Source: a virus. Taken from it: DNA of 37,288 nt. The notes under the pieces were generated by a model. The model saw only the letters and a program-made list of their open reading frames with translations, was not told the origin of the DNA and ran no database searches. The translations under genes were made by a program, and so were the position numbers. Positions within the stretch are counted from its first letter, which is position 1. The number at the start of each line of letters is the position of its first letter. Positions 1 to 37,288 of this stretch are shown here, in pieces. The stretch lies in IMG/VR virus record IMGVR_UViG_3300012037_000009, positions 1 through 37,288 of that record. One strand, written 5' to 3'.

Positions 1-40
1 GAGATTCGTAACCAGGTAATAAGTCTCTTAAATTTGGCAT
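1..40 (-). CDS. Start of a third adhesin-like gene (cut by window edge)
   Basis: Only the first 13 codons are inside the window. They read MPNLRDLLPGYES, which resembles the N-termini of the two Cys/Gly-rich proteins upstream (MAGLRDLLEIITGG and MPSLRTLMSDLSAAE). The start codon overlaps the stop codon of the preceding gene as TAATG, which suggests translational coupling. By this N-terminal similarity it is probably another member of the same adhesin-like family, but the body of the protein cannot be seen. Confidence 0.6.
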   Translation of the reverse strand, partial: MPNLRDLLPGYES

Positions 41-783
41 TATGTTTCTGCTCCATAGTATATATTAACAAGGCCGCCGGCACCTGGTCCGCCCCAACAC
101 ACTCCGCCACCGTGAACAACAGCACTGCCGCCGCCGCCACCTGGCCAATGTGCTTCACCGTTCATAGTAACGCCGCTGCCGGTCGTACACCACGTTGTCG
201 ATCCTCTCAGGCCTCCCGGAGTAAACGGAGCACTTGCTGCATAACTCCAGGCGCCGTCGTAACAAGATGTGTGACTTTTAACCGAACCTGTTGTTCCGCA
301 TATTCCGAAATTTCCAACAAACGATCCGCAATTACGATTGGGACAATTCATACAACCGTTGCCGACCGTGCACTGAGTAACACCAGGTGCGCCGCCTGAA
401 GCACAGATCTCGTTGCTGCTGTTGGATACTCTAACAATGTAGCTAGCAAAACCAGTCTGGCCACAGCATTGTGTGCAACATCCGGTTGAACCGGCTGCAC
501 AAATTCTAAATTGTTCTCCTGGAGTTGCTGTTACAAATTTCCTCGAATAAGATCCAGCGCCGCCTCCGACTCCTTGTTGGCAACAGCATCCTCCTGCGCC
601 CGCGCCTCCGCCGCCCCACATTTCTACGCCTAGCCATTTCACTCCAGTGGGCACTGTCCACAAACAACACTGTCCTCCGTTAAGTGCATTGACTTTACCA
701 GTATTAAAAACAGTTAGTGTATCGAAATTAATGGGGACGTCACCGCCGGTAATAATTTCTAAAAGATCTCTTAATCCTGCCAT
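40..783 (-). CDS. Cysteine- and glycine-rich tail adhesin-like protein
   Basis: This is a 247-residue protein with 19 cysteines, many as CC or CCC, and poly-Gly runs (WGGGGAGAGG near residue 57, PGGGGGS near 215), ending in a GAGGLVNIYY segment. A Gly-rich domain of this style ending in GAGG-(V/L)-V-x-(I/V) is typical of distal tail-fibre and adhesin proteins of T4-like phages, so a receptor-contacting role is inferred. It is clearly paralogous to the gene at 1449-2192: both have NGGxCCLWTVPxG followed by EMWG, and GxQFxIC further on. The ATG has a GGAG ribosome site six bases upstream (GGAGTAAACC-ATG). No membrane segment or signal peptide is visible. The number of paired cysteines is unusual for a phage virion protein. 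Confidence 0.7.
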   Translation of the reverse strand: MAGLRDLLEIITGGDVPINFDTLTVFNTGKVNALNGGQCCLWTVPTGVKWLGVEMWGGGGAGAGGCCCQQGVGGGAGSYSRKFVTATPGEQFRICAAGSTGCCTQCCGQTGFASYIVRVSNSSNEICASGGAPGVTQCTVGNGCMNCPNRNCGSFVGNFGICGTTGSVKSHTSCYDGAWSYAASAPFTPGGLRGSTTWCTTGSGVTMNGEAHWPGGGGGSAVVHGGGVCWGGPGAGGLVNIYYGAET

Positions 784-786
784 GGT

Positions 787-1437
787 TTACTCCGGTGATT
801 GTGGATAATTTACTTTCCACGCTTCTGTCTCGTTTTCTGTTCCGTACCCAAATGTAGTAGGTAAATCTCGTAGTGCTTGTCTATAAGCAATCCACGGTTG
901 TTTGACACTGTCAGGCATATCTGGTGATATCTTGCCGTCGCTTGCTGTTAATATATTATTTCTAAATGCTATTACATTATCCCAGGTTAGCGGAGCAGCA
1001 ATGAATTCTCCCAGGTCCCAAGTGTTTGTAGATACATCATAAGTTAAATTTTCTCTATGATATGTTTGGCTCAGAGTTGCTGTAGAATTAACAGTAAATA
1101 CTGTACCATCAGGCAATATTTCGTCTACAGTAGATACATCATTGTATGTTACACAATCTTCTTTTAGCATTGCTATAATTGTTGGATTATCATCTGCTGT
1201 AACTTCTACTTTAATTGTTCCAGATGGAGTTGGAACATCAGCGCCATCTTCATGTGTGGTCAATGGTGCAAACGCTAACTGTAATATGTTAGTAACACTG
1301 TCTACGAATACCCAAACTCTATCTGGTCCAGTATAAGTTCCTGTTGCTGACCTACTTTGAGTTGACGTACTAGCATATATACTGTCAGCAATATCGTATG
1401 TAAAGCTTGTTGTTTGTGTTGTGATTGGTGTTGGCAT
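787..1437 (-). CDS. Tail-fibre assembly chaperone-like protein
   Basis: This 216-residue protein has a beta-rich N-terminal half of unknown type. Its C-terminal end has the pattern W-x-x-YRQALRDLP (about residues 183-195), followed by an acidic linker and a Trp near the C-terminus (EAWKVNYPQSPE). This is the signature of the phage tail assembly chaperone family (Phage_tail_APC type), whose members often lie next to the adhesin they help fold or are attached to it. Here it sits between two Cys/Gly-rich adhesin-like genes with gaps of 3 and 11 bases, which fits such a job. An AAGGA ribosome site precedes the ATG. It may equally be a structural protein carrying this C-terminal motif. Confidence 0.6.
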   Translation of the reverse strand: MPTPITTQTTSFTYDIADSIYASTSTQSRSATGTYTGPDRVWVFVDSVTNILQLAFAPLTTHEDGADVPTPSGTIKVEVTADDNPTIIAMLKEDCVTYNDVSTVDEILPDGTVFTVNSTATLSQTYHRENLTYDVSTNTWDLGEFIAAPLTWDNVIAFRNNILTASDGKISPDMPDSVKQPWIAYRQALRDLPTTFGYGTENETEAWKVNYPQSPE

Positions 1438-1448
1438 ATTTTATTCCT

Positions 1449-2192
1449 TTATGAGTAACTAACTTTAACTAGGCCGCCTGCGCCGTGCTGTCCAGTACAG
1501 TAGCCGCCACTGCAGGCTGTTCCTGGTGTACCAGCGCCTCCCGGAAAACTAGGACAGCTAGACATTCTGCTGGCGCCACCTCGAGCAGGAGCGCTAGCAC
1601 ACCAGTCTGGAGTTTTTCTGTCGCTGCCCCATCCGCCTGCTACAAACATATAATTATGATTAGCGCAATACTGGCTTTGTATAGCTGTAGTTCCAGTTCC
1701 TGCTATCACAACGTCACCTAGTCCGCAACTAGAATATAATGCATGACAACAGATATAACCGGTGTTCATGCTGCCTCGTGTAGAATCACTACAGCCTCCA
1801 TTGCCGCCTGGGGCGCAGCCTATTGTAGATCCTGCTGATATTACATATGACGGAAATGCTTGAACCCCTGTTCCACAACAACAACCTTCACATCCTGAGC
1901 CAGCGCCGCAAATTGTAAATTGTTGGCCTGCGGTTGTATCTACAGTTATTGTTGCGTAAGATCCGTTAGTTGGCATTGTTCCGGCCCTTTCGCAACATCT
2001 TGCTCCTTGGCCGTCGGCACCAGCGCCCCACATTTCAAAAGTAGCCTTCTTTGTTCCAGCAGGCACAGTCCACAATAGACAACAGCCACCGTTTTGTGAG
2101 TTTGCAGCCGTGTTTTGAACATAAAATATTCTGTTAGGGACACTAACTTCCGCTGCGCTGAGATCTGACATAAGTGTGCGTAAACTTGGCAT
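1449..2192 (-). CDS. Cysteine- and glycine-rich tail adhesin-like protein (paralogue)
   Basis: This is a 247-residue protein with 19 cysteines, the same length and Cys count as the gene at 40-783. Shared blocks are an LR-x-LM/LL N-terminus, NGG-(x)-CCLLWTVPAG (near residues 34-47), EMWGAG, GSYATITV, GQQFTICGAGS followed by CEGCCC, DWC, and a final GAGGLVKVSYS. The middle parts between the Cys blocks differ strongly from the paralogue, as expected for receptor-binding loops under selection. A C-terminal beta-rich Gly-rich adhesin fold is inferred. It lies directly downstream of the small protein at 2194-2520, one base away, and has a CAGGA ribosome site. Confidence 0.7.
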   Translation of the reverse strand: MPSLRTLMSDLSAAEVSVPNRIFYVQNTAANSQNGGCCLLWTVPAGTKKATFEMWGAGADGQGARCCERAGTMPTNGSYATITVDTTAGQQFTICGAGSGCEGCCCGTGVQAFPSYVISAGSTIGCAPGGNGGCSDSTRGSMNTGYICCHALYSSCGLGDVVIAGTGTTAIQSQYCANHNYMFVAGGWGSDRKTPDWCASAPARGGASRMSSCPSFPGGAGTPGTACSGGYCTGQHGAGGLVKVSYS

Positions 2193-2193
2193 A

Positions 2194-2520
2194 TTAGCTT
2201 CCTGAAATTACCCATCCATAAGTTGCACCACTGTACACTAGTACAGGCGCTGCATTGCTGATGTCTATTGTTAAATTGCTTGCATCGCCTTGGATGTTCG
2301 CGCCGTTCCTAGCTACAGTAATTGCACTTGTTCCTGCATTACCGCCTACGTCAACTATCTGTACTGTGTCTCCTACAAGAGCACTAGTATTGATTGGTAG
2401 CGTAATAGTGATTCCGCCCGCAGTACATAGTACTCTGTCATTTACAACAGCTTGATAACTAACAGCAGTTGTAATGGTAGCAGTTGCATAGCTTAATGTT
2501 GTTGTGATGTATCTTCCCAT
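2194..2520 (-). CDS. Small beta-rich virion/tail-fibre protein
   Basis: This is a 108-residue protein made almost entirely of short Thr/Ile/Val-rich strands. The central part, with the pattern TAGGITITLP then VGDTVQIVDVGG then ITVARNGANIQG, resembles the repeating beta motif seen in phage tail-fibre and spike proteins ('gd.v.i.d..g.a....i.v...g..I.g'). The C-terminus (VYSGATYGWVISGS) is also typical of small fibre-tip or collar domains. Its exact role is unknown. It is preceded by a late-promoter-like CATAAATA and an AAGGA site, and is followed after one base by the Cys-rich adhesin gene, so it may be co-expressed with the adhesin array. Confidence 0.6.
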   Translation of the reverse strand: MGRYITTTLSYATATITTAVSYQAVVNDRVLCTAGGITITLPINTSALVGDTVQIVDVGGNAGTSAITVARNGANIQGDASNLTIDISNAAPVLVYSGATYGWVISGS

Positions 2521-2544
2521 AACAGTCTGTTCCTTTGTTACTAG

Positions 2545-2552
2545 TATTTATG
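2545..2552 (-). promoter_or_regulatory. Putative T4-type late promoter (CATAAATA)
   Basis: On the minus strand this reads CATAAATACTAG, seven of eight matches to the T4 late -10 element TATAAATA. It lies at the very end of the upstream gene, 24 bases before the ATG at 2520, and would drive the adhesin array. Confidence 0.45.
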
Positions 2553-2865
2553 CTGTTGTCTCAATTCCGAACGCTACAACACTTATGTTTGCTTGCGATG
2601 AACGAACAACTATTTTCTGATCTGCACCTAGTACTATACCTGTGCGCTCTAATATATTTTTTGGCAATAATTCAGTTTCAAACTCAATATATTCACCAAG
2701 TGTGGGTGTGTCAAGATCTGCTATAGCAAGATTTATCACTGTGGGCTGAGTGCCCCTGTTTACAATATTTACACTTGCCACGGTATATGTTGCCGCGGGC
2801 GTACTGTAAACTGTTGTATTTGTGCCTGCTGCAAGATCTGATCCTGCTAGTCTACCTGTGGCCAT
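2548..2865 (-). CDS. Small beta-sandwich-like virion protein
   Basis: This 105-residue protein is predicted to be all beta, with a pattern shared by the 109-residue protein at 13316-13645 and the 123-residue protein at 20161-20532. The shared pattern is an N-terminal strand, a 'V-x-I-x-N-x-x-x-x-x-x-x-x-x-L/V' core, a central LLPKN/VPPNS/LPPGE turn, a 'G/E-x-x-(K/L)-I' strand and a C-terminal strand (VVAFGIETTA here, VISYVDIV and TVSYLEV in the others). All three lie beside large fibre genes, which suggests a fibre-associated or decorating virion protein. The ATG follows a GGAGAAC ribosome site. The function is not established. Confidence 0.6.
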   Translation of the reverse strand: MATGRLAGSDLAAGTNTTVYSTPAATYTVASVNIVNRGTQPTVINLAIADLDTPTLGEYIEFETELLPKNILERTGIVLGADQKIVVRSSQANISVVAFGIETTA

Positions 2866-2880
2866 TTTATATGTTCTCCA

Positions 2881-5800
2881 TTATTGTTGTAAAAAGTAAT
2901 TTAATGCTACTGGTGAACCACTAATTCCACCTGTATAATTCACTTTCTGTAATATATTTATCTGATCGCCTGTTGTTGTTGTTATTTCCTGTCCGCTAAT
3001 TAATATTGAACCAGCTGTAATACTGTTAACATTAAGTTCGCCAGCACCACCGCCTATTTGACTAGCAATATAAGTTTTAATAGCCTTTTGTGTTGGAACA
3101 ATATTGTCACTGTTAGCAGTAAATGTTCCGTCTACACTAAATTCAGTAATAGTTGCTCCTGTACCACCTAATTCAACTGCACCTAGTGACAGTTCGTTTA
3201 GACCACTAATATTAAATGCATCAGCATTTAGTGTAGCAACACCAGTAGATTGTTCAACGTTAAACAATCCACCAACTCTAAAGTTACCGTCTTGGTCGGT
3301 GGTTGTGTAGAATATACGGCCGCCTCCGCCGACTACTGTTTCTTTTGTTGCATCTACTGGATTAACAGGAATTCCTGGATAATTAGTATCAGCAAAGTTA
3401 CCTGTGCCAATATCCAAGAAATCATGTCCTGTTAGACGTACTTGTGAATATCTAATGCGCAATTCAATAGTGCTATTATGCTCAACTGCATCTGTAATAC
3501 TAATTTCTGGACTTATTTGTAATTGCGCCGAATATGGTCCAGCGCCTACTACGTCTCGTGTATTTACTAATTTAAAGTATTGTCCAGGAATTTCATCAAA
3601 TTCAATATTTGATCCTACTTTTGGTATGCTACTTAAATTACTTACCCTAACTAATGTTCCGGGCTGATACAAATCAGCAAAACCGTCTCCAGTTAGTTCT
3701 GCACTAGCTGTAACAAATCCTGTTCCTCGAGTAGTCCAAGTCGGCTGTGCCAATACACCGTCGCCTATTCTAACCTCATGCGGAACATCAACAGTATTAT
3801 TAGGATCTACTAACGTCATTGTAGGGGCACTATTATATCCAGTGCCCGGATCGTATATTGTAATTAATAGAATTTGTCCATCAGTAACCTGCGCTCTTCC
3901 TTTAGCAGTGTCAGCATACAATCCTGATACAGGAGCAGTAAATATTACTCTAGGCTCAATACTATAATTTGTAGTGTCGTTTAGTGTAGCTTCAATTGCT
4001 GTTCCGGGAACAATGTGATCCCATCCTGCACTATCATCGCTAAACTTTTTAACTGTCGCAATTTTAGTGCCATTATTGTAAGTGTCAATATATGCATACT
4101 GACCTGCGCCGCGACCAGTAACTATATAGATAGCCATTCCTACATATTGGCTACTTAATCGCTGATCTGTATTTGACAGAGTAATTTGTGTAGTTGTGCC
4201 GCCTTGAGCAACATTTTCAGAACTGATATATCCTGTGCCGCCTTTGTTATCTGCAGGGTTAGTTAATCTAACTTCGTATACGCCGCCGTTAACTACATTA
4301 GTTGAAGCAATAGCTGCGCCGAACCCTTCACCGGTAACTGTCCACTGTGTAGCGTCGCCAATAGTAGCAATATCAAATGTTAAATCGGCTGCGCCGCCGC
4401 TGCCTAGTAAACTATCTGCAATTGTAATAGTATCAGCTACTAGATGTCCACTGCCGCCCTTGTTAATAATCACAGTTGTAGATCCAGATTCGTCAACAAT
4501 GATATCAAATTCTTGTCCGATGCCGCTGCCTGTTGAAGAGCCAACTATGCCGTAATATGTTCCCTGTGTTCTGTTACTATCAGTCGCACTTTGATTTTCA
4601 ATAGTAAGTAGCGCATCAGTTGCCGCAGTGTAGTTTACTCCAGCATTAGTATATTCAAACGTTAAAATTTCATTACCGTCTGTAAACACTCGATTAACAA
4701 TTGCATCAAAGAATTGGTTGTTCACTGTTCCTGTAATCGGTATTTCTGTTACGTCAACTCCTTCTGCAACTGTACCAAACGTACCATATGATGAGTTACC
4801 ATTAGTAGCACGTATCTTGCCGCCGTTCTCTGATAGATAACCAATATGTCCATAGTATGAGAATACACTTACAAGTTCAGCTCTGCCTAAGTTAGTTACC
4901 CAAAATCCAATTCCGTCACTAACTAGCTGTGTAAAATCGTTTGCAACAATTGAGTCATTGCCGCCGTCGTGCAGGTCGCCATCAACCTTACATCCAACAC
5001 AGCCTGTGCCAAATGTAGTTACATTTTGTACATATGGAGATTTATTAATAATCCATGCTGCAATGTGTGCTGGTCCCCAGCCTGGGTCAAGACTTACAAA
5101 TGCGCCAGCACTTGGACGCTTTGTTCCGTATATATTATCAATTCCTAGTGTTCCTGTTAATCCTGCAACAGTACAGTTTCTCAATCCTGTGCCGTTGCGC
5201 ACATAGAACATATCTTCTTGTAAAGAACCTCCTACTGCATTTACATAATAACGGCCTGCTAGTAGTGATTTATAATTACCAGTGTAAATTAAGTCATGCT
5301 TGATTGCATCAATATAAGCATTAACATCTCTAGAAGATGCTGCTTCATTGTAATTATATGCAGGGTAAGTGTCGGCAATATAAGCTGCAACTTCTGCTAC
5401 TAAGAATGCTCTGTTTGCTTCAATTGCCTCAACTGCATATGTATAGTCAGTTGTAGTATTAGGAGTGTTTGTTCCGTATGTTACAGGAACTGTTGAGTCT
5501 CCGCTTGCTCCGTTAACACCCCAGTCGATGTAATCGTATATTTGTTGTACTAGTTCAGTCGCAAATGTTCCTGCGCCTACACTGCCTGCCGGAGCAGTTG
5601 TAACTTGACTTAGAGCATTTCCTGTTGTTTTAGTAACACTACCATTAGTAACAATGTTGCTCATAATAGTTTGCAATCTTGATAGTGCATCTAAACTATA
5701 CGGAGTATCTGCACTGTCAACTATTACACCAGCTGGTGTAATACGTGTTGAACGTAATTCGTCGCCTACTACTGCGGTGTTTTCAGGAACAACGATTGGC

Positions 5801-8160
5801 AATACTTCTGCAAACTCACCTGTTTTAACAAAGATAGTGCTTTGTGGCTTTCTTTCTACTGGAATACTTGTGGTATTGCCTGCTGTAATTGCCGCAGTAA
5901 TTATATCTGTTAATGTTTCTAACGTCGATTGGGCATCTGCTTCTTCTACAAATACAACATTGGTATATTGATTTAAGCTTCCGCGGACTGTTGCAGGCGC
6001 AAGATTAGATAATATTGCGTCTGCAAGTATTTTAATATAATTTAATCCGTCTGCTGTTTCGGTTTGATTACCAGCTGTATATGTATCGCCTGCTAAATTA
6101 AAGTAGGTTAGTGTCTGTAAGCGAGAACGCTCGTTGCCGCCATGTGATAAATCCCACACAATTGCATCTACAACAGCACCTGCATCTTCTCTAAATGCAG
6201 TTTTATCATATACTCCTACAAGTGCAGGATATGTTGCATCAATGTACTCAACAACTTCGTCTTGTATGAAACTTCTATTTCTTTCTAAAAGATTCTTAGC
6301 ATTATAACGTATTGCGCCGGCCAGCACCTGTTCTGCTGCGTAACGTATAGTTTTAAATGGACGATCTAGTGTCACACCATAACTAGGTGCAGGATTATCA
6401 ACGCCGGTTGCGCCTTCAACATAAAATACATTATTAATAGCACCGAAACTAGTCCATTCTGGAGCATTACCGGCATTGTTAACTTTAAGAACTTGTCCAG
6501 GTTGACCAATTGGTAATCTAGTTGGTCCAGCGCCACCGTAGTAAACAATGTCTCCTTCGGTTGTCAAGTTACCTGATTCTGCACCAGCAACTAACAAGTT
6601 CCATTCGCTACCGTCTACGTCTTGATCTGGTCTATTTTGATCTATAGTTTCATCCGAAGTATGTGCAAGTATACAAATATACGAGTTTACGCCGTATTGT
6701 ACAGAGTCGCCAGCATCGTAAAATGTAGCATCTGTCCATGTGCCTTTCCATTCAATGCCTTCGTTAAGTAACTGCCAGTAAGTTATATTAGGTGGGCGGA
6801 ATCCTTCATGCTTCTCAATACACAAATATGTATAGCCGCCCAAACGAATTACATCACCTTCAATATATTCTCTATTTGAACTGTCATCTTCGTAGTCGCC
6901 TAGAAATCTAAATCCTGTAGTAAATAAATCCCAACTGTCCGGATTATCGCTTGGTTTTAGAGCAGTATTATTTGTTATAGATACATAACTATAGCCGCCA
7001 TATGTTACAAAGTCGCCTGGTTGATATAAGGTGCTTGCATTCCAACTATCTTCAAATTCCAATCCTTCGACAAACTGTGCCCAGTTAGATTCATCTGCTG
7101 CAAGGCTTGTTGTACTTGTATGATAAGTTGTACAAATCCAAACGCCGCCACCATACTTAACAACATCATTAATTTTATATCTAGTTTCTACTGCCCAGTC
7201 AGATTTATATTCAATACCTTTGTGTAAGTAATCCCATTTACTTTGATCTGCTTCTAAACCTAGTGTTGCTGTTACTGCACTTGTATGTCCTACATTGGCA
7301 ATATATAGTGTGCCGCCGAATCGTACAATGTCATTTTTTCTATACCTAGTGTTTGTTGTCCAAACGTCTGTCCAATAAAACCCTTCTGAGAAAATATTCC
7401 ATTTAACATTTGTAGTTGCAATTAAAATTATTGGATCAACTGCGCCGCCGCCGCCGAGGTCTGCGTCAGCAATAGTAAATGTATCACCATTCGAGTATCC
7501 AGTACCTGCGCTAGCAATTGTTGCAGTTATTTCGCCAGTGGCGTCAACTACAACATTTACAGTTAATCCTGTGCCAGTACCGCCCACTGTTGCAACACTG
7601 CTGTATGTACCCTGTGTACGATTGCTGTCTACTACAGTTTGTGTTGTATCAAGGCTTAATGCCGCTCCAGTTATTTCTAATTCTAATCCGTCTGCTAAAG
7701 TTGTAGCGCTAACATGTTCTTGTGTACAAATGTAAACTGTGCCGTTATATTTTGCAATATCATTAATTTTGTAACGTGTATTAATCAACCAGTCGGCTTT
7801 ATAATCGAACCCTTCTGCAAATAAATCCCATTTAGATTGGTCGTTTTCAAGTCCAAGTAAGTTATCAGGTGTACTAGTGTGTGCTTCGTTTGCAATATAT
7901 AAATAGCCGCCATACTTTACAATATCGTTTACTTTATAATAAGTCTCAGCAGTCCAGTCGCTTTTCCATTCAACACCGTCAGAAATCTTATTCCAATAAA
8001 CATCTTGTGTATCTGTAAAAAAAGTCGGAGCAGCATGGCCTGAGATACAAACATATGTGTTTCCGCCATTGCGAACAATATCGTCTTTGTAGTAGACTGT
8101 AGAAGACGACCAATCGCCTTTCCATATAAATCTAATTCTACCTAATTTAAACTCTGCCAT
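2881..8160 (-). CDS. Giant tail-fibre protein with eight W/Y repeats and beta-helix
   Basis: This is a 1759-residue protein. Residues 1 to about 530 hold eight repeats of about 50-60 residues, each built as W-x-x-x-T-x-Y-x-x-x-D-(I/V)-V-x-(Y/F)-G-G-x-x-Y-x-C-x-x-x-H. These resemble the Trp/Tyr-rich carbohydrate-binding modules of chitinase type. From about residue 575 (FYVEGATGVDNP, then PFKTIRYA) a parallel beta-helix is likely. It is interrupted by two copies of a helical segment, about residues 620-685 and 900-970 (ERNRSFIQDEVVEYI-type and EANRAFLVAEVAAYI-type). The C-terminal part carries RLTGHDFLDIGTGN and TDQDGNFRVGGLF (near residue 1620), both shared with the next protein upstream. It should be a structural tail or side fibre that binds surface glycans. 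A GGAG ribosome site precedes the ATG. Confidence 0.8.
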   Translation of the reverse strand: MAEFKLGRIRFIWKGDWSSSTVYYKDDIVRNGGNTYVCISGHAAPTFFTDTQDVYWNKISDGVEWKSDWTAETYYKVNDIVKYGGYLYIANEAHTSTPDNLLGLENDQSKWDLFAEGFDYKADWLINTRYKINDIAKYNGTVYICTQEHVSATTLADGLELEITGAALSLDTTQTVVDSNRTQGTYSSVATVGGTGTGLTVNVVVDATGEITATIASAGTGYSNGDTFTIADADLGGGGAVDPIILIATTNVKWNIFSEGFYWTDVWTTNTRYRKNDIVRFGGTLYIANVGHTSAVTATLGLEADQSKWDYLHKGIEYKSDWAVETRYKINDVVKYGGGVWICTTYHTSTTSLAADESNWAQFVEGLEFEDSWNASTLYQPGDFVTYGGYSYVSITNNTALKPSDNPDSWDLFTTGFRFLGDYEDDSSNREYIEGDVIRLGGYTYLCIEKHEGFRPPNITYWQLLNEGIEWKGTWTDATFYDAGDSVQYGVNSYICILAHTSDETIDQNRPDQDVDGSEWNLLVAGAESGNLTTEGDIVYYGGAGPTRLPIGQPGQVLKVNNAGNAPEWTSFGAINNVFYVEGATGVDNPAPSYGVTLDRPFKTIRYAAEQVLAGAIRYNAKNLLERNRSFIQDEVVEYIDATYPALVGVYDKTAFREDAGAVVDAIVWDLSHGGNERSRLQTLTYFNLAGDTYTAGNQTETADGLNYIKILADAILSNLAPATVRGSLNQYTNVVFVEEADAQSTLETLTDIITAAITAGNTTSIPVERKPQSTIFVKTGEFAEVLPIVVPENTAVVGDELRSTRITPAGVIVDSADTPYSLDALSRLQTIMSNIVTNGSVTKTTGNALSQVTTAPAGSVGAGTFATELVQQIYDYIDWGVNGASGDSTVPVTYGTNTPNTTTDYTYAVEAIEANRAFLVAEVAAYIADTYPAYNYNEAASSRDVNAYIDAIKHDLIYTGNYKSLLAGRYYVNAVGGSLQEDMFYVRNGTGLRNCTVAGLTGTLGIDNIYGTKRPSAGAFVSLDPGWGPAHIAAWIINKSPYVQNVTTFGTGCVGCKVDGDLHDGGNDSIVANDFTQLVSDGIGFWVTNLGRAELVSVFSYYGHIGYLSENGGKIRATNGNSSYGTFGTVAEGVDVTEIPITGTVNNQFFDAIVNRVFTDGNEILTFEYTNAGVNYTAATDALLTIENQSATDSNRTQGTYYGIVGSSTGSGIGQEFDIIVDESGSTTVIINKGGSGHLVADTITIADSLLGSGGAADLTFDIATIGDATQWTVTGEGFGAAIASTNVVNGGVYEVRLTNPADNKGGTGYISSENVAQGGTTTQITLSNTDQRLSSQYVGMAIYIVTGRGAGQYAYIDTYNNGTKIATVKKFSDDSAGWDHIVPGTAIEATLNDTTNYSIEPRVIFTAPVSGLYADTAKGRAQVTDGQILLITIYDPGTGYNSAPTMTLVDPNNTVDVPHEVRIGDGVLAQPTWTTRGTGFVTASAELTGDGFADLYQPGTLVRVSNLSSIPKVGSNIEFDEIPGQYFKLVNTRDVVGAGPYSAQLQISPEISITDAVEHNSTIELRIRYSQVRLTGHDFLDIGTGNFADTNYPGIPVNPVDATKETVVGGGGRIFYTTTDQDGNFRVGGLFNVEQSTGVATLNADAFNISGLNELSLGAVELGGTGATITEFSVDGTFTANSDNIVPTQKAIKTYIASQIGGGAGELNVNSITAGSILISGQEITTTTGDQINILQKVNYTGGISGSPVALNYFLQQ

Positions 8161-8184
8161 TTAAAAACTCCGCGTTATGTAATA

Positions 8185-8192
8185 TATTTATC
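8185..8192 (-). promoter_or_regulatory. Putative T4-type late promoter (GATAAATA)
   Basis: GATAAATA is read on the minus strand in the short gap between two giant fibre genes, about 25 bases before the ATG at 8160. It matches the T4 late element at seven of eight positions. Confidence 0.5.
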
Positions 8193-8195
8193 ATA

Positions 8196-11100
8196 TTATA
8201 TTCCAAATAATTGTAGCGCCAAATAGTCGCCATCAATTCCTTTGGTGTGATTTACTAGTACAGGAATATTTATTTGTAATCCTGATGTTGTTGTAATAGT
8301 TGACCCTGATATTCTAACTTGTCCAGCAATTAATGTATTTGTTGTTGCATCAGCGCCACCGCTACTGATTCTACTTTCTAAGTATTTTATAATAGCTGCT
8401 TGCGTAGGAACAATGTTATTTGAATTAGCAACAAAAACACCATCTTTACTAAATTCTCTAACAACAACTGCACTGCCACCAACTTGAATTCCGCCTAAAC
8501 TTAATTCTGACAGACCATCTAATTCAAACAAATCAGCGTTAATTGTAACTGTACCAGTTGCTTGTTCAACCGCAAATAGTTCACCAACTCTAAAGTTACC
8601 GTCTTGGTCTGTGCTTGTATAGAACACACGACCGCCTCCAGCGTCAACTGTTTCATTAAACGGTTGCCTTGCATTTTCAGCATCTTCGCCTTCAAGATAT
8701 AACTGCGGATATCTTGTACTGTTAGTATTACCAGTACCGATATCTAAGAAATCGTGTCCTGTTAGACGTACTTGACTATATTGTTCACGAATAATTATAG
8801 TTTCTTCGTGATCAGGTGAATTTTGATTAGTTATTGTTGGTGAAATTTGCACAACTAGATTAAAATTTGGGGCTGATCCTGACTGCGAAACTACCTTTGT
8901 TAATCTGTATGTAACATCGTCAATTCCGTTAATAACAACGTTGGCTCCGGGTCCTGGAACCAAGGAAACATTCTTAAGATTTAATATTTTTCCAGTTTGA
9001 TATATATCAGCAAATCCATTTCCTGATATAGTTGTTGTTGCTGTAATATATCCTTGGCCTCTATTATTAAAAACAGGTTGTGGCAATACGCCGTCTGCTA
9101 TTCTTGTTTCATAACTGACTCCTACAGTTGCTTCTGGATCGTATATTGTTACTATCGGGTCAGTTGAATAATTACTTCCTACATTATAAACAATAAATCC
9201 TTGTATTCTGCTTGAACTTACAGTAACTCTAGCAAATGCCGTAGCGCCGAGTTCTACTGTATTCCACGTTGCTCCATTAGCTACTGCAATCCAGTTTTTA
9301 GTTAGAGGCATATATTCTAAATTGCCCCAGACTCTAATATCGTCTAATGCATAAGTTGTACTATCTGCGTTAAATGTTTTCCATACTTTGCCGTCTTGTG
9401 ATTTTGCAAGTTTGTTTGAATTGCCTGTAGCAACAAATACTCCAGCGCCATATGACAAAGTATTAAATGTATCAACATCTTCTATGACGTTTTCATACCA
9501 CGTAATACCATCATGACTGTATGCTACTAAATTACTTGCGCCTATTGCAACAAACTTTCCGTCGCCGTAAACTACTGATGTCCAAGTACTTGCAGTTAGT
9601 GCTGATACTGTAGTAGTCCAATTTGCTCCGTTGTCTGTTGAGTACGCAACATTACCAGTGTCATTAACAATAATAAATTTACCTGTACCATAAGCAGGCA
9701 ATCCTGCAATACCAGTTGCGCTAGAATATGAACTTCCATGATTTGATGAATAACTTACGTCACCGTTATCCATTACTAGAACAACATTTCCTGCTCCGTC
9801 TGAAGCAACACCAGTATAGTTATTTGCCGAAGCACTAGACTCTACAAAATTGTTTAATGCTCCTGACTGTGATGTGTAATAATATGTGCTATCACCAGTA
9901 ATTATAAATTCTTGTCCTGTATATACTGCACCAGTTGCTGATGTAGCGGCTCTAAGTGAAGAAGAATTGTTAATCCAGTTTGCGCCTGCATCGTTACTGT
10001 ATGCATGTGATTCTCCTAAATTAGACGGAACAACTAATATTTTTTGTGCCTTGTCTGAAGCAGTAAATTTATAAGTATTTGCATCTAATCCGGTATTGAT
10101 AATTGATGTATTAAATATCGGATCTGCAACTATAACAGCTGGCTCAATTCTATATCTAGTAGTTCCGTCTAGTGTTGATTCAATAGGGTAACCTGGATAG
10201 ATATGGTCCCACCCTACTGCACCGTCAGATTCTCTACTAATAATTGCAATTTTTGAAATGTCATTATATTCAGTGATATATCCGTATTGACCAACTCCTT
10301 TGCCGCTATCAATAAACACCCTCATACCTATATATTTTTCACTAGTTCCTGTGCCGTCCGTTGCTGACAATGTTATAGTGTCTGTAGTACCTGATTGTGC
10401 ATTATTCAAAAGAAACTGGTAATTTAATCCACCTGGTGTGCTCGAGTCAGATGGATCTGTTAATCTAATCTGACTAACTGCACTGTTTCTAAATTCGTTG
10501 TATACTGCATCTGCATTAATACCCGGTCCATTAATGCTAATAGTTGCACTAGTATATGATTGGCCGGCATGACTGTAACCAACTCCTACTATTTGATTAC
10601 CATTTGTGTGAACTACTGCCGACTGTGCTTCTAATGTACGATTATCTAGTTGTGCCGATATTGGAATCTCAGTTGAACTTACTCCTTCTGCAACTGACCC
10701 ATAGGTTCCGTAAGAATTGTTACCATTGGTAGCACGCAAGATTCCGCCGTTTTCTGCAAGGTATCCGATATGACAAAAATACGTAAATACCGATACTAGT
10801 TCAGATCGGCCATTATTCAATGCCCAATATCCAATACCGTCACTTAGTACTTGTGTAAAATCGTTTGCTACAATTGATCTGTTTCCACCATTATGTAGTG
10901 ATCCGTCAATCTTCATTCCGATACATCCTGTACCAAATGTTGTTACATTTTGTACATAACACGATTTATTAGTAATCCATACACTTTCGTCAGTAGGTCC
11001 TGTACCTGGATCAAGACTTACAAATGCTCCAGCCGTTGGGCGTCTTGTTAAGTATTGGTTTGGCGCTTGTAATGTCCCGAATAATCCTTGCAAGGTCATA

Positions 11101-12920
11101 TTTCTAATGCCGCTACCGTTGTTTACGTAGAACATATTCTTAGTTTCTTCTCCCGAAGCAGGAGTAATAACTGTACTTCTAAGTTCGTCGCCAACCAGCG
11201 CACAATTTCTTGGAACTCTAATAGGCAACTGTTCTTCGTATATTCCTGTTTTAATAAACAGGGTAGTATTTACAGTATCGGTACTGACATTAGCTGCAAT
11301 ATATTCACAGGCATATTTTACTGTACGGAATGGTGCGTTAACTGTTAATCCAGCGCCGCTGACATCTGTGCCAGATGTACTGACATAGAATGCATTTGCT
11401 ACTGTTTCAAAATTTTGCCAAGTAATCTGTCCAGCAATAGACTTTAATAAGTTACCAGGGTCGCCTATAGCAAATCTTATAGTTTCAACATCATCACGTG
11501 TTCTTAAATCACCAAGTGTTGTTAAAACATTACTCGCAGTACCTTGTAGCAATACGTCCCAGTAATTTTGGTCAGATTGCAATACATCTAAATCAGGACG
11601 ACTATCACTAGCTGTTGATAAATGTCTGTCTATGCATATATATGCAGTGCCTGCATAAGTTACAACATCACCCAGACTATATTCAATATTATCTTCCCAA
11701 CTATTTTTCCATTTGCGACCAGTAACTAACACTTGCCAGATTAACGTGTTAGAATCTGGTTTTGTATTTGTATTATCACTAATTGCTATATAAAGATAAC
11801 CTTGATCTCTAATGACATTACCAGTTAGGTAATTTGTTTCAGAGTTCCAATCGCCTAGATGTTGATATCCTGCAACTAATAATTCCCAGTCGCCAGTATC
11901 TTGTACCAATCCATTAACACTGGGAACACTATTAGTATTGTTAGTCAGTGCAGTGTAACCATAACCACCATATACTACAATATCACCCTTATTATATTCG
12001 ACATCTGAAGTCCATATTCTTTCGTACTCAAGTCCTGGTACATAGATATTCCAATTAGATTCATCAACTCTTAGACTATTAGTAGATGTATGTCCTTGAA
12101 TAGCTCTCCATAGAGAGCCTCCATATTTAACAACGTCATATTTTTTATAACGAGTTTCGATAGTCCAGTCGCCTTTGTATTCAATACCTTCTAAAAATAT
12201 TTCCCATCTGTCTTGATTAAATTCTAAACCTAGTTCAAGAGATGCGGCGCTTACGTGACCTGTTACACATCGATAAGTGATTGCGCCATATTTTACAATA
12301 TCATCTACTGTGTATCTAGTACTAACAGTCCAATCAGCTCTCCAGTTATCTGAACGAGTAACAATAGCCCAGCTATCTTGATTAAATTCTAGTCCTAGAA
12401 AAAACGAGTTGGCTGCTACGTGTTTTTCTACACAGATATAAGTTATACCGTTATAAATTACTACATCACCTAAATTATAATACTGTGTTATAGCAGGAGT
12501 ATCTTCGTCAACAGCATCTACAGAAGGAGTCCAAGTGTTTAGCCAATTATACGTAGTAGCAACAATTGTCCATTTTTCGATATCGTCTATAGGTCCTTGT
12601 GAAACTATTGACGTAGACTGATGTTCTGTTATACATTGATACAAATATCCATTGTATTTTATAATGTCGCCTCGATTATATTGTGTGATTGAAGTCCAAT
12701 CTGCTCGCCATTGATTGCCGTCAAACATTAATTCCCAACGAGTATTAGGTGCAGCAAGATTTAAATCAGGATATATTGTTGAGCTACTAGATGAGTGCCC
12801 AATTAAACATACATATGTTTTTCCTTGATAACGAACAATATCATCCTTAACATAATTAGTTGATAATATCCAGTCGCCTTTCCATCTAAATCTAATTCTG
12901 TCTAAATTAAAATCTGCCAT
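8196..12920 (-). CDS. Giant tail-fibre protein with Asp-box repeat insertion
   Basis: This 1574-residue protein is paralogous to the 1759-residue fibre downstream: the same start (MADFNLDRIRFRWKGDW), eight W/Y-rich repeats (residues 1 to about 460), a beta-helix from about 510 (FYVSTSGTDVSGAG, PFRTVKYACEYI), SLHNGGNRSIVANDFTQ, and a C-terminal RLTGHDFLDIGTGN plus TDQDGNFRVGELF (near residue 1437). Unlike its paralogue it lacks the duplicated helical segment. Between about residues 937 and 1220 it has a series of Asp-box-like motifs (YSNDAGANW, YSTDNGANW, YSHDGITWY, KSQDGKVWK), typical of sialidase-type beta-propellers. Catalytic sialidase residues cannot be identified, so binding is more likely than cleavage. 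An AGAGAG ribosome site is present. Confidence 0.8.
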   Translation of the reverse strand: MADFNLDRIRFRWKGDWILSTNYVKDDIVRYQGKTYVCLIGHSSSSSTIYPDLNLAAPNTRWELMFDGNQWRADWTSITQYNRGDIIKYNGYLYQCITEHQSTSIVSQGPIDDIEKWTIVATTYNWLNTWTPSVDAVDEDTPAITQYYNLGDVVIYNGITYICVEKHVAANSFFLGLEFNQDSWAIVTRSDNWRADWTVSTRYTVDDIVKYGAITYRCVTGHVSAASLELGLEFNQDRWEIFLEGIEYKGDWTIETRYKKYDVVKYGGSLWRAIQGHTSTNSLRVDESNWNIYVPGLEYERIWTSDVEYNKGDIVVYGGYGYTALTNNTNSVPSVNGLVQDTGDWELLVAGYQHLGDWNSETNYLTGNVIRDQGYLYIAISDNTNTKPDSNTLIWQVLVTGRKWKNSWEDNIEYSLGDVVTYAGTAYICIDRHLSTASDSRPDLDVLQSDQNYWDVLLQGTASNVLTTLGDLRTRDDVETIRFAIGDPGNLLKSIAGQITWQNFETVANAFYVSTSGTDVSGAGLTVNAPFRTVKYACEYIAANVSTDTVNTTLFIKTGIYEEQLPIRVPRNCALVGDELRSTVITPASGEETKNMFYVNNGSGIRNMTLQGLFGTLQAPNQYLTRRPTAGAFVSLDPGTGPTDESVWITNKSCYVQNVTTFGTGCIGMKIDGSLHNGGNRSIVANDFTQVLSDGIGYWALNNGRSELVSVFTYFCHIGYLAENGGILRATNGNNSYGTYGSVAEGVSSTEIPISAQLDNRTLEAQSAVVHTNGNQIVGVGYSHAGQSYTSATISINGPGINADAVYNEFRNSAVSQIRLTDPSDSSTPGGLNYQFLLNNAQSGTTDTITLSATDGTGTSEKYIGMRVFIDSGKGVGQYGYITEYNDISKIAIISRESDGAVGWDHIYPGYPIESTLDGTTRYRIEPAVIVADPIFNTSIINTGLDANTYKFTASDKAQKILVVPSNLGESHAYSNDAGANWINNSSSLRAATSATGAVYTGQEFIITGDSTYYYTSQSGALNNFVESSASANNYTGVASDGAGNVVLVMDNGDVSYSSNHGSSYSSATGIAGLPAYGTGKFIIVNDTGNVAYSTDNGANWTTTVSALTASTWTSVVYGDGKFVAIGASNLVAYSHDGITWYENVIEDVDTFNTLSYGAGVFVATGNSNKLAKSQDGKVWKTFNADSTTYALDDIRVWGNLEYMPLTKNWIAVANGATWNTVELGATAFARVTVSSSRIQGFIVYNVGSNYSTDPIVTIYDPEATVGVSYETRIADGVLPQPVFNNRGQGYITATTTISGNGFADIYQTGKILNLKNVSLVPGPGANVVINGIDDVTYRLTKVVSQSGSAPNFNLVVQISPTITNQNSPDHEETIIIREQYSQVRLTGHDFLDIGTGNTNSTRYPQLYLEGEDAENARQPFNETVDAGGGRVFYTSTDQDGNFRVGELFAVEQATGTVTINADLFELDGLSELSLGGIQVGGSAVVVREFSKDGVFVANSNNIVPTQAAIIKYLESRISSGGADATTNTLIAGQVRISGSTITTTSGLQINIPVLVNHTKGIDGDYLALQLFGI

Positions 12921-12931
12921 TGTATTCTCTC

Positions 12932-13306
12932 TTATAATCCGTTAGATGATGAATTTTCATCATATGTATAATTTTGATTTATTCTTGCTACTAGTTCGCC
13001 TTCATCGTTAACATAGTATTGTATATTTCTGTTGTCCCAACGAAACTGCTCGTAGTTTAAGTTTTCGTAAACTAGATTGTGATTTACATCTCTTCCTTCG
13101 TAAAAATCTTGTCCTTCTTCAAAATTAGGATAATTTTCAATAGGATCTCCTGGATTATTGATAGTAATCGAATCAGTGGTCTTTAATTGATCGGCCTTGC
13201 TAAGAAATAATTCACCTTGGTCTGTTCTACGCAGTCCGTAAAAGAATCTTTCTTGAACTGCGTTTTGTATATGATCTGGTGTAAAACCTACATAATTTCC
13301 TGACAT
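12932..13306 (-). CDS. Conserved virion structural protein, function unknown
   Basis: This 124-residue acidic, Asn/Tyr-rich protein begins MSGNYVGFTPDHIQNAVQ and has a low-complexity, fibre-like C-terminal half (ENLNYEQFRWDNRNIQYY). Similar proteins are, from memory, widespread beside fibre genes of marine T4-like phages and are usually labelled structural proteins. No enzyme motif is visible. It lies 11 bases before the 1574-residue fibre and 9 bases after the small protein at 13316-13645, in one tight transcription unit. The start is supported by an AAGGAAG site. A connector or fibre-attachment role would fit the position but is inference. Confidence 0.6.
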   Translation of the reverse strand: MSGNYVGFTPDHIQNAVQERFFYGLRRTDQGELFLSKADQLKTTDSITINNPGDPIENYPNFEEGQDFYEGRDVNHNLVYENLNYEQFRWDNRNIQYYVNDEGELVARINQNYTYDENSSSNGL

Positions 13307-13315
13307 CTTTCTTCC

Positions 13316-13645
13316 TTATACAATATCTACATAACTTATTACTGCATCTAACGATTCGTCTTGATCGCAGACAAAATAGAGTTGATTTTCTGGAGCAAGT
13401 ATTAATTTTTCACCTGCGCTTAGTGCTCTTAGACTTGAATTAGGTGGAACCATTACGTCTTTTAGATAATATCCTTCAACACTAGTATCGTCGTGAACTA
13501 AAACGCTTGCATATATTATAAAGTCAGTTAGATTAGCAAGACTTAGTCCTACGATTGTACTTCTTGTATTAGCATCTGTTTCTAATGCTAATATTGGTAC
13601 TTGACCTACTTCTTTTACAACTTTATTTTTAAACTGTGTTGCCAT
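13316..13645 (-). CDS. Small beta-sandwich-like virion protein
   Basis: This 109-residue all-beta protein has the same layout as the small proteins at 2548-2865 and 20161-20532: a strand of type TIVGLSLANLTD, a VPPNSSL turn, a strand-rich 'GEKLILAPENQLYFVCD' stretch, and a final VISYVDIV. The gene sits between the 1112-residue fibre and the 124-residue structural protein, with gaps of 4 and 9 bases. An AGGA site precedes the ATG. A fibre-associated or decoration role is inferred from its context and repeated occurrence. Confidence 0.6.
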   Translation of the reverse strand: MATQFKNKVVKEVGQVPILALETDANTRSTIVGLSLANLTDFIIYASVLVHDDTSVEGYYLKDVMVPPNSSLRALSAGEKLILAPENQLYFVCDQDESLDAVISYVDIV

Positions 13646-13649
13646 TTGT

Positions 13650-16600
13650 TTATCCTAATGTTAATACGTATTCTATTGCTAGGCTTTCAGCAGCGGCAAA
13701 AGTAATTGAACCTGTAGCACCTGCAACAGACACCCAACTAGTACCGTCCCATATTTCTAAATAACCTTGCTCAGTGTTGAATCGAGTCATACCTACTTCT
13801 CTATAAGCGGCGGCTGGTCTTTGAACACTGGTACCTACAGGAACAACAAATCCGTTCGACCCTGCTATTTTAAAGTAGCCGGCGCCTTCTTGCTGAAAGA
13901 AAAGAATACCATCTACGGTTCTATTAGTAATAGTGCTGTCTTTAATAGCTATTTCGTCTATAACCACTGCTCCGCTGCCATTGGCACTTAAAATTAAATC
14001 AGTATTTGTTGTTTCAGTTCTTATTACGTTACCGTCAATACTGATATCATCGACTTCAATTCTCAGTGTTTCTAATTTGTTAGCATCTATACTTAGTTTT
14101 TCTTCACCTTGAATATAGAATCTAATAACACCATCGTTGGCACCCGGAGTTAATTCAGCAGTAATATAAGTGTCAAGATCTAAATCGTAAACACCGTTGA
14201 GCGCTGCCCAATTTCCGTCATAGCCTTCAAATAGATTTGTATCAGTATTGTAGCGGATCATTCCCAGCTCGGGAGAACCTGGACGCTGTGCTGTAGTACC
14301 GTTCGGAAGGTTCAGCGCACCTGTTGCGTTTATTCTAATAGTGCCGCTATCCGCATCAAGTATAATATCGCCGCTGACGCTGGATACTGTGTTGTCACTT
14401 AGTCTAAGATTGCCAGTGTCTATAAATTCACCAGTGATATTAGTTGTACTACTATTGGTTGTAATGCTGATACCTGTGCTGGTTTCGATGTTTAGGTCTG
14501 AACTGGTAAATGTTACTTCGCCAGTTTCTTGATTTACATAGAACAGATCGCCTACTCTAAAGTCACCTTTATGGTCTACTGAGCTGTATCTAATTTTAGC
14601 ACGATTAAGTTCTACAACTTCGTTAGATTGTATAACTGTTGTAGCATCATTGTCATCAGCCTTGCCATTACCTATGTAGGCAAAGTTTTGACTTATGAGG
14701 TACATCAGTACGCCAGCGCCGTCGCCGTAGGCACCAATGTTACCGTAAACACTGGCGCTGGCTATGCTTCTTATTTCGCCGCCGAAGTCTGTAAAGTTGG
14801 CTAGTGTAATAAAGTTAGCAGTAGCACCACCGCTGAATCTTATGTCCTGTGCTTGCTGTGTATCATCAACAAATGTACTAGAACTATCTTCTATATTATT
14901 AAAATGTAGAAGAAGAACTGTGTCAGCATCACTCACAAATTCGCTAAGTGGAACAATAAGTGTAGCACCTGAATATCTAGCAATGCCTTTTGAAATTCTT
15001 AATTCGTCTATATTACCTTCAAAGAAAAATGATAAGCCATTGTACTGCGCACCAATAACAAGAGGTTTTGCTACACCGTAATCTGTATTGTCTGTCCAAG
15101 TTCCTCTTGAAATTCCATTTAAATACAAAGTACCTGTTGTACCTTGTCTAACATATGCAATATGATTCCAAGCATTTAAATTTAAAGCAACAGTACTTTG
15201 TATTTGTATTGATCCAGTGACATATAAATATGGCTGATTTGATCCGTTTAAATATACAGCCACAGCATCATCAACAGCAGTGCCTGCTCTAAAATCAAAT
15301 AAACTTCTAAGGCCTGTACTTGTTGTAGGATAAATCCAGCCTTCTACAGTAAAATCTTCAGTGCCAAATCCAAAGTCATTGTTTGAAGCAACTCCGATAT
15401 AATCTTCTACACCATCAAGCTGTAAACTGCTGGTTCCAAACTTTTTTAATGCTGTATCAGTAACTGGGTTGTTGTATCTTACTATGGTCTTGCCGCCACG
15501 TTCGACAAAAGTTTCGAATCCTGATTGCTTACCGTTTACAAAAAACTTGCCGTCTGCGTCTACACTGCTGATTGTGCCTGTTGCTAGAACAGTAACACCA
15601 TCTGTGTCGTAATAAGTAACAGTTTCGCCAGCTGAGTATGATCCAGTTACACCGTCTACTCTCAGTGCTGACTTACCTGTGCCTTTAAGACCAGTTGCGC
15701 CGTCCAGTGCTGTTAGTCCACGGTTTGCAAAATATGTAAAACAGTTTAACCATTCTACTCTTGTACCGTTGGTAATTACAAGTGCGTCAACGCCAGGAGT
15801 AATAAATGTCACACTGTGGAAAAGGCAAGCTGCTTCTCTTGAACCTGCTGTTGCTACGCTGCCATCAAGAAACGCACCCTTGCCTGCGTCGCCTTGATCA
15901 AATCCTCTAGGATCTGTACCGCTGGTAACTGAGCCGGCTGTGATCACACTGATATTTTTTAGATAAGGTGAGCGACTGGTTACAGTAAAGCCCGGAGCAA
16001 ATTTAAATGTATAACCGTTGAAGAAATCTTTTACGGTGATGTCTTCGATAGTAGTTTCGCCGTTGAGTAAAAACGCATCGTTATTTTGTGTAGCCACTGT
16101 AGGTTTGATTGTCACACTTCTTATGCTGTGACCTTTGATAGTCACACCCACAGGAACAGTCATTGGGAATATTTCTAAGTAAGTTCCCGGATAGATGTGT
16201 ACAGTGTCGCCTGCTGTGGCTTGTGTAAGAGCATAAGTCAAACTACCGTATGGATCGTTAGGGTGATCACCTGAATACGTATCATCACCGTTTTCTGCTA
16301 CATAAAAAATATTACCTTGACGCAGTGCTAGGTCAACACCATCTACTTCAAGTGCAGTTGTGCTTACTGTGCCAGCAAAGAAGTTTTCTACATAAACATC
16401 TTGCCACTGCTTTCCGCCCACAGTTGGATCACTACCTAAACTATAAGTATTGTTTACGTCTGGTACAATGTCCGATGCTATTTCAGCATTGAATACAACA
16501 TTGTCCGTGTCAGCATCACCTATGGTAATATTACCGTTGGCTGTGATTGATCCTGTTGCAACTATGTTTCCGTAAACATTTGTGTCTGCAAAGATTTCAA

Positions 16601-16988
16601 CAGTACCGGTTCCGTTAGGACGAAACTCTAGATTTTCATTTGAAACGTTTGTGCTAATTATGTTGTCTACAATATCAACACTGTCAATTACTAACTTGTT
16701 TTGATAGACAACATTGTCTGCTGTACCTAGAGTTAAGACTCCGTTAGTTGTTGATATAGTATTGCCTAAAAAGTTTACACTAGCAATCTGTGCTTCTGTG
16801 CTTACTTCTAGACCAGGTGCTCTGATAGTTCCGTTTACATCTAAATCGTATTGAGGTGTGTCGGTATTAATACCGATTCGGCTGTTATTAACATCAAGAT
16901 ATAATAGGTCATTCTCAAAAGCTAAATTTATTCCTTCTCTTAGAAGGTTAGCTCTTAAAAGTGGACCACTGATGCGACCGATAGCCAT
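13650..16988 (-). CDS. Large tail-fibre protein with LamG-like domain
   Basis: This 1112-residue protein starts MAIGRISGPLLRANLLREG and carries LDVNNSRIGINTDTP (residues 31-45), a motif of phage fibre N-termini. A beta-helix begins near residue 229 (FYVAENGDDTYSGD, then HIYPGTYLEIFPM). Residues about 510-715 form a LamG/concanavalin-A-like domain: SSLQLDGVEDYIGV, FTVEGWIYP, WNHIAYVRQG, LYLNG, and IDELRISKGIARY. This is absent from the paralogue at 17111-19576. Further on are DHKGDFRVGDLFYV (near 809) and two fibre-type RYNTxTxxxExYxGxW repeats (near 913 and 1066). It is probably a glycan-binding side or tail fibre. The start is backed by GAGGAGAAG. Confidence 0.8.
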   Translation of the reverse strand: MAIGRISGPLLRANLLREGINLAFENDLLYLDVNNSRIGINTDTPQYDLDVNGTIRAPGLEVSTEAQIASVNFLGNTISTTNGVLTLGTADNVVYQNKLVIDSVDIVDNIISTNVSNENLEFRPNGTGTVEIFADTNVYGNIVATGSITANGNITIGDADTDNVVFNAEIASDIVPDVNNTYSLGSDPTVGGKQWQDVYVENFFAGTVSTTALEVDGVDLALRQGNIFYVAENGDDTYSGDHPNDPYGSLTYALTQATAGDTVHIYPGTYLEIFPMTVPVGVTIKGHSIRSVTIKPTVATQNNDAFLLNGETTIEDITVKDFFNGYTFKFAPGFTVTSRSPYLKNISVITAGSVTSGTDPRGFDQGDAGKGAFLDGSVATAGSREAACLFHSVTFITPGVDALVITNGTRVEWLNCFTYFANRGLTALDGATGLKGTGKSALRVDGVTGSYSAGETVTYYDTDGVTVLATGTISSVDADGKFFVNGKQSGFETFVERGGKTIVRYNNPVTDTALKKFGTSSLQLDGVEDYIGVASNNDFGFGTEDFTVEGWIYPTTSTGLRSLFDFRAGTAVDDAVAVYLNGSNQPYLYVTGSIQIQSTVALNLNAWNHIAYVRQGTTGTLYLNGISRGTWTDNTDYGVAKPLVIGAQYNGLSFFFEGNIDELRISKGIARYSGATLIVPLSEFVSDADTVLLLHFNNIEDSSSTFVDDTQQAQDIRFSGGATANFITLANFTDFGGEIRSIASASVYGNIGAYGDGAGVLMYLISQNFAYIGNGKADDNDATTVIQSNEVVELNRAKIRYSSVDHKGDFRVGDLFYVNQETGEVTFTSSDLNIETSTGISITTNSSTTNITGEFIDTGNLRLSDNTVSSVSGDIILDADSGTIRINATGALNLPNGTTAQRPGSPELGMIRYNTDTNLFEGYDGNWAALNGVYDLDLDTYITAELTPGANDGVIRFYIQGEEKLSIDANKLETLRIEVDDISIDGNVIRTETTNTDLILSANGSGAVVIDEIAIKDSTITNRTVDGILFFQQEGAGYFKIAGSNGFVVPVGTSVQRPAAAYREVGMTRFNTEQGYLEIWDGTSWVSVAGATGSITFAAAESLAIEYVLTLG

Positions 16989-17091
16989 CTCTTCTCCTCA
17001 ACACGGGGATCCTGTCCCTCCAACCACATTACATTGCGGGTTGACCACAGTTTGACCGTGCAGTACAATGGTCGCTGTGCTGCATTAATAG
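16989..17091 (-). promoter_or_regulatory. 5' leader of the LamG fibre gene
   Basis: About 100 bases lie between the late promoter at 17092-17099 and the ATG at 16988. On the minus strand they contain short self-complementary segments (GCAG...CTGC, GGGAC...GTCCC-like pairing around GGATCC) and the GAGGAG ribosome site. A structured leader is possible; nothing recognisable as a riboswitch is seen. Confidence 0.3.
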
Positions 17092-17099
17092 TATTTATC
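17092..17099 (-). promoter_or_regulatory. Putative T4-type late promoter (GATAAATA)
   Basis: The minus strand reads GATAAATACTATTAATG in the gap between two fibre genes, seven of eight matches to TATAAATA, with the same ATAAATACT core as several other gaps in this window. Confidence 0.5.
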
Positions 17100-17110
17100 G
17101 TTTTTTAGAA

Positions 17111-19576
17111 TTATCCCAGCACAAGGGCGTAGATGTCAACCAATTCTTTCATAATATCGTCGGTTACTTCTTCACCTTCGCCTGCACTTCGTTGCCAGTT
17201 AGTTCCATTCCACGTTTCGAGATATACAAATTCAACATTCCATCTTGTGTCGCCGATTTCAGGTGCAAGTGGTCTTTCGGCTGTTGTACCGTAAGGAATA
17301 ACCAAGCCAGTTGTACTATCAAATTTAGCATATCCTCTAGCAGTAGCAGAGACCACAAACGCATTATCGGATGTATTTTCAAAATAGCTATCGTTGATAT
17401 CTATGTCAAATACACTCACAGTAGCATCTCCTGAGCGAACTAATTCTAGATCACTGTTGCTGAGTGTAGTTCTAATAACGTTATTGTCGAACAATATATT
17501 TTCGTTTGATAATCCATGTATTTCTAAACTGTAAGGAGTGAGTCTTCCCCTTTCAGAACCACTAGTTCTAATTATTATTTCGTTACTAAAATTAGTAGCG
17601 TCGATACTGGTCAATCTATTGTCTGAATAGATGCCGCTGAAGCTGAGATTTGCAGTGCTGTAACCTTCATACAAATCAGTTTGTGTATTGTATCTTATAT
17701 TAGCTGCGAAATCAGTTCGTTCTAAATCAGTTCCTCTACTGACGATTAGAGCCGGATTACTGGTCAGTGTTAACACTTCGGTGTAGGGAGCAATTTCTAA
17801 ATCTTCAGCAATGTTAACAATAGTATTGCCAGTGATTCGTAAATTACCTGTATCGATTCTTTCACCGTCTATATAGGTTATTAGGCCGGCGGTATTTACA
17901 ATAATTCTACTAACACCACTGAAGTCAATGTTTTCCGCATTGATGCTGGTATTGCCGGTTTCAAAATCTACAAAGAATTGATCGCCGATTCTGTAGGTAC
18001 CAAAGGCATCTGTGCTGTTATGATAAATCTTACCAAAGTTTATTTCAACAGTTTCGTTTGCCTGTTCAACCAGCGTGCCATCGTTAGTAACATCCTTGCC
18101 TGTGCCTATGTAAGCAAAGTTATGACTAATCAGATACATCAGTGTGCTAGACCCGTTGGCCACAGCACCAAAGTTTCCGTACACATTTGCTGATCCAATT
18201 GAACGAATTTCTGCACCATATCTCAAACTGCTGTTGCCTAGTGGCTTACCAATTGTTCCTTCTAGTGCGTATAGCCCTCTGTTAGCAAAGTATGTAAAAC
18301 TATTAAGCCACTCTACTCTAACGCCGTTGGTCATTGTTATTGCGTCAACACCAGGAGTAATAAATGTCACTGAATGAAACAGCATACTTGCTTCTAAGCT
18401 GTCAGCATCTAGTTCGCTGCCATCAACATATGCACCGCGGCCTGCATCACCTGTGTTAAAACCTCTAGGATCATCTGTACTTGTGATACTACCCTGTGTA
18501 ATTACGCTGATGTTTCTAACATAGGGCGAACGTGTGCTTACTAATCCGTTGGGTGTAAATCTAAAAGCATTTCCTGTATTAGTTGCGCTGTTGTAATAAA
18601 AGTCTTTAATAGTAATGTTTTCAACAGTTACATCACCTTGTATTAGAAATGCGTCCTGATCCTGTGTTGCGGGCGTGGGTTTGATTACAGTGTTTCTTAA
18701 ATCGTGTCCGCTTACTGTAACATGAGGAGGTACAGTTAAGGGAAACTCTTCTTCATACACTCCTGGATAGATGTGTATGGTAACAGGTCCCGCAGTGCTA
18801 GCATCAGCGACAGACAGAGCATGTTTAATAGTTCTAAATGGACCGTGTTGATGATCACCTACATTATTGTCGTCGCCGTTAACGCTGACATAGAAAATAT
18901 TGCCCTGACGCAGTGCTAGACTTGCGTCGCCCACGCTGAGATCGTCTACTTCAACACGCTGCCCATTCAAAAAGTTACTGTAAAGATTTAACCATTTTTT
19001 GTTAGGCGAGCCTAGATTGTAGGTGTCGGATTGATCTGGTACGATGTTACTGTCTAAATCAGCTTCGAAGTTTACATTGTCTGTATCATCATCGCCCAGT
19101 GTTAGATTGCCGCCGAATGTGATATCACCAGTAGCATTTAGGCTTCCGGTAATATTCCAATTGCTGTGAATATCCAGTGTGCCGTTACCATCTGGTCGTA
19201 GTTCGATGTTTGTGTCAGCTGTGGTTGAAGATATAGTATTAAAATCGAATTTTAAATTGTTAGTTGCTATACTGGTAGCAAAGATGTAATCAGCACTGGT
19301 TAAAAATATGTTTCCTACGTTGTTTACAATTTCACTGTTCTGTATACTGTAGTTTCCTGTGTTAACATAATTTGCTAATAGGTTGACAGTTCTAAAAGTA
19401 GATGCTATTGTTAAATCGTCGCTAGCTATTTCTGTATTAACCCCAATTCTATCGTTGTTGACATCAAGGTGAAGCAGTGCTGTGTCGCTGGTTGTGTTTT
19501 TAAAATTGAGATTTGAACCTTGACGTAGTAGATTGTCCTGTAATACGCCGCCTGATATACGCCCTAACTGTGCCAT
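17111..19576 (-). CDS. Large tail-fibre protein, paralogue without LamG domain
   Basis: This 821-residue protein is homologous end to end to the 1112-residue fibre: LGRISGGVLQDNLLRQG, LDVNNDRIGVNT, SPNKKWLNLYSN, a beta-helix from about 229 (FYVSVNGDDNNVGDH, HIYPGVYEEEFPLTVP), GVRVEWLNSFTYFANRGL and AEIRSIGSANVYGNFGA, then GTYRIGDQFFVDFETG and a RYNTQTDLYEGY repeat. The block between SSLRYG and AEIRSI is continuous here, whereas the paralogue carries about 290 extra residues at that place. It is a structural fibre protein, presumably trimeric as is usual for the class. A GGGAG ribosome site precedes the ATG. Confidence 0.8.
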   Translation of the reverse strand: MAQLGRISGGVLQDNLLRQGSNLNFKNTTSDTALLHLDVNNDRIGVNTEIASDDLTIASTFRTVNLLANYVNTGNYSIQNSEIVNNVGNIFLTSADYIFATSIATNNLKFDFNTISSTTADTNIELRPDGNGTLDIHSNWNITGSLNATGDITFGGNLTLGDDDTDNVNFEADLDSNIVPDQSDTYNLGSPNKKWLNLYSNFLNGQRVEVDDLSVGDASLALRQGNIFYVSVNGDDNNVGDHQHGPFRTIKHALSVADASTAGPVTIHIYPGVYEEEFPLTVPPHVTVSGHDLRNTVIKPTPATQDQDAFLIQGDVTVENITIKDFYYNSATNTGNAFRFTPNGLVSTRSPYVRNISVITQGSITSTDDPRGFNTGDAGRGAYVDGSELDADSLEASMLFHSVTFITPGVDAITMTNGVRVEWLNSFTYFANRGLYALEGTIGKPLGNSSLRYGAEIRSIGSANVYGNFGAVANGSSTLMYLISHNFAYIGTGKDVTNDGTLVEQANETVEINFGKIYHNSTDAFGTYRIGDQFFVDFETGNTSINAENIDFSGVSRIIVNTAGLITYIDGERIDTGNLRITGNTIVNIAEDLEIAPYTEVLTLTSNPALIVSRGTDLERTDFAANIRYNTQTDLYEGYSTANLSFSGIYSDNRLTSIDATNFSNEIIIRTSGSERGRLTPYSLEIHGLSNENILFDNNVIRTTLSNSDLELVRSGDATVSVFDIDINDSYFENTSDNAFVVSATARGYAKFDSTTGLVIPYGTTAERPLAPEIGDTRWNVEFVYLETWNGTNWQRSAGEGEEVTDDIMKELVDIYALVLG

Positions 19577-19595
19577 AGACTACTCCCTTACACAG

Positions 19596-19603
19596 TATTT
19601 ATT
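19596..19603 (-). promoter_or_regulatory. Putative T4-type late promoter (AATAAATA)
   Basis: The minus strand reads CAAATAAATACTGTG, overlapping the stop codon of the upstream gene and about 20 bases before the ATG at 19576. It matches TATAAATA at seven of eight positions. Confidence 0.45.
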
Positions 19604-20159
19604 TGTCAAAGTTGTGAATTACTGTTACAGGTTTTCCTAAAGGTACAGAACTGGTAAATTCAATCCACCATCCTGTATCTGTTTCGGTATAAGGTGCGTT
19701 TGGTCCTGTTGTATTAACCTGTGCTGTTTGTCTAATGTTATAGTTTGTTACTGGAAGTTGATAAACGTTTTCAACAAATACTAATATATTTTGTGCTGCG
19801 GCAGGAACAGGAAAATCAGTGTCGCCACTGTTGAGTTCGCCAAACACAGTTTCAGTAGCATCGCCATTGCCTAGATTTTGTACAACGATGCCGGGATCTT
19901 GATTTGGTTCTTTGAATCTTACATTGCGCCAAGCACCATTTTGATATGCTTCTAGCTGACCAGTGGTAGTGTTATATCTCACATGACCTTCTGTTGCTGA
20001 TGTTGCAATTCCTACTTCACCTGGTCTAACTGATTCTACGCCTTTTGGGACTAGCAAAGCACGACCACTATCTGCTATGACTTGATCGTCGTAGTCATAC
20101 TTTACACCTTTACCGTAGATGTTTCTAAGATTAGTATTCTGTGCTTTGAGTAATCTCAT
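19599..20159 (-). CDS. Virion structural protein with fibre-type repeat
   Basis: This 186-residue protein carries GHVRYNTTTGQLEAYQNGAW near residues 58-77, the same RYNT-x-T-x-x-x-E-x-Y-x-G-x-W repeat found in the two large fibres next to it. The rest (about 90-186) is a strand-rich domain with the pattern ILVFVENVYQLP-x-TNY and ends in a beta-strand (VTVIHNFDK). This suggests a fibre-associated or baseplate-attached structural protein. It overlaps neither neighbour: the stop of the next gene upstream begins one base before its ATG, which implies coupled translation, and a GGAAG site lies in that gene's end. Confidence 0.65.
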   Translation of the reverse strand: MRLLKAQNTNLRNIYGKGVKYDYDDQVIADSGRALLVPKGVESVRPGEVGIATSATEGHVRYNTTTGQLEAYQNGAWRNVRFKEPNQDPGIVVQNLGNGDATETVFGELNSGDTDFPVPAAAQNILVFVENVYQLPVTNYNIRQTAQVNTTGPNAPYTETDTGWWIEFTSSVPLGKPVTVIHNFDK

Positions 20160-20160
20160 A

Positions 20161-20532
20161 TTATACTTCCAAATAGCTCACTGTGGCTGCTAGATTAGTT
20201 AGACCACTGCCTAAATCTGGTTCTGCTACAAATATAATTTTGTCACCCTGCTCTAAAACAATGCGTTCTGAATCAAATGTAAATGTTTCACCGGGTGGCA
20301 GTTCTAAGTTTCTTACAACTACAGTAACAGCATTGCTTAGTGTTTCGCCATAAGGTACTAAGTGCATATCAAAACTAGCGGCGGCTGATAGCGAACTGTT
20401 ACAAACTAAAATGTTAGTAATAGCATAACTCTTGCCTTCCGGTACGCCGCCTGTGAAAGGTGCTGCTACTGCGCCAGTTGGATCTAGTATGTTTACATTG
20501 GTAGTTCTAAGTTGTGCGTTTACAATAGCCAT
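20161..20532 (-). CDS. Small beta-sandwich-like virion protein
   Basis: This 123-residue all-beta protein has ITNILVCNSSLSAAASFDMHL, a LPPGETFTFDSE turn, RIVLEQGDKIIFVAEP and a C-terminal TVSYLEV strand. This layout recurs in the proteins at 13316-13645 and 2548-2865. The 'LPPGETF...L..GD.I.....P' pattern is common in small tail or decoration proteins of phages. It lies in a tight cluster between two fibre-type genes. The ATG has an AAGGA site. The function is inferred only from context. Confidence 0.6.
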   Translation of the reverse strand: MAIVNAQLRTTNVNILDPTGAVAAPFTGGVPEGKSYAITNILVCNSSLSAAASFDMHLVPYGETLSNAVTVVVRNLELPPGETFTFDSERIVLEQGDKIIFVAEPDLGSGLTNLAATVSYLEV

Positions 20533-20541
20533 TTCGTATCC

Positions 20542-21552
20542 TTAAAATAACATTCCAAAAAGTAATGCTCTGTTTTTACTTACTAATTCATCTCGAGTTT
20601 GGTTAGCATTTGCGAAATAAATTCCAGTCTTTCCTGTACTCTCGTTTGCAGTATAAATTTTTGCACCATCACTAGGAAAGCTTGGACTAGTACTGGGATC
20701 ATCATCACCTGGTACACTGTTGATATGTAGTACATCGTCTACTCTGATATTACCAGTGCCTGAAGACTTTAGTATTAAATCAGTGTCGCTGGTCAGTGTT
20801 TCAATAGTAGTACCAGCAATTCTTATTTCATCAAATTCCCAACGATCTCTAAACAGTTGACTTACAGTTACTCCGTCGATAGCAAAGTTAATTACACTGT
20901 CGACACCGCTTGATTCTTCATCAACCACAGTTATACTTGAAATAGTAATTTCGCCGTCGCCGATCTGCGGAAGAAACACGTTAGCAAACTGGAAGTCAAT
21001 ATAATCTACAATTGATCGTGTGTTAGGAATAACGTCGTCGTCGATTACGTTTCCTGTGATAGTACTGCCTGAATATGAAAACACTTGTTTTTCGTAATCT
21101 GTAGTACCAGTAACACTTAGTACACCAGTGCCACTGTTTATAAGATAAAGATCGCCGCCGCCAGTTGAGATGCTGTTTGTTCTGATACCTACAAGTGCGC
21201 CTTCATTGTCTCTAAAAACAAATCCGCCTGTTTTCGTTGTTTCGGTATTTGGATCTCTCCAAGTTATGTTCTCACTAAACAAAAAATATCCGTCGGAGAA
21301 TGTTCCTCGATCGATTCTCAATCCTGCTTCGTCAAGAGTAATGCCAGCACCGGTTTCGCCGCTGTTGACTACAATAATATTATCTCTAATTGCAAGGTCT
21401 TCTGATTCTACAGTTGTGGTATTGCCTTCAACAATCAAGTCTCCAGAAATGATAACCTGTCCCTGCTCGGGACCAGTGTTCAATCTTATTTGGCCGCCCT
21501 GTTGTACGGTTACAAAAAAATTGCCATTGGGTACATTTACAAATCTTGACAT
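20542..21552 (-). CDS. Tail-fibre-like structural protein
   Basis: This 336-residue protein is rich in short beta repeats typical of fibre shafts: GQVIISGDLIVEGNTTTVES, AIRDNIIVVNSG, GITLDEAGLRIDRG, and TLTSDTDLILKSSGTGNIRV. The latter (TDLILxSxGxGxxxV) also appears in the two large fibres downstream, so the proteins share modules. The C-terminal part (about 285-336) differs and ends KNRALLFGMLF. It is probably a minor fibre or a fibre-connector. The ATG follows AAGGAAATATAA, and a strong terminator stands just upstream, so the gene needs read-through or a promoter of its own. A TATAAATG overlaps its start codon. Confidence 0.65.
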   Translation of the reverse strand: MSRFVNVPNGNFFVTVQQGGQIRLNTGPEQGQVIISGDLIVEGNTTTVESEDLAIRDNIIVVNSGETGAGITLDEAGLRIDRGTFSDGYFLFSENITWRDPNTETTKTGGFVFRDNEGALVGIRTNSISTGGGDLYLINSGTGVLSVTGTTDYEKQVFSYSGSTITGNVIDDDVIPNTRSIVDYIDFQFANVFLPQIGDGEITISSITVVDEESSGVDSVINFAIDGVTVSQLFRDRWEFDEIRIAGTTIETLTSDTDLILKSSGTGNIRVDDVLHINSVPGDDDPSTSPSFPSDGAKIYTANESTGKTGIYFANANQTRDELVSKNRALLFGMLF

Positions 21553-21566
21553 TTATATTTCCTTAA

Positions 21567-21590
21567 AATAGGGGGATTTCTCCCCCTATT
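21567..21590 (-). terminator. Rho-independent terminator
   Basis: A perfect 10-bp stem (AATAGGGGGA / TCCCCCTATT) with a four-base loop is followed on the minus strand by TTTTAA. It lies directly after the stop codon of the gene at 21592-22035. Confidence 0.85.
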
Positions 21591-21591
21591 A

Positions 21592-22035
21592 TTAGATTGC
21601 TGTTAGTAGAATCTGATCACCTGTTGAATCGTCATATTGTGACATTACCCAAGTATATTTGTTACCACTAAAATCTGTTGCTACACGCTTAGTAATCTTA
21701 GAAATAGCAACTTCTGCAGAACCATCGTTTAGAGTTCCCAGCATCTGAATCTCACCTTCTGCGTTTGGTGTAGTTTCTACCAGTGTGCCTGTTCTAAAAA
21801 AGGTAGATGTTGGACCTTTAATACTTTCGCCATCTACAAAGCTATCGTTCGCTTCACTTAGTACGATAAATGTTTTTGCGCCACGTTGTTTGATGATCAT
21901 GTAATCTGTGTTAAGATCATCGTCTGCAGCAAAGAAACCGCTTAGTCTAATACCAGCATTTGAATCGCTAGCTGTTGTGCCGAAAGATCTAATTACATCA
22001 ATACCGTTTATGTCTTTTCTTAATGGTCTTCCCAT
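21592..22035 (-). CDS. Virion structural protein next to the capsid gene
   Basis: This 147-residue protein begins MGRPLRKDINGIDVI and contains YMIIKQRGAKTFIV (near residues 45-58) and KRVATDFSGNKYTWVMSQYD (about 114-133). Proteins with these blocks are known to me as conserved structural proteins of marine T4-like phages, but their role is not established. It is a monocistronic unit: a late promoter and 100-base leader in front, a GC-rich terminator right behind. That layout, beside the major capsid gene, fits a highly expressed capsid or decoration protein. Its ribosome site (AAAGGAG) is strong. Confidence 0.65.
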   Translation of the reverse strand: MGRPLRKDINGIDVIRSFGTTASDSNAGIRLSGFFAADDDLNTDYMIIKQRGAKTFIVLSEANDSFVDGESIKGPTSTFFRTGTLVETTPNAEGEIQMLGTLNDGSAEVAISKITKRVATDFSGNKYTWVMSQYDDSTGDQILLTAI

Positions 22036-22135
22036 GATTATTTCTCCTTTGTTTAATCATTGCCGTTCTAGGGTCTACGCGGTGGATATCCGCATAAGTC
22101 CTACTGCTTAGGTAGGCACCTATATTTGACAAAAG
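22036..22135 (-). promoter_or_regulatory. Structured 5' leader
   Basis: The leader between the late promoter and the ATG at 22035 contains, on the minus strand, CCTAC-(7)-GTAGG and GCGG-(7)-CCGC stem-loops and the palindrome GGATATCC, followed by AAAGGAG. Stabilising or expression-enhancing hairpins in the leader are plausible; no known RNA family was recognised. Confidence 0.35.
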
Positions 22136-22143
22136 TATTTATC
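22136..22143 (-). promoter_or_regulatory. Putative T4-type late promoter (GATAAATA) inside an inverted repeat
   Basis: The minus strand reads GATAAATACTTTTG. The element lies within a 30-base inverted repeat: the arms TTGACAA (22126-22132) and TTGTCAA (22149-22155) flank it on both sides. Confidence 0.5.
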
Positions 22144-22161
22144 AAAAATTGTCAAGTCATA

Positions 22162-22187
22162 AAAATAGGCCCCGTAGGGCCTATTTT
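22162..22187 (-). terminator. Rho-independent terminator of the head operon
   Basis: A perfect 11-bp stem (AAAATAGGCCC / GGGCCTATTTT) with a CGTA loop and a five-T tail on the minus strand stands 20 bases after the stop codon of gp23. Confidence 0.9.
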
Positions 22188-22206
22188 ATTTAAACTAAAC
22201 TACCTA

Positions 22207-23379
22207 TTACTGGAAGCTTACATTACCTGAAGTAATGCCAACCTTACCTAGGTAGTCACTTGCGTTACCGAGCGACGACGCAGTGTTAGTTAGTTCTACA
22301 TAACCATAACGAGTCATGAAGCTAACAACTGGTTCGAAAGTATTCGGATCAAGCACAACACCTGAGCTCATCAGTGGGATGTATGGGCAGTAGAATGCCG
22401 CCGCATCTGATTCTGATGAACCTTTGTAACCGATGAGTACTGCTGAGTCATCGGCTGCATATGTGTTAACATATACTTTCATCGCATTGTTTAGAGTACC
22501 AACCATCTTAGTGTTAGTTGGTGCTTCAAAAGTACCTTCAGTTGTACGAGCAAACGCTGAAGTAGTAGCTGACTGAAGAATTGTAAGCGCGAATGGCGAT
22601 ACAACTGCCCAGTTACCAGCACCACGACGTGTACGCTGTGCAATCAAGTTGCTTACACGGTTGATTTGAACAGCAAGTGCTGCGTGCTCGTCACCAACGA
22701 ATGTAGCAGTACCACTTACAGAAGCCTGATCATAAGTCTGATAAGTGCCAGCAAGTGAACTTAAAGAATTAAGTACTTCTTGGTCGATTTCAGCAGTAAT
22801 CTCTTGAGCAAGTGCTGCCATGATTTCTGCTTCTACGTCGATGCCATGCTGTGACTGTGCGTCTTGTGCAGCTTCGAAAGTCCAACGTGCGCTGAGCTTA
22901 CGAGTTTTAGCTTCGACTGTTTGCTTCAAGATCTGAATGCTTAGTCTGTTACCGACTGTACCTTCTGCTGCCGCAGTTGGGTTAGCTTTTGCAGTTGTAG
23001 CATTACCTGAGTATGCTTCAGCAATCTTGAATGGGCTTAGAGCTTCTTCACCTGCTACTGCACCTGAGGCGCCTGATCCAAACGAGTCCGAATAGCGAAC
23101 ACGTAGGGTGTGGATTTGACCCACAGGTCCTGTCATTGGCTGTACGCCAACGAGTTCGTTTGCAATGACTGTTGGCATTACACGACGAATAACTGGTAGG
23201 ATAACACGGTTAAGTGTTGCGACATTACCGGCAGAAGTAGCACCAGCTGTGGCAGTTTCTGAAAGATACCTACGAGTATTTTCCAGTGTGCTTGCCATAA
23301 CAGCTTTTTTGTTGCCTGAAAGGCCTTCGAGAAGTGCTGACTTCGTATCCTGCCAGCGACTTTCTAGTAGTTCTGACAT
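22207..23379 (-). CDS. 23: Major capsid protein gp23
   Basis: This 390-residue protein matches the T4-type major capsid protein: NRVILPVIRRVMPTVIANEL (residues 57-76), GVQPMTGPVGQIHTLRVRYS, and ARWTFEAAQDAQSQHGIDVE-type helices (near 170), with a C-terminal FMTRYGYVELTNTASSLGNA. T4 gp23 is longer (about 520 residues); marine relatives are shorter, as here. In T4, gp21 cuts gp23 after an (L/I)-x-E motif. The best candidate here is SALLE-GLSG (after residue 18), which would remove a very short N-terminal peptide. It follows the scaffold gene by 10 bases with an AGGAG site and is closed by a strong terminator. Confidence 0.95.
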   Translation of the reverse strand: MSELLESRWQDTKSALLEGLSGNKKAVMASTLENTRRYLSETATAGATSAGNVATLNRVILPVIRRVMPTVIANELVGVQPMTGPVGQIHTLRVRYSDSFGSGASGAVAGEEALSPFKIAEAYSGNATTAKANPTAAAEGTVGNRLSIQILKQTVEAKTRKLSARWTFEAAQDAQSQHGIDVEAEIMAALAQEITAEIDQEVLNSLSSLAGTYQTYDQASVSGTATFVGDEHAALAVQINRVSNLIAQRTRRGAGNWAVVSPFALTILQSATTSAFARTTEGTFEAPTNTKMVGTLNNAMKVYVNTYAADDSAVLIGYKGSSESDAAAFYCPYIPLMSSGVVLDPNTFEPVVSFMTRYGYVELTNTASSLGNASDYLGKVGITSGNVSFQ

Positions 23380-23389
23380 TATTATCTCC

Positions 23390-24490
23390 TTAATTTAATC
23401 CAGCAAGACGACGAATGTCTAATACATTGTCATTTGCTTTACTACTAACGTTAGTGTGTGAAACTGTTTCACGGTTGCCTGTTACTTCTTTTGCCTCTGC
23501 TAATACTGCCTTCTGCTTTGCTGGACCTTTGCCGTTGATAACCGCAGGTAGATACTTGTCAAATGCAGATTGTAGTCTGCCAGTTTGAACTGATTCCAGT
23601 AAGTCTGTCATAATTTCACGCTGCTCATTGCTCAGTGGAGCAATTAGTTCGCGTACTGTGCTTGATCTATTTACAGATTCTTCAAGCTTTTGCTTTTCAG
23701 CTGCTTTTGATTCTGCAATACGTTTCGCTTTTGCAGCAAATGCCTTTGCTTCTACAAGTTGCTTGTCTTTTGTTTCAAGAACTTTTAGAAGTTTCGCAGT
23801 TTCTGAATGTTCATTTAGATATGAAATTCCATATTCTGCTGCAAATGCTTCAAATATTTTACGACCAAAGTCGTTTCTACGTGCTGTGTCAATATCTTCT
23901 TTAAGTGCTGAGATCTCACTTTTAAGACCTTTTGCAACTGTTTCAGATACTGCTTGAGCGCTTCTTTCGATAAAGTTACGCTTAACTTTAGCGAAGTGTG
24001 ATTTAGCTTCACGTACTAGTCGTACTTTTGTTTCAGCTAAGTCTTTCTTATCTTCGTGGAACTCTGCAATTTCGCTTGATAGGGCTTCTACTACAAACTC
24101 TTCAAGCTTGCTGTAGTTTTCAGCCATTGCTTGTTTGTCTGTGCGTAGTTCTGAGATTTCTTTTTGTAATTGTTCTACAACGAAACCTTTTAGAAGGCTT
24201 GCATTTTCACGCATCGCAACTGCATACTTTGCCTTTGCTTCTGCTAGCTGTTTGCGATCTTCTGCAAACTCTGCAATCTCTTCCTGAAGACGCTCGGAGA
24301 GCATAGCATCAATGGCTTCTACCATTGTCTGCTTGTCATGCTCGTACTTGGTAGCAAATTCTTCACGTAGGTCGGCAGTTGCCGCGCGACGATTTTCTAC
24401 TACCTTGCTTTCCCAAGCTTCTTCAATCTGTGCCCTGATCTCTTGCGAAACAACATCATTTTCAAAGAGTGCTTTCAGTGCATCTATCAT
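23390..24490 (-). CDS. 22: Prohead scaffold (core) protein gp22
   Basis: This 366-residue protein is almost wholly helical and charged, with long heptad-like stretches of Glu/Lys/Ala/Leu and two to three copies of a unit of about 43 residues (EEIAEFAEDRKQLAEAK, KEISELRTDKQAMAENY, SEIAEFHEDKKDLAETK). This is the character of the T4 gp22 scaffold, which forms the inner prohead core and is degraded by gp21. The gene order 21-22-23 is that of T4. The C-terminal region (about 270-366) contains TVRELIAPLSNEQREIMTDL, also seen in marine homologues, and ends in LDIRRLAGLN. It is longer than T4 gp22 (about 270 residues). A GGAG ribosome site precedes the ATG. Confidence 0.9.
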   Translation of the reverse strand: MIDALKALFENDVVSQEIRAQIEEAWESKVVENRRAATADLREEFATKYEHDKQTMVEAIDAMLSERLQEEIAEFAEDRKQLAEAKAKYAVAMRENASLLKGFVVEQLQKEISELRTDKQAMAENYSKLEEFVVEALSSEIAEFHEDKKDLAETKVRLVREAKSHFAKVKRNFIERSAQAVSETVAKGLKSEISALKEDIDTARRNDFGRKIFEAFAAEYGISYLNEHSETAKLLKVLETKDKQLVEAKAFAAKAKRIAESKAAEKQKLEESVNRSSTVRELIAPLSNEQREIMTDLLESVQTGRLQSAFDKYLPAVINGKGPAKQKAVLAEAKEVTGNRETVSHTNVSSKANDNVLDIRRLAGLN

Positions 24491-24504
24491 ACCATTCTCC
24501 TAGT

Positions 24505-25128
24505 TTATTGGAGTTTGCTGATTATATTAATCAGCGATTCCTTTAGATACTTTTGTGCCTTGTCGTCGTGTTTTGTTGCCTGTGCTAGTTCATATGCCTT
24601 GTATCCACCGCGGGCATTCATTAGATGCTCGTAGATTGGTGTTGGGTAAGCACCGGGGGCGCTGGGCTGAGCCACAACGTCCACAGTAATAATTTCAAAA
24701 TCAGACACAGTGTTCGAACCGTCTTCTGATACATTTCCGCTACCTCTCGATGAGACACCTAGTTTAACTCCTGCTTCAAGCATTGTTTTAACCAGTTGTC
24801 CCATCGGGGTAGGAAGTATTTTTAGTTTTCCGTAACCATTTGGACCATCCATCCACATTTCATTAATCATGTGGCTAACTCTGTCCAAGTTGATATTAAG
24901 GCCTTCTGGATGATCCACTTCACCGAGAACACTATATCCTCCTGCACATTGATCATTGAGAGTTTTGACAGCCCTGCCTATTTCATTCACAGGATACACT
25001 CGCTGATTAGCGTTGCGAACACCGCCTTGAATGCAGATGCCTTTCATGTAAAGGTCCTTGCCTTCGTTTGCGTTTTCGACAACTATCTTAGCTTGGTCGA
25101 ATGTCAAATGCTCTCGTAAGTTTCTCAT
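24505..25128 (-). CDS. 21: Prohead core protease gp21
   Basis: This 207-residue serine protease of the T4 prohead type cleaves scaffold and capsid proteins during head maturation. Visible motifs are NANQRVYPVNEIGRAV (39-54), GEVDHPEG with the likely catalytic His73, GVSSRGSG with the likely nucleophile Ser126 or Ser127, and DFEIITVDVVAQPSAPGA (143-160). Its length matches gp21 (about 212 residues in T4). It lies between the acidic core protein and the scaffold, with gaps of 21 and 14 bases, and uses an AAGGAAG ribosome site. No truncation is seen. Confidence 0.93.
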   Translation of the reverse strand: MRNLREHLTFDQAKIVVENANEGKDLYMKGICIQGGVRNANQRVYPVNEIGRAVKTLNDQCAGGYSVLGEVDHPEGLNINLDRVSHMINEMWMDGPNGYGKLKILPTPMGQLVKTMLEAGVKLGVSSRGSGNVSEDGSNTVSDFEIITVDVVAQPSAPGAYPTPIYEHLMNARGGYKAYELAQATKHDDKAQKYLKESLINIISKLQ

Positions 25129-25149
25129 TCAAACTTCCTTAATCTTGTC

Positions 25150-26139
25150 TTACTTTGCTCTTTTCGGAGCGCCGTTTAACATACTGCTGGCTGATTTGTC
25201 AGCAGTCTCTGGCTTGCCCTTTTTCTCAGCGCCGTGGCCAGGTTGGTTTGACATTTTTGTCGCCCCTTTTGCACCAACAACGTTTACGTTCTTGGTATTC
25301 ATATCCTTTGGGTTCTGAGCATTTAGTGCTGAACCTTTTAAGTTACCTTTGTTGGCTTCTACGCCTGCTTCTGTACCGCTTTTTGCGATGTTAGCAGTTG
25401 TTCCGCCCATATCATTTTTGCCTGCAACTGAGCTCTTAGTGTTTACTCCGTTGTCGCCACCGATCTTTGCGCCAAGTCCGCCGCCGTTGATCTTTTCTAC
25501 GTATTCACGCATTTCTTCACCAGCAGTTTTCTTTACTTTCTTGTCGTCTTTCTTATCGGCTTTTTTAGCTTCAAACGCATATGACTCTTTTTCTTCTTCG
25601 TCTTCTTCGTCTTCTTCGTCGCCCATGTCCATATCGTCGTCTTCTTCGTCGCCCATGTCGTCGCCGTCCATGTCGTCGCTATCGCCGCCGCCCATAAGCT
25701 TTTCGAATTCTGCTTTTAGATCTTCCAGGGCGTCTTCTAGGTCTTCGATGCGATCTTCTGTATCGCCTTCACCACCCATGTCCATGTCGTCGCCTTCTTC
25801 GTCATCATCCATACCAAGATCGGCCATCATGTCGTCAGTTGCGTCGCGGCGCATCATGTCGTCGTCTGCTTCGACTTCAAACTCGTCTAGATCAAAACCT
25901 TCGTCTAGATCATCGTCTGACTCATCGTCTTCGTCGTCTGACTCGTCTAGGTCATCGTCTGACTCATCGACTTCTTCGTCATCTGACTCGTCTACTTCTT
26001 CGTCTTCATCTTCTAGAAGTGACTCATAAATATCTCTTGACTTTTCTACTACGATTTCGTGGAAAAGTTCTTCTGCTGCGTCTTTATCTTCGTTGATAAG
26101 AAGCTCTAGCATTTTTTCAAATTTGCTTAGGTCTGCCAT
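25150..26139 (-). CDS. Acidic prohead core protein, gp67-like
   Basis: This 329-residue protein has a helical head (residues 1-45: MADLSKFEKMLELLINEDKD, then EELFHEIVVEKSRDIYESLL). It is followed by about 150 residues of nearly pure Asp/Glu/Ser/Met with ESDD repeats, and a basic, Gly/Asn/Lys-rich C-terminal third (about 195-329). The short helical head plus acidic tail resembles T4 gp67, a prohead core protein of the 20-67-68-21-22-23 cluster, and the position before gp21 agrees. The basic tail is absent from T4 gp67, so an internal or DNA-contacting role is possible. It has its own late promoter (26200-26207) and an AGGAG site. Confidence 0.65.
   Translation of the reverse strand: MADLSKFEKMLELLINEDKDAAEELFHEIVVEKSRDIYESLLEDEDEEVDESDDEEVDESDDDLDESDDEDDESDDDLDEGFDLDEFEVEADDDMMRRDATDDMMADLGMDDDEEGDDMDMGGEGDTEDRIEDLEDALEDLKAEFEKLMGGGDSDDMDGDDMGDEEDDDMDMGDEEDEEDEEEKESYAFEAKKADKKDDKKVKKTAGEEMREYVEKINGGGLGAKIGGDNGVNTKSSVAGKNDMGGTTANIAKSGTEAGVEANKGNLKGSALNAQNPKDMNTKNVNVVGAKGATKMSNQPGHGAEKKGKPETADKSASSMLNGAPKRAK
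25895..26015 (-). repeat. Imperfect tandem repeat coding Asp/Glu/Ser
   Basis: Repeated GACTCGTCT/GACTCATCG-type units on the plus strand encode E-S-D-D and V-D-E-S-D-D repeats of the acidic core protein. A related low-complexity stretch lies at about 25588-25680. Such tracts are prone to slippage, so length can be expected to differ between relatives. Confidence 0.6.
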
Positions 26140-26199
26140 TTCAAACTCCTGTAAATGTTATCGCACTTATTCAGTGCAAGGCTGTCATATTATATTTAC

Positions 26200-26207
26200 T
26201 ATTTATA
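26200..26207 (-). promoter_or_regulatory. T4-type late promoter (TATAAATA)
   Basis: A perfect TATAAATA on the minus strand, followed by GTAAATA, lies 61 bases before the ATG of the acidic core protein. The transcript leader holds a GCACT-(5)-AGTGC hairpin at 26163-26177. Confidence 0.7.
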
Positions 26208-26218
26208 TGAAAAAATGC

Positions 26219-26253
26219 GTAGAAACAGGCTCAAAGCAGCCTGTTTTATCTAC
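26219..26253 (-). terminator. Terminator-like hairpin
   Basis: A 9-bp stem (AAACAGGCT at 26223-26231 with AGCCTGTTT at 26238-26246) can be extended by GTAGA/TCTAC. It stands four bases after the stop codon of the sialyltransferase-like gene. The T-tract on the minus strand is weak, so it may only be partial. Confidence 0.55.
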
Positions 26254-26256
26254 ACA

Positions 26257-26850
26257 TCACAAGATTCCAAAGATTTTCTTAAATTCATCCATGGAAATAT
26301 GGGTTAAGTTCGATAGTTTACTCAATTCGTTAGGGACAAAAACGTTTTCTCCCAGCACTCTTATATATCTCTTTTTTGAAAATTTTTGTATAGTGATCGT
26401 TGTTTGCTTTAACCAATTGCCGTGATACGTGGCTCTTTCGTTACTGCGTTTGTAATTAAAAGAGTCTGCGTATACATTGTTTACCAGTTCGCTGTTGGTG
26501 CCTAGACCTTTGTAGTCAAAACCTAAAATATAAATTTCATCGTTTCCGTGATCGCTGGCTAGATGTAATGCTGTAGGTCCTGAGCTCCATCCTTTGCTGG
26601 GACTGAAAAAATTAAAATTAGTTAATTTTGAGAATGCCTTGTTTGGATTTGTCCAAACTGCGCAACGCTGCTGAACTGACTCCTTGTTTAATTCAATTAC
26701 CATTTTTGTATCAACTGCCACAAGATAGTCAGGAAGATAATCTCTGTAGATGGCATTGCATCCGTACACAGTTCCGTTTTGTTTTAATTTGGATAAGTCT
26801 AGATCTTTGCGGCTAGTGCCGTTACCAAGTACAAATGCTACTTTTTTCAA
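26257..26850 (-). CDS. GT42 sialyltransferase-like / MptE-like Rossmann protein
   Basis: This 197-residue protein begins with a Rossmann-type motif, VAFVLGNGTSRKDLDLSKL (residues 4-22), followed by YGCNAIY (29-35), PDYLVAVDTKM (40-50), WSSGPTALHLA (88-98), IYILGFDYKG (106-115) and TYHGN (141-145). The order GNGxS..., CNxxY, SG-x-x-x-x-x-x-A, IY-x-x-G-(I/F)-D, then a His-containing loop resembles the CMP-sialic-acid glycosyltransferases of family GT42. It also resembles the related MptE-like (DUF115) group, which binds nucleotides or pterins. Its substrate is unknown. The start is TTG, with an in-frame stop two codons upstream and a GGAG site. It is an accessory gene lying between gp20 and gp21. 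Confidence 0.6.
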   Translation of the reverse strand: MKKVAFVLGNGTSRKDLDLSKLKQNGTVYGCNAIYRDYLPDYLVAVDTKMVIELNKESVQQRCAVWTNPNKAFSKLTNFNFFSPSKGWSSGPTALHLASDHGNDEIYILGFDYKGLGTNSELVNNVYADSFNYKRSNERATYHGNWLKQTTITIQKFSKKRYIRVLGENVFVPNELSKLSNLTHISMDEFKKIFGIL

Positions 26851-26853
26851 ACA

Positions 26854-27102
26854 TTAAACTCCGCCAGATTCTGCATTAGCAGCTATACCATACATCTGCT
26901 TGACAAAATCAAGCTCTTTGCGTTTTTCTTCTGTATGTAGTTCACTGGCTTTGCGTATGCGACTGATCTGGCGAAGTGTTAGTCTTGTTTTGCGAGTATC
27001 ATCTTTTTTCATAGGACTTTGGTCGTAGTCAGCGTCGTAGCGTTTGTCATCTACGGTCTCAACAGTTTCTCTATCAAAATAAAATAATTCACGTAATATC
27101 AT
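26854..27102 (-). CDS. Small conserved protein downstream of the portal gene
   Basis: This 82-residue charged protein starts MILRELFYFDRETVET and contains DTRKTRLTLRQISRIRKASE (about residues 36-55) and KELDFVKQMYG. It resembles, from memory, small proteins encoded after gp20 in marine T4-like phages, with a D-T-R-x-T-R-L-T-L core; their role (possibly a head-core or scaffold factor) is not known. It begins eight bases after the gp20 stop codon and lacks a clear ribosome site (AATAGT only). This fits coupled translation from gp20 or a nearly leaderless transcript from the TATAAATA next to it. Confidence 0.6.
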   Translation of the reverse strand: MILRELFYFDRETVETVDDKRYDADYDQSPMKKDDTRKTRLTLRQISRIRKASELHTEEKRKELDFVKQMYGIAANAESGGV

Positions 27103-27107
27103 ACTAT

Positions 27108-27115
27108 TATTTATA
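27108..27115 (-). promoter_or_regulatory. T4-type late promoter (TATAAATA)
   Basis: A perfect TATAAATA overlaps the gp20 stop codon (GTA-TAA-ATA). It stands only five bases before the ATG at 27102, so initiation from it would give a leaderless or nearly leaderless mRNA. Chance occurrence at a stop codon cannot be excluded. Confidence 0.45.
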
Positions 27116-30100
27116 CCGTTTGGTCAGTTGTTGGGGCTGCGCCCAGATCTTGACCAGTTGCTGTTTCGGGGCCTGCGCCTTCTCCGCCGTCTACTGGAGG
27201 TAATTCTTCACCAGTTTCATCTTCAAGGCCGCCTAGGTCGGAACCAATGCCAGCGGCGCTGATGCCAGCATCTCTCATTTCAGCACTAGCATCACCTGGT
27301 AGCGGCTCTAATACATCATCGTTTTCTTCTTTCCATAGGCGTTCATTCTCTGCAATTTCTTCTTCAGTCATACCAAGGAAGCGTTTCATAGCAAAACGAT
27401 TTGACACATAAGGTATTGCACTCATCTGTGTATAAGTTGGAACACGAGCATTGTCGATTTCGCTTTGACGATATGCTGCAAAGTTTTGCGGCGGTTGGAA
27501 TTTGAGATCAAACATTGACGTATCAATGTTGATTCCTTTTTCCAACATATATCTTTTAAATTCTGTGTCGAATTCTTCAACTACTAGATTTTGCAAACGT
27601 TCACAATAGGTATTGAAGCGAAGTTCTTGTATGTAGGCTGTGCCCACACGTCCATCATTATATTGTGCAGATGAATCATCTGCTCCAGTTGGAAGGTACG
27701 AACTTGGGATACGTAATCCGCGTACCAGCTTATTAGTGAAGTATCGTAGATCATCAATCTCTCCTAGGTTAGTACCGCCTGGCAGTGTTTCAACTTTTGA
27801 TCCACGACCTTCTGCTGTCTGCGGGAAGAAGTAGTCTTCATTTATTGAATTTTTAACAAAGATACCACTTTCAATAGCAAACGTGTGATAGTTGTGCCAT
27901 TTTTCAGTGCCGTCTATAGTAATAGTTCCTGTATCTCGATTAGACACTACTTCTATTTTTACTACTTTGTGGTTAAACTGATCGATTTCTTTTACAAACT
28001 GTTTCCAGTTAGTGTATCCGTTTTTCTTAAGAAGTCCATTTAGTTTACTATAACCAAATCGCGTAAAGTCAATCTTACACTGAGCGTTCTTATAATCAAG
28101 AGCAACTGAATTTTCTTTCTTTAACAGATCTAATAACTCTTTGTTATTGTCACAAAGATTAATTACAGTGTTCTTATTTGTTGACTGAGTCTTAACTATC
28201 TCCACTACTATCTGTAACATTTCAAATGTCAAATGTAACGATTGATTTTTTATTTTAACTCTAGATTCCAAGTTTTTTACCACTTGTTGCATCGCAGCTA
28301 GATTACTATTAAGGTGGTCACTTCTAGATTTGCCAGCGTTCTTTTTATAACTGACCATAGTCGCAGGATCATTCTGTCTCATCCACACTGCTCTCTGTTG
28401 TGCTGACCTAATATTGTAAAGAGCTGATTGTCTTTCTACAATAGTCATATTCTTCCAATGTGTTTTTAACGTATTAGAAATTTTTCCCGTAACTAACTGG
28501 AATTCTTCTTCTGATAAATTAGACCAGTAATCTGATTTATTTGCAGCATGGTACTGTATGTGATCAGCTTTATTCATATATTGAAGATTACGTGGATCGT
28601 TATTAAAGCGATTATAATCTCGATGATGTATTACTGCTTTAGACTTTCCTGCATTTTGTTCAAGGTATGTAAATTCCTGATGTTTGCTCAAGTTTCTAAA
28701 AAACTCGCCTACAACTCGATGAGTCCACTGCCATTCCTTCTTGCTATGATCCCAAACTTGCTCATAGTCATTAGATTTAGACGATATCTTTTTGTTTCTT
28801 TTATTAAAAGATATTAGACTATCAGTTTCGACAATGTCCTTGGCCTCTACCATACCTTTTCCAAATACTGGTATCTTGTGGTCTGGAGTACAAACTAAAG
28901 TTTCGCCATTATCAAATGTTAATTGAATAGTTTGTGTATTTCTACGAGTAATACCAGCCCAGTTAATTACCCCTGGCGCTATTTTGCCAGTCACAGGATC
29001 ACAACTGTATGCCCAGTTTTCTTTTCCTTGCTTAAACTCTGCAATTAACTCAGTTAGTGCTAATGTTCTTCCATCAAGTAGAGGAATCCTTGTAGATAAA
29101 TCCAAACAGAGAGGATTATAGCTTGAGTCAATAACATTCGCACCGCCGCCGCTGGAACTTGGAATACGTCTTTGATGGATTTCAGTTTTAACACGTTCAA
29201 CAAATGCCATAGCAAGGTGACTGGGCATGTTGCCCACGTCAACGTAGAACACTCTGCGTTCAGGAGCACGTTGAACACGGTAGATAATAATCGCATCTTC
29301 TAGTAATTCTTTTTGTTTGTACACTTTGAAAATAGTTTCTAACAAACTGTTGCCAAAAGGAAAGTTGTTGTCTAAGCCTTCACTTAGACTTAGATGAATC
29401 ACATGTTTAGCATCAATTGCCCATTCGTTCTGATCAGTTTGGAAACGACTGCCGCTAGTTGACTGTTGCGGTTGTCCTACCATACCTCTAGCATTGCCCA
29501 CAGGCTGATACTGTGTTCCAGCAGTGCCGCCGATGATGCCGCCTGTGGCTTGGAATGGAGTAGTTGCTACACCTTCTACAAAGTTGAGATTAATATTTTT
29601 AATCATATACTGTTCAGGCAGCTTGCCTTCTGATTCGTTAACAATGATACGAGTAACGTTGGCAGGGTCCACATGGAACCAACGTTTAGTTTCAGGGTCG
29701 CGTATAAAGAATTGGTCGCCGAACTTGAAAATATTTCTCAGTATTTTAAATATCTTTGTTTCAAACTGTTGTAGCTTGCACCATTGTTGTAGATACTTTT
29801 GAATAATAGTAACTTCACTATTGGTTGCTTTTTGTTTAAAGTCAATAATAAAAGGCGTGCCGTTTTGCGCATTTTTCTGCGTAGTAAATTCCGCAAGAAT
29901 ATCAAGAGCAGCATTTACTTCTGAATCGAGATCCATGGTATTGTACTGACCATAGCGTTCAACTCTGTTTGGAGAACCTATGTAAACATCAGGCAAATAA
30001 CTTGAATAATTAGAACGTGCAGGGCCTGCTGGGCCGCCACCGTTTCTAAGATTAGTAAACGGTGAATAACTTCCGTTTGGGTTATTTGCTGTTGGTACTG

Positions 30101-30125
30101 GGGCGAAATGCTTCTTCCAGCTCAT
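27111..30125 (-). CDS. 20: Portal protein gp20 interrupted by an intein
   Basis: The reading frame is 1004 residues long, about 420 more than usual for marine gp20. Residues 1-339 and 760-1004 together form a complete T4-type portal protein of 584 residues: MDLDSEVNAALDILAEFTTQ (64-83), PFGNSLLETIFKVYKQKELL (256-275), RAPERRVFYVDVGNMP (286-301), then EDYFFPQTAEGRGS (763-776), VETLPGGTNLGEIDDLRYF (778-796), and NRFAMKRFLGMTEEEIAENE (909-928). The portal forms the dodecameric DNA gate and initiates head assembly. The intein occupies residues 340-759 and must splice out to give a functional portal. It is followed by an acidic, Gly/Pro-rich C-terminus. An AGGAG site precedes the ATG. Confidence 0.93.
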   Translation of the reverse strand: MSWKKHFAPVPTANNPNGSYSPFTNLRNGGGPAGPARSNYSSYLPDVYIGSPNRVERYGQYNTMDLDSEVNAALDILAEFTTQKNAQNGTPFIIDFKQKATNSEVTIIQKYLQQWCKLQQFETKIFKILRNIFKFGDQFFIRDPETKRWFHVDPANVTRIIVNESEGKLPEQYMIKNINLNFVEGVATTPFQATGGIIGGTAGTQYQPVGNARGMVGQPQQSTSGSRFQTDQNEWAIDAKHVIHLSLSEGLDNNFPFGNSLLETIFKVYKQKELLEDAIIIYRVQRAPERRVFYVDVGNMPSHLAMAFVERVKTEIHQRRIPSSSGGGANVIDSSYNPLCLDLSTRIPLLDGRTLALTELIAEFKQGKENWAYSCDPVTGKIAPGVINWAGITRRNTQTIQLTFDNGETLVCTPDHKIPVFGKGMVEAKDIVETDSLISFNKRNKKISSKSNDYEQVWDHSKKEWQWTHRVVGEFFRNLSKHQEFTYLEQNAGKSKAVIHHRDYNRFNNDPRNLQYMNKADHIQYHAANKSDYWSNLSEEEFQLVTGKISNTLKTHWKNMTIVERQSALYNIRSAQQRAVWMRQNDPATMVSYKKNAGKSRSDHLNSNLAAMQQVVKNLESRVKIKNQSLHLTFEMLQIVVEIVKTQSTNKNTVINLCDNNKELLDLLKKENSVALDYKNAQCKIDFTRFGYSKLNGLLKKNGYTNWKQFVKEIDQFNHKVVKIEVVSNRDTGTITIDGTEKWHNYHTFAIESGIFVKNSINEDYFFPQTAEGRGSKVETLPGGTNLGEIDDLRYFTNKLVRGLRIPSSYLPTGADDSSAQYNDGRVGTAYIQELRFNTYCERLQNLVVEEFDTEFKRYMLEKGINIDTSMFDLKFQPPQNFAAYRQSEIDNARVPTYTQMSAIPYVSNRFAMKRFLGMTEEEIAENERLWKEENDDVLEPLPGDASAEMRDAGISAAGIGSDLGGLEDETGEELPPVDGGEGAGPETATGQDLGAAPTTDQTV
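27849..29108 (-). mobile_element. Intein with HNH homing-endonuclease domain in gp20
   Basis: The 420-residue intein is inserted in frame between NPL and SINEDYFFP of the portal. Splicing block A is Cys1 with LDLSTRIPLLDGRTLALTELI-like sequence; block B is LVCTPDHKIP with the T-x-x-H motif (portal residues 413-416). The C-terminal blocks read GTITIDG, WHNYHTFAIE and SGIFVKN, ending in Asn420 followed by Ser+1 of the host protein. Its central part carries an HNH nuclease domain, VIHHRDYNRFNNDPRNLQYM followed by HIQYHA (residues 498-527 of the frame), then a helical DNA-binding-like region rich in Lys/Asn. The penultimate residue is Lys where most inteins have His. It is a probable selfish homing element in an essential gene. 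Confidence 0.92.
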
Positions 30126-30137
30126 GTATCTCTCCTA

Positions 30138-32969
30138 TCAACGAACCGTGCTAACACGACCGTTAGCTATGTTTGAACCTGTTGATCTTGTGTTTCTTTC
30201 AATCTGATCAGAATCTTCTGCCATTTCTCGTACAACTGTTAACATCTGACTCATAAGCATATTTAACTGTTTAATTGAATCTAGAGAGCCTTGATTGGCT
30301 GTGTTCATAGTGCTGACCAATTGATTTTTAATATCGTTTAAATTTTCTGTAAGTGTAGAAATATTTTCAATTTCTACTTTTGGTGTAGTTTGTGTTGAAC
30401 TAGATTGACTATCAAAATTTAGGCCAGGCAATTGAGCAGTTCTAGATTTACCCATAGCAGCACCAGTGTTTATACTACTAATCATTTGCCCTAGAGGACT
30501 GTCTAGAGGTATTACTGCTTCTGTGCCGTGGAGCATAGCCAGTGTGCCACTCCCAAAGTCTTGAAAGCCTTTGGTACCTTGAGAGAAGGATTCAATCTCT
30601 CCAAAGATACCAGTTGCTCGACCAGCATTATAAATTTCTCTAAGCAAATTAAGTTGTTCTTCTGAGGCATTACCTGATGATGCTAATTTAGCAAGCTCTC
30701 TTATTTCAATTCCTTCTTCTAGTCCTGTAATTAATCTTCTACCTTGATCAAGAAAAGACCTATTAGATTCTAATTGTGTTCTAAAAATTTCAGAATATTC
30801 GGCACCTAAAGATTCATAAAATTTTTCTAATTCTTCTCCAGTAAACCTTGACCCTGTAGTGCCACCGGCTTGACTGCCTCTACTCTGTAATTGCTCAAAT
30901 ACTGCTCGGCCAAAGTTTTCTGCTGCATCTACTGTAGGTGTTCCGGTCTCTTGCGACTGTCTTTCTGCAACTTCTTCACGATCTATACCTAACAGTTTTC
31001 TTGCAAGAAAGCTATTAACAAAGGTATCTTGCATTGTGTTTATAAGAATTTGAAACATTGAACTGATGTCATTTCTTAATTGAGCAGATTCTGAACTGTT
31101 CCAAAATTCACTAAAGCCAGTTACAAGACCGTTAGTAACTGTGCCGACGCCATTTATCAAGGCTTGTAATACACCGCTGTCATCAAAAAGATCTGCAATG
31201 CCATTTCTTAAACTTTGTATTAAGCCGCCTCGACGTATATCTTCACCTGTACCATCAAGTCTAGTGTTTTCTAATTTACCAAAGATTGCATCCCTGAAGA
31301 AATTTCCTATGTCATTAACTAGATCAGAAATAGCCTGTTCAGGATCAGCAGCAAACGCATTTATAAAACGTTCAATCTTAGGAACAACGCCTTCGATTTT
31401 TTCTCTCATGATGTTAATTGCATTTTGAAATTTTGTACCTTCGCCATCTTGTCCTACAAAATCTCTAAAAGATCCAGCAACGGCTGCAAGGGATGGAGAT
31501 ATAGCTTCTAATAATGGGTTAGTGAGATTTTCTGTTAATGCTTCTCTGGCTTCTCGTAGCCCTTCTCTAAATGCAGCGATTGCATCTAATTCGCTGCCTT
31601 GAGGAATCATTTGGTTTCCAGCAGCTTCCATACTAGCTAAAAACTCATCTCTAGCAAATTCAATTGTTCCGTTAGCATTTTCTCTAAGAAACTGTCCTAC
31701 AAATTCAGCAGTTGTACCAAACTGTTCTGCTACTGTGCTAGCAACTCCTCCTAGGCCTGCGCTGCCTGCTGCTAATAGATTTTCATAACTACCAGCAGCA
31801 CTAATTTGTGCTTCGAGAAGATCAGCTAGTTGTTCTCTTTGTGATTGAGCAGAAGTAAATGCTTCTTTATCTGCTGCCGACTGTATAGATTGAGCTTCGT
31901 TTAGTTGACCGACAAATTGACGAATAACATCTCCTTGTGTTGCTAAAAGAATTGCCTGTTCTTCATTAAGCGGAGGTAGTCCTAAAAATTCTCTTCTCAC
32001 TGCTTCTACATAATCTTGGCCCATTGTAGCTGCATTACTTAAAACCTGTTGTATACCTGCTTGTTGATCTTCTGTTAATCTCGCCATACGCATCTGAAAC
32101 GCCATGCCTTGTTGAGCTGCTGCAATTTCGTCGCGCTGTTGTTTTATGTCTTTACCAGTTAACTTTGACAGTGTTAACATATTTTTTGTTAGACTTTCAA
32201 CTGCGGCGGCTTGGTTGTTTCTATCTATTTGATCTTGTCTAACACCTGCTCTTGTTACATATTGAAAGAATGCTAATTGTTCATTTAATTCTTCAGCTGT
32301 AAGTCCCATTGCTGTAAACTGCTGCCTTACATCAGAACCTAATGCTTCGCTCAGAGATCTAGTTGCTCTAATACCTTGATCAACTGTGCCGCCGAACGCT
32401 GCTAGTCTTGTACTGTTCTGTGTAACAAAACCGCTTAATTCACCAAAGCTTAATCTTAATTCTCTTGAACTGTTTCGCAATTCGCCGAGGTCATAACCAA
32501 AACTAGCACCACTGGTTGCCATACTTTGAAAGGCATCAAACGAATCGTCTATGATATCTGTAAATTTGCTTAGTACACTACCAAACACTGGAATGCTTTG
32601 AACTAATCCACTGAGAGATTCATCGCCTGACATCACAGTTTGTGCAAATTGTGTTACACTAGATGTTAATAGGCCTATACCGCCTGCTACGAGATTAGTT
32701 ATTCCTCCCAACAAACTTCCCATTGCTCTAGTAGATGATCTCAGGGCACTGGTGTATTCTTTCTGAGCTTCGATTTTTTCTTCTATTGATTTGATATCTT
32801 CTTGTAGAGTACGAGTATGAAGACGTTGAACTTTGGCAGCTTCTTTTTTTGGATCTCTACCAGTAGTAACTGCTAGTTTTTCTATTGCTCGTGTAAGGCC
32901 AGCAAGAGTTGCTTCACTAGCAACTCCGCCTTCCCCGCCTACATTACTAATTTCTACTTGATCAGCCAA
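30138..32969 (-). CDS. Large tape-measure-like virion protein
   Basis: This 943-residue, mostly helical protein has coiled-coil stretches (about 45-75, 190-330), a hydrophobic Gly-rich segment near residues 86-105 (MGSLLGGITNLVAGGIGLL), and a C-terminal FGSGTLAMLHGTEAVIPL (about 805-822). A motif of the type 'G-T-x-A-x-L-H-G-x-E-A-V-(I/V)-P' is typical of tail tape-measure proteins of tailed phages. The usual T4 tape measure gp29 is about 590 residues, and this protein could also be another internal virion protein. It starts with TTG (in-frame TAG five codons upstream; AGGA site nine bases before) and is 12 bases from gp20. It is read divergently from the gp26-like gene. Confidence 0.6.
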   Translation of the reverse strand: MADQVEISNVGGEGGVASEATLAGLTRAIEKLAVTTGRDPKKEAAKVQRLHTRTLQEDIKSIEEKIEAQKEYTSALRSSTRAMGSLLGGITNLVAGGIGLLTSSVTQFAQTVMSGDESLSGLVQSIPVFGSVLSKFTDIIDDSFDAFQSMATSGASFGYDLGELRNSSRELRLSFGELSGFVTQNSTRLAAFGGTVDQGIRATRSLSEALGSDVRQQFTAMGLTAEELNEQLAFFQYVTRAGVRQDQIDRNNQAAAVESLTKNMLTLSKLTGKDIKQQRDEIAAAQQGMAFQMRMARLTEDQQAGIQQVLSNAATMGQDYVEAVRREFLGLPPLNEEQAILLATQGDVIRQFVGQLNEAQSIQSAADKEAFTSAQSQREQLADLLEAQISAAGSYENLLAAGSAGLGGVASTVAEQFGTTAEFVGQFLRENANGTIEFARDEFLASMEAAGNQMIPQGSELDAIAAFREGLREAREALTENLTNPLLEAISPSLAAVAGSFRDFVGQDGEGTKFQNAINIMREKIEGVVPKIERFINAFAADPEQAISDLVNDIGNFFRDAIFGKLENTRLDGTGEDIRRGGLIQSLRNGIADLFDDSGVLQALINGVGTVTNGLVTGFSEFWNSSESAQLRNDISSMFQILINTMQDTFVNSFLARKLLGIDREEVAERQSQETGTPTVDAAENFGRAVFEQLQSRGSQAGGTTGSRFTGEELEKFYESLGAEYSEIFRTQLESNRSFLDQGRRLITGLEEGIEIRELAKLASSGNASEEQLNLLREIYNAGRATGIFGEIESFSQGTKGFQDFGSGTLAMLHGTEAVIPLDSPLGQMISSINTGAAMGKSRTAQLPGLNFDSQSSSTQTTPKVEIENISTLTENLNDIKNQLVSTMNTANQGSLDSIKQLNMLMSQMLTVVREMAEDSDQIERNTRSTGSNIANGRVSTVR

Positions 32970-32995
32970 AGTTAAAAATCCTAGTTAACTGCGTA

Positions 32996-33003
32996 CATAA
33001 ATA
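32996..33003 (+). promoter_or_regulatory. Putative late promoter for the plus-strand island (CATAAATA)
   Basis: GTACATAAATAACTTAG on the plus strand lies 42 bases before the gp26-like ATG. It is seven of eight matches to the T4 late element and is one of two divergent elements in this gap. Confidence 0.5.
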
Positions 33004-33026
33004 ACTTAGATACATACATTACAGTA

Positions 33027-33034
33027 TATTTATC
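33027..33034 (-). promoter_or_regulatory. Putative late promoter for the tape-measure-like gene (GATAAATA)
   Basis: GATAAATATACTG on the minus strand lies 57 bases before the TTG start at 32969. With the plus-strand element at 32996-33003 it forms a divergent promoter pair whose transcripts would overlap by about 30 bases. Confidence 0.5.
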
Positions 33035-33045
33035 AGGAGCAACAC

Positions 33046-33909
33046 ATGCAGAACGTACAGTCAGGAACACCTAATCCTTTAAAAAAATATTTTAGGCAAC
33101 CTAAAATCTATGTATCATTGCCCAGCAGAGGCAATTTTTATCCGTTAAACAGTTTAGAAGAAACTGAAACTGGACAACTTCCTGTCTTTCCAATGACAGC
33201 AAGAGATGAAATTACTATGAAAACTCCTGATGCTCTTGTTAATGGACAGGCCACAGTGGAAGTTATACACAGTTGTATTCCTAATATCAAAAATGCCTGG
33301 GACGTTCCTATTATTGATTTAGATATTATACTGATTGCTCTACGCATAGCCAGTTATGGTGAAACTATGGATGTTAACATCAAAACTCCAGTTACTGGCG
33401 AAGAAAAAACATATAGTCTAAATTTAGTCAACATGCTAAATGAATTAAGTTCTATAGAATACAACAATAAAATAGAACTAGATGATATGACTGTGTACAT
33501 ACGTCCACTCAGTTATAGAGATTTTACTAAAACTAGTCTTAAAGCATTTGAAGAACAAAAGATCTTTAAGTTGCTCAACAACGATAAAGTTACAGACGAA
33601 GAAAAATTAGTTAAATTTAACGAAAGTTTTAAAAAGCTAACCGACATCACAGTAACAACACTTGAAAAAAGTATTATGCGTATCGAGCTAGATGATGTTT
33701 CAGTTACTGATCCTAATCATATAAAAGAATTTATTGACAACGCAGATAAAACATTTTATCGTCGTGTTGTTGATCATGTTGAAAGTGAAAAAGCAAAATT
33801 TGCTATTAAGCCATTAACAGTAACCGCTACTGAAGAAGAAATCGAAAAAGGTGTTCCTGCGACTTTTGAAGTACCAGTAACTTTTGATCAATCAAATTTT
33901 TTCGCATGA
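33046..33909 (+). CDS. 26: Baseplate hub protein, gp26-like (T4 baseplate family)
   Basis: This 287-residue protein is recognised as a member of the T4 baseplate protein family that includes gp26 and gp51. It begins with PNPLKKYFRQPKIYVSLPSR (residues 10-29), followed by FPMTARDEI(T/M) and TPDALVNG (around 48-66), 'CIPNIKNAWDVPIIDLD-x-(I/L)-LIALRIASYG' and a central DMTVYIRPLSYRDF. T4 gp26 is 208 residues and forms or assembles the hub of the baseplate. The plus orientation is against the rest of the region. An AGGAG site lies seven bases before the ATG. The next gene begins inside its stop codon (ATGA). Confidence 0.85.
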   Translation: MQNVQSGTPNPLKKYFRQPKIYVSLPSRGNFYPLNSLEETETGQLPVFPMTARDEITMKTPDALVNGQATVEVIHSCIPNIKNAWDVPIIDLDIILIALRIASYGETMDVNIKTPVTGEEKTYSLNLVNMLNELSSIEYNNKIELDDMTVYIRPLSYRDFTKTSLKAFEEQKIFKLLNNDKVTDEEKLVKFNESFKKLTDITVTTLEKSIMRIELDDVSVTDPNHIKEFIDNADKTFYRRVVDHVESEKAKFAIKPLTVTATEEEIEKGVPATFEVPVTFDQSNFFA

Positions 33910-34133
33910 GGATCTTAAGCCTGTCTTATAACCAAATTTTAGAAGAAGTTAAGATCCTAGATAACGAAGTAAAACAAATAAAAGATACAGTTTTAAAAAT
34001 GGCATGGTACATGCGTGGTGCTGTACCAATTGACGATGCGTTTGCTATGTGTGTCGAAGATAGAGAAATTGTGTCTAAAATAATAGAAGAAAATCTAGAA
34101 ACCACAAAGAAAAGCGGACTGCCTTTCTTCTAA
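33906..34133 (+). CDS. Small baseplate-assembly-type protein overlapping gp26
   Basis: This 75-residue charged, helical protein has MAWYMRGAVPIDDAFAM (about residues 32-48) and DREIVSKIIEENLETTKKSG (about 52-71), ending in GLPFF. Short proteins ending in this I-x-E-N-x-E-x-T-K-K-(S/T)-G-x-P-(F/L) pattern follow the gp26-type gene in related phages, as far as I know. The start overlaps the gp26 stop codon as ATGA, a sign of tight coupling. A chaperone or co-factor role for hub or tape-measure assembly is inferred. It ends at a TAA that directly abuts the stop codon of the opposing gene (TAATTA). Confidence 0.65.
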   Translation: MRILSLSYNQILEEVKILDNEVKQIKDTVLKMAWYMRGAVPIDDAFAMCVEDREIVSKIIEENLETTKKSGLPFF

Positions 34134-34673
34134 TTATGCAGCCGGTGGCGTACTTCTTCCTCTACCCAATGGTATCGGAGGTACTTTAGTAGCCGGCAAT
34201 CCTTTTTGTAACTGCTGTATTAGTCTTCTCTTTTCTTTGGCAGACAACTTCATTGCTGAAGTTTTAGTCTGAGTATATGTAGAACTAGCGGGTGCTGCGG
34301 GGGCTGAACTTGGTTGTGCTGATGCTGCTGGAGAAGCCGGTGTTGATTTATTTAAACTTGTAGTTTGTTGAACCTTCTGTTTAAAAATATTTTCTATTCT
34401 TTTTTGATTCATTGGCTGAGTTGTATCAACGTCACTAGTGTCAACTCCCTTGCTTTTTAAAAATGCTATTACATCTTGAGTGTCTGCTTGATTGAAATTC
34501 TTTTTGCCCTGTGTGCCAAGGTATCTAGCAAATTCATTTCCTAATTGTTTTATTGCAGTCGAAGAAACTTGTTTTCCAGTTTTAAATGCACGACGTCTTT
34601 CTCTTCCACTAGGTGTCAGTAGATCTAAAGGACCTTCATTCAGATCATCACGCTTTGTCTCATATATTCTCAT
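34134..34673 (-). CDS. Unknown protein with Pro/Ala/Ser linker
   Basis: This 179-residue basic protein is not recognised. The N-terminal part (MRIYETKRDDLNEGPLDLL) is followed by a helical region (about 20-95, with NQADTQDVIAFLKSKGVDTS and RIENIFKQKVQ), then a disordered Pro/Ala/Ser/Thr-rich linker (about 108-140), and a basic C-terminal piece (KLSAKEKRRLIQQLQKGLP). The chosen ATG at 34673 has a GGAG site seven bases away; a TTG one codon upstream (34676) has poor spacing. It shares no motif with known T4 proteins, and a structural role is only a guess from its place in a late-gene region. It faces the gp26-like island tail-to-tail. Confidence 0.6.
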   Translation of the reverse strand: MRIYETKRDDLNEGPLDLLTPSGRERRRAFKTGKQVSSTAIKQLGNEFARYLGTQGKKNFNQADTQDVIAFLKSKGVDTSDVDTTQPMNQKRIENIFKQKVQQTTSLNKSTPASPAASAQPSSAPAAPASSTYTQTKTSAMKLSAKEKRRLIQQLQKGLPATKVPPIPLGRGRSTPPAA

Positions 34674-34689
34674 CAAGAATCTCCATTAG

Positions 34690-35242
34690 CACTATGTTAT
34701 CTATTATTTATTATCTACACAGCTCGAATATCTACTTCGTAGATATTAGTTTTCGCTAACGCTCAAACTACTTTTATTTCTTATCGATTAATAAGAAGTT
34801 ATTAACTGAACATAGTGAAGTAATAGTTTCATGTAGATCGTTTCAGTCAGACGGAACCTGTTACGGTTCCGTCTAATCTCAAAAATGCTTCATGTGAGTC
34901 ATGTCCGCAGCCGAGACTTGGAAATAGGTATTTTCTGCTACACAATGGGCTCTGACCTTTCCCAACCTACGTCGACTTCGAAATATAGTGCATAAACTAT
35001 AAAACGGATTTATAGCGTATGCACTATATTCTTATCCCCCGCTTCGTTCCAATGCTAAAGGGTTTTTATGTGTAATGTGCAGTGTTTCGATTGACAGCAA
35101 TCAATCTACGTCAACCTATGAGCCCAATTTGTTTGATGGCTTCCACACTCTGGTGTGTTGATCAACGTGTTGCGTGTTCGGGGTTCAAGCCGACTTTTCC
35201 ACAGCGGTATTATAAACTGGCCCGCCAACCTTATGTGCTGTA
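34690..35242. other. Gene-free region with many perfect hairpins (possible structured RNA)
   Basis: About 550 bases contain no convincing gene. They hold a series of perfect inverted repeats: 34727-34747 (9-bp stem), 34778-34797 (7 bp), 34849-34874 (10 bp, AGACGGAACC with GGTTCCGTCT), 34982-35030 (13-bp stem plus a 7-bp inner stem with a two-by-two internal loop), 35089-35106 (6 bp) and 35144-35157 (5 bp). The segments TGGGCTC (34946-34952) and GAGCCCA (35120-35126) could close a domain around the largest hairpin. A 14-base near-repeat CAAyCTACGTCrAC occurs at 34963 and 35102. No tRNA, tmRNA or group I intron core was found. A large non-coding RNA or another structured element is possible; the strand is undetermined. 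Confidence 0.5.
34705..34712 (-). promoter_or_regulatory. Putative T4-type late promoter (AATAAATA)
   Basis: The minus strand reads GATAATAAATAATAG, about 30 bases before the ATG at 34673, with seven of eight matches to the late element. It lies at the edge of the hairpin-rich region. Confidence 0.4.
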
Positions 35243-35668
35243 TTATTTTTGGTTTTTAAGAGATTCTATAAGAGCCTTGGATCCGCCTACACGAACGTTA
35301 ATAATGCCGTTGTAATATTCGTCTGTCTCTAGTACACGCCTGTCAAATTGTTCTTTGGCCTCTAAATAACTTAGTTCAGATCTAGTTGTACACCAAAAGA
35401 GTACTTCTCTAGTAAAATTCTCTGCACCTAAAGCTGCAACGTCTGCCTTGAGATTGTCAGAACTACTCCAGTAGTCACGCCAATCACTTTCTACAGTGTA
35501 TTTTCTACGATTCTTTTTGCCTTTGAGTGGTGGTTTAGATTTTTTAAACTGAGCAAGTTTTTTGCCTATGTATTTTTTGTTGTTGGTGACATTTGTTATC
35601 AAGTAAACAAAGCCTATTGAGCCTTCTGGTATTTCTTCTATAACCGTTCCTTGATAAGTCCAATACAT
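35243..35668 (-). CDS. GIY-YIG-like nuclease domain protein
   Basis: This 141-residue protein contains GFVYLITNVTNNKKYIGKK (residues 18-36), a GIY-YIG type core in which GFVY and KYIG take the two strand positions. It is followed by a basic stretch (KKSKPPLKGKKNRRKY), ESDWRDYWSS, and ENFTREVLFWCTTRSELSYL then EAKEQFD. Proteins with this arrangement are widespread as stand-alone genes in T4-like phages. They may be nucleases, homing or not; whether this one cuts DNA is untested. The catalytic Glu of the family is likely within the SYLEAKEQFD segment. It follows the small unknown gene at 35684 and stops right before the hairpin-rich region. Confidence 0.65.
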   Translation of the reverse strand: MYWTYQGTVIEEIPEGSIGFVYLITNVTNNKKYIGKKLAQFKKSKPPLKGKKNRRKYTVESDWRDYWSSSDNLKADVAALGAENFTREVLFWCTTRSELSYLEAKEQFDRRVLETDEYYNGIINVRVGGSKALIESLKNQK

Positions 35669-35683
35669 AAACTTATATACCGA

Positions 35684-35923
35684 TTATTTTTCATTCTTGT
35701 CTGCCTTTTGGCTGCGCCTGTTGTTTGGATTTTGCCTATTGGGTTTTTCTTCTATGTAAATCTTTTTTGTTTCGTTGTATCTTTCTTTGACTAAGAGCCT
35801 TAATGCCTTTAAACTTCTTCTAATGTTGCTGTAGTTGCGCACACTGGGCGCTATTTCAAACGCTTGGTGTGCTTTGAAGTATTCTAAATACTCTCTTACT
35901 AATTTTTCGTGCGGATCGTCCAT
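35684..35923 (-). CDS. Small basic helical protein, function unknown
   Basis: This 79-residue protein has a helical first half (HEKLVREYLEYFKAHQAFE, then SVRNYSNIRRSLKALRLLVK) and a highly basic, probably disordered tail (KPNRQNPNNRRSQKADKNEK). A helical core plus Lys/Arg tail suggests nucleic-acid or protein binding, but no family was recognised with confidence. The ATG follows the stop codon of the HNH gene by one base (TAA-C-ATG), so it is translationally linked to it. In related phages it would presumably lie directly after gp46, so the HNH gene looks like an insertion between the two. Confidence 0.5.
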   Translation of the reverse strand: MDDPHEKLVREYLEYFKAHQAFEIAPSVRNYSNIRRSLKALRLLVKERYNETKKIYIEEKPNRQNPNNRRSQKADKNEK

Positions 35924-35924
35924 G

Positions 35925-36686
35925 TTACTGTATCACATCAATGTCGTTAGCGTATGATTTACAATTTTGTCCGTGCCATCTTTTGTAATTCGTAAGCATT
36001 GTAGTTTTTCCACAAAACTCGCAAGTTTTCTGTCCGTTTATTCGTGCTAATTTTTTTCTCTCTATAGTTTCTTGTGATTGCTTTCTGCCTTTAAGTTTTT
36101 CGCCTATTCTTTTCATTAGCTCAGGATCTCTAGATTTTCCTAACTTATTTTGTCTAATTTTTTCTTTTGTAGAATCACTTCTCTTTTTTCCAGTAATTTC
36201 ATTCTTACGCTTTTCTCGCATAACAGAAGCATATTCGTCTCCAAAGATTTCTTCATATGACTTTCCTTTTTTTGCTTCTGACATTTTTTTCTTAGTTTCT
36301 TCGCTGTGATTTTTTCCAAAAAAAGGATTGTTTTCTTTGCTCATTCTTTTAGATTGCGCAATTGAATGTTTGATTCTTGCCTCTTCATAGTCTTTTTCTG
36401 TAAATGTGTACTCTCTTTGCTGCGAACGACTTTGTTTATTCATCATTCTCCATAAAGCGCTCCACATCTTCTGATTGTCGACTCCTGTTGTAAATTTAAC
36501 TAATAACTTGTGACACAAAAAATGATCTTCAGCACTAAGGCACACAACGTTGTCTCTTTTATTAGATCCATTCAGTGATTTAGGAATGATATGATGTCTT
36601 TCACAATATTGAGATTTTGGATCTAGTACTTTGTTATTTTTTATAATATCATAATATTCTTTTAAATAATTATTTTGCGTAAACAT
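35925..36686 (-). CDS. Free-standing HNH homing endonuclease with NUMOD3 repeats
   Basis: This 253-residue protein carries an N-terminal HNH nuclease fold: CERHHIIPKSLNGSNKRDNV, then VCLSAEDHFLCHKLL (residues about 28-63). It continues with three NUMOD3-type DNA-binding repeats (NPFFGKNHSEETKKKMSEAK, KKRSDSTKEKIRQNKLGK, KLKGRKQSQETIERKKLA) and a C-terminal zinc-finger-like CEFCG...HGQNC. This matches the Mob/Hef-type homing endonucleases of T4-like phages, which cut intronless alleles and spread with neighbouring DNA. It lies just after the gp46 stop codon with its own TATAAATA and an AAAGGAG site, and is strongly Lys-rich. Confidence 0.85.
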   Translation of the reverse strand: MFTQNNYLKEYYDIIKNNKVLDPKSQYCERHHIIPKSLNGSNKRDNVVCLSAEDHFLCHKLLVKFTTGVDNQKMWSALWRMMNKQSRSQQREYTFTEKDYEEARIKHSIAQSKRMSKENNPFFGKNHSEETKKKMSEAKKGKSYEEIFGDEYASVMREKRKNEITGKKRSDSTKEKIRQNKLGKSRDPELMKRIGEKLKGRKQSQETIERKKLARINGQKTCEFCGKTTMLTNYKRWHGQNCKSYANDIDVIQ

Positions 36687-36711
36687 TATATCTCCTTTAG
36701 AATTTACTTAG

Positions 36712-36719
36712 TATTTATA
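36712..36719 (-). promoter_or_regulatory. T4-type late promoter (TATAAATA)
   Basis: A perfect TATAAATA (CGTATAAATACTAAG) overlaps the gp46 stop codon on the minus strand, 26 bases before the HNH ATG. The homing endonuclease therefore seems to be expressed as a late gene. Confidence 0.65.
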
Positions 36720-37288
36720 CGATACTAGTAATATCTAAATCTGATTCGTATGAGGTGAAGCCATTCTCTTTAATAACTTTGAGCACATTGTTTACTCTGC
36801 CGATCAATTCGTCCTTGTGACTGATCAAATAGATATTTTTGTTTCTTTCACGTCCCATCTTCTTGAGAACCGCAAGACTATTCTCAACGCCAGCAGTGTC
36901 CATGCCCGAATCAATAAGTTCGTCGATGAACAATAGGTTGATGCCTTGATAGAGACTTTCCCAAACGTCACGGAAAGCAAAACTTAGACCGAGTATTAGT
37001 CTGTTTCGTTCACCTCTACTCAAGTTATCAAAGTCAAGGTCTTGACCCAGCTGTGTGATCTCAACGTTCAAATCGTTTTGAAATCGAACTTGGTGAGGCA
37101 GTCCTAGTTTGTCAAGGTAATATGTGAGTCTGTTGTTAAGATACATCAAGTTTTGATCAATAATCTTCTTGCGTATGAAGCTGTCTTTGTTGGTTAGCAG
37201 CTTCAATAAGAAGTCCTGATGGTCTCTAAAGCTGGTGAGATCATTTACCATGTCCCAACGTATTTCCTGTATAGCAGTGGTTTTGAGA
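36715..37288 (-). CDS. 46: Recombination endonuclease subunit gp46, C-terminal part
   Basis: At least 191 residues of the C-terminal end of an SbcC/Rad50-like ATPase are present; the frame continues open to the window edge, so the start is outside and the first visible Met (37251) is internal. Motifs are the ABC signature LSRGERNR (FDNLSRGERNRLILGLSFAF), Walker B LLFIDELID, a D-loop region SGMDTAGVE and an H-loop LISH. T4 gp46 is 560 residues and forms, with gp47, the nuclease complex for recombination-dependent replication and host DNA degradation. It is followed immediately by the HNH gene. Confidence 0.9.
   Translation of the reverse strand, partial: LKTTAIQEIRWDMVNDLTSFRDHQDFLLKLLTNKDSFIRKKIIDQNLMYLNNRLTYYLDKLGLPHQVRFQNDLNVEITQLGQDLDFDNLSRGERNRLILGLSFAFRDVWESLYQGINLLFIDELIDSGMDTAGVENSLAVLKKMGRERNKNIYLISHKDELIGRVNNVLKVIKENGFTSYESDLDITSIV

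Follow-up and report, generated by a model that had tools for sequence, protein, structure and literature searches.

A predicted self-excising HNH intein in the portal gene gp20 of an uncultured jumbo-type myophage, within a cluster of neighboring intein sites

We conclude, with a probability of roughly 0.94, that the T4-type portal gene gp20 of an uncultured jumbo-type myophage carries a class 1 HNH intein in its clip region, which would excise itself from the protein and home to uninterrupted sites. The window, meaning the whole stretch of DNA analyzed, is a 37,288-base IMG/VR fragment from an uncultured phage, without a cultured isolate. Both splicing and DNA cutting by the window intein are predicted from its sequence.

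The interrupted gp20 is a single open frame of 1004 aa without an internal stop (27111-30125, minus strand, as for all parts of the gene below). The Pfam family Portal_T4 matches it in two separate stretches (E 1.8e-100), a PHROG search matched it to phrog_213 (portal), and by HMMER alignment the portal matches the T4 gp20 structure 3ja7 (E 2.5e-33). T4-type portal homology covers residues 1-339 and 760-1004, extending across both exteins and placing the protein among the T4-type gp20 portals. Frame translation, the Portal_T4 match, and comparison with relatives delimit an N-extein of 339 aa ending in ...SSYNPL (29109-30125) and a C-extein of 245 aa plus stop that begins SINEDYFFP (27111-27848), whose first codon, Ser+1 (27846-27848), would provide the second nucleophile.

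Between the exteins lies an insert of exactly 1260 nt, or 420 aa (CLDL...IFVKN, 27849-29108), with Cys directly after NPL and ...VKN directly before SINEDYFFP. A sequence-only reading of the window had proposed a 420-residue insert at precisely this point, running from Cys to an Asn before Ser; its boundaries proved right to the base, and Cys1, N420, and Ser+1 are all present. The splicing blocks and inner HNH motif that it described were also recovered. In the search of intein families that it had suggested, the NCBIfam model TIGR01445 (intein_Nterm) matched above its cut-off (30.4 vs. 24.5 bits), and Pfam Intein_splicing (PF14890) matched below cut-off. The N-terminal splicing region (residues 1-105, 28794-29108) contains Cys1 in block A and the TxxH motif of block B as CTPDH (residues 73-77), while the C-terminal region (residues 379-420, 27849-27974) contains block F as HNYHTF and block G as IFVKN^S. 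Across an alignment of 23 relatives C1, T74, H77, H408, and N420 are invariant, and Cys1 is found in 23/23 of these as well as in 46/46 inteins at the window's own insertion site (site b below). The TxxH of block B and the invariant C-terminal N420 with Ser at +1 place the intein in class 1.

Family matches and alignment locate the HNH core at residues 161-187 (28548-28628, HHRDYNRFNNDPRNLQYMNKADHIQYH), where the motif HHxD...NNxPxNL...HxxxH is present; Pfam HNH_3 matches below cut-off (E 6e-4), and three PHROG HNH families match the insert (phrog_7545, E 3e-7). The mostly helical region that follows in the model (residues 200-377, 27978-28511) has no Pfam family match, is shortened or lost in some nuclease-deleted relatives, and is probably the target-recognition (DNA-binding) part. 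An AlphaFold model of the intein (mean pLDDT 78, above 85 in the N-terminal splicing part) is helical in the middle and beta-rich at both ends. The 50 best Foldseek matches in the PDB are inteins, intein-like proteins, and hedgehog Hint domains, with PI-PfuI, RecA, NrdJ-1, DnaE, and other inteins at the top, and the modeled intein accordingly has a predicted Hint fold. This intein insertion pattern is not due to chance. NCBIfam RtcB intein models matched the intein part only, far under cut-off, which points to a shared intein family and not to RtcB, an identity that we rejected.

The penultimate residue of the intein is Lys and not the usual His. Without a penultimate His, Asn cyclization can be slower. 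Lys occupies this position in 45/46 distinct site-b inteins, so it is a conserved trait of the site-b family and not decay of a single copy; the inteins at neighboring site c have penultimate His in 10/10. A passage in PMC4031507, citing Chen 2000, states that some inteins lacking this His still splice, and because such exceptions exist the penultimate His is not defining for class 1. This Lys, the wide spread at site b, and the occupied neighboring sites go beyond what the sequence-only reading contained.

Searching with the C-extein returned at least 595 portal relatives, from which we took the best 80 (C-extein identity 85-95%). Nearly all of these 80 are uninterrupted, running through ...SSYNPLSINEDYFFP..., and one of them (L048) is occupied. 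The empty site YNPLSINEDYFF is present in 68 full-length close relatives, which proves that the insert is an insertion; this alignment, also suggested by the earlier reading as a check, excludes the outcome that would have refuted it, an ordinary portal domain shared by other phages. Cultured jumbo phages, including Phosso, Atu_ph07, PA5oct, GAP32, CBB, 121Q, and others, match the joined portal as one piece. Exact junction patterns with a common 3' half identified 66 occupied and at least 120 empty sites in IMG/VR.

Comparisons among occupied and empty loci indicate recent transfer of the intein together with a tract of flanking DNA. The inteins of the window and L005 are identical at 1259/1260 nt, in portals whose exteins are 71.9% and 74.0% identical, and identity extends beyond the intein by 30 nt on the 5' side and 14 nt on the 3' side before the sequences diverge; a near-identical intein in such strongly diverged portals requires recent transfer. 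Between the window and L007, dS reaches 2.99 in the C-extein but stays at 0.05-0.13 across the four regions of the intein. The occupied L007 and the empty L078 have wider loci that are ~98.5-98.8% identical, with 0 mismatches in 750 nt of the 3' extein, 1 mismatch in 872 nt of the distal 5' extein, and 12/28 nt mismatched immediately upstream of the intein. Judged from the alignment, this pattern is what allele replacement at the site leaves behind. The replacement may have gone in either direction: the flank of L007 is similar to that of L083, an empty relative, so L078 may have lost the intein by recombination instead of L007 having gained it. Among the fetched loci, a CTC codon precedes the site in 27/39 occupied vs. 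2/123 empty alleles, counts inflated by kin and duplicate loci, and this skew fits co-conversion of the flank.

We propose that the whole 1004-aa frame would be translated first and that the Hint domain would then excise itself through an N-S shift at Cys1, transesterification at Ser+1, and cyclization of Asn420, joining NPL to SIN and giving a normal 584-residue portal with the junction peptide SSYNPLSINEDYFF. The HNH core and helical region would cut the portal site in co-infecting phages that have it uninterrupted, and during repair the intein would be copied along with a few tens of bp of flank.

Related inteins occupy four adjacent gp20 sites, a-d, within ~37 residues (T4 ~319-354). Site a (GGG^S-NVIDS) was seen in L030, site b (NPL^S) in the window and most others, site c (PQT^S-EGRG) in the L121-L136 group, and site d (PGG^S-NLGE) in L029, L130, and L186, while L218 and L200 carry variants of sites c and d that are displaced by roughly one codon. 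We placed the sites by T4 homology, setting aside an AlphaFold model of the empty portal (pLDDT 37), and HMMER alignment maps a near residues 319-321 of T4 gp20, b to M328^S329, c to R338^R339, and d to A353^D354. In T4 gp20, R338 and K342 lie in the DNA-facing inner clip loop and 350-359 in the channel loop (PMC4493910), so all four sites fall in the clip/channel-loop part. The earlier view that the insertion sits in a conserved part of the protein was also borne out.

Several portals contain more than one of these inteins. The L029 portal (L029 3-2480, IMGVR 3300035034_000143) has three inteins, at b, c, and d, all of which lack an intact HNH; the exteins between them are of 11 residues (SVNEDYFFPQT) and 14 residues (SEGRGSKVETLPGG). 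The same c and d pair is present in L120/L138 (3300012031_000015). Sites c and d are both occupied in L130, b and d in L186, b and c in L134, L195, L196, and L218, and b together with the shifted d in L200. Empty relatives have Ser at +1 of site b too. At sites a, c, and d, intein alleles have Ser+1 and empty relatives mostly have other residues (mostly Ala at c, Thr or Gln at d); at c and d the nucleophile codon was thus apparently brought by the intein, and at all three sites the intein seems to carry its own. In a tree of splicing domains, one side comprises the inteins of site b (46 rows, moderate support of 69/87), and those of c and d cluster. The simplest reading, which is not proved, would be a single intein family radiating into neighboring targets. 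We lean toward one HNH intein lineage that was repeatedly retargeted within ~110 bp of gp20, at four main sites and their variants about one codon away, such that assembling the conserved clip/channel-loop part would take two or three splicing events, which link exteins of 11 and 14 residues. This cluster of adjacent, co-occurring inteins is the part that a specialist would find surprising.

Two loci in this set have features of their own. The site-a intein of L030 (4001-5467, GGG^SNVIDS) is 489 aa long, and its helical region seemingly holds two copies of a module ending in GYxSW, suggesting modular target recognition. The c and d portal of L132 (2358-5444) has a frame broken inside the site-d intein, possibly through sequencing error or a decayed nuclease.

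Nuclease-deleted forms with intact splicing ends were found in L031/L032 (315 aa), at site b of L134 (147 aa), and at site d of L029 (208 aa), and the site-c intein of L029 (152 aa), apart from its nuclease deletion, is almost the same as the complete intein of L121 (385 aa). Full, empty, and eroded states thus occur as the homing-cycle model predicts. We also considered a split intein in the L121-L136 group, a suspicion that arose because every tblastn match to the L029 mini-intein stopped at about its residue 115, and rejected it because these are full-length inteins with intact nuclease.

The nuclease-deleted relatives indicate that decay is common, and the window intein may still splice with an inactive endonuclease, its present copy being inherited vertically and its spread lying in the past. 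The HNH dN/dS of 0.42 between the window and L007, the highest of the four regions and based on few changes, would agree with this. We nevertheless consider it unlikely, since the HNH motif of the window is intact, a near-identical intein resides in strongly diverged portals, and HNH dN/dS between the window and L009 is 0.011. Across all four intein regions the latter pair gives 0.01-0.13, with ratios left out for pairs past L009, most of which are saturated in dS, and these sequences show purifying selection on the intein. It is more improbable still that splicing is conditional and that the intein brakes portal assembly or packaging, being kept for a regulatory benefit. Such a role could accommodate the location of the sites at motor- and DNA-contacting portal parts (by T4 mapping and PMC4493910), the conserved penultimate Lys, and the wide spread of the site-b intein, but a selfish element that gives no benefit would account for the patchy distribution, the nuclease decay, and the existence of an empty phage that is nearly identical. 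That the insert is an ordinary portal domain retained in the virion is scarcely credible: the frame is open throughout and DNA alone forbids nothing, but the Cys1/TxxH/Asn/Ser+1 set with its Hint fold and the close relatives lacking the insert argue against it, and a ring of 12 subunits could not plausibly accommodate 420 unspliced residues in its clip region. We therefore favor a self-excising intein that homes.

A profile search returned at least 561 confirmed relatives of the intein, of which the best 80, as read in frame, all belong to gp20; site b accounts for nearly all of them, and several lie on contigs of 140-300 kb. Among 50,697 records, the window portal intein was found in no cultured phage; the matches were in LR756508, which is uncultured, and, in genes other than the portal, in Bacillus phage SP-15 and Yersinia phage TG1. 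Patterns drawn from the window alone, which miss distant relatives, gave 7 matches in 84,980 prokaryote species genomes, none of them a relative. The portal of the uncultured huge phage LR756508.1 (484 kb; L035 2027-6187) has three inteins, at YGK^S, KQL^T, and EGK^S, sites unlike those of the window, and one is an HNH relative of the window intein. The ORF upstream of it (from ~base 164 of L035) looks intein-bearing too. In SP-15, the hypothetical protein SP15_022 (L036 4001-5131) contains an HNH intein just before a Walker-A-like GGIGLGKST and is possibly the N-terminal part of a terminase; nearby SP15_026 is annotated as terminase large subunit. No published intein in a T4-type gp20 was found in the literature searched, which mostly excluded subscription journals.

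Other genes of the window, all on the minus strand, include a free-standing homing endonuclease of the HNH type that carries NUMOD3 motifs (35925-36686), immediately downstream of where an SbcC/gp46-like gene (36715-37287) ends, and a SegE-like GIY-YIG protein (35243-35668; Pfam SegE_GIY-YIG, 6.5e-34). A protein of 1759 aa (2881-8160) contains seven carbohydrate-binding repeats of the CBM_5_12 type and likely acts in the tail or host recognition; the adjacent upstream gene (8196-12920) appears to resemble it. Two further proteins are rich in cysteine and glycine (40-783, with a Gly_rich_2 match, and 1449-2192).

These observations extend the known intein targets to T4-type gp20, which encodes an essential structural portal and commonly serves as a phage marker gene. 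They also make natural transfer visible, through a flank tract that can be read off the sequence and through a near-isogenic pair of loci, one occupied and one empty. The site cluster offers a natural system for studying target change in homing nucleases and bears on the splicing of adjacent inteins across very short exteins. Inserts of up to ~490 residues, singly or several together, lie in the most conserved segment of gp20 and can mislead surveys and annotations of the gene.

Among solved structures, the best sequence match is NrdJ-1 (PDB 8ubs, E 3e-4), which shares the Hint fold and differs in being a split-intein fusion from an RNR gene, without nuclease. Phage MIJ3, a related jumbo phage with a portal ~51% identical to the window's, also has an HNH-associated intein, but this is split and lies in PolB (PMC6892783), and the MIJ3 portal is uninterrupted. 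The TerL inteins of Rak2/K64-1 (PMC5259590) likewise occupy a packaging gene in the same broad jumbo-phage group and are of the LAGLIDADG type, whereas the window has an HNH intein in gp20. Mycobacteriophage inteins, found in TerL, portal (PORT, one portal class), and others (PMC5050341), resemble the window's in combining phage DNA-packaging genes with homing nucleases; PORT is a mycobacteriophage portal, unlike the T4-type gp20 of a jumbo-type myophage. The haloarchaeal MCM helicase has four close intein sites and multi-intein alleles, with active inteins that each cut their own site (PMC10643990). It is like gp20 in having four close sites in one gene and more than one intein per allele; MCM is a cellular helicase, whereas gp20 is a phage structural portal with HNH inteins, up to three per gene, and exteins of 11-14 residues between them.
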